NCBI RefSeq assembly: GCF_022447245.1
Contig: NZ_JAKVBC010000010.1
Span: 1-64,000, forward strand
Origin: Kordia sp.
Lineage (GTDB): Bacteria; Bacteroidota; Bacteroidia; Flavobacteriales; Flavobacteriaceae
Direction of reading: 5' to 3'
Length of the DNA: 64,000 bases
Part shown: in pieces, positions 1-64,000 of the stretch
Layout: each line of letters begins with the position of its first letter
Numbering within the stretch: position 1 is the stretch's first letter
Translations under genes and position numbers: made by a program
Notes under the pieces: model-generated
Seen by the model: only the letters and a program-made list of their open reading frames with translations
What the model was told of the DNA's origin: nothing
Database searches by the model: none

Positions 1-42
1 TAGATAGTTCTGAGACAGGAATTTTTAGAAAGAAATAAAATC

Positions 43-612
43 ATGCAAAAACTAGAAGATCACATATACGCAATTGACAACTTTCTATCTCATGAGGAAT
101 GCGATAGAATGATTGCCAAAAGTGAGAAAAGAGGATATAAAGCAGCGAAAGTAAATCTGCATGGAAAACAAGTCTTGATGACCAATGTTCGAAACAATTT
201 GCGTGTGATGTATAAAGATGAAGCCTATGCAGAAGTGTTGTGGGAAAAGATCAAAGCGTATGTTCCTGCACAAATTGGATATAGTCATGCCTTTGGTTTA
301 AATGAAATGCTGCGCTTCTATAAATATGAAATAGGACATCGGTTCAAAATGCACAGAGATGGAAGCTATCGACGCAACGAAACAGAAGCAAGTCAATATA
401 GCTTTCTCATATATTTGAACGATGATTTCACAGGTGGAGAAACCGTATTTCGATCTGGAACTACGATTCGCCCTAAAAAAGGAAGTGCGTTACTATTTCT
501 TCACGGCTTACGTCATGAAGGAGCTTTGTTAAAAAGCGGAACAAAATACGTACATCGAACAGATATTATGTACAAATACATTCCTAAAATTGAGGAATCA
601 TGGAGAAATTAA
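43..612 (+). CDS. 2OG-Fe(II) oxygenase (prolyl 4-hydroxylase-like)
   Basis: A 189-residue protein with the double-stranded beta-helix core of Fe(II)/2-oxoglutarate dioxygenases. The facial triad is visible as H104 and D106 (MHRDGSY) with the distal H158 (LRHEG), and R172 is placed to bind 2-oxoglutarate. The segment YLNDDFTGGETVF is typical of the prolyl 4-hydroxylase alpha-subunit-like family. Proteins of this type hydroxylate peptides or small molecules; the substrate cannot be read from sequence. No signal peptide, so cytosolic. Its last 13 bases overlap the start of the sirtuin gene, which implies translational coupling and places it first in the visible part of the ADP-ribose/NAD gene run. 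The promoter is not visible in the 42 bases upstream. Confidence 0.88.
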   Translation: MQKLEDHIYAIDNFLSHEECDRMIAKSEKRGYKAAKVNLHGKQVLMTNVRNNLRVMYKDEAYAEVLWEKIKAYVPAQIGYSHAFGLNEMLRFYKYEIGHRFKMHRDGSYRRNETEASQYSFLIYLNDDFTGGETVFRSGTTIRPKKGSALLFLHGLRHEGALLKSGTKYVHRTDIMYKYIPKIEESWRN

Positions 613-1439
613 GAGAAATATTAAAAGAGAATTTTCAAAAAGATAAAAGAAATAAAATCACATTTTTAACAGGAGCAGGATTGTCTGCTGCTAGCGGAAT
701 TCCAACCTACAGAAGTACGGACGGAATTTGGGTAAAAGGCACCAAATTTCATAGGCCTGAAGAGTTTGGAACGTTTAGATATTTTAGTAAAAATCAAGAA
801 GAAGTTTGGCAATTCAACCTGTTTAGAAAAGGAATGTTTGAAAAAGCACAACCCAACAATTCACATAAATTATTGGTTGATATTGAGCAGTTAATTCCAG
901 AAGACTTTTCTATCATCACGCAAAATATTGACGGATTGCATCATCGTGCAGGAAATTCAGGAACAAAAATCTTTGAAATTCATGGAAACATGCGATTGGT
1001 TCGCTGTTCCTTAGAATGTTCAAAAGCCGTGTATTTATATCCAAAAGATATTACCTTAGATCGCATTTATGAAGAAATTCCAGAGGAAACTTGGGAAAAA
1101 TTAGAATGCCCAAAATGCGGTGGATTGTTACGTCCTAATATTTTATGGTTTGACGAATACTATAATGAGCGTTTGTACAAAGTAGACACAACAATGAAGA
1201 TTGCCAAAAACACTGGAATTCTAATCGTAATTGGAACTTCAGGCGCCACAACATTACCATTGCGATTGATTGAGCAAACGCTTCAGTACGGCGGTTATAT
1301 CTTAGATGTTAACTTGGAAGACAATAATATTACGCGTCTTACAAAAGATAAAAAACGAGCGCTCTCATACCGAATGACTAGTGATGAATTTTTGAGTGAG
1401 TTTCATAAAGCTCTAGAAGCATGTAATGTGAGTTTATGA
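600..1439 (+). CDS. Sir2-family NAD-dependent protein deacylase (sirtuin)
   Basis: A 279-residue sirtuin. Visible motifs are the NAD-binding GAGLSAASGIP (residues 25-35), TQNIDG (107-112), the catalytic His in HGN (H128) and a zinc site of two Cys pairs (C136/C140 and C170/C173). Sirtuins remove acyl groups from lysine using NAD+, releasing nicotinamide and O-acyl-ADP-ribose; some members ADP-ribosylate instead. It overlaps the oxygenase upstream by 13 bases and the ADP-ribosylglycohydrolase downstream by an ATGA junction. Enzymes that handle ADP-ribose follow directly, so O-acyl-ADP-ribose or ADP-ribosylated protein is a plausible shared currency; that link is inference. The zinc ribbon and catalytic residues are intact, unlike the SIR2 domains of phage-defence NADases, which usually lack the zinc module. 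Confidence 0.93.
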   Translation: MEKLREILKENFQKDKRNKITFLTGAGLSAASGIPTYRSTDGIWVKGTKFHRPEEFGTFRYFSKNQEEVWQFNLFRKGMFEKAQPNNSHKLLVDIEQLIPEDFSIITQNIDGLHHRAGNSGTKIFEIHGNMRLVRCSLECSKAVYLYPKDITLDRIYEEIPEETWEKLECPKCGGLLRPNILWFDEYYNERLYKVDTTMKIAKNTGILIVIGTSGATTLPLRLIEQTLQYGGYILDVNLEDNNITRLTKDKKRALSYRMTSDEFLSEFHKALEACNVSL

Positions 1440-2341
1440 TTAAAAAAACTAGGATAAGTCGCTTTCAAGGAAGTATCATGTTAGGTGCCATTGGTGATGC
1501 TTGGGGAAGTGCGTATGAAAATCAACCACTTCCTGATGAAAAAGCTTTTTATCTTTTCAAAGAACCCGAGAAGCCTAAAATATGGCAATTTACTGATGAT
1601 ACACAACTGACTTTAGCAACCTGCGAAGCTTTAATTGAAGATGCAACAGCAGCTCCGGAAACAATGGTCAAATACGTTTTGAGATATTATAATGAAAAAG
1701 GTATTTACGGAATCGGAGCTGCTACTTTGAAAGCTTTACAAGAACTAAACTTAGGCATGCATTGGAGTCAAACAGGAAGAAAAGGAGAATTTGCCGCTGG
1801 AAATGGCAGTGCGATGCGAATAGCTCCATTGGCTTTTTTAAAAGATATTTCTAGAGATCGTATTCGAGAAATAAGCTATATCACACATCAAAATGAAGAA
1901 GCGTATGTAGGTGCTTTGGCTGTTGTTTTAAGCATTCGAGAAATTTTAAAAAACACTTGGAAAGGTAATTCTCTGTTAGATTGTATAATTCCACAATTAC
2001 CAGACACTAATGTGAAAGATCGATTGATTGCCTTGTGTGAATTAGAACACAAATCAATCTCAGAAATTGGAAAACTAGGAAACAATGGCTATGTCGTAAA
2101 TTCAGTTCCGTTAGCAATTTTTGCTGCTCAAAAAATAAAGTCACAATCCATAACTAGTATTTTTGAGGAACTCATTGCTGTTGGTGGCGATACCGATACC
2201 AATTGTTCCATTGCTGGACAAATCATGGGAGTTTATGTCGGTATTGAAAATATTCCAGTCATATTAGAAGACAAAATAAAACCACTTAATGGCTATAAAA
2301 ATTTAAAAGAGGTTATCAATAAGTTATCAAACACAAATTGA
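1436..2341 (+). CDS. ADP-ribosylglycohydrolase (DraG/ARH family)
   Basis: A 301-residue protein with the di-magnesium ADP-ribosylglycohydrolase signatures: an N-terminal GAIGDAWGSAYE, TDDT at residues 53-56, GNGSAMR at 122-128 and the C-terminal metal-binding GGDTDTN at 250-256. Family members hydrolyse the bond between ADP-ribose and an amino-acid side chain (Arg, Ser) or a small molecule. The ATG overlaps the stop of the sirtuin gene (ATGA), so the two are probably made together. Length is normal for the family and all metal ligands are present, so I expect activity. The substrate is unknown; adjacency to the sirtuin and to a macrodomain suggests turnover of an ADP-ribosyl mark or of O-acyl-ADP-ribose. 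Confidence 0.92.
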   Translation: MIKKTRISRFQGSIMLGAIGDAWGSAYENQPLPDEKAFYLFKEPEKPKIWQFTDDTQLTLATCEALIEDATAAPETMVKYVLRYYNEKGIYGIGAATLKALQELNLGMHWSQTGRKGEFAAGNGSAMRIAPLAFLKDISRDRIREISYITHQNEEAYVGALAVVLSIREILKNTWKGNSLLDCIIPQLPDTNVKDRLIALCELEHKSISEIGKLGNNGYVVNSVPLAIFAAQKIKSQSITSIFEELIAVGGDTDTNCSIAGQIMGVYVGIENIPVILEDKIKPLNGYKNLKEVINKLSNTN

Positions 2342-2406
2342 AGCATTTTAGTAATTTTTTACAGTATTTTAGATAAAAATTAAACACAAATAGCAAATTT
2401 TCAAAA

Positions 2407-3006
2407 ATGAAAATAAAGCTCGTTTATATAGAGGAAGAATTAGAGAAAGCTTGGGAACATCATTTTTCAAACCATACAAATGTGGAATTGATCAAAGGTG
2501 ATATTACTCAAATTTCTTCTGATGCCATTGTAAGTCCTGCAAATTCGTTTGGATTTATGGATGGCGGATTGGACTATGCTTTATCGGAACGATTTGGTTG
2601 GCATTTGCAAGATATTTTACAAAAGCAAATTTACAATTCCCCAGAAGGAGAATTGCTAATAGGTAAATCAATTACGCTAGAAACTGGAGATGAAAAAATT
2701 CCTTTCTTAATTGTAGCTCCAACAATGAGAGTTCCTATGAGTTTTAATATTGATACTTCTGTCAATGCCTATTTAGCCATGAAAGCCATTATGATTGCTT
2801 GCAAAAATAACGCCCAAATACAATCTGTAAGCATTCCGGGTTTGTGTACAGGCTGCGGAAAAATGCCTTTTGATATTGCCGCTAAACAAATGTATTTAGC
2901 TTATGAGGAAATCATTCTAAATAAAAAGAGAAAATTTAAAAACTTCGGAGAAGCACAAAAATTTCAAAACACATTAAATAAAAAAGGTCTCATTTGGGAC
3001 TATTAA
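2407..3006 (+). CDS. Macrodomain protein (ADP-ribose-binding/hydrolase fold)
   Basis: A 199-residue stand-alone macrodomain. The diagnostic segments are GDIT followed by DAIVSPANSFGFMDGGL (about residues 31-55), which forms the ADP-ribose distal-ribose site, and IPGLCTGCGKMP (about 144-155), the phosphate-binding loop. Macrodomains bind or hydrolyse ADP-ribose esters, O-acetyl-ADP-ribose or ADP-ribose 1''-phosphate. The variant in which PANS is followed by FGFMDGGLD resembles a stand-alone bacterial subgroup rather than the TARG1 or MacroD type, but I cannot assign the subgroup. It sits 65 bases after the ADP-ribosylglycohydrolase and runs into the phosphatase gene with almost no gap, supporting a shared role in ADP-ribose metabolism. 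Confidence 0.88.
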   Translation: MKIKLVYIEEELEKAWEHHFSNHTNVELIKGDITQISSDAIVSPANSFGFMDGGLDYALSERFGWHLQDILQKQIYNSPEGELLIGKSITLETGDEKIPFLIVAPTMRVPMSFNIDTSVNAYLAMKAIMIACKNNAQIQSVSIPGLCTGCGKMPFDIAAKQMYLAYEEIILNKKRKFKNFGEAQKFQNTLNKKGLIWDY

Positions 3007-3011
3007 AAAAT

Positions 3012-3758
3012 ATGAGAACACTCGCAATAGGAGATATACACGGAGGATTTAGAGCGTTAACGCAGGTATTAGAACGCGCTAAAGTGACCACTGATGATAC
3101 CCTAATTTTTTTAGGTGATTATGTAGATGGATGGAGTGAAACTGCTGAATTAGTAGAGTTTTTAATCGAACTTAATACAAAACAGGAATGTATTTTCATT
3201 CGTGGAAATCACGATGTTTGGTGTCATGAATGGTTGCTTGAAGATCGTATTAGTGATATTTGGTATATGCAAGGCGGAAAAGAAACAATGGAGAGTTATG
3301 AACGTGTTGACTGTATTAAAGAAGAGCACCTTTCTTTTTACACCAACTTACAGAATTATTATGTAGATGAAAAAAACCGACTCTTTATTCATGCAGGTTT
3401 TTCATCCATGCATGGTCCAGAAAGAGAAGTCTATCAAACCAATTATTCTTGGGACAGAACCTTGTGGGAAATGGCATTGGTCATGGATAAACGAATTCAA
3501 AAACATTCGTATTTATATCCAAATCGTTTAAAATTGTTTCATGAAATCTATATTGGACATACGCCAACGCTTCGCTATGAAAAGGATATTCCTATGAATG
3601 GAATTAATGTTTGGAATGTTGACACAGGAGCAGCTTTTACAGGAAAACTTTCTATCTTAGACATTGATACCAAAGAATTTTGGCAAAGTGATCCGCTTCC
3701 AGATTTGTATCCTGACGAAAAAGGAAGAAATAAAATGCGTGTAATTCGTAGAAAATGA
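3012..3758 (+). CDS. PPP-type metallophosphoesterase
   Basis: A calcineurin-like phosphoesterase of about 248 residues. It has the ordered PPP motifs GDIHGG, GDYVDGW and RGNHD, later HAGF and a GHTP box, which supply the two-metal site. Such enzymes are protein Ser/Thr phosphatases or diadenosine polyphosphate hydrolases (ApaH/PrpE-like). An ATG at 2994 is in frame but overlaps the macrodomain gene and adds six residues of no pattern; the ATG at 3012 gives MRTLAIGDIHGG, the usual N-terminus, so I prefer it. The stop overlaps the start of the next gene (ATGA). Next to ADP-ribose enzymes, a role in removing a phosphate from an ADP-ribose product is possible but unproven. Confidence 0.88.
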   Translation: MRTLAIGDIHGGFRALTQVLERAKVTTDDTLIFLGDYVDGWSETAELVEFLIELNTKQECIFIRGNHDVWCHEWLLEDRISDIWYMQGGKETMESYERVDCIKEEHLSFYTNLQNYYVDEKNRLFIHAGFSSMHGPEREVYQTNYSWDRTLWEMALVMDKRIQKHSYLYPNRLKLFHEIYIGHTPTLRYEKDIPMNGINVWNVDTGAAFTGKLSILDIDTKEFWQSDPLPDLYPDEKGRNKMRVIRRK

Positions 3759-4390
3759 ACTATCTAACACCAACATACTATTTTGATTTTGAAGATGAAA
3801 TTATTCAAACACAAATAGCATCTTACAAAAATAATAACATCTCAGATAAGGAAAAAGCAATTGGATTGTATAACAAAGTACGTGACGATTGGAAATACGA
3901 TCCGTACAGCATTAGCTTTTCCAAAGAAAACTATCGTGCAAGTACTATTGATCAAAAACCTAGTCGAAATTGTGTAGAAAAATCTATCATATTGATTGCT
4001 TGTTTACGAGCCGTTGGAATTCCTGCTAGATTGCATTTAGGAAAGGTCAAAAATCATATCGCTACAGAACGATTGACGGAAAAATTTGGTTCCAACGAAC
4101 TCACACCACACGGAATGGTCAATGCATATTTGAATGATACATGGTTAAAAATGTCGCCAGCATTCAATGCTTCTTTATGTGAACGATTTCAAGTAGCTCC
4201 TTTAGAATTTGATGGCGAAAACAATTCCTTCTTACAACAATACAACAACGAAGGCAGTTTATTTATGCAATATACAGATGATTACGGTCATTTTGAAGAT
4301 GTTCCATTAGATTTCATGCGAAAAAATATCAAAGAACATTATCCACATATCTTTGACACCGATGAAAACATTACGGAGTTTAAGCTTTAA
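3755..4390 (+). CDS. Transglutaminase-like superfamily protein
   Basis: A 211-residue protein with the papain-like transglutaminase core: the catalytic Cys in RNCVEKSIILIACLRAVGIPA (about residues 70-90, a hallmark helix) and a downstream His in HGMVNAYLND followed by a W-K-x-SPAF segment. Proteins of this group are usually cysteine proteases or amidases, not crosslinkers. No signal peptide is visible. The start overlaps the stop of the phosphatase gene by four bases, so it belongs to the same transcription unit. Its substrate and its link to ADP-ribose chemistry are unknown. Confidence 0.78.
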   Translation: MNYLTPTYYFDFEDEIIQTQIASYKNNNISDKEKAIGLYNKVRDDWKYDPYSISFSKENYRASTIDQKPSRNCVEKSIILIACLRAVGIPARLHLGKVKNHIATERLTEKFGSNELTPHGMVNAYLNDTWLKMSPAFNASLCERFQVAPLEFDGENNSFLQQYNNEGSLFMQYTDDYGHFEDVPLDFMRKNIKEHYPHIFDTDENITEFKL

Positions 4391-4781
4391 TAATTTCAAT
4401 GTGAAAAAAAGGCAACTAGATATCTTCCTACTCCTCATTTTTATAGTAGTATTATTTTTCCCCTTATGGGAGATGAGTTATAGATATCTTTGGGATTTGA
4501 ATTTTGGAAATAAAGTTCATGGCAGCATAGAAGACTCAGGAATATTTAAAAATGCCTGGCCAGAACTGACCAATGATTATGACTATCTTCAAGTGTTCGG
4601 TTATACGATCAAATTTCCCGTTATTTATGCTGCTATTCTAACTCAATTAATACTTACATTCAAAAGAAAATGGATCAATAAAGCCGTCTGGTTATACATT
4701 ATAAATGCAATCTTTTATGGAGTTTGTATGTATCTTTTCTTGGAAAGTTTTAAAAGGCATAAAACTGATTTGAATATGTAA
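4362..4781 (+). CDS. Small membrane protein of unknown function
   Basis: About 139 residues with three likely membrane segments (around LLLIFIVVLFF, VIYAAILTQLIL and LYIINAIFYGVCMYLF). I do not recognise a family. A TTG at 4353 and an ATG at 4362 both lie inside the end of the transglutaminase-like gene; a GTG about 40 bases further on (VKKRQLD...) would avoid the overlap and put the first membrane segment close to the N-terminus, so the true start is uncertain. It is the last gene before a repeat-containing gap and the NAMPT promoter. Confidence 0.5.
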   Translation: MKTLRSLSFNNFNVKKRQLDIFLLLIFIVVLFFPLWEMSYRYLWDLNFGNKVHGSIEDSGIFKNAWPELTNDYDYLQVFGYTIKFPVIYAAILTQLILTFKRKWINKAVWLYIINAIFYGVCMYLFLESFKRHKTDLNM

Positions 4782-4873
4782 TTTGGAAGCTTTCTATATT
4801 TTGGAGCTTTGGTTTTTGGCATATTGAAAGAAGAGCGAATCTCAAAATAAGCTCCTTGTTAACATGTCGTTGA

Positions 4874-4900
4874 TGTCATTCCTGCGTAGGCAGGAATCCA
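4874..4900. repeat. Short palindromic repeat (ATTCCTGC / GCAGGAAT)
   Basis: An eight-base perfect inverted repeat with a four-base loop, flanked by GTC and CC. This GTCATTCCTGC...GCAGGAATCC form is a familiar dispersed intergenic element in many bacterial genomes. It lies in the 226 bases between the small membrane protein and the NAMPT promoter. With no T tract it is unlikely to be a classic terminator. Confidence 0.6.
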
Positions 4901-5007
4901 TGATTTATAATAGTAAAATCAGCAACTAGTCCAGAATAAAAAAATCAATTTCAAGTTTATTTTAAACATTCATTTACTGTAATTTCATCAAATAAATCAC
5001 CAAATTA

Positions 5008-5038
5008 TTTTGCAATTTCAAAAAATGTTTTAAATTTG
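5008..5038 (+). promoter_or_regulatory. Predicted Bacteroidota promoter for NAMPT
   Basis: TTTG at 5008-5011, a 19-base spacer, and TAAATTTG (TAnnTTTG) at 5031-5038 match the Bacteroidota housekeeping sigma consensus. The start codon is 28 bases downstream. It is one of the best promoter matches in the window and shows that NAMPT need not depend on the ADP-ribose genes upstream. Confidence 0.7.
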
Positions 5039-5055
5039 CGTATATATAACGCAAA
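5035..5055. promoter_or_regulatory. 21-base palindrome over the NAMPT -7 element (candidate operator)
   Basis: Perfect arms TTTGCGT (5035-5041) and ACGCAAA (5049-5055) surround a seven-base AT spacer. The palindrome begins in the -7 box and covers the expected transcription start, an ideal position for a repressor. NAD salvage genes in other bacteria are controlled by NrtR, NiaR or NadR; which regulator, if any, reads this site cannot be told from the window, and no regulator gene lies next to it. Confidence 0.5.
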
Positions 5056-5066
5056 ATAATATTCCT

Positions 5067-6560
5067 ATGAATCCTTTATTGCTTACAGACGGTTACAAAC
5101 TCGGACACAAAGAACAATATCCACAAGGAACTACGAAAGTATATTCAAATTGGACACCGCGTAAAAGTAGAATTGAAGGCATTGACAGCGTTGTCTTTTT
5201 TGGACTACAATACTTCATAAAAGAATACCTTATCAAACAATTCAATACTGAATTTTTCAACCAACCAAAAGAACAGGTGATTACTGAATACAAAAAATAT
5301 GTCGATCATTATTTAGGTGTCGATTACGATATTTCACACATAGAAGCATTACACGATTTAGGTTATTTGCCTATTGAAATTAAAGCCCTACCTGAAGGAA
5401 CCGAAGTTCCAATTCGTGTACCCATGTTCACCGTAGTGAATACACTTCCTGAATTTTTCTGGATCACTAATTATCTAGAAACACTCCTTTCCAACATTAT
5501 TTGGCAGCCATGTACTTCGGCTACCATTGCAAAACAATACAAAATAATTTTAACGAAATATGCTCAAGAAACTGATGAAGAAAATATAGACTTCATCAAC
5601 TGGCAAGGACACGATTTTTCGATGCGTGGAATGTCAGGAATTGAATCTTCTATTTTGAGCGGAATGGGACATGCCTTATCGTTTACAGGAAGTGATACGC
5701 TGCCTGTAACTATGAATTTAGAAAAATATTACAATACCGACGTCACTAAAGAACTAGTGATTGGAAGCGTGAATGCTACCGAACACAGCGTAATGTGTGC
5801 TGGAAGTAAAGACGACGAAATTCAAACGTTTAGACGGTTACTGCACACCTATCCAACAGGAATTCTTTCAGTAGTTTCAGATACTTGGGATTTATGGAAA
5901 GTATTAACTGAATATTTACCAGAACTCAAAGAGGAAATTTTAGAACGCGACGGCAAATTGGTGATTCGTCCCGATTCTGGAAATCCAGTAGATATTATTT
6001 GTGGATGTACTCATGAAAATCCAGTCATTCAAAAAGGTGTTATTGAGTTGTTATGGGATGAGTTTGGCGGAACAATCAATTCACAAGGATACAAAGTATT
6101 AAACCCTAAAATTGGTGCTATATATGGTGATAGTATTACCATGAAAAGAGCTACACAAATTTGTGAACGCTTAAAAGAAAAAGGATTTGCTTCTACCAAT
6201 GTGGTTTTGGGAATTGGAAGTTTTACCTATCAATACAATACACGTGATACCTTTGGATTTGCAATGAAAGCTACTTATGTAGAAATTAATGGTGAAGGTC
6301 GTGCTATTTTTAAAGATCCAATTACGGATGATGGTACAAAAAAATCAGCAAAAGGTTTGATTCAATTGTATACTGAAAATGAGAATTTAAGCTATAAAGA
6401 TGAATGTTCTATTGAAGAAGAAAAAGAAGGTTTGTTAACCACAGTTTTCAAAAATGGGGAATTACTTAAACAACAATCTTTACGAGAAATTAGGAGAGTT
6501 ATTTCAAAATCAATGCAAAATGTTAATTATGTAAATACTGATACTTTTTTAGATATTTAG
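5067..6560 (+). CDS. nadV: Nicotinamide phosphoribosyltransferase (NAMPT)
   Basis: A 497-residue enzyme, close to the human NAMPT length of 491. It makes NMN from nicotinamide and PRPP, the first step of one-enzyme nicotinamide salvage. Aligned by eye to human NAMPT, S-M-R-G around R187 corresponds to R196, D210 in GSDT to D219, H240 in ATEHSV to the catalytic H247, and R301/D303 in IRPDSGNP to R311/D313; all are kept. It follows a strong promoter with a palindrome and is 33 bases ahead of the desaturase gene. The sirtuin upstream releases nicotinamide, the NAMPT substrate, so the neighbourhood forms a plausible NAD cycle. NMN adenylyltransferase is not in the window. Confidence 0.93.
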   Translation: MNPLLLTDGYKLGHKEQYPQGTTKVYSNWTPRKSRIEGIDSVVFFGLQYFIKEYLIKQFNTEFFNQPKEQVITEYKKYVDHYLGVDYDISHIEALHDLGYLPIEIKALPEGTEVPIRVPMFTVVNTLPEFFWITNYLETLLSNIIWQPCTSATIAKQYKIILTKYAQETDEENIDFINWQGHDFSMRGMSGIESSILSGMGHALSFTGSDTLPVTMNLEKYYNTDVTKELVIGSVNATEHSVMCAGSKDDEIQTFRRLLHTYPTGILSVVSDTWDLWKVLTEYLPELKEEILERDGKLVIRPDSGNPVDIICGCTHENPVIQKGVIELLWDEFGGTINSQGYKVLNPKIGAIYGDSITMKRATQICERLKEKGFASTNVVLGIGSFTYQYNTRDTFGFAMKATYVEINGEGRAIFKDPITDDGTKKSAKGLIQLYTENENLSYKDECSIEEEKEGLLTTVFKNGELLKQQSLREIRRVISKSMQNVNYVNTDTFLDI

Positions 6561-6593
6561 TAGTAAATTCGTTGTCCACTCAAACTACCATCA

Positions 6594-7583
6594 ATGTCTA
6601 TAAAAAATATCCGCTTAGAAGTCTTGCAAACTATTGAAAAAGAAATCGATAGTTTCATGGAAAAATACTTAATGCCTGTAGAAAAAATTTGGCAACCCAC
6701 AGATTTTTTGCCAAACTCTCAAGAAGATACATTCTTTGAAGAGGTCTATCAAATTCGAGAAGAAGCCAAAGAATTAGGTTACGATTTTTGGGTAGTTTTA
6801 GTGGGAGATACTATTACTGAAGAAGCCCTACCAACTTATGAATCTTGGTTAATGGACATGCAAGGTGTAAATCAACATGGAAAAGATGGCTGGTCGCGCT
6901 GGATTCGTCATTGGACAGGAGAAGAAAACCGTCACGGAGATGTGTTAAACAAATACTTATACTTATCGGGTCGTGTAGACATGAGAGAAGTAGAAATGAC
7001 AACGCAACATATGATCAACGACGGATTTGATATTGGCACGGCAAACGATCCGTACCGAAATTTTATATATACGAGTTTTCAAGAATTAGCAACAAATATA
7101 TCTCACAAACGCGTAGGACAATTAGCAAAGAAAAAAGGAAATACACTTTTAGGAAAAATGTGTAATATGATTGCAGGAGATGAAATGCGACACCATTTAG
7201 CCTACAGAGAATTTGTAAAAACAATCCTCAAATATGATCCAAGCGAAATGATGCTTGCCTTTGAAGATATGATGCGTAAAAAAATTGTCATGCCAGCTCA
7301 ATTTGTACGCGAATCAGGAGAAGCTATAGGCTCTGCTTTTGAAAACTTCTCAAATGCTGCTCAACGTTTAGGTGTATATACAACTCATGATTATATTAAT
7401 ATTATGCGAAAATTAATTTCATATTGGGAGATTGATCAACTAAACGGATTGAATACTGCGGCAGAAAAAGCGCGCGACTATATCATGAAGTTACCTGATC
7501 GTATGACACGTATTGCAGAACGCGTAGCCATTCCACAAGATATTACAAAATTCAAATGGGTAGAAGCTAATGGAATGCTTTAA
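6594..7583 (+). CDS. Acyl-ACP desaturase (ferritin-like di-iron)
   Basis: A 329-residue soluble fatty-acid desaturase. The di-iron motifs are E111-x-x-H114 in EENRHGD and E197-x-x-H200 in DEMRHH, with E164 in the FQE helix as a further ligand; this is the plant stearoyl-ACP desaturase pattern. It inserts a cis double bond into acyl chains bound to acyl carrier protein, using O2 and reduced ferredoxin, and so tunes membrane fluidity. The start 33 bases after NAMPT suggests cotranscription, though no biochemical link to NAD salvage is obvious. Confidence 0.9.
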   Translation: MSIKNIRLEVLQTIEKEIDSFMEKYLMPVEKIWQPTDFLPNSQEDTFFEEVYQIREEAKELGYDFWVVLVGDTITEEALPTYESWLMDMQGVNQHGKDGWSRWIRHWTGEENRHGDVLNKYLYLSGRVDMREVEMTTQHMINDGFDIGTANDPYRNFIYTSFQELATNISHKRVGQLAKKKGNTLLGKMCNMIAGDEMRHHLAYREFVKTILKYDPSEMMLAFEDMMRKKIVMPAQFVRESGEAIGSAFENFSNAAQRLGVYTTHDYINIMRKLISYWEIDQLNGLNTAAEKARDYIMKLPDRMTRIAERVAIPQDITKFKWVEANGML

Positions 7584-8429
7584 TCCATGAATGAAAATTT
7601 TAAGTACTTTGTTTTTTTAAAATAACGCACCAAAATATTAAAAATCCTATCAAAAAAGCCCTAAAAGTTTTTTTGGCCTTACTTTATTATTTTACAAGCG
7701 TTTGTTTTGTCAACTATCAAAGGGATATACTTTTATAGATTACCCTTATTCGTGAATGATTATCACTATAATAGCGTAGGTAAACTGAAAATGATAGAAC
7801 ATGAATATATATTCAAATAGAGGGAAACACTTGACCATCACTAACTTCATGATTTTTTCAAACAACTTTAACTTGGAACACATATCATAAAGTTTTTGAC
7901 AAAAATAATGCGTATTTTACCCTAATGATGTTACTTTCTTTAGTAGATTAAAATACTTTAGTACACAGGAATTGCATAAATCCAAGAGATAGAACAAAAT
8001 AAGTGATCACAAAAAAGAAGGCGATTAAAACTGAAATTATGAAAAAAATGATCGGTTTGTAACTGTTGTATTAAATACTAATAAAGCTTCTCATATATTC
8101 CTGTATAAAAGATTTCTGAAAAAGAGATTCATGGTCAAAACCTTAGTATGAATAAAAAGGGATTTTCAAAACATGATAAAGGTTGATACGACTATTTATA
8201 GGGTATTAGAGTTGCATTCATATTTGAATTGCAAAATACAAGAATCAACAAAAAAAGGCAGTATCCGAGCAAAAATTATAACGAACTGATTTATTTAAAA
8301 TTAATAAATACTCTAGCTTCATGTAATGTAAGTAAATATATCTAAAACCGTTTTAAGTATGCATTTCATCGACATATAATGCATTTAATGGATTTTTTTA
8401 TTAGATTTGAGAAACCAAATCACAAAATT
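7584..8429. other. Intergenic region without recognisable gene
   Basis: Roughly 850 AT-rich bases. All frames are broken by frequent stops. A stretch near 8050-8150 stays open on the plus strand for about 30 codons but resembles nothing I know. The region may be degraded coding DNA; I see no strong hairpin, promoter or repeat. Confidence 0.5.
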
Positions 8430-9200
8430 ATGACAAGAAATTTACTTATGTTATTAGCCGCATTTTTAATGATAAATACACTATCGAGCCAAGAGATGTT
8501 TATTGTTCAAAGCAACAATTTATATGGACTTATAAATAAGGACGGAATAGAAATTGTAAAACCTAAATATCATTTTATTGATGATTTTGACTATACCAGA
8601 GACGGTTGGGCAAAAGTCGGATATGATGGAAAGTTTGGATTTATTGATAAGACAGGAAAAGAAGTTGTAGAACTAAAATTCGAAAGTATTGGCTCTTATG
8701 ATGAATATTATAAGGATTGGGCATTAGTAAGACACAAAGGAAAGTATGGTTTTATCAATAAAGATGGCTACAGTATTGTTGAGCCATCGTATGATGAGAT
8801 TCAGAAATTCGGAACGATCCACTCTGACTGGGCATTGGTCAATAAAAATTCATATTATGGATTTATAAATAGAACAGGGAAACTAGTTGTAGACTGTAAA
8901 TACGATGAAATAAAACCATTCAATTTGATTCGTAAAGGATGGTCTATAATTGTATCAAACGGTAATTATGGTATTATTGATAATTCTGGAAAAATTGTTT
9001 TAGAACCATTATATTCGGAAATTGGTGATTTTGATATCTATAAAAGAGGTTGGGCAAAAATCAGTCTCAATAACGAGAAATTTGGGTTTATAAATAAGAA
9101 AGGTGAAATCGTAGTCGCTCCAATTTATGACAATGTAGAGCCATTTCGAAAAGGCAAGAAAAAAGTTAAGCAAGATCGTACTAGTTTAGCCACAAATTAA
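8430..9200 (+). CDS. Secreted WG-repeat protein
   Basis: About 256 residues, with an N-terminal signal peptide (MTRNLLMLLAAFLMINTLSSQ) and then five to six WG-type repeats of the form 'KYGFINKDGxxIVEPxYDEIxxF...GWALV', in which each unit ends with a W-A-x-V segment. WG repeats form beta-rich modules thought to bind ligands or proteins; no enzymatic role is known. A longer frame from 8379 adds 17 residues before the signal peptide and is less likely. The gene is isolated, with a decayed region upstream and a bidirectional terminator downstream. Confidence 0.8.
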   Translation: MTRNLLMLLAAFLMINTLSSQEMFIVQSNNLYGLINKDGIEIVKPKYHFIDDFDYTRDGWAKVGYDGKFGFIDKTGKEVVELKFESIGSYDEYYKDWALVRHKGKYGFINKDGYSIVEPSYDEIQKFGTIHSDWALVNKNSYYGFINRTGKLVVDCKYDEIKPFNLIRKGWSIIVSNGNYGIIDNSGKIVLEPLYSEIGDFDIYKRGWAKISLNNEKFGFINKKGEIVVAPIYDNVEPFRKGKKKVKQDRTSLATN

Positions 9201-9317
9201 TTAATAAACCACCGTTTTCATTAACTATTACAATATAAAATAGCTAATGTGGTAAAGGATAAATTTGAGGTTAATATGTATTAATTAATTTGATCCTACT
9301 AATTTTAAAAAACAACA

Positions 9318-9347
9318 AAAAAACCGCTTCTTAAGAAGCGGTTTTTA
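9318..9347. terminator. Bidirectional intrinsic terminator
   Basis: A perfect palindromic stem (ACCGCTTC / GAAGCGGT) with a TTAA loop, an A tract on the left and a T tract on the right. It lies between two convergent genes, the WG-repeat protein and the aldehyde dehydrogenase, and can end transcription from both. Confidence 0.9.
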
Positions 9348-9369
9348 TATGGTATAAACTGAATAATGA

Positions 9370-10923
9370 TTACAGATCGAATTTGATTCCTTGTGCTAAA
9401 GGCAACTCTGTAGTGTAATTAATAGTATTTGTTTGTCTGCGCATATATACTTTCCAAGCATCTGATCCAGACTCACGTCCGCCACCAGTTTCTTTTTCTC
9501 CACCGAAAGCACCACCAATCTCAGCTCCTGACGTTCCTATATTTACATTTGCAATTCCACAGTCAGAACCTCCGTGACTTAAGAAACGTTCTGCTTCACG
9601 TAAGTTGTTTGTCATAATTGCTGATGACAATCCTTGTGCAACTCCATTTTGTACTTCAATTGCATTGGTTACATCACCACTGTATTTTAATAAGTATAGT
9701 ACTGGTGCAAATGTTTCGTGTTGTACAATTTCAAAAGAATTGTCAGCTTCTGCAATTGCAGGTTTTACATAGCATCCACTTTCATATCCTTCTCCTTCTA
9801 AAACAGCACCTTCAACTACAATATTTCCTCCTTCTGCTACTACTTTTTCCAAAGCAACTTCATACATTTTTACAGCATCCTTATCGATTAGCGGTCCAAC
9901 GTGATTGTTTTCATCCAGTGGATTTCCAATTCGTAATTGCTTGTAAGCATCTGCAACTGCATCTTTTACTTTATCATAAATAGAATCGTGGATAATTAAT
10001 CTACGAGTAGAAGTACAACGTTGTCCTGCTGTTCCAACTGCTCCAAATACAGCTCCAATTACGGTCATCTTAATATCAGCATCAGGTGTAACAATGATTG
10101 CATTGTTTCCTCCTAATTCTAATAAAGACTTTCCTAAACGTCCTGCAACTTCCTTCGCTACAATTTTACCCATACGAGTTGATCCTGTGGCAGATACTAA
10201 TGGAATGCGTGTGTCTTTAGAAATGTACTCTCCAACTTTATAATCTCCATTTACCAAGCAAGAAATTCCTTCTGGCAAGTTATTTTCAGCAAAAACCTCA
10301 GCGGCAATATTTTGACAGGCTACCCCACACATTGGTGTTTTTTCAGATGGTTTCCACACACATACATCACCACAAATCCATGCCAACGCTGTATTCCAAG
10401 ACCAAACGGCTACTGGGAAGTTAAATGCAGAAATAATTCCTACAACTCCAAGTGGATGGTATTGTTCGTACATTCTATGCCCAGGACGCTCAGAGTGCAT
10501 TGTTAATCCGTGTAACTGACGTGATAATCCAACTGCAAAATCACAGATGTCAATCATTTCCTGAACTTCTCCTAAACCTTCTTGGTATGATTTCCCCATT
10601 TCATACGAAACCAATTTTCCAAGTGCTTCTTTTTTCTCTCTTAATTTTTCTCCAAACTGACGCACAATTTCTCCACGTTGTGGTGCTGGCATCGTTCTCC
10701 AAGTTTTAAAAGCTGAAGTGGCAGCTTCCATCACTTTTTCATAATCTTCTTTTGTTGAAGATTTTACTTTTCCAATCAATTCTCCGTCTACTGGAGAATA
10801 CGATGCAATCAATTCTCCATTTGAGAAATTGTTTGAACCTGTTGAAGTTCCTTCATTGATATCTTTTAAGCCCAGCGTTGCTAAAGCTTCTTTGATTCCA
10901 AAATCAGTAGTTACTGCTCCCAT
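9370..10923 (-). CDS. amaB: ALDH7-family dehydrogenase (aminoadipate semialdehyde / piperideine-6-carboxylate type)
   Basis: A 517-residue NAD(P)-dependent aldehyde dehydrogenase. The general-base Glu is in LLELGG (E269) and the catalytic Cys in GQRCTST (C303). The overall pattern, including FNFPVAVWSWNTALA and the Q-R-C-T active site, is that of the antiquitin group (ALDH7A1, bacterial AmaB), which oxidises 2-aminoadipate 6-semialdehyde in lysine catabolism. Convergent with the WG-repeat gene across a shared terminator. The precise substrate is inferred from family resemblance only. Confidence 0.85.
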   Translation of the reverse strand: MGAVTTDFGIKEALATLGLKDINEGTSTGSNNFSNGELIASYSPVDGELIGKVKSSTKEDYEKVMEAATSAFKTWRTMPAPQRGEIVRQFGEKLREKKEALGKLVSYEMGKSYQEGLGEVQEMIDICDFAVGLSRQLHGLTMHSERPGHRMYEQYHPLGVVGIISAFNFPVAVWSWNTALAWICGDVCVWKPSEKTPMCGVACQNIAAEVFAENNLPEGISCLVNGDYKVGEYISKDTRIPLVSATGSTRMGKIVAKEVAGRLGKSLLELGGNNAIIVTPDADIKMTVIGAVFGAVGTAGQRCTSTRRLIIHDSIYDKVKDAVADAYKQLRIGNPLDENNHVGPLIDKDAVKMYEVALEKVVAEGGNIVVEGAVLEGEGYESGCYVKPAIAEADNSFEIVQHETFAPVLYLLKYSGDVTNAIEVQNGVAQGLSSAIMTNNLREAERFLSHGGSDCGIANVNIGTSGAEIGGAFGGEKETGGGRESGSDAWKVYMRRQTNTINYTTELPLAQGIKFDL

Positions 10924-11011
10924 TTATTTATAACTTTTTTTAGTTCTTTTGTTAAATTTCTGCGAAGATAGCATAATTATACCAATCTTTTAGTCCACAA
11001 TGTGCGGTTTA

Positions 11012-11740
11012 TTATTTCAATTCTAAGATCTTGTAATGATATGTCGCACGAAGGTATTTATGGTCTTTGCCTGTATCTATTTTGAAGCTTTTTCGATCTT
11101 GATGCAATCGTAAGCCTGTAGTTTCTTCTTGTTGTATGTTTACAATTTGACTATAGGTTGTTTTACTGTGTTGAATTAAATTTTCTTTTAGAATAAATGT
11201 ATTGAGATCAAAATAATACCACCAAATTGTATCACTATAAGGATACGTAACTTTAATCATGTATGCATCTGTTTTATCTTCTAGTCGAACAATGCCCTCA
11301 TTTTCTAAAGTAGCTTCATCCGTAAATAATTTGTATGGTTGCCATAATATATACTGCGCTCCCATGATTTCTTTGTGCGCGGCTTTTACTACTGAATCGT
11401 CTGTTATTTGATATCCATCCGTAAATACAAATGTGTCTTTTCCATCAAAGACTATTCGTTTTTCAACATCTTCTTCCATCCATTTTACCTTTGAGGTAAA
11501 CGTGGGCTGTAAAGTATTGTGAAATGTTTGTTTCTTAACACTTTCAAACTTGTTTAAACTATCATAGAACGTAGTGGTTTTTTCATAAATCAAAACTTTT
11601 GGGGTTTCCCATAAAGCTTTTCCTCCATGAGCATCTAAAGATTTCTGAAGCACCTCTTCAGCTGTCAATTCAGGTCTACATGAACATACTACTACTAATA
11701 GTATGAAGCTCATGCTTACAAAAAAGAATTTAGTCTTCAT
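11012..11740 (-). CDS. DUF6503-like lipoprotein
   Basis: About 242 residues with a lipoprotein signal ending at Cys in VVVCSC, so probably anchored in the outer or inner membrane facing the periplasm. The mature part begins AEEVLQKSLDAHGG, a start common in Bacteroidota lipoproteins of the DUF6503/LolA-like beta-sheet class. Function unknown. The in-frame codon at 11761 adds seven residues ahead of MKTKFFF; the Met at 11740 fits the signal peptide better. It overlaps the 3' end of the 3-hydroxyanthranilate dioxygenase gene by 11 bases and is probably cotranscribed with it. Confidence 0.72.
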   Translation of the reverse strand: MKTKFFFVSMSFILLVVVCSCRPELTAEEVLQKSLDAHGGKALWETPKVLIYEKTTTFYDSLNKFESVKKQTFHNTLQPTFTSKVKWMEEDVEKRIVFDGKDTFVFTDGYQITDDSVVKAAHKEIMGAQYILWQPYKLFTDEATLENEGIVRLEDKTDAYMIKVTYPYSDTIWWYYFDLNTFILKENLIQHSKTTYSQIVNIQQEETTGLRLHQDRKSFKIDTGKDHKYLRATYHYKILELK

Positions 11741-12278
11741 CAGCTGTAAATCGTTCATCAACTGGCATTACTGTTCCGCAATTATCACATGTACGTAATA
11801 TTTTTGAAGCATAAAATGTTTTAAAATGACTTAAAAAATCTTTTTCTACATCCACTAATGGAAACTTCACTTCATGTAATTTATGATTGCAATTGTCACA
11901 GTACCATTGCAAACCATCCATTAAATTAGTTCCTTTTCGTTTGCGCTCTACTACCAATCCAATAGAGTTGTCATGACGCACAGGTGAATGTGGTACACCT
12001 GCAGGATGCAAATACATATCACCAGGACCTAATTTCATCGTTTTCTTTTCACCATCTTCCTGAATGTGTACTTCTATATTTCCTTCCAATTGGTAAAATA
12101 GTTCTTCAGTTTCGTTATAGTGGTAATCTTTTCGTGCGTTTGGTCCACCAACAATCATCACAATATAATCACCAGCCTCTTTATATAAATTTTTATTGGC
12201 AACAGGCGGTTTTAATAACTCTCTATTTTCTTCAACCCACTGATTAAGGTTAAACGGTTTTTGTATAGCCATTTTCAT
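11730..12278 (-). CDS. nbaC: 3-hydroxyanthranilate 3,4-dioxygenase
   Basis: A 182-residue cupin that opens the ring of 3-hydroxyanthranilate with O2, giving the precursor of quinolinate or of 2-aminomuconate breakdown in the kynurenine pathway. The Fe(II) ligands H53, E59 and H97 are visible, with R49 near the substrate, and the bacterial-type C-terminal rubredoxin-like metal site is complete (C127/C130 and C164/C167). A second Met two codons in (MAIQKPF) is an equally good start. No other kynurenine gene is in the window, so whether the route here is NAD synthesis or tryptophan catabolism is open. Confidence 0.93.
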   Translation of the reverse strand: MKMAIQKPFNLNQWVEENRELLKPPVANKNLYKEAGDYIVMIVGGPNARKDYHYNETEELFYQLEGNIEVHIQEDGEKKTMKLGPGDMYLHPAGVPHSPVRHDNSIGLVVERKRKGTNLMDGLQWYCDNCNHKLHEVKFPLVDVEKDFLSHFKTFYASKILRTCDNCGTVMPVDERFTADED

Positions 12279-12443
12279 TAGAATTTTAGAGTTTAAAATT
12301 ACGCATTTTTTATCATCTCTAAATCATCTACATTACGATAAGCCAATAACTTACTGACATACAAGTGTTAAGTAAGGGAAAACCGTACTTTGTTGAGTGT
12401 ATTATTCTATATCTTTTTTTTTTAACCAAAAACAAAACCAATT

Positions 12444-12698
12444 ATGAAAAAAAAGAAGTTAAAAGCGTTATCGCTTAAAAAAGCCTCCATTTCAAAGCTA
12501 AATGGTGGCGGACCTTCTCCAATTCCTTTAACAAGGATCATTAGAGAATGTGCATTCACAATCGATTTGGTGAATTGTACAACTACTACTTGGATTAGTG
12601 AATTATACTCTGCATGTTGCCCTCCTTCTGAAGGAATTGGCTGTGAGTCATTTAATTTTCCATGTGAAAAATCTGTAAATATTCCTTGCGAACCTTAA
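12444..12698 (+). CDS. GG-leader Cys-rich peptide 1 (class I lanthipeptide-like precursor)
   Basis: An 84-residue peptide. The Lys-rich leader MKKKKLKALSLKKASISKL ends in GGG and matches the Bacteroidota 'KKLxLxKxxIxxL...GG' leader found on class I lanthipeptide-like and related GG-leader precursors. The core is rich in Thr, Ser and Cys (seven Cys), contains TTTTWISELYSACC and ends in NIPCEP. It heads a tandem array of four related genes on one strand. No modification enzyme or transporter is encoded nearby, so modification is inferred only from the leader class. Confidence 0.75.
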   Translation: MKKKKLKALSLKKASISKLNGGGPSPIPLTRIIRECAFTIDLVNCTTTTWISELYSACCPPSEGIGCESFNFPCEKSVNIPCEP

Positions 12699-12716
12699 TC
12701 TAAAAAACTTAAAATC

Positions 12717-13004
12717 ATGAAAAAAAAGAATTTCAACAAAAAACTAGACTTAGGAAAAAAAAGAATCTCTAAACTTGATGACGTACAAGGTGGAGCAGCT
12801 GCTTCACATATTTCGTGTACTGTAGGTGGAGGAAATTGTACCAGTCAATTAATCAAAACCTGTACATGGCATAGTGAATTATACACAGCATGTACCTGTC
12901 CTCCTTCTTGGCAAGGAAACTGTGAGAGATCTGTTAATATTCCATGCCGATATACAGAGCAACCAGGATGTTCTCCAAATACAAACATAGTTTGTGATGC
13001 GTAA
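12717..13004 (+). CDS. GG-leader Cys-rich peptide 2
   Basis: A 95-residue precursor, 18 bases after peptide 1. Leader MKKKNFNKKLDLGKKRISKL then a GG site; core with nine Cys. The block TCTWHSELYTACTC-PPSW..NC...NIPC is shared with peptide 3 almost position by position, while loop lengths and charges differ. The conserved TW-SELYTAC segment points to a common fold or modification pattern. Possible roles are signalling or antimicrobial activity; nothing in the window decides. Confidence 0.78.
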   Translation: MKKKNFNKKLDLGKKRISKLDDVQGGAAASHISCTVGGGNCTSQLIKTCTWHSELYTACTCPPSWQGNCERSVNIPCRYTEQPGCSPNTNIVCDA

Positions 13005-13022
13005 CCCTAATAATTTGAAATC

Positions 13023-13310
13023 ATGAAAAAAAAGAATTTTAATAAAAAGCTTTCTCTAGGGAAAAAACAAATTTCAAAACTTGGAGATATAAAAGGTGGA
13101 GCTCCAGCTTCACACTTAACATGTACAATTGATCCAGGAGGTTGTGGAGCAACACAAGATTTATTCACCTGTACTTGGGTAAGTGAATTATACACTGCAT
13201 GCTACTGTGAGCCTTCATGGCACACTAACTGTCCAACAATCAATATTCCATGTCCTGGAACAATGGATTTAGCTTGCGGTTTGGAATCTGTAAGAATCTG
13301 TGAAGCATAA
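13023..13310 (+). CDS. GG-leader Cys-rich peptide 3
   Basis: A 95-residue paralogue of peptide 2, exactly the same length and 18 bases after it. The leader is almost identical (MKKKNFNKKLSLGKKQISKL, then GG) and the core keeps nine Cys and the TCTWVSELYTAC, PSW..NC and NIPC blocks. The leader is more conserved than the core, as expected for a family whose leaders are read by a shared enzyme or transporter. Confidence 0.78.
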   Translation: MKKKNFNKKLSLGKKQISKLGDIKGGAPASHLTCTIDPGGCGATQDLFTCTWVSELYTACYCEPSWHTNCPTINIPCPGTMDLACGLESVRICEA

Positions 13311-13317
13311 TCTTTGA

Positions 13318-13605
13318 ATGAAAATCATCAAAAAAAGAAAGATTCAATAGAAATTAAGAATTCATAAATCAAAAATTGCTTCATTCAATCAAATAAGCAA
13401 TGTTTACGGTGGTCTTCGATCGAATCCATGCGATTCTATTGAAACCATGCAATGCACTAACAATTGTCCAACCAATGCCTGTCCGTCAGGTACCAATGGT
13501 TGTAATACGTCAAATTGTCCACCTGAAACAGTAAATTGTCCATCGGGAAATACAGTCTGTCTCTGTGATTCAATTAAAACAATGCCAGGTATTAAAGGTT
13601 GTTAG
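13318..13605 (+). pseudogene. Fourth GG-leader peptide, interrupted by an in-frame TAG
   Basis: From the ATG at 13318 the reading frame is again exactly 288 bases, as in peptides 2 and 3, but codon 11 (13348-13350) is TAG. Past it the frame reads through a leader remnant (HKSKIASFNQISNVYGG) and a core with Cys pairs (TNNCPTNACPSGTNGC, NCPPETVNC). The core resembles the second peptide of the later cluster at 54533 more than its neighbours. The rest of the frame is intact, so the lesion is recent, or a later start is used; no ATG precedes the leader after the stop. Confidence 0.65.
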
Positions 13606-13626
13606 TTTTTAAAACTTACATAATTC

Positions 13627-13660
13627 AAAGCTCCAGAAGTACATTTTGGAGCTTTTTTTG
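13627..13660 (+). terminator. Intrinsic terminator of the peptide cluster
   Basis: Stem AAAGCTCCA / TGGAGCTTT with an 11-base loop, followed by a run of seven T. It closes the four-gene peptide array. Confidence 0.85.
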
Positions 13661-13752
13661 GTTCAATTTGTGAATAAATATCTGAAAAACAACCGATTTT
13701 CCTTCTTGAAATTGTGTACATTTAAGAACACTAATCAATCATCTTGATACTC

Positions 13753-14793
13753 ATGAAAAAATCTGCACTTATACTGCTATTTTCCTTTTTTTTAATCGCT
13801 AGTTGTACAACTACATCTTCGGAAGAAAAAACTCCAAAAGTTGATACAAAACCTCTAAATACTATCGGATTGGTAATTCACGGTGGTGCTGGAACCATAT
13901 TGAAAAAAAATATGACACCAGAATTGGAAGCAGAATACGAAGCAACATTAAAAAAAGCCGCCAAAAAAGGGTATGAAATTTTACAAAAAGGCGGCTCTAG
14001 TTTAGATGCTGTAGAACAAACCATTCATATTTTAGAAAACTCTCCCTTATTCAATGCAGGAAAAGGTGCTGTTTTTACCAATAATGGACACAATGAATTG
14101 GATGCTTCTATCATGGAAGGAAAAACATTAAATGCTGGTGCTGTTGCTGGTGTAACGAATTTGAAAAACCCTATTTCTGCAGCTAGAAAAGTAATGGAAA
14201 ACTCAGATCATGTATTACTGGCTAGAAAAGGTGCGGAAGAATTTGCTGCTGCACAAGGACTAGAAGTAGTAGATACAGGTTATTTTTTCACAGAAAAACG
14301 TTTCAAATCATTACAAAGAGCAAAACAAGGTGAAAAAGACAAAGCAGCATACATTGATCCGTACATCAAAGATTATAAATATGGAACTGTAGGCTGTGTA
14401 GCTCTAGACAAAAACGGAAACCTAGCAGCTGGAACTTCTACAGGAGGAATGACCAATAAGAAGTGGAATCGTATTGGAGATTCTCCAATTATTGGCGCTG
14501 GAACCTATGCAAATAACAAAACATGTGCGGTTTCCAGTACTGGTCATGGAGAATATTTTATCAGAGCTATGGTTGCTCATGATATCTCTGCCATGATGGA
14601 ATACAAAAACTTGTCTTTGCAAGAAGCTGCCAAAGAAGTAGTACAAAACAAACTAAAAAACATGGGCGGCGATGGCGGAATTATTGCCATAGATGCCAAA
14701 GGAAATTTAGTAGCAGAATTTAACACACCTGGCATGTACCGTGCAAAAGTTGATGAAAAAGGAACAATTACTGTTGGAATTTATAAAGAATAA
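13753..14793 (+). CDS. Isoaspartyl peptidase / type 2 L-asparaginase (Ntn hydrolase), lipoprotein
   Basis: About 346 residues. The lipoprotein signal (MKKSALILLFSFFLIASC) places it in the periplasm or on a membrane. The mature part shows HGGAGT, GGSSLDAVE and NAGKGAVF typical of plant-type asparaginases. Autocleavage would occur before the Thr of the YGTVGCVALD segment, making it the N-terminal nucleophile; STGHGE is the substrate-loop region. Such enzymes hydrolyse beta-aspartyl dipeptides and asparagine. A TTG at 13744 is in frame but the ATG at 13753 fits the signal peptide. Confidence 0.92.
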   Translation: MKKSALILLFSFFLIASCTTTSSEEKTPKVDTKPLNTIGLVIHGGAGTILKKNMTPELEAEYEATLKKAAKKGYEILQKGGSSLDAVEQTIHILENSPLFNAGKGAVFTNNGHNELDASIMEGKTLNAGAVAGVTNLKNPISAARKVMENSDHVLLARKGAEEFAAAQGLEVVDTGYFFTEKRFKSLQRAKQGEKDKAAYIDPYIKDYKYGTVGCVALDKNGNLAAGTSTGGMTNKKWNRIGDSPIIGAGTYANNKTCAVSSTGHGEYFIRAMVAHDISAMMEYKNLSLQEAAKEVVQNKLKNMGGDGGIIAIDAKGNLVAEFNTPGMYRAKVDEKGTITVGIYKE

Positions 14794-14853
14794 TTAACAC
14801 AAGTTCAACATACAAACAAGAATGATTTTATTCTTTTGTTTACATCAAATTGA

Positions 14854-14880
14854 AGCGAATGTTAGTTAACAACGTTCGCT
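14854..14880. repeat. Imperfect inverted repeat upstream of the alpha-2-macroglobulin gene
   Basis: Arms AGCGAATGTT and AACGTTCGCT, with one mismatch, around an AGTTAAC centre. It sits 60 bases before the next gene and has no T tract, so it may be an operator or a mere hairpin. Low certainty. Confidence 0.35.
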
Positions 14881-14939
14881 AGAAAAGAGTACACGAATGC
14901 TAGATATATCCTAACGAATACTCAAAGAACACCAATATT

Positions 14940-17900
14940 ATGAGAAAGTCTGTCTATTTTACAACAAAAACCATCATGCGCAACACTACCGTTTTTATTC
15001 TATTTTGTGTATTTCTTAGCTTTTTTTCCTGCAATACAGGAAATCCTGAAGCAGATAATATTTTTGAATTCAAAGACTATATTTATCAAACAACAGCAGG
15101 AACAGTTTCAGTAAAAGAACCAATTATCATTGGCTTGCAAAAACAACTTCCCAACGTAGGTGATTCAGGAGAAATATCAGCAGATCTCATCAGTATTAGT
15201 CCAAAAGTAGCTGGAAAATTGCTTGTACAAAATAACAAAACCTTGCGCTTTGAACCAGATGCGCCATTACAACCAGACACAGAGTATTCAGTAACAGTGA
15301 ATCTTAAAGATATTTATGAAGATGTAAAGAAAGAATTTAGTACCTATACGTTTGTATTTAAAACGGTCACACCTAATTTTTCTGTCACTACAAACGACTT
15401 ACAATCCTATTCAAAAGATTGGCAATATTTAAATGGAACGTTGCGCGCTGCAGATTTTATTCCAGCAGAAAAATTATCAGAATTAATATCTGCTACACAA
15501 AATGGAAAAACACTCAACATCAAATGGGAACCTTCTGTACTGAACAATACAACCTATGAGTTCACCATAGACAGTATCAACCGATTAGACAATAATTCTG
15601 AAGTCAAAATTTCATGGACAGGAACTCCAATTCTTTCTAAAGCAAAAGGCGGAACATATTATACCATTCCTGGAAAAAACAACTTTTCTATCATTGATGT
15701 AAAAGTTTCGCAAAGTCCAGAGCAAAAAGTAAGTATTAACTTTACAGATCCATTAGTAAAGAATCAAAACTTTGCTGGCTTGGTTACCATTAAAGATCAA
15801 AAAAACATCACATACGCCGTTGATGGAAATATCCTAAATGTTTATCCTAAAAATAGAATCAAAGGAATTACAATGATAGAAGTATTTCCTGGTATCAAGA
15901 GTAAAGACGATTACAAACTCAAAATCAACTACAGAAAAAGAATTTCTTTTGAACAACAAAAACCACAGCTCCAAGAAGTTAGTAAAGGTATCATTTTACC
16001 AAACTCAAAAAACCTAACGTACAACTTACAAGCAATGAACTTAAAGGCGGTTGACGTTCGTATTATCAAAATATATCAAGACAATGTATTGCAATTTTTA
16101 CAAGAAAATAGTCTTAACGAAATTGACAGGTACAACATTAAAAGAGTAGGACGACGTATTGCTAAAAAAACGATCAATCTAATTGAAAATGATGGTGAAA
16201 ATGACGGACAATGGAAAACATACGGGATTGATTTATCAACATTATTTTCAGCAGAACCTGGCGCTATTTATCAAGTAGAAATTGGATTCAAAAGAGCATA
16301 TTCACTCTATACATGTGAAGAAGGCGATACAAAAACAAATCATAGACCAAGTTCGCGTGGTGGCTATTATCAAAATCGTGAAGATGAAGACGAAAACGAG
16401 AAGAATACTGGGACAACAAAATTTATGGCTTTAGAAACTATCGTTACAATTGGGATGATCGTGAAAATCCATGTACAGAATCGTATTATTTACAAGATCG
16501 TTTCCTAACTGCAAACATTCTAGCATCTGATTTAGGTGTTATTGTAAAAAGTGGCGGCAACAAATCGTATTATTTTGCGGTAAGCGATATTATTACGACT
16601 GATCCTGTGAGTAATGCCAAAGTAACGCTATACAACTATCAACAACAAGAAATTGCTTCAAAACAGACAGATTCAGAAGGTTTAACTACTATTGATGGCG
16701 ATAAAAACGCTTATTTCGCAACCGTAACCAAAGGCAATCAAATCACTTATGTAAAACTGAACGATGGTGGTGCATTGTCCATGAGTAAGTTTGATGTGGC
16801 TGGAAAAAAGATTAAAAAAGGCATCAACGGTTATATTTACGGAGAACGTGGTGTTTGGAGACCTGGTGACAGCTTACACTTAGCTTTTGTATTAAATGAT
16901 GCTGGAAATCACCTTCCAGAAAATCATCCAGTAAAAATGGAAGTGACGGATGCACGTGGAAAATTAATTTATAAAAACATTCAAACACAAAGTGTAAACG
17001 ACTTCTATAAGTTTACCGTTGAAACAGATCGTGAAGCGCCAACTGGAAATTGGGAAGCCAATGTAAGTGTTGGAGGTGTCAATTTCTCCAAAACGCTCAA
17101 AATAGAAACGGTAAAACCAAATCGTTTAAAGATCAATATTGATTTTGATGATGAAATTTTAGCCAATTCCAGACCTATTGAAGGAACACTTAACGCTGCT
17201 TGGTTACACGGTGCACCAGCAAAAAACTTAAAAGCAGAAGTCAATGTAAGATTAACAAGTACAAAAACATCGTTCAAAAAGTTCCCAAAATATGAATTCA
17301 ACGATCCTACGCGAAGTTTCAATACGGAAGAATTTGTCATGTTCAAAGGACAACTCAACGAGGAAGGAGACGTTGATATTTCCAAAAAAATAAACGTAGA
17401 AAAAAATGCCCCGGGCATGTTGCGAGCTTCGTTTTTAACACGTGTGTATGAAAATGGTGGCGATTTCTCTATTGATGCTTTCTCCAAAGATTTTGCACCA
17501 TACACTTCGTTTATTGGTCTAAAATCACCTGAACCAAAACAATACGGTTCTTTCTATACAGATGAAGACAATACCTTTGAAATTGTAACTGTTGACGATC
17601 GTGGAAATCCAATAAAACGCAATGGATTAAAGGTGAAAATTTATGAAATCAACTGGCGTTGGTGGTGGAGTTCTTCGTATGAAGATTTATCATCGTATGC
17701 AGGAAGTAACTATCACGAACGCTATCGAACATTTACGGTCAATACAGACTCCAATGGAAAAGGAAGTTTTAAGTTAAATATTCCAGATATAGATCGTGGG
17801 CGTTACTTAATTCACATTTCTGATCCAAAAAGTGGACACGCTACAGGAAGAACCGCTTATTTCTACAAAAACTGGTGGCGCAAAAGCTATGATGGTAATT

Positions 17901-20512
17901 CAGAATCTGCCAAAATGTTGATTTTTTCAGCAGATAAAGACAAATACAACGCTGGTGAAACAGCAACCATTACATTCCCGTCAGGAAAAGGTGGACGCGC
18001 ATTGATCAGTGTAGAAAATGGTACCGAAGTACTCAGTACTAAATGGGTAAAGACTACCAAAGAACAAACGACAACTACTATTCCAATTATGGACGATATG
18101 GCGCCGAATGTCTTTGTAAGCATTTCCTTAGTACAAAAACACAATAATATTTCCAACGATCTACCAATTCGTTTATATGGTGTCATTCCGATTATGGTTG
18201 AAAATCCAGCAACGATTCTCAAACCTAAAATTTCAATGCCAGAAACTTTACGTCCAGAACAATCGTTTACGGTAAAAGTCAGTGAAGAAAACAAAAAAGC
18301 AATGACCTATACCATTGCCGTTGTAGACGAAGGCTTGTTAGATTTAACACGATTTAAAACACCAAATGCTTGGGATGTATTCTATCAGCGACAAGCGCTT
18401 GGCGTACGTACTTGGGATATTTACGATGACATCATTGGCGCATTTAGCGGAGATATTGATCAAGTATTTGCGATTGGTGGTGGCGATGGTGGAAATGGTG
18501 CTAAAAACAAAAAAGCCAATCGTTTCAAACCTGTGGTAAAATATTTAGGACCATTCAAACTAAAAGCAGGACAAACACAATCACACGATATAGAAATGCC
18601 AAATTATATTGGCGCAGTCCGTACCATGGTAGTTGCAGGTGATACAAAAACACAAGCGTATGGAAATGCTGAAAAATCATCACAAGTAAAAAAACCATTG
18701 ATGGTCTTAGCAACTGCACCAAGAAAATTAAGTCCAGGCGAGAAAGTTACCTTACCAGTCACTGTTTTTGCCATGGAAAATAAGGTAAAAAATGTATCGC
18801 TAGAGCTGAAATTACAAAACGGAATTTCAGTGATTGGAAGTAAAACCAAATCCATCAGCTTCAGCAAACCTGATGAAAAAATGGTGTATTTTGACTTGGA
18901 TGTGAGCGAAATTAAAGGCATTCAAACTATAGAAGTATTGGCTTCTGGAAATGGTGAAAAAGCTTCTTATAAAGTGGAACTGGATGTAGAAAATCCAAAT
19001 CCAATCACCAAGAAAGTACATGAATTGACATTACAAGGAAACGAATCACAAACACTTTCATTCGATACTTTTGGTGTGGCTGGAAGCAATGCAGCTACCG
19101 TAGAATTTTCAACCTTGCCACCAATGGACTTTACGGCTCGTATGGAATATTTAATTCGTTATCCACACGGTTGTGTTGAGCAAACGACTTCGAGCGTATT
19201 TCCACAATTGTATTTAGCAGATATTTTTGATTTGACAACTCAGAAAAGAGGAGAAATCAATCAAAACATAGAAAAAGGAATCAAGCGTTTGGCACATTTC
19301 CAACGTCCAAACGGTGGTATGAGCTATTGGATTGGGGAAGGTTCTGTAAACGATTGGGGAACAAATTACGCAGGTCATTTTATGATTGAAGCTGAAAAGA
19401 AAGGGTATACATTGCCATTGACATTTATGAATCAGTGGATCAACTATCAGCAAAATGCAGCGCGTTCATGGCGAAACAACAATCGTTATTACAATGATGA
19501 TTTAACACAAGCCTATCGATTGTATACCTTGGCTTTAGCAGGTCATCCAGATTTAGCGTCTATGAACCGATTGCGTGAAACCAATAATTTATCAAACGAT
19601 GCCAAATGGCGATTGGCAGCAGCCTATGCATTGGCTTCACAAAAAGAAGCTGCTGAAAAAATTGCAAAATCAGCAAATATTAATTTTACGCCTTCTAACA
19701 ATCGTTATGATTATACCTATGGTTCTGTAGATAGAAATCGCGCCATGGCAATGGAAACAATGGTAATTTTAAAAAATCAAAAAATGATTGATCTTGCCAA
19801 AACAATTGCCAAAGAACTGTCTTCAAACCGTTGGATGAGTACACAAACTACCGCGTATAGTTTATTAGCAATGGGTAAAATGGTAACGCAAAACGGTGGA
19901 AAAAATATCAAAATGCAATATGCACTTAATGGGAAAACTCCACAAACCATTCAAACCACAAAAGCCATTGCACAACGCGATTTAGCCATTCAAAAAGGAA
20001 GCAATACTGTTCAAATAGAAAACAAGGAAAATAATGTATTGTTTATAAGTGTGTTGAGCACCGGTAAATTGCCATTGGGCGATGAATTAGCCGAAAAACG
20101 CAACTTGGATATTCGTGTCACCTATAAAGACAAAGCAGGAAACACGATTGATGTTTCTAAGTTAACACAAGGAACCGATTTTATGGCAACCGTAACGGTT
20201 TCAAACAATAAACCAGAATTTGTAGGAGACATTGCATTAACAGAAATATTCCCATCAGGTTGGGAAATTGTGAATACACGTTTTACTGACTATGGAAACA
20301 CGCCTTCAAGCGAAGCTAGACATACAGATATTAGAGACGATCGTGTGAATTTCTATTTCGATTTGCCACGCGGAAAAGCAAAGACTTTTAATGTACTGCT
20401 CAATGCTTCCTATTTAGGAAAATACTATTTACCGGGCGTGCAGGCAGAAGCAATGTATGATAATGATTTCTTTGTACGTACGAAAGGACAATGGATTGAA
20501 GTTGTAAGATAA
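14940..20512 (+). CDS. Alpha-2-macroglobulin family lipoprotein, split by a one-base frameshift
   Basis: The two frames 14940-16508 and 16607-20512 are one gene of about 1,857 codons, the usual size of bacterial alpha-2-macroglobulins. The N-terminal part has a lipoprotein signal (LSFFSC; an internal Met at 14976 is the likelier start) and Ig-like MG domains. The C-terminal part has MG domains, GVWRPGDSLHLAF, bait-region sequence, and the thioester motif GCVEQ near 19169-19183, then alpha-helical toroid sequence. The frames join near 16401-16405: adding one G after GAGAAG gives NEKEYWDNKIYGFRNY in the second frame, and about 65 in-frame codons then precede the annotated Met. Bacterial alpha-2-macroglobulins trap proteases in the periplasm and are typically paired with PbpC, found here at 24399. 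The shift may be real or an assembly error. Confidence 0.85.
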
Positions 20513-20629
20513 TTTATAAACGCCAAAAAAAATTACTAAAGTTTAAGTATCTTCGTTAACAGCCGAAATTCCTAGATTTTATAGAATATTTTCCCCGCAA
20601 ACGAAAAAAAGAAATATTACGAAAAGTTT

Positions 20630-23600
20630 ATGTCAAAATTTAAAATAGGATGTATGATTGTGTTGGGAATTTTTTCCTTTTCAGGAAATCCTAACTACAC
20701 AATTTCTAGGTCAACATCTGAAATGATGAATCCTATAGATATTGTGATTTGCGATGATGATGGTTTTGTAGAAGTAGATATTTTAAGCGTTCAAAATGAA
20801 GTATTACAGGGTTTTGGTGGCGGCGCTATTGAAGAAGCTATTGTAATTTCTACATCCACAGGATATATTATTCAAATAAATGATCTTCTTGGCGCTCAAA
20901 CCACACAAGTTATATGTGACCTTTCAGTCCCGCTATCAGATGTTGCCGTAGATGAAAATGAAGTCATTTATGCAACTAATTTTACCAATATATTTTCTAT
21001 AGACAATACCACATGTGTAACCAACGGACTTCCAAATGTGGGAATCACTCCAGGCACCAACTCTTTATCATTTGATACTCAAGGGAATTTATATTATGGT
21101 GGTGAAAATAGTAGTAGCGTATACCGATACGATAGCGACGAAATGAGTCCTCCGTATATATGGCATAATTTCGGTAGTGGTTCACCGAGTGGCGATTTTG
21201 TAATATTAGGTGATAAAATGTATATATCGTGGTCTATCAGTGGAGGTGTGCGATTGTATGAAGTAACCATTGATGCTGCTTTTAATTATATTTCTCATAT
21301 AGATTTAGGACCAATCCTTGGAGCTACTTTTGGACTGGCTAGTGAACTCGGACAACTCTATGGCGTAACAACTTCCGAACTATATCGAATAGATTTAGAT
21401 TCATTCACATTGACAACCATCGCTACAAATGATTTTACTTATGGTTCCTGGTTTGGTGCAGCAGGATTACACGAAGCTTTTAATTTTGAAGCTACTACTC
21501 ATGTGAGCTTGTCAGATGCTAACAATAATGTAAATCCGCTTCCTGACACCTGGACAAATACACAACAAGGTATGCAAACAGTCTATGTAAGAGTCATAAA
21601 TACTGTTACAGGAGTCTTTGAAGTGGTTGAAGTCAATATTACAATTACAGATACAGTTCCTAATTTAACAACTTCTTCAGGAATTGCTTTTTGTGATGGT
21701 GGAAGTAGGACTTTTATGTTTGATTTAACAGATGTTGAAGCAACATTATTACAAAATGTAACAAATCCAGTAACGGTTAGCTATTACAATTCAGAAGCAG
21801 ATGTAATTGCTGATACCAATGCTATTAACTCTAATTATACAACAACACAAAATCTGGAAACAATTTATGTAAGAGTGCAAAATATAAACGATGATTGTTT
21901 TGCGACGAGTCAGTTTCCGATTATGGTAAATGCAGCTCCTATTATTGTAACACCAGATGATGTCATAGAATGTGGAGTCCAAAATAACGGCATTGTTGAT
22001 TTGACTCAGGTTGAAACCGAACTGCTTCAGAATAACACCATTACAGTGAGTACAACATACCACTTAACTGCTGGAAATGCGGCTACAGGCACAAATGCTA
22101 TTAGCTCAGACTTTCAGGCAACGCTGGGACAACAAATCATTTATGTACGAGTGGCAAGCACAGCCAGTCCTGAATGTTTTGAAACCACACAATTTACCGT
22201 GACGCTCAGCGAAAATCCACAAATCACAATTCCGAGTGACATCAACCAATGTGAAGATGAAAATAATGGTTTCTTCGATTTGACACAAGTAGAAGCTGAG
22301 TTGCTTCAAAATAATACACTGCCTGTTACAATTTCGTATTACGCTAGTTTGGCAGATGCTTCTATTGCTGTAAATCCGATCAGTACAAATTATCAAATTG
22401 CCGTGGGGCAAGTTCCTATTTTTGTACGCGTACAAAGTACCATCAATACTGAATGTTTTGAAATTGCCTCATTCCAGATTATTCGCAATGGAAATTTACA
22501 ATTAACAATGCCCAATAATCTTATTCAATGTGATAATGAAAACAATGGTGTTTTTGATCTCACAGAAGTAGAGAATCAATTATTGCAAAATGTGACTGAT
22601 GCAGTAACAGTTACATATCATACAAGTCAGGCAAATGCCAGCGCAGGTATCGATGCAATTCCTACGAATTATCAAATTCCTTTAGGTCAGGAAACGATCT
22701 ATGTTCGGGTAGAAAATACTACCAATACTAATTGTTTTGTGACCTCACAATTTGACATCATCCAAAGTGAAATTCCACAAGTAACCACACCGAGCGACCT
22801 TATTCAATGTCCAAATGAAAATAATGGTCTTTTTGATTTGACACAAGTAGAGAGTGAAGTATTGCAAAATGTGACGGCAACAGTAAACGTTAGTTACCAT
22901 GCCACGGAAGCGGATGCAGATACCAATACAAATGCTATAAATACAAATTATGATGCACAGAGCAATCAAGATGTTATATATTTGCGTGTAGAAAATACGA
23001 TCTCAATTTGTTTTGCTATAGTTCAGTTTCAAGTAATTACTCCAGAACATTTGGGGATTACAATGCCGAGCAATTTAACACGTTGTGAAAATGAAAATTC
23101 ACTTGTATTCAATCTCACTGAAGTAGAAGCGGAACTATTGCAAGGCGTTACGCAGAATGTAGAGGTATCGTATCATGCTTCCGCAAATGATGCCAATACT
23201 AATACTGATGCACTAGCTACCGACTATATCTTGACTTCGCAACAAGCAACGATTCATGTACGTGTAGAAGATGTTGTTACCAATTGTTTTGAAACCACGC
23301 AGTTTACTATTGAAATTTTAACAAGTCCAACGACGGAACCTATTGTAAATTCACCAGGTGCACGTCTATTGACAGATTGTTATATTGACGCCAATAATGA
23401 TGGATTTTTCAATTTAAATGATGGTTATCCACTAATTGTTACGACTGGCAATACAAATTACACAACAGAGTTTTTCCTATCGGAAGCAGATGCTCAGCAA
23501 GGCATTAATACCGTTGACCCAATCTTTTACGCCATCAATGACATACAGGAGGTTTTTGTTGCAGTTACCAACGAAAATGGCTGTACTAGTACTAGCAACT

Positions 23601-23914
23601 TTTTCATAGATCCTGGGTGTTATGATACGGTTGTAGATATTACAAATATTTCATTTCCTGAATTTTTCACGCCAAATGGCGATGCAGCAAATGACACCTG
23701 GAATGTACGAGGCATTTCTACAATAGTACAACAAACATCCACCATGTATATCTTTGACCGTTATGGAAAATTGCTCTATTATTTTAGACCAGGACAAATA
23801 CCTGGTTGGGACGGTACTTATAGAGGACGATTGATGCCAAGTAGTGATTATTGGTATAAATTTGAAACCGCCGAAGGGCAATCCTACACTGGAAGTTTTT
23901 CTTTAATTCTATAA
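20630..23914 (+). CDS. T9SS type B sorting-domain protein with six internal repeats
   Basis: A 1,094-residue secreted protein with an N-terminal signal, then a beta-propeller-like region (about residues 40-285), an Ig-like segment, and six tandem repeats of roughly 80 residues. Each repeat begins with a Cys, carries ENNGxFDLTxVExxLLQN, xVTxSYHxSxADA and IYVRVENT, and ends with a CFxTxQF segment; a seventh is divergent. The C-terminus (FFTPNGDAANDTWNVRG through YIFDRYGKLLYYF to GSFSLIL) is the gliding-motility-associated C-terminal domain, the type B signal for the type IX secretion system. Expected at the cell surface, probably as an adhesin. Function otherwise unknown. Confidence 0.9.
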   Translation: MSKFKIGCMIVLGIFSFSGNPNYTISRSTSEMMNPIDIVICDDDGFVEVDILSVQNEVLQGFGGGAIEEAIVISTSTGYIIQINDLLGAQTTQVICDLSVPLSDVAVDENEVIYATNFTNIFSIDNTTCVTNGLPNVGITPGTNSLSFDTQGNLYYGGENSSSVYRYDSDEMSPPYIWHNFGSGSPSGDFVILGDKMYISWSISGGVRLYEVTIDAAFNYISHIDLGPILGATFGLASELGQLYGVTTSELYRIDLDSFTLTTIATNDFTYGSWFGAAGLHEAFNFEATTHVSLSDANNNVNPLPDTWTNTQQGMQTVYVRVINTVTGVFEVVEVNITITDTVPNLTTSSGIAFCDGGSRTFMFDLTDVEATLLQNVTNPVTVSYYNSEADVIADTNAINSNYTTTQNLETIYVRVQNINDDCFATSQFPIMVNAAPIIVTPDDVIECGVQNNGIVDLTQVETELLQNNTITVSTTYHLTAGNAATGTNAISSDFQATLGQQIIYVRVASTASPECFETTQFTVTLSENPQITIPSDINQCEDENNGFFDLTQVEAELLQNNTLPVTISYYASLADASIAVNPISTNYQIAVGQVPIFVRVQSTINTECFEIASFQIIRNGNLQLTMPNNLIQCDNENNGVFDLTEVENQLLQNVTDAVTVTYHTSQANASAGIDAIPTNYQIPLGQETIYVRVENTTNTNCFVTSQFDIIQSEIPQVTTPSDLIQCPNENNGLFDLTQVESEVLQNVTATVNVSYHATEADADTNTNAINTNYDAQSNQDVIYLRVENTISICFAIVQFQVITPEHLGITMPSNLTRCENENSLVFNLTEVEAELLQGVTQNVEVSYHASANDANTNTDALATDYILTSQQATIHVRVEDVVTNCFETTQFTIEILTSPTTEPIVNSPGARLLTDCYIDANNDGFFNLNDGYPLIVTTGNTNYTTEFFLSEADAQQGINTVDPIFYAINDIQEVFVAVTNENGCTSTSNFFIDPGCYDTVVDITNISFPEFFTPNGDAANDTWNVRGISTIVQQTSTMYIFDRYGKLLYYFRPGQIPGWDGTYRGRLMPSSDYWYKFETAEGQSYTGSFSLIL

Positions 23915-23915
23915 C

Positions 23916-24233
23916 ATGCAAACCAATTTCAAACCCTATTATGCGGTCATTTTCACCTCAACTCAAACCGAAAACTTAGAAGGTTATGCGGAAATGTCAG
24001 CACACGTGGAAAATCTAGCCAAACAACAACCCGGATTTATAGGCATTGATAGCGCTCGAAATGCAATTGGAATTACCATAAGTTATTGGGAAAGTTTAGA
24101 AGCGATTCAGCAATGGAAACAACATACCGATCATTTGGTAGCACAACGAAAAGGCATCAAAGATTGGTATGCGTATTATAATGTAAAAATCTGCAAAGTA
24201 GAACGCGAGTATAGTTTTAAAGAACGTTTTTAA
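23916..24233 (+). CDS. Antibiotic biosynthesis monooxygenase (ABM)-like small protein
   Basis: A 105-residue ferredoxin-like dimeric alpha-beta protein with the ABM signature: an N-terminal Y-Y-A-V-I-F strand, QPGFIGIDSAR and ISYWESLEAIQQWKQHTDHL. Relatives include quinol monooxygenases and many small proteins of unknown substrate. It starts two bases after the T9SS gene ends, so probably cotranscribed. Confidence 0.8.
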   Translation: MQTNFKPYYAVIFTSTQTENLEGYAEMSAHVENLAKQQPGFIGIDSARNAIGITISYWESLEAIQQWKQHTDHLVAQRKGIKDWYAYYNVKICKVEREYSFKERF

Positions 24234-24245
24234 TTAAAAATTTCT

Positions 24246-24382
24246 AACGTCACTTCGAGTGTTTTTTTATTATGAAATGAAGAAAAAATGTATTGAGAAA
24301 TACTGTGAAAATATAAAAGTAATACAAATACCAAAGTAGATTTCGATATAACGAATCACAGATTCAACGCTCGATCTGACGT
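24246..24382. repeat. Dispersed Flavobacteriaceae-type inverted repeat, copy 1
   Basis: About 137 bases bounded by AACGTCACTTCGAGTG and CGCTCGATCTGACGT, with an inner TATTGAGAAAT...ATTTCGATATA pair. The same architecture recurs at 41893-42032. It ends 16 bases ahead of the pbpC start, so it forms most of the pbpC leader. Non-coding and MITE-like. Confidence 0.75.
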
Positions 24383-24398
24383 ACACAGATGAAACGAA

Positions 24399-26753
24399 AT
24401 GCTAAAATACATCATTAACAAAATAAAGAACAACAGAATAAAAACAGCCATCATCATGATACTGTTGATTGCTTACTATTTCTGTTTGCCAGCAACTTTA
24501 TTTGATGTACCAACCTCCACGGTTATTGAAAGCAAAGAAGGCATTTTATTAGGCGCAAAAATTGCGGATGATGGACAATGGCGATTTCCTCAGTTAAATA
24601 CTGTTCCAGAGAAATTTAAAACCTGCATCATACAGTTTGAAGATGCCTATTTCTACAGTCATCCTGGTTTTAATCCAGTTTCCATGTCAAAAGCATTGTG
24701 GCAAAACATCACTTCAGGAGAAGTACAACGTGGTGGAAGTACTTTGACACAACAGGTCATTCGCTTAGCTCGAAAAGGAAAAAAACGTACGTATATAGAG
24801 AAAGTCAAAGAAATCATTTTGGCGACACGCTTGGAGTTTTGCTATTCCAAAGATGAAATATTAAAGCTTTATGCTTCACACGCGCCTTTTGGTGGAAATG
24901 TCGTTGGATTGGATGCTGCAGCTTGGCGGTATTTTGGAAGAAGGCCACAAGAATTGTCTTGGGCAGAAAATGCAACCTTAGCTGTGTTACCCAATGCTCC
25001 AAGTTTGATTTATCCTGGAAAGAATCAAATACGATTAAAAAACAAGCGCAATCGCTTACTCAAAAAACTATTCGATCAACAAATTATTGACAAACTCACG
25101 TATGATTTGGCAATTAAAGAATCTTTGCCTCAAAAGCCTTATGCTTTACCACAAACTGCAAAACACTTGCTCGATAAAGTTGCAGAAACACACAAAGGAA
25201 AACGTATACGGACTTCTGTAAAAAGCTATTTACAAGAAGAAACCAATGCGATTGTTGCCAAACATTATAAGGAATTGCAACAGAACCAAATTTACAATGC
25301 TGCCGTTTTGGTATTGGATGTAAAAACTCGAAAAGTACTCGCATATGTAGGCAATACACCAACGGATAAAGCCCATCAAAAAGATGTCAATATCATTCAC
25401 AAACCGCGAAGTACAGGAAGTATTATGAAACCGTTTTTGTATAGCGCAATTTTAGATGCAGGCGATTTACTTCCTAATACCTTAGTGGTAGATGTTCCAA
25501 CACAAATTGGGAATTACAATCCAAAGAATTTTAAGGAAACCTATGATGGCGCTGTAACTGCCAAACGTGCATTGGCGCGTTCGTTGAATGTTCCTGCGGT
25601 GCGTATGTTGCAGCAATTTGGTTTGGATAAATTTTACTATTATTTGCAAAAATTACAATTAAAAGATATATCGTATAATGCCGATCATTATGGTTTATCG
25701 TTAATACTTGGAGGTGCTGAAAGTAATTTATGGGATTTGTGTAAAACGTATGCTGCCTTTTCATCAACCTTGACACATTTTGGAGAAAATTCGAGTCAAT
25801 ACTTTACAAATGAATTTTCTGAACCCACTTTTTTGATGGATGAAAACGTTGATTTTGGTTCGCTTGCTGCCGAAAAAACAATCTTTGATGCAGGATCGAT
25901 ATACTTAACTTATGAATCTTTGAAAGAAGTCAATCGTCCAGAAGGTGAAGAAAACTGGGAATTTTTTGATTCTAGCAAGCAAATTGCATGGAAAACAGGA
26001 ACAAGTTTTGGTTTTCGAGACGCATGGGCCATTGGAACCACCAAAGATTATGTAGTTGGTGTTTGGGTTGGAAATGCAGATGGTGAAGGTCGTCCCGGAT
26101 TGATTGGAACAGTTGCCGCTGCTCCTATTCTATTTGATGTATTTGATATTCTGCCTAAAAGCGAATGGTTTGACATTCCTTATGATGAATTGGTAGAAAT
26201 TGAAACTTGTGCGCAAAGCGGTTACAGAGCTTCTGAGTTATGTGTGGAAAAACAACAACAATTTATTCCTACAAGCGGATTGAAAACAAAACCGTGTCCA
26301 TATCATAAGTTAGTGCATTTAGATTTGGACGAGCGTTATCAAGTCAACTCTTCTTGTCAGCCATTGAGTCAAATGGTACACAAAAGTTGGTTTGTGCTGC
26401 CTCCTTTGATGGAATATTACTATCAAAACAAAAATCCACTATATCGAACCTTGCCTCCTTTTCGAAAAGATTGTACTGCGGAGTTTCAAAAAAGTATGGA
26501 CTTTATTTACCCTGAAGAAGCCACAAAAGTATTTCTTCCAAAAGATTTTGATGGTAACAAAAATGGTGTCATTTTACGATTGGCGCATTCCATTCCAGAC
26601 ACAAAAGTATTTTGGTATATAGATGAAACCTTTTTAGGAACTACCGAAACCATTCATGAAATGGAAGTAAAACCTGAAACTGGCATTCACAAAATTACAG
26701 TGGTAGACGCATTGGGCAATGAAGCCAAACGGACTATTGAAATTCAAGAATAA
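24399..26753 (+). CDS. pbpC: Penicillin-binding protein 1C
   Basis: A 784-residue class A PBP. One membrane helix (about residues 15-35) is followed by a GT51 glycosyltransferase domain with catalytic E81 in EDAYFYSHPG and RGGSTLTQQ (111-119). The transpeptidase domain has the S-x-x-K serine in STGSIMKPF (near 341) and KTGTS (near 530). The C-terminal region (about 690-784) fits the BiPBP_C domain typical of PbpC. It polymerises and possibly crosslinks peptidoglycan. In many bacteria pbpC sits beside an alpha-2-macroglobulin gene as a damage-response pair; here two genes lie between them. Confidence 0.93.
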   Translation: MLKYIINKIKNNRIKTAIIMILLIAYYFCLPATLFDVPTSTVIESKEGILLGAKIADDGQWRFPQLNTVPEKFKTCIIQFEDAYFYSHPGFNPVSMSKALWQNITSGEVQRGGSTLTQQVIRLARKGKKRTYIEKVKEIILATRLEFCYSKDEILKLYASHAPFGGNVVGLDAAAWRYFGRRPQELSWAENATLAVLPNAPSLIYPGKNQIRLKNKRNRLLKKLFDQQIIDKLTYDLAIKESLPQKPYALPQTAKHLLDKVAETHKGKRIRTSVKSYLQEETNAIVAKHYKELQQNQIYNAAVLVLDVKTRKVLAYVGNTPTDKAHQKDVNIIHKPRSTGSIMKPFLYSAILDAGDLLPNTLVVDVPTQIGNYNPKNFKETYDGAVTAKRALARSLNVPAVRMLQQFGLDKFYYYLQKLQLKDISYNADHYGLSLILGGAESNLWDLCKTYAAFSSTLTHFGENSSQYFTNEFSEPTFLMDENVDFGSLAAEKTIFDAGSIYLTYESLKEVNRPEGEENWEFFDSSKQIAWKTGTSFGFRDAWAIGTTKDYVVGVWVGNADGEGRPGLIGTVAAAPILFDVFDILPKSEWFDIPYDELVEIETCAQSGYRASELCVEKQQQFIPTSGLKTKPCPYHKLVHLDLDERYQVNSSCQPLSQMVHKSWFVLPPLMEYYYQNKNPLYRTLPPFRKDCTAEFQKSMDFIYPEEATKVFLPKDFDGNKNGVILRLAHSIPDTKVFWYIDETFLGTTETIHEMEVKPETGIHKITVVDALGNEAKRTIEIQE

Positions 26754-26938
26754 TTATTTTCTCTATATTTCAAAAACTCAGATAACGATTTATACTTCTT
26801 TTTGAGATTTTCGTAAAAAACAAGCACGGTAAGATCAAAAGAAATTACTGATTCCATAAAGATATTTTTTACTTCACTCACTGTTAAATTTGGATCATAA
26901 GATCGAACAATACAACAATTCAGGAAACTATTGGTATT
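26744..26938 (-). pseudogene. Remnant of a minus-strand gene at the pbpC 3' end
   Basis: About 64 codons stay open on the minus strand and read like a protein C-terminus (SYDPNLTVSEVKNIFMES, VLVFYENLKKKYKSLSEFL), ending at a TGA inside the last codons of pbpC. Upstream the frame closes and no continuation is clear. I do not recognise the family. It could be a degraded gene or a short real one with Met within the open stretch. Confidence 0.35.
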
Positions 26939-27071
26939 TTACAGAAGTTCGCCTATCATAAAAAAGCTAAGTCGTCCTTTAAAATCTTTTTAATGTTCAG
27001 GTTTTTAATCCTTAACAGTGAAAATAGGATAGTTTTAAGTGTTAATAGTTGTATGGTATTGTTTATTTAAA

Positions 27072-27500
27072 ATGAAGATATCTTACAATACATGGCAAAA
27101 ATTTAATCGTCAAAATCAACGAGATTTGTTTAGACCACTTTAAAGGGAGCTTATTAACTTCATTGATGACTTTGTATTAGTAGTAGATAAAATAGATTGG
27201 TCTTACTTCAAGGATTCATTTTCCTAAATTTTATTCAAATACAGGCAAACCAACTATACTTATACTTTTTTATGGTTGATAGTTTACAATTAAAATGTAT
27301 CTGTAATTTAGGCAATTAAATATTGTATAAAGTTATAAGACGAGATTTTATATGCAATCCTTTTTTGTATGGCTTATTTTGGGGATTGATCCAGTTACCT
27401 AGTAAACCATATAAAACGTATTGCTGCCTTTGGATGATAGAAGATATTTACATTTTCAGTAAAGATAGGTGATAAATCGGCTCAAAAAAATTAATACTTT
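27072..27500 (+). mobile_element. Degraded IS transposase (IS5-like) remnant
   Basis: Pieces of one transposase N-terminal region lie in order but in different frames: from the ATG at 27072, RDLFRPL, then a stop, then RELIN and IDWSYFKDSFS; from 27229 in another frame, FYSNTGKPTILI; from 27272 in the third frame, MVDSLQLKCICNLGN; and near 27399, LVNHIKRIAAFG. The order 'RELI...IDWxxFE..F...YS..GKP..PIRLMVG..LK.IYNLGDE...LVHFRKRIG' is that of an IS5-type transposase family. At least two frameshifts and several stops make it inactive. No terminal inverted repeats were identified. Confidence 0.6.
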
Positions 27501-27864
27501 CAACTAAAAACAGTACAAGCTTTTCTAGCTGAAATGTAATGGAATACAAAGAAAATGATGAAAAAACTAAAACAGCCAACTAACCTAACTAGTTTTCAAT
27601 TTCTTAAAATGACATTAAAATACGTATTGTTGAAAATTGAACCTAATTAGAAAGGAGCAACTGATTAAAATTACCTGTAACTAATTTAGACAACTATGTT
27701 TCAAACCAACATTAGTAACTTGGCATATATTTGGAAGATGATTTTTTCATACGTCATAGTGAATAAAATGAAGCTATCTACAACTATAGCAACAGATTAT
27801 CTCGTCATAAATTCCTCGTAAAGACATTTCATATAATATCAAAAAACTCACCTTCCAAATACTA

Positions 27865-28818
27865 TTAGGTGCATACTAATTCAACAGCTCCTGCAGTTAC
27901 ATTAAATACCATTTGCTGTACCGTAATTCCCATCATTACATTTTCATTTTGCAATACTAACAAACACTGCTTTTCATGTACTGTTTTTTGTGTTTTTAAT
28001 AATTTTGAAGCAGCATCAAAACGTCCACAGGAAGTGGCTTGCAAAATATTACCTGCCGATGCTCCATTTTGAAGCTTTTTGTAATCGTTGGTAACGACAA
28101 TAAAATTTTCTTCTGAAATTCGTGTTGCTGTTCGTTTTGGCGTACGTTCAATCACTACTTTTTCATTTGATTCTATTCCCGAAAGCAACAATAAACAATC
28201 ACAAATAATTGGCGTATTTTCAAGTGTTACTTTTGCTTCTTCAAACGAATTGCAAGTTTCCAACACATCACGCAATAGAAAGGAAATTGGCAGTGCTAAT
28301 TCTGATTGATCTTCGCTTAAAACAGCATTTAAGGTAATTGCAAATTTTTGTGGTTTTATGCCTGAAAGAGCTCCAACAAATCCTGGCCAACCAATGGTTT
28401 TAAAAACTGTTTTTCCATTTTTTTGATAGTCAAAAATCATAGAATGTGTGCTTAATATGTTATCATCTGTATGCCAATCTAAGTTACGGGCATGCAACAT
28501 TTCATTGCCATTCCAAGTTACGAAAGCAGTACATCCAAAGTATAGTTTTAATATGTCGTAATACAAGTTTGCTACTAAGATTTCATTCACTGAAAAATCT
28601 GAAATTGCGGCAATACTTTCTATTTCCTGAACGTATGATTCGCTCACAAACTGTTTTTTGTATACTTCAACGCCTTCAAAAATAAATTCTGCTCCTGTAA
28701 AGTCGTTCAAATAGCATTCTATCAATTCGTCTACTTCTTTTGTATATGCTTTTAGAAATGACCAACGTTGGTTTGGTGGCAAATCTAAGTTTACAATATG
28801 TGTTTTTATTTCTTCCAT
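27865..28818 (-). CDS. Ntn-type amidase, NAAA / acid ceramidase-like
   Basis: A 317-residue protein of the N-acylethanolamine acid amidase/acid ceramidase (linear amide C-N hydrolase) superfamily. The likely nucleophile is the Cys of YFGCTAFVTW (about residue 95), followed by HARNLDWH, whose R and D belong to the active site; NDYKKLQ and SCGRFDAA match the downstream conserved segments. Mammalian relatives are activated by cleavage before this Cys. It has no signal peptide, so it would be cytosolic here, unusual for the family. Last gene of the RNA-repair-like operon, four bases after the nucleotidyltransferase-like gene; why an amidase is there is unknown. Confidence 0.8.
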   Translation of the reverse strand: MEEIKTHIVNLDLPPNQRWSFLKAYTKEVDELIECYLNDFTGAEFIFEGVEVYKKQFVSESYVQEIESIAAISDFSVNEILVANLYYDILKLYFGCTAFVTWNGNEMLHARNLDWHTDDNILSTHSMIFDYQKNGKTVFKTIGWPGFVGALSGIKPQKFAITLNAVLSEDQSELALPISFLLRDVLETCNSFEEAKVTLENTPIICDCLLLLSGIESNEKVVIERTPKRTATRISEENFIVVTNDYKKLQNGASAGNILQATSCGRFDAASKLLKTQKTVHEKQCLLVLQNENVMMGITVQQMVFNVTAGAVELVCT

Positions 28819-28822
28819 TTTT

Positions 28823-29371
28823 TTATTCTTTAGGAATTGTAACTAATTCTATACGATCAAGTGGATCTATATTTTTATCCAACAATCGTAGCGAAGCTTG
28901 TACTGCCCAACATTTATCACTTGAATGAATATTGCTATATAAACTCAATAAAAATGATGGTTCTACGACATTCCATTCTTTTACAAATCGTGATGGAACG
29001 GCAGACTTCACAAAGAAATCAATCGTAATTCTGATCGATTTTCCTGTGTCAGTTTCCACTGTTTTTTCGTAGCGTCTAAAATTTTCTTCACTTGGTAAAT
29101 GATCGTATCGCGTCCATACTTTTTTAAAATCGCGTTGGTGTAGTACATACATGACTTCCGCAACATTTTTGGGATCTACAAAGACGTCAATATCTTTATG
29201 ATCGTGTGCATGCTTGTATTCTGTATGTCCTTCTGGCGATAAAAAATGCCATGCCCAACCACCGGATAGAATCACAAATTCTCTTAGAAATTGTAATTCA
29301 AGTAAAGACAGTGAAATACGGTCTTGTGACCATACTTCACCATATCTTTTTTTGTTGTGTGGCGCTCCCAT
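28823..29371 (-). CDS. Nucleotidyltransferase-fold protein
   Basis: A 182-residue protein whose centre reads LSGGWAWHFLSP...HDHKDIDVFVDP. A G-G-x-A segment followed by H-K-D-I-D-V-F is the minimal nucleotidyltransferase pattern (GG...DxD) of small aminoglycoside- or tRNA-modifying type enzymes. The C-terminal part carries a conserved DFF and KCWAVQASLRLL. Eight bases after prfH and four before the amidase. A role in RNA end modification would suit the operon, but this is inference; the catalytic acids should be checked structurally. Confidence 0.6.
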   Translation of the reverse strand: MGAPHNKKRYGEVWSQDRISLSLLELQFLREFVILSGGWAWHFLSPEGHTEYKHAHDHKDIDVFVDPKNVAEVMYVLHQRDFKKVWTRYDHLPSEENFRRYEKTVETDTGKSIRITIDFFVKSAVPSRFVKEWNVVEPSFLLSLYSNIHSSDKCWAVQASLRLLDKNIDPLDRIELVTIPKE

Positions 29372-29379
29372 AAGTTGTT

Positions 29380-29976
29380 CTATTTTTTAAAAACTTGTAC
29401 TGGATTCCCAAGTTGCAACTGTTTGTGCTGCATCCACTTTTGTTTTTCCATGGTGTTTTGTCGTTGTTGATTTTGCGCATTTATCGCCATATCCAACCTT
29501 ACAAAAGCTAGTTTTTTGTTTAAAAATTGCGAGCGTTCTTCGCTTGCTTGTACTGTAATTCCTGTAGGAATATGTGTCATACTTACTGCCGTTTCTACTT
29601 TGTTTACATGTTGTCCACCAGCTCCAGAACTTCGCGCAGTTTTTACTTGCACTTCTTTTGGAGACCATAAAATTTGTGTTGGCATTACGTATACTTTCAC
29701 ATTTACAAACCAGTTTTTACGCTGATGATGTGGACGATACGGACTTCTAAAAATAAACTGAACAGTTCCTTGCCAATGGTTTTTAAAATCAACTGTATCT
29801 CCTGTAGCACGTAACCAAACAGATTTATAGTTTTGGTATTTTGTAGCAACCCACTCAATGACGTTGAATGTAAAATTTGGTAATCTAGTTAGCTTTTCTG
29901 TTAAGTATTTTACGGCGAGGCAGCATTCTTCAGGTCCTGAACCTGAGGAAATTTGCACCCAAAATTGATTGTCCAT
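29380..29976 (-). CDS. prfH: Peptide chain release factor homologue PrfH
   Basis: A 198-residue release-factor relative lacking the stop-codon recognition domains. The GGQ peptidyl-hydrolysis motif is in GAGGQHVNKVETAV (GGQ 120-122), and RSPYRPHHQRKNWFV is the PrfH signature. PrfH releases nascent chains from ribosomes whose 16S rRNA is damaged in the decoding centre and is typically encoded beside RtcB, which reseals the break. Here rtcB lies two genes upstream on the same strand, with a TPR gene between. The Lys/Gln-rich C-terminus resembles the ribosome-binding tail of ArfB. Confidence 0.92.
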   Translation of the reverse strand: MDNQFWVQISSGSGPEECCLAVKYLTEKLTRLPNFTFNVIEWVATKYQNYKSVWLRATGDTVDFKNHWQGTVQFIFRSPYRPHHQRKNWFVNVKVYVMPTQILWSPKEVQVKTARSSGAGGQHVNKVETAVSMTHIPTGITVQASEERSQFLNKKLAFVRLDMAINAQNQQRQNTMEKQKWMQHKQLQLGNPVQVFKK

Positions 29977-29989
29977 AATTTCTATTTTT

Positions 29990-30547
29990 TTAATCTAACA
30001 TGGAATTGAATTTCACATTAGTTGTTTTGTTTTTACGTTTTGATTTTTTCTTTTTTGACTTCTTTCCAACTTTTGTTTTTTCATATACACGTTGTAATTG
30101 ACCGTCAATAAAGTATCTGAAATTGTTATTCATTGCGCACTTTTTAGCTGCTTTCAAATTTGCTTTTGCTTCTTTGAATTCCTCCAATTTCTCATGAATC
30201 ATCGCTTTTGCATGATATAATCGCGCTTTGTCTGTTTGTGGTAATGAGAAACCAACTTCTAATACATGTTCCGCTTCGTTATAATCGCAGATGTCGATTA
30301 ACAAGTATGGATAAAAATAATAGGTTTCTACATATTCATGATCTATACACAAAGCACGATGGTAATATTCACGAGCCTTTTCATAATCGTGTGCGTGTTC
30401 GTGATATATTTTACCCATCAAATAATTAGCGCCTGCATGATCGTTTCCGCCCAATATGTATTGTAATTTTTGCACACATTGCTCTAAATCATACGAGTAG
30501 CTATCTAATGCTTGAATGAATACGATATCATTTGTATATGTTGACAT
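29990..30547 (-). CDS. Lys-tailed TPR protein in the RNA-repair operon
   Basis: About 185 residues. Tetratricopeptide-like helical pairs run from residue 15 to 150 (ANYLMGKIYHEHAHDYEKAREYYHRAL is one clear unit), followed by a strongly basic tail (GKKSKKKKSKRKNK), a likely RNA- or ribosome-binding extension. A longer frame to 30631 runs through a dispersed repeat, so I place the start at the Met at 30547 (MSTYTND). It ends 13 bases before prfH. No family assignment; a scaffold for PrfH, RtcB or damaged ribosomes is a reasonable hypothesis. Confidence 0.72.
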   Translation of the reverse strand: MSTYTNDIVFIQALDSYSYDLEQCVQKLQYILGGNDHAGANYLMGKIYHEHAHDYEKAREYYHRALCIDHEYVETYYFYPYLLIDICDYNEAEHVLEVGFSLPQTDKARLYHAKAMIHEKLEEFKEAKANLKAAKKCAMNNNFRYFIDGQLQRVYEKTKVGKKSKKKKSKRKNKTTNVKFNSMLD

Positions 30548-30560
30548 TTTTTTCGTTTCT

Positions 30561-30635
30561 GTCATTACGAGTGAAATGAAGTAATCTGTTCCTGAGAAAC
30601 AGATTGCCACGAATTTTTCAAATTCTCGCAATGAC
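30561..30635. repeat. Dispersed palindromic repeat between rtcB and the TPR gene
   Basis: Outer arms GTCATTACGAG (30561-30571) and CTCGCAATGAC (30625-30635), with inner arms AATCTGTT and AAACAGATT. This 'GTCATTGCGAG...AATCTGT' form is a familiar intergenic repeat in many genomes. Its presence explains the spurious N-terminal extension of the TPR frame and shows an insertion into the operon. Confidence 0.75.
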
Positions 30636-30672
30636 GTTGTTTGTTATTAGATTTATTTAATCTTCAGTTAGA

Positions 30673-30711
30673 ATACTAGAGAAACCTTGAGAACCTTAGT
30701 TTCTCTAGTAT
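30673..30711. repeat. 13-bp perfect hairpin downstream of rtcB
   Basis: Arms ATACTAGAGAAAC (30673-30685) and GTTTCTCTAGTAT (30699-30711) with a 13-base loop and no T tract. It may stabilise the rtcB 3' end or mark a processing site inside the operon. Confidence 0.6.
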
Positions 30712-30778
30712 ATTGTGAAGACGCAACTCTACTTCGTTTCCGCTCAGCGCAACCTACACTTAGCGAAGTTGAAGTATA

Positions 30779-32176
30779 CTATCGATCCATGCGAACGATT
30801 TTTGGCGTGAATGTTCCTACTACTTCCACCAATTCTGTTTGATTGCACATGACTTGGTGAATATTTTTGTATGCCATTGGCGCTTCGTCAATTCCGCCGC
30901 CAATTAAAGTCACACCATGATCTTTTAATTGCTTCTTAATATCACTTTGTGTGATGGTTTGCTTAGCTTTTCGTCTAGATAATTGTCGTCCTGCTCCGTG
31001 AGAAGCGGATTGTAACGAATGTTTGTTTCCTGTTCCTCTAACAATAAATCCTGGCGCTGTCATCGATCCTGGAATGATCCCCAAAACTCCTTTTTGTGCT
31101 GGTGTTGCTCCTTTTCGATGTACAACGAGTTCTTCGCCATTAACGACTTCTTTCCAAGCGAAGTTGTGATGATTTTCCACCATCGCCAAAGGTCTTGCTC
31201 CTAAAGCTTTTGCTAAACGCTTGTGAATATCGTGATGACATGCCGATGCATAGTCACCTGCTAAATTCATTGCCAACCAGTATTCTTGTCCATCGTGCGT
31301 ATTTAGATCGAGCCATGCTAAGTTTTTCGCTTCTCCTGGTAAAGGTGTTTGCTTAATTGCTAATTTTGTGTAATGTTTAGCAATATTTGCACCTAAACCA
31401 CGCGATCCGCTATGTGACAGAATTCCTAAATACTTCCCGATAGGAACATTAAATTCGTTATTTTCATCCGAAACGTCTACAATTCCAAATTCTACAAAGT
31501 GATTTCCACCACCTGACGAACCTAATTGTTTATATGCTTTATTGAGCAGTTTTTTTACCGTTGGAATGTATTTGAATTCTGCACGTTCAAAGATTTCATG
31601 ATCATTGATACGCTTGTGAGTTTCATAACTTCCAAATTTGGTATGCTCTTGCAACATATTCACATATTTGTCACGATGTCCATCGATGTATGAAGCTGGA
31701 ATATCGTATAATGACAAACACATTCTACATCCAATATCGACACCAACTCCATAAGGAATTACTGCATCTTTAGCCGCTAATACGCCACCAATTGGCAAAC
31801 CATATCCTGAATGTCCATCCGGCATGAGTGCTCCTGCTTTTGCAATTGGTAATTTTAGCGCTGTATATAACTGATGTTTTGCTTCTTCGGCAATTCCGTT
31901 TTCACCAAATATGGTAAAAGGCGCACGTTTCGTTTCTAATTGTTTTGCTTCTACTTGTACAGGAGTTGTCAATTCTTCAGCAATTCTTCCAACCATTCCA
32001 TCTCCTATATATTTTTCAGGATTTTTAAGTATCGTTTTTAAACGTTGTAATACTTTATCTTTACGTTCACGTTTAAAATTTCGTAGCATTACATCGATAG
32101 CAATACTGATTACTTTTCCTTTTTGTGGATATCCTATGTCTATGAGGTCTTTGCCTCGTAATTTTAATTTTGCCAT
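30779..32176 (-). CDS. rtcB: RNA-splicing ligase RtcB
   Basis: A 465-residue RtcB. Mn2+ ligands are visible as D147 and C150 in GVDIGCRMC, H226 in GGGNHF, H255 in SHSGSRG and a His in ENHHNF (336/337); the guanylylated His is H393 in SHGAGR. RtcB joins RNA ends with 2',3'-cyclic phosphate or 3'-phosphate to 5'-OH using GTP. Its association with PrfH is the known arrangement for repairing ribosomes nicked in 16S rRNA. It follows the PcfJ-like gene after ten bases. The protein looks complete and active; no RtcA or RtcR is encoded here. Confidence 0.95.
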   Translation of the reverse strand: MAKLKLRGKDLIDIGYPQKGKVISIAIDVMLRNFKRERKDKVLQRLKTILKNPEKYIGDGMVGRIAEELTTPVQVEAKQLETKRAPFTIFGENGIAEEAKHQLYTALKLPIAKAGALMPDGHSGYGLPIGGVLAAKDAVIPYGVGVDIGCRMCLSLYDIPASYIDGHRDKYVNMLQEHTKFGSYETHKRINDHEIFERAEFKYIPTVKKLLNKAYKQLGSSGGGNHFVEFGIVDVSDENNEFNVPIGKYLGILSHSGSRGLGANIAKHYTKLAIKQTPLPGEAKNLAWLDLNTHDGQEYWLAMNLAGDYASACHHDIHKRLAKALGARPLAMVENHHNFAWKEVVNGEELVVHRKGATPAQKGVLGIIPGSMTAPGFIVRGTGNKHSLQSASHGAGRQLSRRKAKQTITQSDIKKQLKDHGVTLIGGGIDEAPMAYKNIHQVMCNQTELVEVVGTFTPKIVRMDR

Positions 32177-32186
32177 AACTTACATT

Positions 32187-33494
32187 TTAAAGCCATTTTC
32201 CGATTTTTAAATCGTGTTGCACTGCCCAATCGTTCATAATTTTTTTGGCAATTGGTGCTATTGGCTTGTTAAATCGTGCTTTTGCTTGAACGATTGTTTG
32301 TGATTTTATATCTAATTCAATCGTTGCTAAGATTTCGTGTCCTTTAGAAAAACTGATGCATCTCAATGAAAAGATACCAGTTACTTTTACACAGCATGAA
32401 CGTGCGTATGATGCTACACAATGATTCATTTTTCGACCTTCTACAATCAATTCTTTGGAAGAGCATAACTCAAATAAGCGATACTTTTTTAGTTCTTTTG
32501 CTTCCTTTTTTTCAAATAGATAGGAACTGTTTAAGGTTGGTTTCCATGTAAACATTTCTACCTGAAATGCATTGTTAACAGCTTGTTCTACGTGCCAAGC
32601 ATCTGATTGTCTAGTCAACGATGCAATGGTTCTTCCTTTGATAGAATATTCAGGATTATTACGAATACGATCGCTCAAATAATCGATGATTTCTTCCATT
32701 TTATTGAAATCTAACATCGTTTGTTTCATGAAGAATTGAATCACCGTTTCCCAAAAAGCTTCATGCTGAAAATTGTTTCGACTCAATGCTGTACATGCAA
32801 TACGTCCTGCCAATAATTCATCGGTTCCAAACGCTAATGCTTGTGCTCTACGCAGTGCCATTTCAATGGTATATTCTGCTGGTGCTTGTAAAAATTGATG
32901 CGCTCCTTTTTTAGTTAAACGCACTGGCATTTTTGATAAGCTTTTTACACTTTTTCCGCTTCCTAAGTCAATAAACCAAGCAATATGTTTTGAGTTATGA
33001 TCTGTCCATGCTTCATACATAAAATCTGGAACTTGATATGTAACAAAACAGTGTTTTAAAATGCTCTTTAATTGCTTCTCAGCATTATGGCTGTTTCGCT
33101 TCCATTCTATAATATCTCTAACATATGCTGGACTGAACCAAGCTATTAGGTAAATTGTTCTCAAAAATTCTTCATTTCTTAAAAGCTTAGTACAACGCTT
33201 TTTGTAAAGATGTAATAAGATATCTTTAAACGCTTTACGTCTGCTTGGATGCTTCTTTTTGCTTATAGCATTGAAGTGATTTTGTAATATGCTCGCTAGC
33301 GAATTGTATTCGTAGTTACTTATTTCTTTTCCTTCGTAAATTTTTTCGACCATTGCTGGAAACAGTACTTTTTTAGCTTTGTTATGTTTTTGTAAGCTTT
33401 CTTGTAATGCTGCTTCTCTAGCTTTTGCGGCAAGCTTTTCCTTTAATCTTCTGGACTTCGAAATATGCTTTCGATGTATATTTTTTGTTTCCAT
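32187..33494 (-). CDS. PcfJ-like protein heading the RNA-repair operon
   Basis: A 435-residue protein with a basic N-terminus (METKNIHRKHISKSRRLKEK) and, near the C-terminus, the PcfJ-domain motif EGRKMNHCVASYA (about 352-364), followed by GIFSLR and a strand pair. PcfJ-like proteins occur on plasmids and in many Bacteroidota chromosomes; their biochemical activity is unknown. It is the first gene of the minus-strand operon and is separated from rtcB by ten bases, so its role should concern RNA damage sensing, repair or ribosome quality. The conserved His-Cys of the motif looks like a possible active site; that is speculation. Confidence 0.78.
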   Translation of the reverse strand: METKNIHRKHISKSRRLKEKLAAKAREAALQESLQKHNKAKKVLFPAMVEKIYEGKEISNYEYNSLASILQNHFNAISKKKHPSRRKAFKDILLHLYKKRCTKLLRNEEFLRTIYLIAWFSPAYVRDIIEWKRNSHNAEKQLKSILKHCFVTYQVPDFMYEAWTDHNSKHIAWFIDLGSGKSVKSLSKMPVRLTKKGAHQFLQAPAEYTIEMALRRAQALAFGTDELLAGRIACTALSRNNFQHEAFWETVIQFFMKQTMLDFNKMEEIIDYLSDRIRNNPEYSIKGRTIASLTRQSDAWHVEQAVNNAFQVEMFTWKPTLNSSYLFEKKEAKELKKYRLFELCSSKELIVEGRKMNHCVASYARSCCVKVTGIFSLRCISFSKGHEILATIELDIKSQTIVQAKARFNKPIAPIAKKIMNDWAVQHDLKIGKWL

Positions 33495-33507
33495 GACTGT
33501 CTCTTTT

Positions 33508-33619
33508 GAGTGTTGTTTTCAGTAAAAAATTTTAATTCGTGTGTTTGTTGTCTTTGTTCTCGCATCTTTGCTTTTTTATGGATTAAAAATTCTTTTTTGT
33601 TGGTACTGAAAACACACTC
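33508..33619 (-). promoter_or_regulatory. Long-range inverted repeat in the operon leader
   Basis: GAGTGTTGTTTTCAGT (33508-33523) and ACTGAAAACACACTC (33605-33619) are complementary apart from one inserted base. In the minus-strand transcript they would close an 80-base loop 14 bases ahead of the PcfJ-like start codon, and could affect its translation. Confidence 0.45.
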
Positions 33620-33727
33620 CCGAGTCTACAGTCTTTCCATTTGTTTGATTAAATTCATCTTTCGTTGTTTTGTATCGCTACACGATTTCTAGGTTTTTGT
33701 TGTGTTGTTGTAATTAACTAATTCAAA

Positions 33728-33763
33728 TAAAAAAGCCCGATTCTGCAATAGAACCGAGCTTTG
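33728..33763 (-). terminator. Intrinsic terminator inside the operon leader (minus)
   Basis: Stem AAAGCCCGATTCT / AGAACCGAGCTTT (11 of 13 paired) with a loop of about four bases. On the minus strand the hairpin is followed by a run of six T; on the plus strand the T tract is poor. No annotated minus-strand gene ends here, so it terminates either a leader or a small RNA. Confidence 0.6.
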
Positions 33764-33894
33764 ATACTGATGGGTATTTTATCCTTTACATGAAAGAATA
33801 ATTTGGTTCTAAAATGAACAATTGCTGCATGATTGCAGTGTTTGTTACGATATGTCTTATTGCTGGTTTTAGCATATATTTCAAAAATGAGCAT

Positions 33895-33931
33895 TAAAAA
33901 AACCCGAGCCTTTTGTGGACTCGGGTTTTTA
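33895..33931. terminator. Strong intrinsic terminator upstream of the RNA-repair operon
   Basis: Stem AAACCCGAG / CTCGGGTTT with an 11-base loop, a run of seven T on the minus strand and five on the plus strand. It lies between divergent units and ends no recognised gene. Confidence 0.75.
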
Positions 33932-34076
33932 ATGATGAGTTATATTTCTATCGAAAGATACAACTGGTAAAACCCAAGTCGCGCATCGGAATGTTTCCAA
34001 CACTGTTGTGATATGTAAGTTTTACTTTTTGCACGTTTTCGTTTTTTGTTACTAATTAATTTTTGTTGCGTTTCAA
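33895..34076 (-). ncRNA. Candidate small RNA or attenuated leader
   Basis: Bounded by a minus-strand promoter-like pair at 34083-34115 and the terminator at 33895-33931, giving a predicted transcript of about 180 nt. The interval has no convincing coding frame. It could be an independent RNA or the attenuated 5' leader of the PcfJ-RtcB-PrfH operon. No homology to a named RNA family was recognised. Confidence 0.3.
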
Positions 34077-34082
34077 CGGTTG

Positions 34083-34115
34083 CAAATATAGAAGATCATT
34101 TTTTAAAATTCCAAA
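34083..34115 (-). promoter_or_regulatory. Promoter-like element for the leader/small RNA
   Basis: Read on the minus strand: TTTG (34112-34115), a 21-base spacer, then TATATTTG (34083-34090), a perfect TAnnTTTG box. The spacer is about two bases longer than usual. Confidence 0.45.
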
Positions 34116-34598
34116 TTTATTTTTTCAAAGACCACTTGTAAAGAGCATTTTACTCATCCAAATCATCTTATTTTTTAGGTTCATTTTAAGACTATTTTTA
34201 GTCGTTTTTAATTCAACTTGAAGCTAGATATTTCCTGCAATTTTCTTTGAGAAAACCAACCAATTTTCATCTGTGAAAAAACACTGTATATTTTCGAATA
34301 AAAATTTATTTTATTTTTTTCAAAAAAATAGTTTTTTCACTCCAAAAAGCTATCAATTTTTCTACTTTTTCATCTCGATTTAATTCTTCAAACGATATTT
34401 TTATCTGTTTTTCCTTGTTTGAATTACAACTATTCTCACTTTTTAATAAGCATTTTTTTGTTTGATATTTTTTATTTATAACAAAAGTTCTTCTTAAGAA
34501 TTGCAATCTAAATTTCTTAATTTATTATATTTAAATAACTATTTAAGCTAGGAGATGTATTATAGAGGTTCTTTTTTCTTTGGGTTCAAAAATTTGAA
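34116..34598. other. AT-rich intergenic stretch
   Basis: About 480 very AT-rich bases. A minus-strand frame at 34306-34506 (66 codons, very Lys-rich) is the only open one; I do not think it is a gene. No other structure seen. Confidence 0.45.
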
Positions 34599-36774
34599 CA
34601 TGGTTTTTTTTGGAGTCTTTTTTCCATTATCACAAGCACTGCTCAAGAAATTCATAATAAAAAACTAGATTCGTTGTATCAGTTGGTACTGGCACAAATG
34701 CAATCTGATAATTACTACGAATCTTTAAAAATAATTTATCAAATACAAGAAGTTTCTGCCGGAAAAAAATCTCAGTAATTACAAAGCAGATGCCGATAAT
34801 TTATTTGGTTTGTCTTATGTCCAACACTATGCGTACGATAAAGCAGAAAGCCATTTTGATAAAGCGATTGATTCTAATACAAAACGAAATGATTCCGTGA
34901 GTCTTGCAATTAATTATGCCAATTTGCTACACTTATATGTTCTTGCAAAAAACTACGATAAATACGATTCGCATATAGCACAAGCAAGAATGGCAGACGC
35001 TAAAGTACATAACCGAAATCGCTTTTATTATTACGAAACTGAAGTCATACGATTGTATGATTTAAAAAAGTTTGATTCATTAATTTATGTTTCAAAAAAA
35101 GCACTGCATGATATAAAAAATGGCTTTTATTTTTCTGTGTACTCTAATGAGAAGCAAAAGACATCTGTTAAGAATCGTTCAGAAATTACTTTTGAGTTGT
35201 TTTTAGCGTACGCTTTAATGGAGAAAAACCTTGAAAGCAGCAACTCTTATAAACTTTTAAACAAGTTAGAAAAGATTCATCTTGAAGAAGTTTTATGGTT
35301 CAGTCCAAGAGTTTTTGAACATATTTCCAGAGTTCGATCTTATAAAGAGTTGTATCATATTAGACAGCAATATACAGATAAAGATTCTATACTTTATTAT
35401 AAAAATGAAGCGGCAAAATATGCTGAAAATGCAAATGATCTTTTAACGAAAAAGTCTGCTGAAAAAACCAGTATGTTATCAATTCAATTAACAAAGAAGA
35501 AGAGTTAAAAAGAAGTCAGATTATCAACGAAAATCAAGCTAGCGAGAATACTTTAATCAAAAAAATCAACTACTTATTTATTACCCTTTCTATTATTAGT
35601 TTTTCCCTTTTGATTTATTGTTATACCTCTTCAAAAAAACTTCGCAAAACCAATACTGATTTACAAAAATTACAAGCAGATAGAAATACGTTTTTAGGAG
35701 TCGTAAGTCATGAAATTAGAACGCCTCTTTACGCTTTACAAGAACTGGTTGCCAAATTAGTGAGTGAACAAAAAGGGCAAAATAAAGAAGAAATTGCACA
35801 TATCAACAACTCCATTATTAATCTAAGACATGCTATTGATAATTCTTTGCAATTCTCTCGTTTCAACTATTTTTGCATCAATATTCATTCTCACTATCGC
35901 GAAGTAAATCTGATAGAGTTTACAAAAGAAATACAGCAATATTTCAGCGCTATTTTACAAATACATACTTGTGATATAGAGATTCGTCACAATCTTAAAA
36001 ATCAACTATTTGTTTTAGATGAAGCCAAACTAACTATTGTATTTCGGAATATTTAAAAATGCCGAAGAAGCTTCTGATGTGACTAAAATTACCTTTGAAA
36101 TCAAAGAACATATTGTTTCAGACACAACTTCTGAGATTCTGTTTCGTATTGAAGATAATGGAAAAGGGATTCCTGAAAAAACAATAGAAGATATACAGCA
36201 ATAACGTATTTTACTTCCTAATGAAAATGAACATAAAGGCATTCGTTTAGGACTTATTTTATGTAATCAAATTTTATCCTTGTATGATATCAATTATCAT
36301 TTAATAATAAGGTGTAATTTACACCAAGTAGCATTTCCTATAGTATTGAAAAGAGCTAGTGCAACTCTTCAAAAAAGTCAATCCAAACCTTCTCAAAAAA
36401 GGAATTCGAGCCATATTTTATTTGTTGATGACAATAAAATCAACTTATTAATTACTAAAAAAAATATTGAAAGTTTGTCTTTGGCATGTGATACTGTAGA
36501 TAATGGTCATGATGCAATTCAAAAAATCACAACCAAAAAATATAGTCTTATTTTGATGGATTTAAACATGCCTGATATTGACGGTTTTGAAACAACACAG
36601 GAGATAAAGAAACTACAACCTTCTATTCCAATAGTGGCACATACAGTATTGAGTAATGATGAAGTTGCCACCAAATGTAGCGAAGCAGGCATGTATGACA
36701 TTCTTACAAAGCCGATGCAAAAAGTGAAGTTAAAGCGAATTTTAAAAATGCTTTTAATTCTTGAGTCTAATTAA
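34599..36774 (+). pseudogene. Degraded TPR-containing hybrid histidine kinase
   Basis: Fragments of one sensor kinase follow in order: an N-terminal secreted TPR part (LDSLYQLVLAQMQSDNYYESL, then 34810-35508), a membrane helix (NYLFITLSIISFSLLIYCY), a HisKA domain with the phospho-acceptor in VVSHEIRTP (near 35709), an HATPase segment (RIEDNGKGIPEKT) and a receiver domain (HILFVDDNK, LILMDLNMPDIDG with the phospho-Asp, and the switch Lys in LTKPM) ending at 36774. Frameshifts occur near 34767 (a seven-A run), near 35490 and near 36054, where RNI-KNAEEA has lost two bases, and an in-frame TAA follows IEDIQQ near 36202. Four lesions make this a true pseudogene. Confidence 0.85.
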
Positions 36775-36787
36775 AAACTTATATCAT

Positions 36788-37654
36788 TTATTTTTTTAGA
36801 TACATTTTGAGCATAGAATGATCTGATTTCCATGTGACCAGCTTTTCTGTTTTTAGAATTTCCAAATCTTTTGAAACCCAGATATGATCTAGAGAAAGCA
36901 GCGGAATATTCCAAAACCAAGTTTCACGAAACCCATTTCCTTTTTCTGTAAAAGCGTGTTGATACTCTTTTTTAAATGTTTCAAAGAATAACGATTCAAA
37001 AGGCGTATTAAAATCACCCAGTATGATGTTTTTTTCGTCTGTTTTGACTTCAGAAAGAATACTTTCTAGCATCGGTTCTCGAAAATGTCGTAAATCTGAA
37101 GAGACATCAATCGCATAAAAATTTGTGTTTTTTGTGCTAAAATGAACCACAACAACATGATCTTTTGTTTTTACTTTTGAATGAACTTTTATGGGCATTT
37201 TTGAAAAAATTCCAACGGATTTTTCTGTGAGTTCAAAATGATAGTTTTTGTATTTTTCTTTGATTTTTTGATAGTCGTATTCATCACATTCAATCAAAAT
37301 CATCACATCCGGAGTTGATTTATTCACGGAAAATGCATCCTCAAAGTTTCGGACTCTGTACGCATTCCACAAAACAACTTCTATCGCATTTGTAGTGTCC
37401 ACATTAGGTGAAGTTGTGTAACTTCGGTTGAACCAAATAACTGCAATAACAAGTGCTACTATTATATAGTATTTTCTGGCGGAAGCCTCTGTAAACAGGA
37501 GTAAAAACAATAACCCGAGCACAATCATCGGAAGCGGTGTTCCATAAAAAAGTAACGCCGAAAGATAAAACATATCTTTGATCGTAAAGTGTACAATGAT
37601 TGCGAAAATCAGGAAGATTTGCAGTGCTTTTTTGAAATACTTTCGAATATTCAT
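36788..37654 (-). CDS. Membrane-anchored endonuclease/exonuclease/phosphatase-family protein
   Basis: About 288 residues. Two or three membrane helices occupy the first 85 residues; the rest is an EEP fold with VVLWNAYRV, the metal-binding Glu in LIECDEYDY, GDFNTP, SLDHIWVS and the final SDH of WKSDHSML. This layout matches periplasm-facing EEP proteins of unknown substrate in Bacteroidota. Starting at the Met at 37654 leaves two bases after the broken lipoprotein gene; a frame from 37693 would overlap it. Confidence 0.82.
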   Translation of the reverse strand: MNIRKYFKKALQIFLIFAIIVHFTIKDMFYLSALLFYGTPLPMIVLGLLFLLLFTEASARKYYIIVALVIAVIWFNRSYTTSPNVDTTNAIEVVLWNAYRVRNFEDAFSVNKSTPDVMILIECDEYDYQKIKEKYKNYHFELTEKSVGIFSKMPIKVHSKVKTKDHVVVVHFSTKNTNFYAIDVSSDLRHFREPMLESILSEVKTDEKNIILGDFNTPFESLFFETFKKEYQHAFTEKGNGFRETWFWNIPLLSLDHIWVSKDLEILKTEKLVTWKSDHSMLKMYLKK

Positions 37655-37656
37655 GT

Positions 37657-38547
37657 TTATCTTGAGACTGCCATAAATTTCATATTCTTCCAATACGTTT
37701 TCGTCCGCAATAAATACAGCGCTCTTAACAAGTCTAAGTAATTTTGATGAATGGTATTTGTTGTAATTTTATCCGAATTTATATTGTTTAAGCCAACTAT
37801 TGTATAGTGATTATCAATCTTTTTAAGATTTACGAATATCTCTTCCTTGTAAAATTTACTTTTTACGCTTTCTCCTTCAAATAAAGGATCCATTGCCAGA
37901 GCTTTTGGGAATTTAATTTCTTCTTTTAATTCTTCTAATCTGTTTATTTTTTTTGTGTAGTAATAGAGCGATTTTACAGCCTTAAAAGTAGCTGAATTAC
38001 AGGTTTCAGACAAGATGTTTATGTCATCTGTTAAAAAATAGGTTTTTACAGCTTTGTGAAACGAGTTGACAACTTTTAACACCGAATCAATTACTGATTT
38101 CTTTACTAAATATTCTTTCTGTTTTTGGATTTCATTTTTAGTCAGATGGATTTGAGCGGCACTAGGATACTTATTATTTTCTCCTTGAACCTTCCATTTT
38201 CCATTATCATCTTTACATAGATTTATAAAGTAATATTCATTTCGATTGGTATTGCAAACTGCGCAATCATCCTCAAGATTAACATTTGTTATTTTAATCC
38301 TTTTAATGTCTTCATTTATTCCTTGAGCTCCGCCAGCACGAAGCACTTTTGCATGTTCTTTATTAAGTTCAATGACTAAGAAAAGCGTATCTGAGGTGGC
38401 TTCTTTTTACATTGTCTCATCTCCTTGATTATAAGCGATTCGACCTTTTAAAAAGTTTTCACATACATTTTTAACCGTGCTTTCTTCTCTCATTTTTTCA
38501 CAACTACAGAGTAAAAAAAATATACAAAGCCAAATAAAATTCCTCAT
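37657..38547 (-). pseudogene. Lipoprotein gene with an in-frame stop at codon 47
   Basis: An ATG at 38545-38547 starts a lipoprotein signal (MRNFIWLCIFFLLCSC) and a frame of exactly 297 codons, but codon 47 (38407-38409) is TAA. After it the frame runs on through VIELNKEHAKVLRAGG to the end at 37657. Only the 229-residue C-terminal part remains open, and it would lack the export signal. The family is unknown to me. A single nonsense change in an otherwise clean frame suggests a young pseudogene. Confidence 0.7.
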
Positions 38548-38565
38548 AAAGATTGGTATTAGATT

Positions 38566-39063
38566 TTAGCGTAATGGCAGTCCTTTTCCTGCCCACCAAG
38601 GATGCATTTCAATTTCCAAACGTCCTGCTTTTACCATAGGATCAGCATTTGCCAAACTGTCTGCCATTTCAATGGTTGGAACACTGTAGATTGTGATACC
38701 ACGAATATCTCCTAAATCGCCAAAAGGCCCTGAAATATCAGCATATCCTAAATCATACATTCTTTTTAAATGCGCTAAATGCAAACGCTGTAAACTATCT
38801 GCTCCTTGTTTGCTTTGCGAGCGATTTTGACCTTTTTTGAGGAATGCCATGAAGTATTGCTGCATCATAATGGTATCTTTTGTTTTTGGATCTATGAATT
38901 CCAAAATTTTGTAACCTTCCTCCGTTAATTTTTTAATTTCTTCTTTGGAAAATTTTTTGATTCCATCTTGTTCACGTACGGCGATTTCTTTTTTGTTTTC
39001 TGTAGAATTATTACATGCAACACTAAAAATTGCGATCAGAATGAGGCAGACATATTTATTCAT
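38566..39063 (-). CDS. YCII-domain lipoprotein
   Basis: About 165 residues. Lipoprotein signal (MNKYVCLILIAIFSVAC), a linker, then a YCII-related ferredoxin-like domain: QQYFMAFLKKG, HLAHLKRMYDLGYADISGPFGD, IYSVPTIEMADSLANADPMVKAGRLEIEMHPWW. YCII proteins resemble muconolactone isomerase; their role is unclear. The start at 39063 overlaps the CYTH stop by eight bases; a longer frame to 39183 lies inside the CYTH gene and is rejected. Confidence 0.78.
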   Translation of the reverse strand: MNKYVCLILIAIFSVACNNSTENKKEIAVREQDGIKKFSKEEIKKLTEEGYKILEFIDPKTKDTIMMQQYFMAFLKKGQNRSQSKQGADSLQRLHLAHLKRMYDLGYADISGPFGDLGDIRGITIYSVPTIEMADSLANADPMVKAGRLEIEMHPWWAGKGLPLR

Positions 39064-39532
39064 GATGCCAAGTTTTATATGGTTTTTTACTGAGTTGTGA
39101 ATTGTAATATTTGGTTTGACCTGTGACTTCTTCACCAAGCCAAGATGGTGTATTAAATGGTTCATCTTCGTGCTGTAATTCAACTTCTGCTACAATTAAG
39201 CCTTCGTTTTGTCCAAAAAATTCATCTACTTCAAATGTATGATTTCCAGACGGAATGTTGTACCGTATTTTTTCAATGATTCCTTCTTCACAAATCGCTA
39301 ATAATTGCTTTGCTTCCGCAACTGAAATTGCAGTTTCCCATTCAAAACGACTTGTACCAGTTTCGTTTGATTTTCCTTTGACTGTTAGAAACCCTTCCTT
39401 TCCTTTGATACGAACACGTACTGTACGTTCAACATCTGTATTCAGAAAACCTTGCGCTATTTCGAAAGAACTTGCGGCTTCATCTTTAAATTTTAGACTG
39501 TTAACGAGAAATTTTCGTTCTATTTCTTGCAT
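39056..39532 (-). CDS. CYTH-domain protein (triphosphate tunnel metalloenzyme)
   Basis: A 158-residue single-domain protein starting with the E-x-E-x-K signature (MQEIERKF: E3, E5, K7), with RVRIKG, LTVKG and EVDEF strands and the acidic VAEVELQ strand lining the tunnel. Bacterial members hydrolyse inorganic triphosphate or nucleoside triphosphates; some are class IV adenylate cyclases. The gene overlaps the thioredoxin-like gene by 32 bases and the YCII gene by eight, implying one operon. Confidence 0.88.
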   Translation of the reverse strand: MQEIERKFLVNSLKFKDEAASSFEIAQGFLNTDVERTVRVRIKGKEGFLTVKGKSNETGTSRFEWETAISVAEAKQLLAICEEGIIEKIRYNIPSGNHTFEVDEFFGQNEGLIVAEVELQHEDEPFNTPSWLGEEVTGQTKYYNSQLSKKPYKTWHHE

Positions 39533-40679
39533 TATTTTTTTTTAAAAGCTTTAGCAAGTCATGTGCACTTTTGAATGTAAATGCTACTAGTTGCTGGTGT
39601 TTATCAAATATATAAGAAGTTGGATAAAAGGTAATGTTGTAATCAGGAATTATTGGTGAATCTGCTCCTGCATATAAATTTATCCATGCAATATCATCTT
39701 TTTTTGAAGCTTTTTTCCATGCTGAAGTAGTTTTATCAGTATTGATAGAAATAATTTCAATACCTGCTTCTTGGAGTTGTTGATAATAAGCTTTGCCTTC
39801 TTTGTTAAATTTTCGACAAGGAATACACCCTGCATTCCAAAACTCTAATAAAGTATACTGCTTCTTGGAGATGATTTCTGCTAAACTTTTTTCTTCACCT
39901 TTGATGTCTACTAAAGTATAGGCTATAAACTTCTGATTTGTATTATAAATATCAAGTTTTTCTATATAACTGTGAACTATTTTATAGTCAGCAGTAGCCT
40001 GCAAAGAGCTGTCTATCTGTTGCAAATATGTATGGAACTTTGCTTTTTCTTCGACGGTCAAATCTTTTTTATCATACACCACATTGTCTTCCAACATACT
40101 TCGTAAATAATGAAGCCCTATGATTGAATAGTCTTTGTGTAACATACTAGTTTCATACAGCGAGAAAGATTGCTTTCGAATATTCGGATATATAGTTCTC
40201 CGCATACTATCATTTTTGAGACTGTCGCGAAAAATCCATGTGCTATTAGCTTTTGAAAATTTCTCATCAAATTGTCTGGCATATTGATTGAAAGCTCCTC
40301 TGACTATAGTATCTGCTATAAAAGTAGTTTCGCCAAATTTTTCACCAACTTCTATGTCTAATTGCAGCGTATCCTTTGTGATATACACAGTCAGTGGCGA
40401 AAAATTTTCCATTTTTCCATGAATTGAAATTTCTCCTTTGTCAAAGGATGATACCTTAGCCTTAAAACTATAATAACCATCTTGTACAGTAGTTTCTATA
40501 GTATTGTTTGGATATAAACTTGGAATGTTTAATTGCAGTTTTTCATTAGCTCCATTCTTCACTTTTCCATGAATAAAGAAATCAAAATCTTGTTCTTTAT
40601 TGGGATGGTTTTTATTGGAACAAGCATAAAAAAACAACAGTATACATGATAAAAAGAATACAATTTTCATGTTTTTCAT
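39501..40679 (-). CDS. TlpA-like thioredoxin-fold lipoprotein
   Basis: A 392-residue lipoprotein (LFFYAC) with an N-terminal DUF4369-like beta domain (FFIHGKVKNGANEKLQL) and a C-terminal thioredoxin fold whose active site is C-I-P-C in WNAGCIPCRKF (about residues 285-295). Such proteins reduce or isomerise disulfides in the periplasm. A second Met at codon 4 is an equally possible start. Confidence 0.85.
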   Translation of the reverse strand: MKNMKIVFFLSCILLFFYACSNKNHPNKEQDFDFFIHGKVKNGANEKLQLNIPSLYPNNTIETTVQDGYYSFKAKVSSFDKGEISIHGKMENFSPLTVYITKDTLQLDIEVGEKFGETTFIADTIVRGAFNQYARQFDEKFSKANSTWIFRDSLKNDSMRRTIYPNIRKQSFSLYETSMLHKDYSIIGLHYLRSMLEDNVVYDKKDLTVEEKAKFHTYLQQIDSSLQATADYKIVHSYIEKLDIYNTNQKFIAYTLVDIKGEEKSLAEIISKKQYTLLEFWNAGCIPCRKFNKEGKAYYQQLQEAGIEIISINTDKTTSAWKKASKKDDIAWINLYAGADSPIIPDYNITFYPTSYIFDKHQQLVAFTFKSAHDLLKLLKKNNARNRTKISR

Positions 40680-40734
40680 ACAGCTAATTTGGTTTGAAAT
40701 TTAAATTACTGCTAAAGATATTATAATTTTGAAT

Positions 40735-41847
40735 ATGGCTTTCGATTTCCCATTACGAAAAATTATTCATGTTGATATGGATGCGTTTTATGCATCTGTA
40801 GAGCAAATGGATAATCCTGAACTCAAAGGAAAACCGTTGGCTGTTGGTGGCGGAGCAAAGCGTGGTGTGGTAAGTGCTGCAAGTTATGAAGCTCGAAAGT
40901 TTGGTGTACGCAGTGCCATGAGTGGATTTTTGGCGAAAAAACGTTGTCCAGAGCTGATTTTTGTCCATCCACGATTTGATCGTTATAAAGAGATTTCTAC
41001 TCAAATTAGAGCCATATTTTATGAATATACCGATTTGGTAGAGCCTTTGTCTTTGGATGAAGCCTATTTGGATGTCACACAAAATAAGAAAGGAAATCCG
41101 AGTGCTTCTTTGATTGCCGAAGAAATCCGTGCTAAAATTTTAAAAGATGTAGGTTTGACCGCTTCCGCAGGAATTTCCATTAATAAGTTTATTGCCAAAG
41201 TTGCTAGCGATTACAATAAACCTAATGGACAAAAAACCGTTCCTCCTGAAGAAGTCTTGGAGTTTTTAGAACAGCTAGATATCCGAAAGTTTTACGGTGT
41301 TGGAAAGGTGACTGCCGAACGTATGTACCAACTGGGAATTTTTACTGGAAAAGATTTAAAAGCAAGAGATGTTGACTATTTGACGGAACATTTCGGAAAA
41401 TCAGGAAAGTTCTATTATAATGTTGTAAGAGGCATTCACTTAAGTGCGGTGAAACCTAATAGAATTGCAAAATCAGTTGGAGCAGAACGTACGTTTTCTG
41501 ACAATTTGACCAGTGAAATTTTTATGCTAGAAAAGCTAGAAAATATTGCTAAAGAGTTGGAAAGACGTTTAAAAAAGTATTCCATTTCTGGAAAAACGAT
41601 CACCTTAAAAATAAAATATAGCGATTTTACTGCACAAACACGAAGCAAAACTATTCGTTATTATATTTCAGATAAAAGCTTGATTCTAGAAACCGTGAAA
41701 GAGTTATTGTACCAAGAAAAGTTGAAAAACTCAGTACGTTTATTAGGGATTTCTTTAAGTAATTTGAATACCGATAAAAAAGAAAAAGCCACAAAAAAAA
41801 CTGAACCAAAAAAAAGTATTTCAGTTCAGTTGAAGTTTGATTTTTAA
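40735..41847 (+). CDS. dinB: DNA polymerase IV (Y-family)
   Basis: About 370 residues. HVDMDAFYASVEQ holds the first catalytic acid and SLDEAYLDVT the second pair; SYEARKFGVRSAM is the fingers segment and helix-hairpin-helix and little-finger regions follow. The C-terminal KSISVQLKFDF is typical of the beta-clamp-binding tail. DinB performs translesion synthesis and is generally SOS-inducible; I see no operator in its short upstream region. The ATG at 40735 is preferred to a TTG at 40729. Confidence 0.95.
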   Translation: MAFDFPLRKIIHVDMDAFYASVEQMDNPELKGKPLAVGGGAKRGVVSAASYEARKFGVRSAMSGFLAKKRCPELIFVHPRFDRYKEISTQIRAIFYEYTDLVEPLSLDEAYLDVTQNKKGNPSASLIAEEIRAKILKDVGLTASAGISINKFIAKVASDYNKPNGQKTVPPEEVLEFLEQLDIRKFYGVGKVTAERMYQLGIFTGKDLKARDVDYLTEHFGKSGKFYYNVVRGIHLSAVKPNRIAKSVGAERTFSDNLTSEIFMLEKLENIAKELERRLKKYSISGKTITLKIKYSDFTAQTRSKTIRYYISDKSLILETVKELLYQEKLKNSVRLLGISLSNLNTDKKEKATKKTEPKKSISVQLKFDF

Positions 41848-41892
41848 TATCCTAGCCTTGTTAGACTAGCTTAGATTATTGGGCATATTTTA

Positions 41893-42032
41893 AACGCTAG
41901 TTCGAGTGGTTTTTCATGTCATTGAGTTTGTTAAAATGAACAAAAATAGTATCGAGAAACGCTATGAAAAGAACTGTTTCTAAGCAGATCTCGATACAAT
42001 AAATCACTGATTTTCCACTCAATCTGACGTTT
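41893..42032. repeat. Dispersed Flavobacteriaceae-type inverted repeat, copy 2
   Basis: Bounded by AACGCTAGTTCGAGTGG and CCACTCAATCTGACGTT, with inner AGTATCGAGAAAC and TCTCGATAC segments. Same design and size as 24246-24382. It separates the convergent dinB and ArsC-like genes and could act as a weak bidirectional terminator. Confidence 0.78.
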
Positions 42033-42056
42033 AGAGTATTTTATAAATCTTTAAGA

Positions 42057-42680
42057 CTATTTCACCGAAACTTTTGACATCACATACAACATTTCAGTTC
42101 CGATTTGTTCGGTACGTTCGTCATATTTTTCAGCTTCTTGTGGTGTTCCATCAAAAGCTTTAGGATCATCAAAAGGCAAGGCAATTCTAAAATCAGTTCC
42201 TGGAACAAATGGACAACCTTCGTCTGCTTCAGAACATACCATAATCGCAGAGAATTCCTGTGTTGGATTCGGAGCTTCTTCAAAACGCTTTGAAAACGCT
42301 TGGTACGCTTCCTGATCTTCTTTCCACTGAATTTTATAAATAGGATTTTCTGCCTCTACCAATTTTGAGACCTGAAAACCAATTCGTTTTACGGCAGCAA
42401 TGGCATTTGGGTTGAAAGCAGTCGCTTCTGTCCCGCCTGAATACGTTTCTAATGCTGACAATTGGTAATAATCTGCTGCTGCTGCTAGCCATAGTTGTCC
42501 TAAATGACTTCTTCTAGAATTGTGTGTGCAAATCACAATCAATTTTGGCGTTTTTTGTTCGTCAAATTTCTTTTGAACGTAGGCAGATAGTGTTTCTAAT
42601 TGTACTTTTCTTTCTTCAGCAATTGTATCGAAATTCTGTGTTAGTTTTTCGATGTTTTGTAGTAATTCGTTTAAAATCAT
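42057..42680 (-). CDS. Low-molecular-weight phosphatase / ArsC-like protein
   Basis: A 207-residue protein with the LMW-PTPase P-loop C-x5-R in VICTHNSRRSHLGQ (near residue 50) and a later D in LPFDDP, the general acid. It resembles thioredoxin-coupled arsenate reductases, and the Bacteroidota form is longer than the usual 130-150 residues. Cys near 150 (MVCSEADEGCPF) may be the relay cysteines. No ars regulator or transporter is nearby, so an arsenate role is unsupported beyond family resemblance. Confidence 0.75.
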   Translation of the reverse strand: MILNELLQNIEKLTQNFDTIAEERKVQLETLSAYVQKKFDEQKTPKLIVICTHNSRRSHLGQLWLAAAADYYQLSALETYSGGTEATAFNPNAIAAVKRIGFQVSKLVEAENPIYKIQWKEDQEAYQAFSKRFEEAPNPTQEFSAIMVCSEADEGCPFVPGTDFRIALPFDDPKAFDGTPQEAEKYDERTEQIGTEMLYVMSKVSVK

Positions 42681-42703
42681 ATTGTATAAATTGGTATAAC
42701 AAA

Positions 42704-43322
42704 CTATTCTTCAGTGGCTTTTTCACCGTAAAAATCCAGCAATTGTTTATCTACACTATAACCGTCATATCCTAATGGAGAATGTGCATCGTATGTTTTA
42801 TTTTCTGAGCGAATTGCGATATAGTATTCGTCAATTCCTGTTTCATCTTCTACATACGAATAGCAACTTAAAAGTGCATCAATAAATACATCTGTGGTGG
42901 AAGATTCTAAGGTTTCTAGCTGTGAAATTTGTAAAACCACCAGCAACTTCTCATCATTCCGCTTGGTAAAGTATTTTATAGCTTTTTTGTTGAGTCTTTT
43001 TTTGTTTTCTTGGTTTTTTGTGAGAATTTTTTCTCTTGCTGTTCAATGTAAATACCAGATTCCACACACTCTTTGGCGATTAACGTAAATGGATCGTCCT
43101 CAGAAACTGCATTTTTCACTTTTTTCATGTCCGCATATAAGTATTGATATCGAACATCCTTACTTTCTTCGGCTTCTATGTTTCTATCGACACAATACCC
43201 AATGATCATAAAAAATATGAAGATAATTAAGCAGCCATATCCTCCTTTTTTTAGTTTCTTTTTTATTTTTCATTGTATTCTTCGTCACTTACTGGTTGGT
43301 TTGCGTCGTTTTCTGCCATCAT
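42704..43322 (-). pseudogene. Small membrane-anchored protein broken by two frameshifts
   Basis: Three frames on the minus strand join into one: MAENDANQPVSDEEYNEK from 43322, then KKKLKKGGYGCLIIFIFFMIIGYCVDRN with a membrane helix (segment to 42976), then AIKYFTKRND and YSYVEDETGIDEYYIAI to 42704. The junctions lie in A-rich runs (around 43260 and 42995), typical of slippage or homopolymer sequencing error. About 205 codons if restored. No family recognised. Confidence 0.6.
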
Positions 43323-43409
43323 TTATGCAATACTGAGAGTTATGAAAAAGTATGCTTCAACACTAAAAAATGTCAAAGCATACGGTAATTTATATTTTTT
43401 GAGAAATCA

Positions 43410-44840
43410 TTATTCAATTAAAGAAACACGTAGGGTGTTTACCATTCCTTTGTCGGTAATTGGCATAGCAGCCAAATTGATCAACATATCATCCTTTTTG
43501 ACAAATCCTTTTTCTTTTGCGATTAGATTCACATCTTCAACAGTATCATCAGTACTTACAAATTTGTCGTAATAGAATGCTTTTACGCCCCAAAGTAGGT
43601 TTAATTGTGAAAGAATTCTTTTGTTAGAGGTAAATACTAAAATATGTGATGCTGGTCTCCAAGCAGAAATTTGAAATGCTGTATATCCACTGTTTGTCAA
43701 TGTACAAATAGCTTTCGCTTTAATTTCATTTGCCATGTGTGATGCATGGTAACAAACTGATTTTGTAATGTATCTTTTTGTACGTATATGTGGTGGCGAA
43801 TGTTGTACACTAATCAATGGAGAATCTTCAACACTTTTGATAATTCTTGTCATTTGCTGAATAACTTGTACTGGATATTTTCCTACAGAAGTTTCTCCAG
43901 ATAACATTACCGCATCCGCTCCATCCATTACAGAGTTTGCAACGTCATTTACCTCAGCTCTTGTTGGTGTTAAACTCGTAATCATTGTTTCCATCATTTG
44001 TGTAGCAATGATTACAGGAATTCTTGCCTTTTTAGCGCGCAATACCAATTGCTTTTGAATCAGTGGCACTTCTTGTGCTGGTACTTCTACACCTAAATCG
44101 CCACGAGCTACCATTAAACCATCACAATACGCCACAATTTTATCAATATTTTCTACTGCTTCTGGTTTTTCTATTTTGGCAACAATTGGAATTTTATGAT
44201 CCGAATGTTCATTGATAATGGCTTGTAAATCCATTAAATCTTGACTGTGACGAACAAATGAAAGTGCTATCCAATCTACTTCCTGACTAATCGCAAAGAT
44301 GGCATCTTTCACATCTTTTTCAGTCAATGCAGGCAATGAAATGTTCGTATTTGGAAGATTTACTCCTTTTTTAGACTTCAATGGACCACCTTGAATTACT
44401 TTTGCCGTTACTTCCTTTTCTCCGTCTGAATCAACTACTTCAAAAATAAGTTTTCCATCATCTAACAAAATACGTTCTCCAGCTTTTACGTCTCTTGGGA
44501 AGTTTTGATAATTCATGTACACTCTCTCAGAAGTACCTTTGAACTCTTCTCCTGTACAGAATTTTATATGGTCCCCTGGTTCTACAATCACATCTTCTGA
44601 CATGATCCCGACTCTCAATTTTGGCCCTTGTAAATCAGCTAATATAGAAGTGTTAAATCCGTGTTTTTCACTTAATTCTCTAATGATTGCAATACGCTCT
44701 TTTACATCTTCATAATTAGCATGCGAAAAGTTGATGCGAAATACATCTACTCCTTGCTCTATCATTTCTTTCATGACTTCTCTTGATCCTGATGCTGGTC
44801 CAAGTGTAGCTACTATTTTCGTCTTTTTTCCTTTTGGCAT
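43410..44840 (-). CDS. pyk: Pyruvate kinase
   Basis: A 476-residue pyruvate kinase: KIVATLGPAS at the N-terminus, KIEKPEAV with the catalytic Lys, ARGDLGVEVP and MDGADAVMLSGETSVGKYP. It makes pyruvate and ATP from phosphoenolpyruvate. The start overlaps the last base of the IPExxxVDY gene stop, a common coupling in Flavobacteriaceae. Confidence 0.97.
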   Translation of the reverse strand: MPKGKKTKIVATLGPASGSREVMKEMIEQGVDVFRINFSHANYEDVKERIAIIRELSEKHGFNTSILADLQGPKLRVGIMSEDVIVEPGDHIKFCTGEEFKGTSERVYMNYQNFPRDVKAGERILLDDGKLIFEVVDSDGEKEVTAKVIQGGPLKSKKGVNLPNTNISLPALTEKDVKDAIFAISQEVDWIALSFVRHSQDLMDLQAIINEHSDHKIPIVAKIEKPEAVENIDKIVAYCDGLMVARGDLGVEVPAQEVPLIQKQLVLRAKKARIPVIIATQMMETMITSLTPTRAEVNDVANSVMDGADAVMLSGETSVGKYPVQVIQQMTRIIKSVEDSPLISVQHSPPHIRTKRYITKSVCYHASHMANEIKAKAICTLTNSGYTAFQISAWRPASHILVFTSNKRILSQLNLLWGVKAFYYDKFVSTDDTVEDVNLIAKEKGFVKKDDMLINLAAMPITDKGMVNTLRVSLIE

Positions 44841-45325
44841 TACTCAAAAATTAAATTGTTCTTAGATTTTAGTTGGTTAGCTTCTAAAATGTATGCTGTA
44901 ATTACTTCTGCGATAGCATTTATTTTAGAGAGTATAATTTTAGGGGATTTTATATAGCTTTCGCTAGATATTTTAACAAAATAATCAACCTTTTTACGTT
45001 CAGGAATTAAGTATTTTGAAACTGTTCTTTTTCCTTGTTGTTCAGAAAATAATGATCCTGCACTCGCAACTCGTTCTACTTCTTTTCTACTAATATTTGC
45101 AACCAAATTCCAAGTCACAAAGTTTTTTTCATCATCCCATTCATAAATAGAGAAAGAAGCTTCCATATAATTATAGTCTAAATCTTCCTGTTTCCTTGCT
45201 AATTTTAGATCTAAAGTCTTGTTTAATAAATACGCTAATCGATAATCTTCTGCTGAACAATGAATTGCTATCAACGTATAATTATCTTCTTCAAAATCAT
45301 CCTCAAAGAGTTTATGAACTGCCAT
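44840..45325 (-). CDS. IPExxxVDY-family protein
   Basis: About 161 residues. It contains LIPERKKVDYF, the name-giving motif of this Bacteroidota family of unknown function, usually found between rnc and pyk as here. The in-frame TTG at 45343 would add six residues; the ATG at 45325 is preferred. Confidence 0.88.
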   Translation of the reverse strand: MAVHKLFEDDFEEDNYTLIAIHCSAEDYRLAYLLNKTLDLKLARKQEDLDYNYMEASFSIYEWDDEKNFVTWNLVANISRKEVERVASAGSLFSEQQGKRTVSKYLIPERKKVDYFVKISSESYIKSPKIILSKINAIAEVITAYILEANQLKSKNNLIFE

Positions 45326-45509
45326 AAATCTTACAATTAACAATTGTAAATATATAATTTAATGACTACATAAAGGTTAATTTTTAGTAATGTTTGTAAA
45401 GATTTCGCAACGAAAACGTTATAGCTAATCAATTCTTTTTTTGAAATCGTAAAATCAGCTAGTTGTAATTCAGAAATTTGGAAAAAAGGGGAAGAATTGT
45501 TTGTGAAAA

Positions 45510-46244
45510 TTAAACGTTAATTTGTTTTTGAAAGGCAAAATAAGCACGTTTTGATGCTTTTTCTTCTGCTTTCTTTTTGGAAGTAGCGCGTGCTTTTCCA
45601 ACCACGCGATTGTCAATAAATAGTTTGACAGCAAAATGTTTTAATTCGTCGTTTCCGGTGTCTTCATATACGTCGTATTTAAAGTTCTTTTTTTCTTTTT
45701 GACACCATTCAATGAGCAAACTTTTGTAACTGATTACTTTTCCTTCTAGACGTTCAATATCTACATAAGGAGAAATTACGCGTAATTGAATGAATTTTTC
45801 ACAGTATTTATATCCTTTATCTAAAAAAATGGCGCCTATTAAAGCTTCAAATAAGTTTCCATGAATGTTTTCACCGAAATTATCTTTGGGAATGCGAGAA
45901 CGTACCAACTCAATGAGTTTTAAATCGCGACCTAACTCGTTTAAGTGTTCGCGACTCACAATTTTGGAACGCATTTTTGTTAAGTATCCTTCATTTCCAG
46001 ACGGAACTTCTACAAAAAGATACGAAGAGATCACGCTACTAAGCATGGCATCTCCTAAAAACTCTAGTCGTTCGTAGTTTACAGAATTCCCTTTCGAGTC
46101 TTTCTGATTCATCGAACGATGCGTAAAAGCTTTCTTATAAATTTTCTTTCTTTTGGTCTTAAATCCTAGAATATCTTCAAGTTCAACAAAAAAATCCCCA
46201 TCTTCATCAGATCGGGAGTTTAATATTTTGCGAACAAAATTCAT
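45510..46244 (-). CDS. rnc: Ribonuclease III
   Basis: A 244-residue RNase III. The nuclease signature ERLEFLGDAML is present, with the second acidic cluster in HGNLFEALIGAIFLDKG, and a dsRNA-binding domain fills the C-terminal 75 residues. It cleaves double-stranded RNA in rRNA maturation. Three bases after fabF in the conserved acpP-fabF-rnc operon. Confidence 0.96.
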   Translation of the reverse strand: MNFVRKILNSRSDEDGDFFVELEDILGFKTKRKKIYKKAFTHRSMNQKDSKGNSVNYERLEFLGDAMLSSVISSYLFVEVPSGNEGYLTKMRSKIVSREHLNELGRDLKLIELVRSRIPKDNFGENIHGNLFEALIGAIFLDKGYKYCEKFIQLRVISPYVDIERLEGKVISYKSLLIEWCQKEKKNFKYDVYEDTGNDELKHFAVKLFIDNRVVGKARATSKKKAEEKASKRAYFAFQKQINV

Positions 46245-46247
46245 GTA

Positions 46248-47498
46248 TTAGTCTAACTTTTTAAATAATATACAAGCATTATGACCTCCGAATCCAAAAG
46301 TGTTACTCATTGCCACTTTTATATCTCGTTTTTGAGCTGTATTCAGTGTTAAGTTAAGACTCGGATCAATATTTTCATCTACCGTAGAATGATTTATTGT
46401 TGGCGGCACAATTCCGTGCTCTAGCGCCAATATTGACGCAATAGCTTCAATGGCACCAGCTGCTCCCAATAAATGTCCTGTCATGGACTTGGTAGAGTTG
46501 ATATTTATGTTCTTAGCATGATCACCAAATACTTCGGTAATAGCTTTTAGCTCTGCAACATCACCTAACGGTGTTGATGTTCCGTGGGTATTGATATGAT
46601 CTACTTCTTCAGGTTGCATTCCTGCATTTTCAAGACAGTTACGCATTACTGCCATTACTCCAATTCCATCAGGATGTGGAGCAGTCATGTGATATGCATC
46701 TGATGACAATCCGCCACCAATTACTTCTGCATATATTTTAGCTCCTCTAGCTTTTGCATGCTCATATTCTTCAAGAATAATGGCACCTGCGCCTTCACCT
46801 AATACAAATCCATCACGATTTGCATCAAATGGTCTAGAAGCTGTTTGTGGATCATCGTTTCGTGTTGACATGGCATGCATGGCATTAAATCCTCCCATGC
46901 CTGCAATGGTAACAGCGGCTTCACTTCCACCAGTTACAATCACATCACAATGTCCTAATCTTATGTAGTTTAAGGCATCAATCATTGCGTTTGCTGATGA
47001 TGCACATGCAGATACTGTAGTATAATTTGGCCCCATAAATCCATGTTTAATAGAAATATTTCCAGGCGCAATATCTGCAATCATTTTTGGAATAAAAAAA
47101 GGGTTGAATTTTGGAGTACCATCACCATTGGCATAATTGATCACTTCTTCTTGAAATGTTTCTAATCCACCAATTCCTGCGCCCCAAACAACACCAACTC
47201 GTAGCTTGTTTATGCTATCCATGTCAAGTTTTGCATCTGCAATAGCTTCATCAGAAGCAACTACCGCATACTGCGAAAACTTATCCATTCTTCTTGATTC
47301 TCTTCTATGGATAAAATCTCCAACATTGAAGTTTTTAATTTCACAGGCGAATTTTGTCTTAAATTTTTCAGGATCAAAATGTGTAACTGGCGCAGCTCCG
47401 CTCTTTCCAGCGACAAGTGCATCCCAATATTCCTCTACGGTATTTCCGATTGGAGTCAACGCTCCTAAACCTGTAACTACAACTCGCTTTAATTCCAT
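46248..47498 (-). CDS. fabF: 3-oxoacyl-ACP synthase II
   Basis: A 416-residue KASII with the catalytic triad visible: Cys in SACASSANA, His in NTHGTSTPLGD and His in SMTGHLLGAAG. It condenses malonyl-ACP with acyl-ACP in fatty-acid elongation. Directly downstream of acpP. Confidence 0.97.
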   Translation of the reverse strand: MELKRVVVTGLGALTPIGNTVEEYWDALVAGKSGAAPVTHFDPEKFKTKFACEIKNFNVGDFIHRRESRRMDKFSQYAVVASDEAIADAKLDMDSINKLRVGVVWGAGIGGLETFQEEVINYANGDGTPKFNPFFIPKMIADIAPGNISIKHGFMGPNYTTVSACASSANAMIDALNYIRLGHCDVIVTGGSEAAVTIAGMGGFNAMHAMSTRNDDPQTASRPFDANRDGFVLGEGAGAIILEEYEHAKARGAKIYAEVIGGGLSSDAYHMTAPHPDGIGVMAVMRNCLENAGMQPEEVDHINTHGTSTPLGDVAELKAITEVFGDHAKNININSTKSMTGHLLGAAGAIEAIASILALEHGIVPPTINHSTVDENIDPSLNLTLNTAQKRDIKVAMSNTFGFGGHNACILFKKLD

Positions 47499-47605
47499 CT
47501 TTGATAAGTTCGTTTAAAATTAAGAAGAAATTCCTTCTAACAAAACATTAGAATGCAGCACATGCATTCTAATGTCGTTTTTAATATAGAAAATTTATTC
47601 TTTTC

Positions 47606-47842
47606 TTACTTTTTTGCTTCTTCAATGTAAGAGATCGCTTGACCAACAGTCGCAATGTTTTCTGCTTGATCGTCTGGAATTTGGATATCGAATTCTTTTT
47701 CGAATTCCATAATCAATTCTACAGTGTCCAATGAATCTGCTCCTAAGTCGTTAGTAAAGCTTCCTTCTGGAACTACTTCGTTCTCATCTACACCTAATTT
47801 GTCTACGATAATCGCTTTTACTCTTGATGCAATGTCTGACAT
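47606..47842 (-). CDS. acpP: Acyl carrier protein
   Basis: A 78-residue ACP with the phosphopantetheine Ser in [10 protein letters not shown]. Carrier of acyl chains in fatty-acid synthesis. First gene of the acpP-fabF-rnc operon; a promoter match lies upstream. Confidence 0.97.
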
Positions 47843-47873
47843 AATCTTATAGTTTTTAAAATTTAATTGTTGG

Positions 47874-47903
47874 CAAAAATAAAAAACTTTAAATTAAAAC
47901 AAC
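47874..47903 (-). promoter_or_regulatory. Predicted promoter of acpP
   Basis: On the minus strand GTTG (47900-47903), an 18-base spacer and TATTTTTG (47874-47881), a TAnnTTTG box. It lies 31 bases before the acpP start codon. Confidence 0.6.
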
Positions 47904-48030
47904 ATTTTGTACAGAAAATGTGTTCTAATTTACTAAATTTTTGGAATAAGTAATTTGCTTTTGCCTTCATTTTGTTAATAATTATTCTTTTTTTTGTCGA
48001 AACAACAGTTACTAAAATCCCACTCTTTTT

Positions 48031-48600
48031 ATGAAGCGTATCGCAATTTTTGCTTCAGGTTCCGGAACTAATGCTGAAAATATTATTCGATATTTTCATG
48101 AGCAAAATAATGCTTCCGTTGTTCAAATTCTGACTAACAATCAGCATGCTAAAGTTTTAAATCGTGCTAAAAAACACAATATCAGCGGTTTAAGCTTCAA
48201 TCGAACTGCTTTATACCGCAGCGATGATGTGTTAAATTTACTCCAAAACGCACAAATTGACTTAATTGTTCTTGCAGGGTTTCTATGGAAATTTCCTGAA
48301 CATATTCTTGCTGCATTCCCAAACAAGGTAATTAACATACATCCTGCTTTGCTTCCAAAATATGGAGGAAAAGGCATGTATGGAGCACATGTGCATACTG
48401 CTGTGGTTGCAAATAAAGAAAAAGAAAGCGGTATAACCATACATTTTGTCAATGAAAATTATGATGAAGGTGCTATTATTTTTCAAGCAAAAACTGTTGT
48501 AACCGAAAATGACACACCAGAAACGCTTGCACAAAAGATTCATCAACTTGAATATAAACACTTCCCTGAAGTGATAGCGCAAGTATTAGAAAACTCATAG
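48031..48600 (+). CDS. purN: Phosphoribosylglycinamide formyltransferase
   Basis: A 189-residue GART: ASGSGTNAENI at the N-terminus, the catalytic Asn and His in NIHPALLPKYGGKGMYG, and the Asp in VNENYDEGAII. It transfers formyl from 10-formyl-tetrahydrofolate to GAR in purine synthesis. Divergent from acpP and two bases ahead of rnhA. Confidence 0.95.
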   Translation: MKRIAIFASGSGTNAENIIRYFHEQNNASVVQILTNNQHAKVLNRAKKHNISGLSFNRTALYRSDDVLNLLQNAQIDLIVLAGFLWKFPEHILAAFPNKVINIHPALLPKYGGKGMYGAHVHTAVVANKEKESGITIHFVNENYDEGAIIFQAKTVVTENDTPETLAQKIHQLEYKHFPEVIAQVLENS

Positions 48601-48602
48601 TT

Positions 48603-49079
48603 ATGACAGACGTACATATTTATACCGATGGTTCCTCTAGAGGAAATCCAGGACCTGGCGGATACGGAATTGTCATGGAATGGGTTGGAAAACCGTATCG
48701 AAAAGAATTCTCTGAAGGTTATCGAAAAACGACCAATAACCGTATGGAATTGTTGGCTGTGATTGTGGCTTTAGAAAAACTAAAGTTTATGCATACTGAG
48801 GTTACAGTGTATACAGATTCTAAGTATGTAGTAGATTCTGTAGAGAAAAAATGGGTCTTTGGTTGGGAAAAAAAAGGATTTTCAGGAAAGAAAAACACGG
48901 ATTTGTGGATTCGCTTTTTAAAAATTTATCGTAGACATATTATCCGTTTTCAATGGATTAAAGGTCATAATAATCATCCTCAAAACGAACGTTGTGACTT
49001 TTTAGCGGTAGAAGCGTCTAAAAAAGAGAAGTTAAAAATTGATAATTTCTTTGAAAACGAGCGTAACAAACTACTCTAA
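48603..49079 (+). CDS. rnhA: Ribonuclease HI
   Basis: A 158-residue RNase HI with the D-E-D-D active site: YTDGSSRGNPG, NRMELLA, YTDSKYV and NERCDFLA. It degrades the RNA of RNA-DNA hybrids. Two bases after purN. Confidence 0.95.
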   Translation: MTDVHIYTDGSSRGNPGPGGYGIVMEWVGKPYRKEFSEGYRKTTNNRMELLAVIVALEKLKFMHTEVTVYTDSKYVVDSVEKKWVFGWEKKGFSGKKNTDLWIRFLKIYRRHIIRFQWIKGHNNHPQNERCDFLAVEASKKEKLKIDNFFENERNKLL

Positions 49080-49137
49080 ATAGTATATTTGGTATCATAT
49101 TTGTATTTTTGAAATTATAATTCCCTCAAAATCAAAC

Positions 49138-49731
49138 ATGAAAATCTACATTGCTATTTTAAGTTTATTATTATGCACGCCACTTTTTGCCCAAAAAGAT
49201 TGGAAGCTCAAAAAAGATAAGAACAACATTAAGATTTATGTAAAATCTTCAAAATCTAGCAGTTTAAAGTTATTTAAGGCAGAAATGACTGTCGAAAGCT
49301 CCATAGACGAAGTATTAAATGTCATTCTGGATGGAGACAAACTAAAAGATTGGAATTATAAAGCTTTGGATAGCAAGTTACTCAGTAAAACTTCAGACAG
49401 TGATTATTTAATTTGGCTTGCGATTGATCTTCCTTGGCCAGTTCGCAATAGAGATGTAGTGATTGCGCTCAAAATTCGTCGCATTGCACAAGATGTAGTA
49501 AAAATTGATATTACAGCAGCTTCAGAACGCTATGCTGAACAAGATGATTATTTACGAATTACCTATTTTGAAGGGTATTGGTTATTAGAACAAATAGGTA
49601 ATACTGTAAAGATAACACATCAAATGCATGGTGATCCAGGCGGAAGCATCCCAAATTGGTTTGTAAATAGTACGATTACCAAAGCACCTTTTTACAACTT
49701 TAAAGCTCTAAAAGAACGTGTAGAACAGTAG
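49138..49731 (+). CDS. Secreted START-domain protein
   Basis: A 197-residue protein with a signal peptide (MKIYIAILSLLLCTPLFAQ) and a START/SRPBCC lipid-binding fold: WKLKKDKNNIKIYVK, DWNYKALDSKLL, LPWPVRNRDVV and VKITHQMHGDPGGSIPNWFVN. The NRD segment and PNWFVN are shared with START relatives. Periplasmic lipid binding is expected. Confidence 0.82.
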   Translation: MKIYIAILSLLLCTPLFAQKDWKLKKDKNNIKIYVKSSKSSSLKLFKAEMTVESSIDEVLNVILDGDKLKDWNYKALDSKLLSKTSDSDYLIWLAIDLPWPVRNRDVVIALKIRRIAQDVVKIDITAASERYAEQDDYLRITYFEGYWLLEQIGNTVKITHQMHGDPGGSIPNWFVNSTITKAPFYNFKALKERVEQ

Positions 49732-49812
49732 ATTTTCAGTACACTTTCTCTCAAAAAAATCACAAAAAAGATATCTAAATCCATAAGCTATTTTTCTTGG
49801 AAAAATTTTATG

Positions 49813-49820
49813 TAAGTTTG
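49813..49820 (+). promoter_or_regulatory. Predicted -7 element upstream of the PfkB-family kinase
   Basis: TAAGTTTG matches TAnnTTTG and lies 22 bases before the ATG at 49842. No good TTTG/TTG at the expected -33 distance. Confidence 0.4.
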
Positions 49821-49841
49821 CAAAAAATTTTAATTCAAGAA

Positions 49842-50768
49842 ATGAGCAAATTATTAATTGTAGGAACGGTTGCTTTTGATGCTATTGAAACACCATTTGG
49901 AAAAACAGATAAAATCTTAGGTGGCGCGGCTACATATATTGGTTTGTCTGCTGCAAACTTTAATGTAGATTCAGCAATTGTATCAGTTGTTGGAGAAGAT
50001 TTCCCTCGGGAATACTTAGACATGTTAGCTGCTAGAAATATTGATATTTCAGGAATAGAAGTAGTTGAAGGTGGAAAAACATTTTTCTGGAGTGGAAAAT
50101 ATCACAATGATATGAACTCTAGAGATACATTGGTTACAGAACTAAATGTGCTAGCAGATTTTAATCCTGTAGTTCCTGAAAACTATAAAGATGCTGAAAT
50201 TGTAATGTTAGGAAACTTACATCCTGGCGTACAAATGAGTGTGATTAATCAAATGACTGAGAAACCAAAATTAATTGTATTGGATACAATGAACTTTTGG
50301 ATGGATTGTGCTTGGGACGATTTATTAGCTGTAATCAAAAAGGTTGATGTAATTACAATTAATGATGAAGAAGCGCGTCAATTATCTGGTGAGTATTCAT
50401 TAGTAAAGGCTGCACAAAAGATTCATGAAATGGGTCCAAAATATGTAGTTATCAAAAAAGGAGAGCACGGAGCTTTGATTTTTAGTGACGGAAACATATT
50501 CTTTGCACCAGCATTGCCGTTAGAAGAAGTATTTGATCCAACAGGAGCCGGAGATACATTTGCAGGAGGATTTTCTGGATATCTAGCGAAGCATGAAGAC
50601 ATTTCATTCGAAAGCATGAAAAATGCCATCATTTATGGTTCTAACTTAGCTTCGTTTTGTGTAGAGAAGTTTGGAACCCAACGCATGGAATCGCTCACAA
50701 AAGAAGAAATCACAAATCGCCTGAAGCAGTTTAAACAACTGACTCAGTTTGAAATAGAAGTAAACTAA
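49842..50768 (+). CDS. PfkB-family carbohydrate kinase
   Basis: About 308 residues starting MSKLLIVGTVAFD. The PfkB signature DPTGAGDTFAGGFSG carries the catalytic Asp and anion hole, and GGAATYIGLSAANF is the N-terminal substrate region. It phosphorylates a sugar or nucleoside; the exact one is unclear. An in-frame TTG at 49797 gives a 15-residue extension overlapping the promoter box, so the ATG is preferred. A terminator separates it from purF. Confidence 0.88.
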   Translation: MSKLLIVGTVAFDAIETPFGKTDKILGGAATYIGLSAANFNVDSAIVSVVGEDFPREYLDMLAARNIDISGIEVVEGGKTFFWSGKYHNDMNSRDTLVTELNVLADFNPVVPENYKDAEIVMLGNLHPGVQMSVINQMTEKPKLIVLDTMNFWMDCAWDDLLAVIKKVDVITINDEEARQLSGEYSLVKAAQKIHEMGPKYVVIKKGEHGALIFSDGNIFFAPALPLEEVFDPTGAGDTFAGGFSGYLAKHEDISFESMKNAIIYGSNLASFCVEKFGTQRMESLTKEEITNRLKQFKQLTQFEIEVN

Positions 50769-50799
50769 AAAAACGCGCTCAAAACTGAGCGCTTTTTTA
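50767..50799 (+). terminator. Intrinsic terminator after the PfkB-family kinase
   Basis: Stem GCGCTC / GAGCGC with a six-base loop, A tract before and six T after. Confidence 0.9.
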
Positions 50800-50836
50800 T
50801 TACAATACATACAACAACACAACACACACTACAACA

Positions 50837-52735
50837 ATGAGTGACGCTTTGAAACACGAGTGCGGTATTGCACTTTTAAGGCTATTAAAACCATTAGAGT
50901 ACTATAAAGAGAAATATGGTACTGCATTTTATGGCATCAATAAAATGTACTTGCTAATGGAAAAACAACACAATAGAGGACAAGATGGTGCCGGACTAGC
51001 AAGTATTAAGCTAGATATGAATCCAGGGGAACGCTATATCAGTAGAGTTCGTTCTAACCAACAACAGCCAATCCAAGATATTTTTGCGCAAGTAAATGAG
51101 CGTATCAATGCAATCATGGAAAAAACACCTGATATGAACGGTGATGTGGCTCGTCAGAAAAAAGAACTGCCTTATTTAGGTGAATTGTTTTTAGGACATG
51201 TACGCTATGGTACTTTTGGAAAAAATAGCATTGAAAGCGTGCATCCGTTTTTAAGACAAAACAACTGGATGCATCGTAACTTGATTGTTGCTGGAAACTT
51301 CAACATGACAAATGTAAATCAGCTTTTTGAGAAATTAATCTCCTTAGGGCAGCATCCCAAAGAAAAGGCAGATACCATTACAATTATGGAAAAAATTGGT
51401 CACTTTTTAGATGATGCTGTGGCCAAATTATACAAAAAGTTAAAGGCAGAAGGATACAATAAACAACAAGCTTCTCCACTAATTGCGGAGCGTTTGAATA
51501 TTGCTAAAATCCTAAAAAAATCTGCTCGAGATTGGGATGGTGGCTACGCAATGGCAGGATTAATGGGTCATGGAGATTCTTTTGTACTGAGAGATCCAGC
51601 CGGAATTCGCCCTGCGTATTACTATCAAGATGACGAAATTGTAGTCGTTGCCTCTGAACGTCCAGTAATTCAAACTGTATTTAATGTAGATTTTGATGAC
51701 GTGCAGGAAATTGATCCAGGAAATGCCTTAATCATCAAAAAAAATGGTACCGTTCAAACCAAACAGATATTAGAACCATTAGAGCGTAAAGCTTGTTCTT
51801 TTGAACGTATTTATTTTTCTCGCGGAAGCGATGCAGAAATTTATCAAGAACGTAAAAACCTTGGAAAATTATTACTTCCAAAAGTATTAAATGCCATCGA
51901 TGATGATATAAAAAATACGGTATTCTCTTTTATTCCCAATACAGCAGAAACTTCCTTTTTTGGATTGACGGAAGCTGTAGAAGAATACTTAAACGAACGT
52001 AAAACTACTGAAATCTTAAACGGACAACGTTCATTGTCTGCTGAGAAAGTACGTGAAATTCTTTCCGAAAGACCACGGGTAGAAAAGATTGCAATCAAAG
52101 ATGTGAAGCTTCGTACGTTTATTACAGAAGATAGTAGTCGTGATGATTTGGTTGCACACGTATATGATGTAACGTATGGCGTAATAAAACCAGAGGACAA
52201 TCTGGTGATTATCGACGATAGTATTGTTCGTGGAACTACTTTGAAAAAGAGTATCATTAAAATGATGGATCGTTTGCATCCAAAGAAAATTGTCGTTGTT
52301 TCTTCTGCTCCACAAATTCGTTATCCAGATTGTTACGGTATCGATATGGCGCGTATGGAAGATTTAATTGCTTTCAGAGCTGCTTTAGAGCTATTAAAAG
52401 AGCGCAATCAATACGATTTGGTAGAAGAAGTATACCACAAATGTAAATCGCAAATAAATTTAAAAGACATAGATGTTCAAAATTTCGTAAAAGAGATTTA
52501 CGATCCTTTTACTGATGAAGAAATATCTGAGAAAATAAGTGAACTTATCAAAACTGATAAAGTAAACGCAGAAGTGAATGTAATCTTCCAAAAAGTAGCC
52601 AACCTAAATAAAGCATGCCCAAGCAACTTAGGCGATTGGTATTTTACTGGAAATTACCCAACCAACGGAGGAAATCGTGTTGTTAACAGAGCGTTTATTA
52701 ATTTTTATGAAGGTAATAAAGAGCGTGCATACTAA
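50837..52735 (+). CDS. purF: Amidophosphoribosyltransferase-like protein (PurF family)
   Basis: A 632-residue PurF-type protein. After a short propeptide (MSDALKHE) comes CGIALL, the N-terminal nucleophile Cys of class II glutamine amidotransferases; NRGQDGAG and GHVRYGT follow. The PRPP loop is VIIDDSIVRGTT. PurF makes phosphoribosylamine in the first step of purine synthesis. This form is over 100 residues longer than the E. coli enzyme (505), with added length between the glutaminase motifs and at the C-terminus, as in a Bacteroidota paralogue group; it may not be the only PurF in the genome. Confidence 0.88.
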   Translation: MSDALKHECGIALLRLLKPLEYYKEKYGTAFYGINKMYLLMEKQHNRGQDGAGLASIKLDMNPGERYISRVRSNQQQPIQDIFAQVNERINAIMEKTPDMNGDVARQKKELPYLGELFLGHVRYGTFGKNSIESVHPFLRQNNWMHRNLIVAGNFNMTNVNQLFEKLISLGQHPKEKADTITIMEKIGHFLDDAVAKLYKKLKAEGYNKQQASPLIAERLNIAKILKKSARDWDGGYAMAGLMGHGDSFVLRDPAGIRPAYYYQDDEIVVVASERPVIQTVFNVDFDDVQEIDPGNALIIKKNGTVQTKQILEPLERKACSFERIYFSRGSDAEIYQERKNLGKLLLPKVLNAIDDDIKNTVFSFIPNTAETSFFGLTEAVEEYLNERKTTEILNGQRSLSAEKVREILSERPRVEKIAIKDVKLRTFITEDSSRDDLVAHVYDVTYGVIKPEDNLVIIDDSIVRGTTLKKSIIKMMDRLHPKKIVVVSSAPQIRYPDCYGIDMARMEDLIAFRAALELLKERNQYDLVEEVYHKCKSQINLKDIDVQNFVKEIYDPFTDEEISEKISELIKTDKVNAEVNVIFQKVANLNKACPSNLGDWYFTGNYPTNGGNRVVNRAFINFYEGNKERAY

Positions 52736-52938
52736 GTTTTTGAGACTCAATAAAAAAAGATTTTTTATTTGTAAGATTTTTTTGAATTTGAATATTGATT
52801 TCTTAAATAAAAGTTAAATCGTACACTTAGTCTAAAAAAAAGGTATTTGATCTGATTTATTAGTGCTTTTTTAACGAGTCTACTTACATTAGCATTGCCA
52901 TAGCATAAGTAGGTTAAGTTCATGGTAAGATTTGGGGC

Positions 52939-52968
52939 AAAAAAAGGTGGCTTATCCCACCTTTTTTT
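52939..52968. terminator. Bidirectional intrinsic terminator
   Basis: GGTGG / CCACC stem extended by seven A and seven T. Lies between the convergent purF and sod genes; the rest of the 302-base gap shows nothing else but the next terminator. Confidence 0.85.
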
Positions 52969-52983
52969 ATACACTAAAACGAA

Positions 52984-53014
52984 AAAAGACGAACATTCCT
53001 GCTCGTCTTCTTCT
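52984..53014 (-). terminator. Intrinsic terminator of sod
   Basis: Stem AAGACGA / TCGTCTT with a ten-base loop. It has A-rich sequence on the left, giving a U tract in the minus transcript. Confidence 0.75.
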
Positions 53015-53037
53015 TATATATTTAAGAAAGTTATTTC

Positions 53038-53646
53038 TTATTTGTTTGCTGCATAGCGTCTTTCAACTTCATTCCAGTTAATTACATTAAAAAATGCTTT
53101 GATATAGTCTGGACGTCTGTTTTGATAGTTTAAGTAATACGCGTGTTCCCATACGTCTAATCCTAAAATTGGCGTTCCTCCACAAGTAACTCCTGACATT
53201 AATGGGTTATCTTGGTTTGGTGTAGAACATACTTCTACTTTTCCTCCTTTATGAACACAAAGCCAAGCCCAACCAGAACCAAATTGTGTAGCCGCTGCTT
53301 TGCTAAATGCTTCAATAAATGCATCTTTAGATCCAAATTCTGCTTCAATAGCATCTTTCAATTCTCCTGAAAGGTATCCTCTGTCTTCTGGATTCATTAC
53401 TTCCCAAAAAAGGCTGTGGTTATAAAATCCTCCTCCATTGTTACGAACTCCTGCATTGCTCATATCTAAGTTCGTTAAAATATCTTCAATTGATTTTCCT
53501 TCTAAATCAGTTCCTTCAATTGCAGCGTTTAATTTGTTTGTATATCCGTTGTGATGTTTTGAATGGTGGATTTCCATCGTTCTTGCATCAATATTTGGTT
53601 CTAGAGCATCGTATGCATATGGTAATTTCGGTAATTCAAAAGCCAT
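53038..53646 (-). CDS. sodA: Superoxide dismutase (Fe/Mn family, Mn-like)
   Basis: A 202-residue SOD with metal ligands H27, H77 (NHSLFW), D164 and H168 (DVWEHAY). The residues around the metal follow the Mn-type pattern ([11 protein letters not shown] and NQDNPLM, with Gln before Asp). No signal peptide, so cytosolic. It disproportionates superoxide. Metal use cannot be proved from sequence and cambialistic activity is possible. Confidence 0.95.
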
Positions 53647-53980
53647 TATGTTTGTTTTTTTATTTAGTTAAACATTCGTTTTTATGTTAACAAAAATAAT
53701 CATATATGTGGACATAATAAAACAAGGCAAAAAGATTCTATTAATGTTCACATAAAATTAATCTATTCTAAAAGAATATTTTCTACACAATACAGTACAA
53801 TTTTTCTGAGCACAAACACGAATGACAACCGAACATTTTCAATATACTTACACATTAAATTAAAAAATACTACAAAATAATACATGCTTTTTTGAATTAC
53901 TTTTCGTTTCTTTATCGTAGGGTAACAAATTAACCACTTGATACTCTATGTAATAAATGTTAACCATAAATTTTTAAATC
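53647..53980. promoter_or_regulatory. Divergent intergenic region, sod and peptide cluster B
   Basis: 334 bases. On the minus strand TATTTTTG (53691-53698) fits a -7 box for sod. Ahead of the peptide gene, TAATAAATGTTAAC (53951-53964) plus ATAAATTTTT is repeated almost exactly before the second peptide at 54501. Nothing else seen. Confidence 0.45.
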
Positions 53981-54310
53981 ATGAAAAAAAAGAATTTAAT
54001 TAAGAAGTTACAATTAAAGAAATCACAAGTTTCCAATTTTAGTAAAGACGGAGTTGTTGGTGGATTTAGAAGTTTCAGAGTCAATTGCGGACCAATTGAT
54101 CTTTCTGTTGTTGAAACTTGTTTAACAGATTGTGACCTCACAGTAACATGTACAAATTTCACAAACTGTAATGATGTGACATTTGCAAATTGTACTGTAA
54201 ATAATTGTACAGGTGGAACTGGAGGTACAGGTGGAACTGGTGGAACTGGAGGTACAGGTGGAACTGGAGGAAACTCTGGTGGTATTTCTTGCCCAGGGTA
54301 TCCATGCTAA
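53981..54310 (+). CDS. GG-leader Cys-rich peptide with a GGT-repeat core (cluster B, 1)
   Basis: A 109-residue precursor. Leader MKKKNLIKKLQLKKSQVSNF then VVGG; core with CGPIDLSVVETCLTDCDLTVTC and a low-complexity run of Gly-Gly-Thr triplets (about residues 77-97), ending CPGYPC. The leader is of the same class as peptides 1-3 at 12444-13310, but the core is distinct. No modification enzyme or export gene lies nearby. Confidence 0.76.
   Translation: MKKKNLIKKLQLKKSQVSNFSKDGVVGGFRSFRVNCGPIDLSVVETCLTDCDLTVTCTNFTNCNDVTFANCTVNNCTGGTGGTGGTGGTGGTGGTGGNSGGISCPGYPC
54209..54270 (+). repeat. Nine-base tandem repeat encoding Gly-Gly-Thr
   Basis: About seven units of GGTGGAACT or GGAGGTACA alternate through 62 bases within the peptide core. 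The triplet codes Gly-Gly-Thr; the region could expand or contract by slippage without breaking the frame. Confidence 0.8.
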
Positions 54311-54336
54311 GAAATAAAATTTAGTTGGTATACATC

Positions 54337-54376
54337 ATAAAAATCCAGCTTTACGATAAAGCTGGATTTTTTTAAT
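54337..54376 (+). terminator. Intrinsic terminator between cluster B peptides
   Basis: Stem AAAATCCAGCTTT / AAAGCTGGATTTT with a five-base loop and a following T run. So each peptide gene is probably its own transcription unit. Confidence 0.9.
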
Positions 54377-54532
54377 CTAACAAATGAATATGTTTTATAA
54401 CCTAATAAAATATAAAATACCTTGTATTTAAGTACGCTTTTTCAAAATTCTTTTTATTACTATATTGTTAACTAACAAGTTAAACAATTGTTGGTTTTAT
54501 TAATAAGTGTTAACAATAAATTTTTTAAAATC

Positions 54533-54849
54533 ATGAAAAAAAGAATTTAATTAAAAAATTACAGTTAAAGAAAACGCAGGTTTCTAACTTTCAACAAGGC
54601 CAAATCGTTGGAGGATCTAGGTTTTTGTGTGGTCCAGTTGACTTATCATTATTAGAGACATGCAATCCGCAGTGTGATCTAAAAGTTACTTGTACACAGT
54701 TTAACACATGTAATGATGTGTCATTTTTAAACTTTACGGTATACAATTGTCCAACCAACAATTGTCCGCCAGCTACTAATGGCTGTCCATCTAACGGTTG
54801 CTCTCCAGGTGGATCTAACAAGCCATCTTGTCCAGACTTTAGCTGCTAA
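54533..54849 (+). pseudogene. GG-leader Cys-rich peptide with one A missing in the leader (cluster B, 2)
   Basis: The ATG at 54533 is followed by seven A where the sister gene has eight, so the frame ends at once in TAA. Restoring one A gives 105 residues: leader KKLQLKKTQVSNFQQGQIVGG, core CGPVDLSLLETCNPQCDLKVTC and a Cys-rich tail CPTNNCPPATNGCPSNGC. It is otherwise clean. The lesion may be a true mutation, a sequencing error, or expression may depend on slippage at the A run. Confidence 0.65.
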
Positions 54850-54859
54850 AAGCACTTGG

Positions 54860-54890
54860 GAAGTCAATCGATAGATTGGCTTTCTTTTTT
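54860..54890 (+). terminator. Intrinsic terminator after cluster B peptide 2
   Basis: Stem AAGTCAATC / GATTGGCTT around GATA, then a T-rich tract. Confidence 0.7.
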
Positions 54891-54925
54891 TAAACTATCT
54901 TTGTTTTTAGTTTAAAAAATCTTCT

Positions 54926-57900
54926 GTGTCTACACCATTTATTATTTACAATGCCTCCGCTGGTTCAGGAAAAACGTATACACTCGTTAAAGACTATTTG
55001 CGCATTTTGCTTTCTTCCGTTCAAAAAGATATGTACAAGCAAATTTTAGCAGTTACCTTTACCAATAAGGCTGTAGCTGAAATGAAAGCACGTATTATTG
55101 AAAATCTCAATGCATTTTCTTTTGATGAAACCGCTAAAAATTCGTCCATGTTTATGGAATTGGCAGAAGATTTAAAACTACATCCTGCGAAATTTCAAAA
55201 AAAGTCAAAAGAAGTTCTCAAAAGTATTTTACACAATTATGCATTTTTTGAAGTCGTCACGATTGATAAATTCACGCATAGTGTCATAAGAACGTTTGCG
55301 TATGACTTGAAACTTCCACTAAATTTTGAAGTAGAACTCGACACAGATGCTTTATTGAATGAAGCCGTAGATCAATTGATTTCCAAAGCAGGAGAAGATA
55401 AACTCATATCAGATGTTTTAATAACATATGCACTAGAAAAAGCGGATGATGACAAAAGTTGGGATATTGCATTTGATTTGAATAAGATTGCCAAATTATT
55501 ATTAAATGAGAATCAAAAGCCGCATCTACGAAAGCTAAAAGATAAAACACTTGAAGACTTTAATGAATTAAAAGAAGTTCTCAAAAAGAAAATCAATACG
55601 ACTACTGAAGAACTTTCCAAAGCAGGAGAAACAGTGTTAGACTTGCTAGCGGATGCAGGATTAGAGTTCGATGATTTTCTGCGCAAAACCTTACCAAATC
55701 ATTTCAAAAAAATTGCCAGCAAAGATTTTAATGAAAAAAGCCTATACGGTAATAAACTTGCAGATAATTTAGCGAACGGAAATGTGTACAAAAAAACCTT
55801 AGATCCAAGCAAAGCTGCTACAATTGATGGTTTATTGCCACAATTAACTGAACTCTATCATAGTTGCAAAGAAAACGTGTATGAATTGAGTTTTTTGAAG
55901 AATTTTTATAAAAATGCCACACCACTTTCTGTACTGAATGCCATTCAACAAGAGTTAGAAATCATCAAAGAAGAGCAAAATTTACTCTTAATTTCCGAGT
56001 TTAATACGCTAATAAGTGAGACTATTAAGGACGAACCTGCGCCATTTATCTATGAACGTTTGGGCGAAAAGTACAAGCATTACTTTATTGATGAGTTTCA
56101 AGATACGTCTGAAATGCAATGGCAAAATTTAATTCCGTTGATTTCAAACAAGCTTCAAACCGAAGCTCTAGCTGGACAAAGCGGTTCGTTAACTATTGTT
56201 GGTGATGCCAAACAATCTATTTATCGTTGGCGTGGTGGAAAAGCAGAACAATTTATTGGATTAAACAAAGAAGTAAATCCTTTTTTTGTTGAAAAAGCAC
56301 CAAAAAATCTACCGAAAAACTATCGCAGTTATGATGAAATCATCAATTTCAACAATGAGTTCTTTCAACACATATCACAATTTTTTCATGATACAGCGTT
56401 TGAAGAAATATACAAGAATGGTAGTACACAAGAAACTAACGACAAAAAAGGTGGTTTGGTTTCCTTTGACTTTATAGAAGCGAAAACCGCAGAAGAAGAA
56501 TTTGAAATTATTCCTGAAAAGGTAGTCGCTCAAATTGAAGAAACTCTCCAAAGAGGATTCGATTATAAAGATATTTGCGTGCTCACACGTAGAAAAAATG
56601 AGGGAATTGCCATTGCAGATGCACTTTCTTCCAAAAGTATCCCTATCATTTCCTCCGAAACTTTACTAATCAAACGTTCGCGAGCAGTACAATTCATTAA
56701 TGATGTATTAAAATTAGTGATTCAGCCTAAAAATAATGAAGTCAAGCTGCATTTATTAAACTATCTGGCAACTGAAAAGCTACACATTTCAAAAACTCAT
56801 GAGTTTTTAAAAGCACATGTACTTTTAGAACCTGAAGATTTGTTTGAAGCTTTGACTGATTTTGATTTCGACTTTACCTATTTCTTGCAATTATCGTTGT
56901 ATGAAGCAGTAGAATATTGCGTACGCGCGTTTCAACTTACTGACGAATCTGACGCATACATTCAGTTTTTCTTAGATTTTGTATTGGAATATACACAAAA
57001 GAAACAATTGGGCTTTGCTGGTTTCCTTGAACACTGGGAAAAGAAAAAGAATCATCTCAGTATCATGGCTTCTGGTTCAGAAAACGCCGTGCAAATCATG
57101 ACCATTCACAAATCCAAAGGTTTGGAATTTCCTGTGGTCATATTCCCGTTTGCCAATACCGATATTTATAAGGAACTGGAACCAAAACTCTGGTTTCCTA
57201 TCAATAAGGATGATTTCAACGGATTTGAAGAAGCCTATTTAGACCTCAAAAGTACCGTAAAAGAATATGGCGAATTGGGAGAAACTTTATTTGAAGAACG
57301 ACAATCGCAATTGGAATTGGACAATTTCAACATTCTATATGTAGCTTGTACACGACCTGTGCAACAATTGCATATTATCACCAAAAAAGATGTAGATCGT
57401 AACGGTAATGAACGCTTGCAAACATTTTCAGGCTTATTCATCAATTACTTAAAAGCAAAAGAACTTTGGAATAATGAACTAACTATATATAAATTTGGCG
57501 ACTCAGCGGAAAATCTAGCAAAAGCAAATACATCGGACGACATTCACACCATTACACAAAAAAAATTCATCAGTACTGCCAAAGAAGATCACAACTTACA
57601 CTTAATGACCAAACAAGGATTGCTATGGGATACTTCGCAAGAAGCAGCTATCGAAAAAGGAAATTTAATCCATGATGTCTTGGCACAAATAAAATATCCA
57701 TCTGACATCGAATTTGTATTAGATGAATACATTAGCAAAGGAATTATTGACGATCAACAACGCGAAAAGCTAGAAGAAAGCATCAATCAAGTTGTAAATC
57801 ATCCTGAAATAATAAGCTATTTCCATCAAGACAATACGGTTTACAACGAAAAAGACATTATATCAAAAGCTGGAAAAATTCTTCGCCCTGATAGAATTGT

Positions 57901-58072
57901 AGTCAATACCAACAATGAAACGGCTATTATTGATTATAAAACAGGAATGCACAATCCAGTATATGTTGAGCAAATCTATGAATATGCTGATACATTAGCA
58001 GATATGGGGTTTACTGTTTCCAAAAAAATACTGCTCTATATTAATGAGGAAATTATTGTTAAATATGTGTAA
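54926..58072 (+). CDS. AddA-like UvrD/Rep helicase with C-terminal nuclease
   Basis: A 1,048-residue protein. Walker A is in NASAGSGKTYTLV at the N-terminus, Walker B in DEFQDTS, then GDAKQSIYRWRGG and QIMTIHKSKGLEFPVV. The last 150 residues carry a RecB/AddA-type nuclease (LRPDRIVV...IIDYKTGM, with catalytic D and K). It processes double-strand breaks for recombination together with an AddB-like partner, encoded at 60955 with kbl and ompA between. The start is a GTG (54926), placing the Walker A near residue 13 as expected. Confidence 0.9.
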   Translation: MSTPFIIYNASAGSGKTYTLVKDYLRILLSSVQKDMYKQILAVTFTNKAVAEMKARIIENLNAFSFDETAKNSSMFMELAEDLKLHPAKFQKKSKEVLKSILHNYAFFEVVTIDKFTHSVIRTFAYDLKLPLNFEVELDTDALLNEAVDQLISKAGEDKLISDVLITYALEKADDDKSWDIAFDLNKIAKLLLNENQKPHLRKLKDKTLEDFNELKEVLKKKINTTTEELSKAGETVLDLLADAGLEFDDFLRKTLPNHFKKIASKDFNEKSLYGNKLADNLANGNVYKKTLDPSKAATIDGLLPQLTELYHSCKENVYELSFLKNFYKNATPLSVLNAIQQELEIIKEEQNLLLISEFNTLISETIKDEPAPFIYERLGEKYKHYFIDEFQDTSEMQWQNLIPLISNKLQTEALAGQSGSLTIVGDAKQSIYRWRGGKAEQFIGLNKEVNPFFVEKAPKNLPKNYRSYDEIINFNNEFFQHISQFFHDTAFEEIYKNGSTQETNDKKGGLVSFDFIEAKTAEEEFEIIPEKVVAQIEETLQRGFDYKDICVLTRRKNEGIAIADALSSKSIPIISSETLLIKRSRAVQFINDVLKLVIQPKNNEVKLHLLNYLATEKLHISKTHEFLKAHVLLEPEDLFEALTDFDFDFTYFLQLSLYEAVEYCVRAFQLTDESDAYIQFFLDFVLEYTQKKQLGFAGFLEHWEKKKNHLSIMASGSENAVQIMTIHKSKGLEFPVVIFPFANTDIYKELEPKLWFPINKDDFNGFEEAYLDLKSTVKEYGELGETLFEERQSQLELDNFNILYVACTRPVQQLHIITKKDVDRNGNERLQTFSGLFINYLKAKELWNNELTIYKFGDSAENLAKANTSDDIHTITQKKFISTAKEDHNLHLMTKQGLLWDTSQEAAIEKGNLIHDVLAQIKYPSDIEFVLDEYISKGIIDDQQREKLEESINQVVNHPEIISYFHQDNTVYNEKDIISKAGKILRPDRIVVNTNNETAIIDYKTGMHNPVYVEQIYEYADTLADMGFTVSKKILLYINEEIIVKYV

Positions 58073-58199
58073 TATCAGTGTCTGTTTTGAATTTATGATA
58101 AAAATCAATCTCAAAAAGGCTATTTAATTGCAGTAAATTCAAAAAATAATATGGTATAACTCAAAAATGGTAGCTATTTTTGCAAAAACCTAAATAAGC

Positions 58200-59393
58200 A
58201 TGTACGGAAGTATTCAACAACACTTACAAAATGAGCTTCAAGAAATAAAAGAAGCGGGATTGTATAAAAAAGAACGTGTCATTACCTCGGCGCAAGGAGC
58301 AGAAATCACTATCAATACAGGAGAAACTGTTATTAATTTTTGTGCGAATAACTACTTAGGATTGTCTTCGCATCCAGATGTAATTCAGGCGGCAAAAGAT
58401 ACGATGGATACGCACGGATTTGGAATGTCTTCTGTACGTTTTATATGTGGAACGCAGGATATTCACAAAAAATTAGAGCAAAAAATTGCAGAATATTACG
58501 GTACAGAAGATACCATTTTATACGCTGCTGCTTTTGATGCTAACGGTGGTGTTTTTGAACCACTATTAACAAAAGAAGATGCTATTATTTCTGATTCATT
58601 AAACCACGCTTCTATTATTGATGGTGTGCGTTTATGTAAAGCGGCACGTTATCGTTACCAAAACAATGACATGGCTGACTTAGGAAAGCAATTGCAACAA
58701 GCCAATGCTGATGGAGCTCGATTTAAAATCATTGTGACTGATGGTGTATTTTCTATAGATGGTTTGGTAGCTCCACTAGACGAAATCGTAGCTTTGGCAG
58801 AACAATACGATGCTATGATTATGATTGACGAATGCCATGCTACTGGTTTTATTGGTGAAACTGGACGCGGAACGCTAGAAGAAAAGAATGTAATGGGCAA
58901 AATTGATATCATTACAGGAACGCTAGGAAAAGCTATGGGTGGCGCCATGGGCGGATATACCACTGGAAAAAAAGAAATCATTGAAATACTGCGTCAGCGT
59001 TCAAGACCTTACCTATTCTCTAACTCTTTAGCACCTGCAATTGTAGGAGCTTCTATCAAAGTATTTGAAATGTTAGAGAACGATACAACACTACGTGATA
59101 AGCTTTCTGACAATACAGATTATTTCAAAAAAGGAATTAAAAATGCAGGTTTTGACATTGTAGATGGCGACTCTGCAATTGTTCCTGTTATGTTATATGA
59201 CGCCAAGTTATCACAAATAATGGCAGACAAACTATTAGAAAAAGGAATCTATGTAATTGGGTTTTTCTATCCAGTAGTTCCTAAAGAAAAAGCAAGAATA
59301 CGTGTTCAGCTATCAGCTGCACACACCAAAGAACATTTGGACAAAGCAATTGCGGCATTTACGGAAATAGGAAAAGAATTAAACGTCATTTAA
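58200..59393 (+). CDS. kbl: Glycine C-acetyltransferase (2-amino-3-ketobutyrate CoA ligase)
   Basis: A 397-residue PLP enzyme of the alpha-oxoamine synthase family: [29 protein letters not shown] and the PLP Lys in [13 protein letters not shown]. It splits 2-amino-3-ketobutyrate to glycine and acetyl-CoA in threonine breakdown. No tdh gene is beside it. TATTTTTG at 58175-58182 may be its -7 box. Confidence 0.95.
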
Positions 59394-59437
59394 AATTTTA
59401 AATATTCATATTTCTTAACGTATTCTAAAAAAATTAA

Positions 59438-59445
59438 TATATTTG
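59438..59445 (+). promoter_or_regulatory. Predicted -7 element of the OmpA-like gene
   Basis: TATATTTG is a perfect TAnnTTTG. No clear TTTG at -33. The start codon is 70 bases downstream. Confidence 0.4.
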
Positions 59446-59514
59446 TCTTTGTTAATAAGTATTAACAACTTACATTTGTCCTTTAATTAACACTTAAAAT
59501 TAAATAATCAAAAC

Positions 59515-60888
59515 ATGAAACATCTTAGCAGATTTTTAGTTGCTTTGTTGCTTGTATTAGGATTCAGCAACGTAAAAGCTCAAGACTCAAATAACCCATG
59601 GCAAATTAACGTTAGCGTTAATGCTGTTGATTTCTATCCAACGAATGATATGGAAGCTGCGGGGATTACAGGAAAGTGGTTTGACGAGTATTTCAACTTA
59701 GGAGATCACTGGAATATCCTACCAACACTTTCAGCAATTAGCGTTTCTAAGTACGTAGGAGACGGATTCTCTGTAGGAGTAAGAGGTTCTGTTAACAGAA
59801 TTGAAAATTATGGTGAGCAAAAAGTAGAAGATTTAACATACTACGGATTTGACGCACTTATCAAGTACAACATCAACGAACTTTACGACATGGGTAAATT
59901 TGATCCTTTCGTAGAAGTTGGTGGAGGTTACACTTGGGTTGACGATATCGGAGCTGGAACTGTAAACGCTGGTTTAGGATTAAACTACTGGTTCACAGAA
60001 AATATCGCTTTCAGTGTACAAACAACTTACAAGCACTCTTTTGAGGACTATTTAGCACCTCACTTCCAACACTTAGCTGGTATCTCTATCAGATTTGGAG
60101 GAAAAGATACTGACGAAGATGGAATTTATGACAAAGATGACGCTTGTCCAGATGTAAAAGGTTTACCAGAATTCAACGGATGTCCTGATACTGACGGTGA
60201 CGGAATCGAAGATAGTAAAGATGACTGTCCTGATACTGCAGGTTTAGCTGCATTAAACGGATGCCCTGATACTGACGGTGACGGAATCGCTGACAACAAA
60301 GATGATTGTCCAGAAGTTGCTGGTTCAAAAGCAATGAACGGATGTCCTGATACTGACGGTGACGGAATCACTGATAAAAAAGATAACTGTCCTAATGAAG
60401 CTGGTCCAGCTGCAAACAAAGGATGCCCATGGACTGACAAAGACGGTGACGGAGTATTAGACAAAGATGACAGATGTCCAGAAGTAGCTGGTGTTGCTGA
60501 GAACGACGGATGTCCTCCTATCGCGAGAATGACTGAAACTGAAATCACTGTTTTAGATAACCTAGCAAGAACTGTATACTTCAACTCAGGAAAAGATTCT
60601 TTCAAAGCTGAAACGTATGCTATCTTAGACAAGATTGCTGAATTAATCAAAGGTTTCCCTAAAGAAGAATTCACTATCGGTGGACACACTGATAGCGTAG
60701 GATCTGATTCTCTAAACCAAAAGTTATCTGAAAAGAGAGCTAACGCTGTTAAGAAATACTTAGAGTCTAAAGTAGGAAACAAATTTACTGCTGTAGGATT
60801 TGGAGAAAAAGAGCCAATTGCTTCAAACAGAACAAGAAAAGGAAGAGCTCAAAACAGAAGAGTAGAAATTAAATTAGTAAGAAACTAA
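59515..60888 (+). CDS. OmpA-family outer-membrane protein with TSP3 calcium repeats
   Basis: A 457-residue protein: signal peptide to VKAQ, an eight-stranded-barrel region (about 22-195), then five to six thrombospondin type-3 repeats (DTDGDGIEDSKDDCPD form, with Asp pairs that bind Ca2+ and paired Cys), and a C-terminal OmpA peptidoglycan-binding domain (GGHTDSVGSDSLNQKLSEKRA). It links the outer membrane to the cell wall. Codon use and the leader suggest strong expression. An intrinsic terminator follows. Confidence 0.92.
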   Translation: MKHLSRFLVALLLVLGFSNVKAQDSNNPWQINVSVNAVDFYPTNDMEAAGITGKWFDEYFNLGDHWNILPTLSAISVSKYVGDGFSVGVRGSVNRIENYGEQKVEDLTYYGFDALIKYNINELYDMGKFDPFVEVGGGYTWVDDIGAGTVNAGLGLNYWFTENIAFSVQTTYKHSFEDYLAPHFQHLAGISIRFGGKDTDEDGIYDKDDACPDVKGLPEFNGCPDTDGDGIEDSKDDCPDTAGLAALNGCPDTDGDGIADNKDDCPEVAGSKAMNGCPDTDGDGITDKKDNCPNEAGPAANKGCPWTDKDGDGVLDKDDRCPEVAGVAENDGCPPIARMTETEITVLDNLARTVYFNSGKDSFKAETYAILDKIAELIKGFPKEEFTIGGHTDSVGSDSLNQKLSEKRANAVKKYLESKVGNKFTAVGFGEKEPIASNRTRKGRAQNRRVEIKLVRN

Positions 60889-60910
60889 TTTAAACTTAAA
60901 ATAACACCAT

Positions 60911-60943
60911 TAAAAACGCCTCGAAATATCGAGGCGTTTTTTT
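60911..60943 (+). terminator. Intrinsic terminator after the OmpA-like gene
   Basis: Stem AACGCCTCGA / TCGAGGCGTT with a four-base loop and seven T. Confidence 0.92.
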
Positions 60944-60954
60944 ATTTTTACTAC

Positions 60955-63720
60955 ATGAAGTCAATTCTTTCGCATGTTGTTAACTATATTCTTGAAACCA
61001 ATACCAATATTAGTGATCTTACCTTGGTATTGCCGAGCAAAAGAGCTGGTGTCTTCTTAAAACACGAGCTCTCACAACAAATTAAACAAACATCTTTTGC
61101 ACCCGATATTTTAAGTATTGAGGAACTTGTAGAACAAATTTCTGGGTATACATCAGTAAGTAATACCGAATTACTATTTGAGTTTTATAGCGTTTATAAA
61201 GAACTTACACCAAAAGATGCACAAGAACCGTTTGATTCTTTTTCCAAATGGGCTCAAATACTATTACAAGATTTTAATGAAATTGATCGCTATTTAATTT
61301 CTCAGAAAGATATTTTCAATTACTTAGGAGCCATTCAAGAACTCAACCATTGGTCGCTTGAAAAAGAACCCACAACATTAGTTAAAAATTATTTGACTTT
61401 TTGGAATAAACTTCAAGAGTATTACGATGCATTAACCGAAAAAATTACGCAAAAAGGAATCGCGTATCAAGGATTGGTGTATCGGGAAGCTGTTGATAGT
61501 TTAGAGTTTTATTTGCAGAAAAACGAAGATAAAAAACACTATTTTATTGGTTTTAATGCTTTAAATACTGCCGAAGAAAAAATTATTCAAGAATTTTTAG
61601 AGGTTGGATTGGCCGAAATTTTATGGGATACCGATCATGTGTTTTTTAATGACCCTGAACATGATGCTAGTTTGTTTTTACGTCGTCATCGATACGAATG
61701 GAATTATTTCCAAAAACATGATTTTTCTTGGATCGCAGATAATTTTTCTGCCCATAAAAATATTGAAATCATTGGTGTGCCTAAAAATGTTACCCAAGCA
61801 AAATATATGGGCGAAATTCTTCAAACATTGCAACAACAAGATGAAACACTTCAAGATGTTGCTGTTGTTTTAGGTGATGAACAGTTGTTAATTCCTTGTT
61901 TAAACTCGCTTCCACAAGAAATAGAACGTTTAAATATTACGATGGGATTTCCACTAAAAGACATTCCATTAGCCACAACATTTAATAATTTGTACCTGCT
62001 CCAAGAACATCACAGGAATGATACTTTTTACTATAAAAATATCATCAATGTATTGTCGGATACTAATTTACGTCCTCTTTTTCAGCAAAAGGAAAAAAAT
62101 ATAGCTGCTGACATTATTCAGTACATACAATCCAACAATATTATTTATGTAACGACGGAAACCATCGTAGCACGTTTTCCACAGCATCTTCAGGAAATTG
62201 CCAGACTACTGTTTACATTTTGGAATGACAAACCAAAAACGGCGATTCAGAATTGCGTAACACTTATTCGTCATTTAAAAGCTAAGCTCATTGAAGATCG
62301 TGAGCAACATTTATTAGCACTGGAATATCTATATCGTTTCAATGAAGTCTTCAACCAATTACAATTACTGACCAAACAGCACAATTATATCAAAGATATC
62401 AAGTCTTTATTGGCTTTGTACAAAGAAATCATAAGCACAGAAACACTAGATTTTAAAGGAGAACCACTACAGGGCTTGCAATTAATGGGCATGTTAGAAA
62501 CACGTGTACTCGATTTTAAAACAGTGATTCTTTCCTCTGTAAATGAAGGAATTCTACCTTCTGGAAAAAGCAATAATTCTTTTATTCCATTTGATCTCAA
62601 AAAACAGTTCAATCTGCCAACATACAAAGAAAAAGACGCCATTTATACCTATCACTTTTACCGGTTGTTGCAAAGAGCTGAAAATGTATATTTACTCTAT
62701 AATACAGAAGCTGATGGACTTAACGGAGGAGAGTGTAGTCGCTTTTTAATGCAATTAGAAACCTACAATATGCCCAATCATACACTACGGCAAAATGTAG
62801 TAACTCCAAAAGTACCCAAAATTGAACATCAGTTACAAGTGGTAAAAAAAGAAGCCTCGATGTTGAATCGAATTAAAGATATTGCTAACAAAGGCTTTTC
62901 TCCTTCTGCATTAACTTCTTACATTCGCAATCCAATAGATTTTTACTACCAAAAAATATTAGGCATCAACGAATACGAAGCCGTGGAAGAAACGGTTGCA
63001 GCTAATACACTCGGAACTGTTGTACACGATACATTAGAATTGCTGTACAAACCATTTGAAGGCAAAGTAATTACTTCAGAAGACATTACAGCGATGTTTA
63101 AAAATGTAGAGGAACTTGTAGTTGAAAATTTTAAGAAAACCTATGGAGAAGGAAATATTCATCGCGGAAAAAACCTCATCATTTTCAATGTGGCTAAACG
63201 CTATGTAACCAACTTTTTACAACAAGAATTGCAAACCTTAAAAAGTGGAAAAACACTGCGAATTCTGCAAATAGAACAAACATTACAAGCCAAAGTTGAG
63301 ATACCAGAATTAGATTTCCCTGTATATATCGGAGGAAAAGTGGATCGTGTAGACGAACTCGACGGTGTCATGCGTATTATTGATTATAAAACAGGGAAAG
63401 TATCACAGGGAGATGTTGAAATTGTCGATTGGGATTTGCTAACGCAAGATTATAAATTTAGTAAAAGTTTTCAGGTACTTGCCTACGCCTTTATGATTCA
63501 TCAAAAACAAGGATTTCAACAAGAAACGGAAGCAGGTATTATTTCCTTTAAAAATTTGCAAAGCGGATTTTTAAAATTTGGAACAAAAGAATCTGCTAGA
63601 GCTCGAAATAAAAACCAATTAGTCACGACAGAAACCTTAGATGATTTCTTAATTGAATTGAAACAATTGATTCTTGAAATTTGTAATACCGACATTCCAT
63701 TCACCGAAAAAGAAGTATAA
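60955..63720 (+). CDS. AddB-like PD-(D/E)XK nuclease
   Basis: A 921-residue protein. The N-terminal LVLPSKRAGVFLKHEL resembles the inactive helicase segment of AddB, and the C-terminal third holds a PD-(D/E)XK nuclease with GGKVDRVDELDG...IIDYKTGKV. GFSPSALTSYIRNP precedes it, as in AddB. It would pair with the AddA-like protein at 54926 in double-strand-break processing. AddB-type Fe-S cysteines are not obvious here. Confidence 0.85.
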   Translation: MKSILSHVVNYILETNTNISDLTLVLPSKRAGVFLKHELSQQIKQTSFAPDILSIEELVEQISGYTSVSNTELLFEFYSVYKELTPKDAQEPFDSFSKWAQILLQDFNEIDRYLISQKDIFNYLGAIQELNHWSLEKEPTTLVKNYLTFWNKLQEYYDALTEKITQKGIAYQGLVYREAVDSLEFYLQKNEDKKHYFIGFNALNTAEEKIIQEFLEVGLAEILWDTDHVFFNDPEHDASLFLRRHRYEWNYFQKHDFSWIADNFSAHKNIEIIGVPKNVTQAKYMGEILQTLQQQDETLQDVAVVLGDEQLLIPCLNSLPQEIERLNITMGFPLKDIPLATTFNNLYLLQEHHRNDTFYYKNIINVLSDTNLRPLFQQKEKNIAADIIQYIQSNNIIYVTTETIVARFPQHLQEIARLLFTFWNDKPKTAIQNCVTLIRHLKAKLIEDREQHLLALEYLYRFNEVFNQLQLLTKQHNYIKDIKSLLALYKEIISTETLDFKGEPLQGLQLMGMLETRVLDFKTVILSSVNEGILPSGKSNNSFIPFDLKKQFNLPTYKEKDAIYTYHFYRLLQRAENVYLLYNTEADGLNGGECSRFLMQLETYNMPNHTLRQNVVTPKVPKIEHQLQVVKKEASMLNRIKDIANKGFSPSALTSYIRNPIDFYYQKILGINEYEAVEETVAANTLGTVVHDTLELLYKPFEGKVITSEDITAMFKNVEELVVENFKKTYGEGNIHRGKNLIIFNVAKRYVTNFLQQELQTLKSGKTLRILQIEQTLQAKVEIPELDFPVYIGGKVDRVDELDGVMRIIDYKTGKVSQGDVEIVDWDLLTQDYKFSKSFQVLAYAFMIHQKQGFQQETEAGIISFKNLQSGFLKFGTKESARARNKNQLVTTETLDDFLIELKQLILEICNTDIPFTEKEV

Positions 63721-63722
63721 CT

Positions 63723-64000
63723 ATGATACAAAAGCTCAAAAACACGGTTTTAACACGCGAAAATGACAAAAACATCCTGATTGATTACTTTTTTAATAAG
63801 AACGATCTGCAGAAACCTATTGTCATATTTTGTCATGGCTATAAAGGTTTTAAAGATTGGGGCGCATGGGATTTGGTAGCAGAAGCTTTTGCTAAGGCGG
63901 ATTTTTTCTTTGTGAAGTTCAATTTTTCGCATAATGGTGGCACTATAGAGCAACCGATTGATTTCTCTGATTTAGATGCGTTCGGAGAAAATAATTACAC
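63723..64000 (+). CDS. Alpha/beta hydrolase, N-terminal part only
   Basis: The first 92 codons, cut by the window end. PIVIFCHGYKGFKDWGAWDL has the HG oxyanion-hole segment after the first strands of an alpha/beta hydrolase, and FNFSHNGG follows. The nucleophile lies outside the window. Two bases after the AddB-like gene. Confidence 0.75.
   Translation, partial: MIQKLKNTVLTRENDKNILIDYFFNKNDLQKPIVIFCHGYKGFKDWGAWDLVAEAFAKADFFFVKFNFSHNGGTIEQPIDFSDLDAFGENNY

Follow-up and report, generated by a model that had tools for sequence, protein, structure and literature searches.

Several systems related to the operon described here are already characterized. In Escherichia coli the RtcB2-PrfH pair protects the cell against colicin E3, according to the text passages of the corresponding study (PMC9223846). 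The links of a TPR protein and of an NTase to PrfH systems were published in 2019, as stated in passages of that report (PMC6514570). In Pseudomonas aeruginosa the armZ (RtcB-like)-PA5470 (prfH) operon is reported, in the parts of the papers covered, to be induced upon ribosome impairment via a 13-aa leader peptide (PMC12057347, PMC3516279). In the covered parts of the papers Pseudomonas is the only case in which induction of an RtcB-PrfH system is described, and the mechanism is there called unconfirmed.

Organization of the Kordia Operon

The operon belongs to a marine bacterium, Kordia sp., and is located in a DNA stretch of 64,000 nucleotides (the window). Its six ORFs occupy positions 33494..27865 of the minus strand and encode, in the 5'->3' direction, a PcfJ-like protein, RtcB, a TPR protein, PrfH, an NTase-fold protein, and a C45 amidase. 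An earlier sequence-only reading had described six minus-strand genes with gaps of mostly 4–13 bp, and all six ORFs were found at their coordinates with gaps of 10 bp (PcfJ-RtcB), 13 bp (TPR-PrfH), 8 bp (PrfH-NTase), and 4 bp (NTase-C45); the one exception is the 231-bp RtcB-TPR gap, owing to which the genes are possibly divided between two transcripts. A dispersed repeat proposed to fill this gap was unconfirmed, its core 13-mer being found once in the window.

The scan for sigma-70-like promoters gave 28 against a shuffle mean of 30.9, that is, no excess, and says little since the promoters of Bacteroidota are of another type. No tRNA genes were found within the window, and positions 24000-38000 gave no Rfam match at gathering scores. 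PADLOC profiles did not match the six operon proteins at E up to 0.01, and the PHROGs matches, obtained for four of the six proteins and for two c4 proteins, concerned families of unknown function alone.

Neighborhood Survey

Among 41 PrfH-bearing genomes the genes clustered with PrfH were RtcB in 39, TPR in 26, and NTase in 8, while C45 was scarce (3/41) and PcfJ rare (2/41). The 80 NTase loci had PrfH as a neighbor in 76, RtcB in 75, and TPR in 74 cases. In the 11 genomes of the Kordia genus RtcB and TPR were present in all 11, PcfJ in 10, PrfH in 8, and NTase and C45 in 4 each. Judging from gene content, the cassette is modular and its composition differs among related species; the same genes nevertheless co-occur across many genera, and by this comparison the six-gene cluster is more than chance.

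The assignment of four extra genes to RtcB-PrfH, made in the sequence-only reading, stands in part. These genes are not confined to this strain because their neighborhoods are conserved; however, PcfJ goes with RtcB, and the cassette is modular.

The RtcB, TPR, and PrfH Genes

The RtcB RNA ligase (465 aa; 30779..32176, minus strand) scored 276.1 bits with PF01139 (cut-off 27), aligned with solved RtcB across the DGHxGYGxPIGG, Cys, and HGAGRxLSR blocks, and is the sole PF01139 gene found in the window's genome (G000). With these active-site motifs it lies on the same strand and in the same cluster as PrfH, the TPR gene being in between. PrfH, the peptide chain release factor H (198 aa; 29380..29976, minus strand), possesses the GGQ motif and scored 200.1 bits with TIGR03072 (cut-off 166.65), and its closest solved structure, 7sa4, is a PrfH; the identities first proposed for both proteins were thus confirmed. 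With TIGR03073, the model of PrfH-linked RtcB2, the Kordia ligase scored 143 bits, under the cut-off of 271.8, and therefore it is not classed as RtcB2, although it is clustered with PrfH.

The TPR protein (185 aa, ATG start; 29990..30547, minus strand) scored barely above the family cut-off (TPR_19, 25.9 versus 25 bits). Its Lys-rich C-terminal tail, basic in most but not all relatives, is consistent with ribosome binding.

The PcfJ-Like Gene as a Partner of RtcB

The first gene of the operon (435 aa; 32187..33494, minus strand) encodes a member of the PcfJ-like family, whose name derives from a conjugative plasmid, with a PF14284 score of 36.6 bits against the gathering cut-off of 25. No credible match for this protein came from a profile search against solved structures, and its AlphaFold model had a pLDDT of 51.1, which is too low for a usable fold search.

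The gene lies immediately 5' of RtcB in 6 of the 8 family genomes that carry this PcfJ-like subfamily. Within the Kordia genus it adjoins RtcB in nine of ten PcfJ-bearing genomes, and in the tenth a c4 gene is in between, so that the association holds in all ten. Four genomes (G068, G179, G077, and G096) contain PcfJ-RtcB and, genome-wide, no PrfH above cut-off, and in two others (G690 and G693) PcfJ-RtcB has no adjacent PrfH; solo PcfJ copies also occur. According to these gene arrangements PcfJ is a partner of RtcB and not of PrfH, and such pairing would place the PcfJ family in RNA repair. The article texts searched contained no published PcfJ-RtcB link, the only co-mention being in C. elegans axon work.

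The Leader uORF and Hairpin

The coordinates of the sequence-only reading were correct for the genes but omitted the leader, since a uORF and a long hairpin lie upstream of 33494; this leader is a new observation. The uORF (33626..33658, minus strand) consists of 10 codons and a stop, encodes MNLIKQMERL, and is in register in 10/10 PcfJ-bearing genus genomes, nine of which were identified by motif search and the tenth (G693, MKNLIREHQRL and stop) by eye in the alignment. In codons 1-8 the differences in frame 0 were 36 synonymous and 63 non-synonymous with 0 involving stops, versus 17/80/26 and 9/97/0 (synonymous/non-synonymous/stop) in the other two frames. The register is read from the sequence itself, while translation of the uORF is predicted.

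The hairpin (33495..33633, minus strand), a candidate for RBS masking, has a left arm that starts within the last uORF codons, overlapping the 3' end of the uORF, and a right arm that stops just 5' of the PcfJ ATG. It is present along with the uORF in the same 10/10 genomes, and its stability (z -4.43) was equaled by 0/200 shuffles, although in two of the ten genomes the hairpin is weak (12 and 13 of 200 shuffles equally stable). The ten-genome consensus of the leader contains 26 pairs, 22 of them within the long hairpin, where 2 are retained via two-sided changes and 4 are broken in one genome each (three adjoining in G693, one in G685). Most pairs in the arms are invariant, and mean identity is 95-96% in the arms and 79% in the loop. 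A terminator-like hairpin with a T run was also found by scan 5' of the uORF (33732..33762, minus strand) and occurs in five aligned leaders. The genus member without PcfJ has no uORF matching any of the three leader motifs.

Most PcfJ genes read outside the genus are preceded by different uORF-plus-hairpin leaders, giving three leader types that are unlike in sequence and have a common layout; none of them precedes the PcfJ copy of L198 or the upstream one of L212. In GFT-class leaders the uORF stop lies 26-28 nt before PcfJ, and their hairpin shows covariation in 0/7 pairs, with 2-10 of 200 shuffles equally stable. Short uORFs near -95 precede c4-first operons of Aquimarina and Dokdonia (14 loci read, L112 being without one). 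One common leader for all such operons was rejected, as PcfJ-first, c4-first, and RtcB-first operons differ. In sequence terms the Kordia leader has two features of a leader-peptide attenuator, namely, a short conserved uORF and a structure covering the downstream start, and ribosome stalling on it is predicted to raise expression. No published account of these leaders was present in the article texts searched.

The NTase and C45 Amidase Genes

The NTase (182 aa; 28823..29371, minus strand) gave no family above cut-off, and its sequence profile found no relative among solved structures at E up to 1. The motifs GGWAWH, HKDxDxF, and TIDFF are invariant in 41 sequences, as are the residues G37, G38, D60, D62, and D118, that is, the GG...DxD pattern with the third Asp. 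The structure model (pLDDT 89.1) has modest fold matches, including the NTase-like protein 5uvd, LnuA, and ANT(2")-Ia; at a TM of about 0.4 these are weak, and comparable scores go to DNA and poly(A) polymerases. By motifs and predicted fold the protein is assigned to the Pol-beta superfamily. It is not RlaP, since PF10127 gave no match at E up to 1, while the RlaP of locus L046 scores 78.9 bits.

The last gene (317 aa; 27865..28818, minus strand) encodes a C45 acid-ceramidase/NAAA-like Ntn hydrolase with an NF040521 score of 126.2 bits (cut-off 85). Both its alpha and its beta part can be aligned with acid ceramidase; mature NAAA beta chains match from the nucleophile Cys96 onward, which falls on their first residue. 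The score and the catalytic Cys at the autoprocessing site place the protein in the acid ceramidase/NAAA family, with predicted amide hydrolysis and self-cleavage. The gene was found inside the operon in 10 genomes of at least four genera at varying positions, and in some of these operons PrfH and C45 occur with NTase absent. In two genomes the C45 subfamily adjoins Sir2 and DUF4291, and in four genomes with no PrfH above cut-off the NTase stands alone; thus neither gene is bound to PrfH. No C45 link to RtcB-PrfH was found in the article texts searched. That an amidase resembling acid ceramidase is encoded in a putative ribosome-repair operon prompts the question which amide it cleaves.

Proposed Mechanism and Alternative Explanations

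We consider it rather probable that the six genes with their leader form an inducible ribosome-repair operon, which is translationally switched when ribosomes stall on the leader. Its core would be the PcfJ-like protein, RtcB, and the basic-tailed TPR protein, to which PrfH, the Pol-beta NTase, and the C45 amidase are added in this strain. By homology with E. coli RtcB2-PrfH, PrfH would free the nascent chain from ribosomes cut at the 16S decoding site and RtcB would rejoin the cut 16S ends, while the basic TPR protein probably docks factors onto the ribosome. For the NTase, which the sequence-only reading supposed could tag or cap RNA ends, the probable role is to restore or modify RNA ends nibbled by nucleases, and C45 would cleave some amide; these add-on roles, like the chemistry of the NTase, C45, and PcfJ, are predicted, while the genes and their linkage are observed directly. 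When the uORF is finished normally, the long hairpin would re-form and mask the PcfJ start, and ribosomes stalled or damaged on the uORF would keep the left arm open, allowing translation of PcfJ-RtcB.

The hairpin may instead merely couple PcfJ translation to the uORF or stabilize the mRNA without any sensing, which is a possible though not a probable explanation. The spacing of the GFT-class uORF stop relative to PcfJ is suitable for coupling, and covariation is modest in the ten-genome genus leader and absent in the GFT class; however, the layout is common to three sequence-unlike leader types, and the leader of the Pseudomonas operon acts as a ribosome sensor according to passages of the papers on it. 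It is quite improbable that the accessory genes accreted loosely in a defence-gene neighborhood, hitch-hiking there and acting in unrelated pathways: modular gain and loss inside one genus, together with solo NTase, solo PcfJ, and C45 in another cluster, would fit it, but hitch-hiking would not retain the same partners in several genera, mostly at short gaps and in reshuffled order.

Another explanation is a tolerance cassette against ribosome-targeting small molecules, in which the NTase modifies the drug, C45 hydrolyses a natural-product amide, and PrfH-RtcB handles the RNA damage from the same rivals. Small amides are common substrates of Ntn amidases, the drug-modifying LnuA and ANT(2")-Ia are among the NTase fold neighbors, and PrfH is not always present where NTase or C45 occurs, but the fold matches do not single out these enzymes from polymerases and PrfH adjoins nearly all NTase loci, making this explanation unlikely. 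Comparably unlikely is that the target is cleaved tRNA and not 16S rRNA, with RtcB and the NTase mending tRNAs and PrfH clearing stalled ribosomes. Of 120 related loci, 12 have a tRNA gene array nearby, in seven cases accompanied by slipin, and a separate contig of the window's genome likewise carries a tRNA array together with RlaP and slipin; however, the window is without a tRNA gene, and E. coli RtcB2-PrfH gave no protection against tRNA-targeting toxins in the passages of PMC9223846.

Returning to the inducible ribosome-repair operon, a leader answering to the same damage that the operon mends would be, if true, a simple self-sensing circuit. A wider proposal, which we put forward as speculative, is that PcfJ-RtcB-TPR is an independent RNA-repair system with or without PrfH, in which leader peptides of three types sense ribosome failure and unmask the start, that Bacteroidota and Pseudomonas each evolved leader control of RtcB systems independently, and that the NTase and the acid-ceramidase-like enzyme treat damage beyond RtcB/PrfH alone.

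Comparison with Known Systems

The C45 protein resembles acid ceramidase and NAAA in the alpha and beta parts and in the Cys nucleophile at the processing site; unlike them, it has no signal peptide seen by eye at the N-terminus and is encoded within an RNA-repair operon. With RtcB2-PrfH of E. coli ATCC 25922 the Kordia operon shares the RtcB ligase and PrfH in one operon and, as predicted by homology, the release and religation after 16S cleavage described in passages of PMC9223846; it differs in the 465-aa RtcB below the TIGR03073 cut-off, in four extra genes, in the TPR gene between RtcB and PrfH, and in the leader uORF with the hairpin. In the RFH/RtcB systems a TPR protein and a non-RlaP Pol-beta NTase likewise adjoin PrfH-RtcB, and the text passages of that work name as further partners a zinc-ribbon protein and an orphan charged protein, not PcfJ, C45, or a leader (PMC6514570).

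In the Anabaena TrcR regulon RtcB, slipin, and a silent tRNA array are jointly used in translation stress; it is repressor-controlled, and prfH is absent from the passages of the paper's text (PMC10272220), while the tRNA array of the Kordia genome lies on a contig other than the operon's. Finally, the PA5471.1-armZ-PA5470 operon of P. aeruginosa shares with Kordia a short leader peptide 5' of an RtcB-like/PrfH operon. For P. aeruginosa, passages of the papers propose transcriptional attenuation with the 13-aa peptide about 250 bp upstream (PMC12057347, PMC3516279), whereas the Kordia leader has a 10-aa peptide and a hairpin over the start region, with a PcfJ-like gene as the first of the operon.

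Composition of the Operon

The six genes of the minus-strand operon (27865–33494) were correctly described in the sequence-only reading: PcfJ-like, RtcB, a TPR protein with a Lys-rich tail, peptide chain release factor H (PrfH), a nucleotidyltransferase (NTase) of the Pol-beta superfamily, and an Ntn hydrolase similar to acid ceramidase and NAAA (C45) are all present as confirmed open reading frames, separated in transcription order by 10, 231, 13, 8, and 4 bp. Family scores were 200.1 bits for PrfH (curated cut-off 166.65), 126.2 for C45 (cut-off 85), 36.6 for PcfJ (cut-off 25), and 276.1 for RtcB (cut-off 27). The RtcB gene, the sole one found in this genome (G000), is alignable to solved RtcB chains across the DGHxGYGxPIGG block, the Cys block, and HGAGRxLSR, and is not named RtcB2 because its score on the PrfH-linked RtcB2 model, 143 bits, falls below the cut-off of 271.8 bits. 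The C-terminal conserved block of PcfJ contains GxxMxHCVxxY; both alpha and beta parts of C45 are alignable to acid ceramidase, with Cys96 aligned to the residue at which the beta chains of mature NAAA begin.

GGWAWH, HKDxDxF, and TIDFF are invariant among 41 NTase sequences. The sequence profile found no relative among solved structures, while the predicted model (pLDDT 89.1) matched 5uvd (E 8.4e-4), LnuA (2.3e-3), and ANT(2")-Ia (4.4e-3) as well as many DNA and poly(A) polymerases; the predicted fold thus resembles Pol-beta-type enzymes, at a TM of about 0.4, too low to assign a substrate. Assignment to RlaP, another NTase family, was ruled out by family search. Elsewhere in the same genome a second RNA-repair island (locus L208, contig C14, 23001–43000) holds RlaP, an RlaP-like NTase, 24 tRNA genes, slipin, and a 335-aa protein resembling by eye an Rnl2-type RNA ligase.

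Gene Partners of RtcB and PrfH

PrfH was over the cut-off in 17 of 199 family and 26 of 395 class genomes, 41 in total with G000 and G127 common to both sets. The 41 clusters, delimited on the same strand with gaps of at most 1300 bp by profiles built from the surveyed loci, included RtcB in 39, TPR in 26, the basic family c4 in 14, NTase in 8, slipin in 4, C45 in 3, and PcfJ and RlaP in 2 each. In two of the 39 (L042, L046) RtcB is of a distant type and lies downstream; in L073 a distant-type RtcB precedes PrfH. At L117, L127, and L162 RtcB is broken into adjacent frames, as is PrfH at L117 and L162, by either decay or sequencing error.

The NTase scan covered 84,980 species genomes and returned 152 relatives, the best 80 of which were kept. 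Among these, the NTase adjoined PrfH in 76, RtcB in 75, and TPR in 74 loci, c4 occurred in 48, and C45 and PcfJ in 6 each; the rows are not independent because 48 of the 80 are Chryseobacterium by record title, and some genomes also appear in the PrfH survey. The NTase stood alone in 4 of the best 80 loci (three Parabeggiatoa, one Planctomycetota), in whose genomes no PrfH over the cut-off was found and RtcB was present in all four. The Lys-rich tail of the TPR protein is kept in most, not all, relatives.

Of 299 family genomes, 8 carry the PcfJ subfamily. It immediately precedes RtcB in six of them (G000, G135, G068, G179, G077, where there are two tandem copies, and G096), stands alone in G156, and sits at a contig end in G079. 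PcfJ is present in 10 of the 11 genus genomes (G000 and G179 counted in the family set also), immediately 5' of RtcB-TPR in 9 of the 10; PcfJ and RtcB are separated by c4 in G691. PrfH over the cut-off was not found in G068, G179, G077, or G096, nor beside PcfJ in G690 and G693, and the eleventh genus genome, G687, keeps RtcB-TPR-PrfH without PcfJ. Since PcfJ-RtcB occurs without PrfH and G687 has PrfH without PcfJ, PcfJ, judged by gene content, follows RtcB, not PrfH. The neighbourhood survey supports the proposal that the four extra genes belong with RtcB-PrfH, PcfJ being a companion of RtcB instead of PrfH. Tandem pairs of PcfJ-like genes stand ahead of RtcB in L196 (7952–10806) and L212 (7235–10000).

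Five of the 299 family genomes have the C45 subfamily, and three of the five (G000, G019, G156) carry it in the operon. The remaining two, of one genus, carry a Sir2-DUF4291-C45 cluster (L191 8122–10593; L192 7561–9969). The family, genus, and NTase (best 80 of 152) surveys together give 10 genomes with C45 in the operon: these three, G691, G688, G689, Dokdonia pacifica, Aquimarina litoralis, an uncultured Aquimarina, and an uncultured Lacinutrix, where it is 1003 bp downstream of TPR. The position of C45 varies: it can follow the NTase, stand between the NTase and PrfH, or, as in G689, follow PrfH in an operon that lacks the NTase.

The c4 family (about 230–250 aa; e.g., L048 4821–5504) is missing from the window operon, and four members tested gave no Pfam family over the cut-off. 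It was seen in 68 of the 145 scanned stretches, with some loci contributing two stretches. Mostly it adjoined RtcB or PrfH, and in two cases c4-PrfH stood with no RtcB. Arrays of 7–19 tRNA genes of many isotypes lie near the RtcB-PrfH operon, within about 8 kb on one side or the other, in 12 of 120 related loci, some genomes being counted twice (L033, L035, L038, L040, L044, L045, L090, L102, L107, L111, L160, L172), seven with slipin; excerpts of PMC10272220 describe a tRNA array, rtcB, and slipin under common regulation in Anabaena.

The Leader of PcfJ

Upstream of PcfJ lies the uORF MNLIKQMERL* (33658–33626, minus strand), in register in every one of the genus's 10 PcfJ-bearing genomes; a motif search detected nine close forms, and the G693 form MKNLIREHQRL* was read by eye in the alignment. 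The left arm of a hairpin starts within the last uORF codons and the right arm ends at the PcfJ ATG. The RNAalifold consensus has 26 pairs, 22 in this hairpin and 4 in a small upstream stem; two pairs in the hairpin and one in the stem are kept despite changes on both sides, and four hairpin pairs are broken, each in one genome. Identity is 95–96% in the arms, 94.5% in the uORF, 79% in the loop, and 84% in the 5' flank. The window leader folds at z -4.43, a stability that none of 200 shuffles reached, and separate shuffles of ten genus leaders gave z -1.6 to -5.1, with -3 or lower in 8.

Upstream of the uORF two hairpins with T runs (33898–33935 and 33732–33762) are candidates for either terminators of an upstream transcript or a part of the control. 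Among five aligned genus leaders the second is present in all, and the first in four, the alignment ending short in the fifth; the hairpin scan of the window lists only 33732–33762.

Other PcfJ genes have other leaders. Seven loci (L041, L160, L169, L172, L193, L195, L197) share a uORF ending GFT*, with a TTG start in L195, and a CTTTAC/GTAAAG hairpin; L196 has a QFNRW* uORF and a CCGG hairpin ahead of both PcfJ copies. One of the three types thus precedes 19 of 21 PcfJ copies read, and none was seen before PcfJ of L198 or the upstream copy of L212. The GFT-class stem showed zero covariation, and because the peptide end lies inside the stem, RNA pairing alone may conserve it. L195, with PcfJ and no RtcB, has a leader, and no uORF matching the leader motifs is seen in G687, which lacks PcfJ; the leader therefore goes with PcfJ.

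Short uORFs also lie upstream of c4 (MKFYxxxx in Aquimarina, MKxKNLxP in Dokdonia) in L100, L101, L103, L105–L110, and L114, ending at a near-constant place 67–72 nt before c4; L112 has no such uORF. This suggests that c4-first operons may have leaders too.

Proposed Control and Known Systems

Neither the RtcB-PrfH pair nor its association with TPR and the NTase is new: excerpts of PMC6514570 contain the TPR and NTase associations together with the scaffold and RNA-end-repair ideas, and c4 may be one of its orphan charged proteins. In the literature searched, which included excerpts of PMC6514570, PcfJ or C45 as partners, or such leaders, found no mention, and their novelty is put forward weakly.

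The leader layout fits translational attenuation: a ribosome completing the uORF would allow the hairpin to close again over the start of PcfJ, and one halted on the uORF would keep the left arm open. According to excerpts of PMC9223846, RtcB2-PrfH of E. coli protects against colicin E3. P. aeruginosa offers a direct precedent: as excerpts of PMC12057347 and PMC3516279 describe, impairment of ribosomes induces armZ (RtcB-like) and PA5470 (prfH) via a leader of 13 aa. From the leader layout and these precedents we infer that Kordia would make PcfJ-RtcB-TPR, plus PrfH, NTase, and C45 where present, upon translation damage. The two leaders differ in that the one of armZ-PA5470 is proposed, in the same excerpts, to act by transcriptional attenuation, whereas the Kordia layout fits the translational kind.
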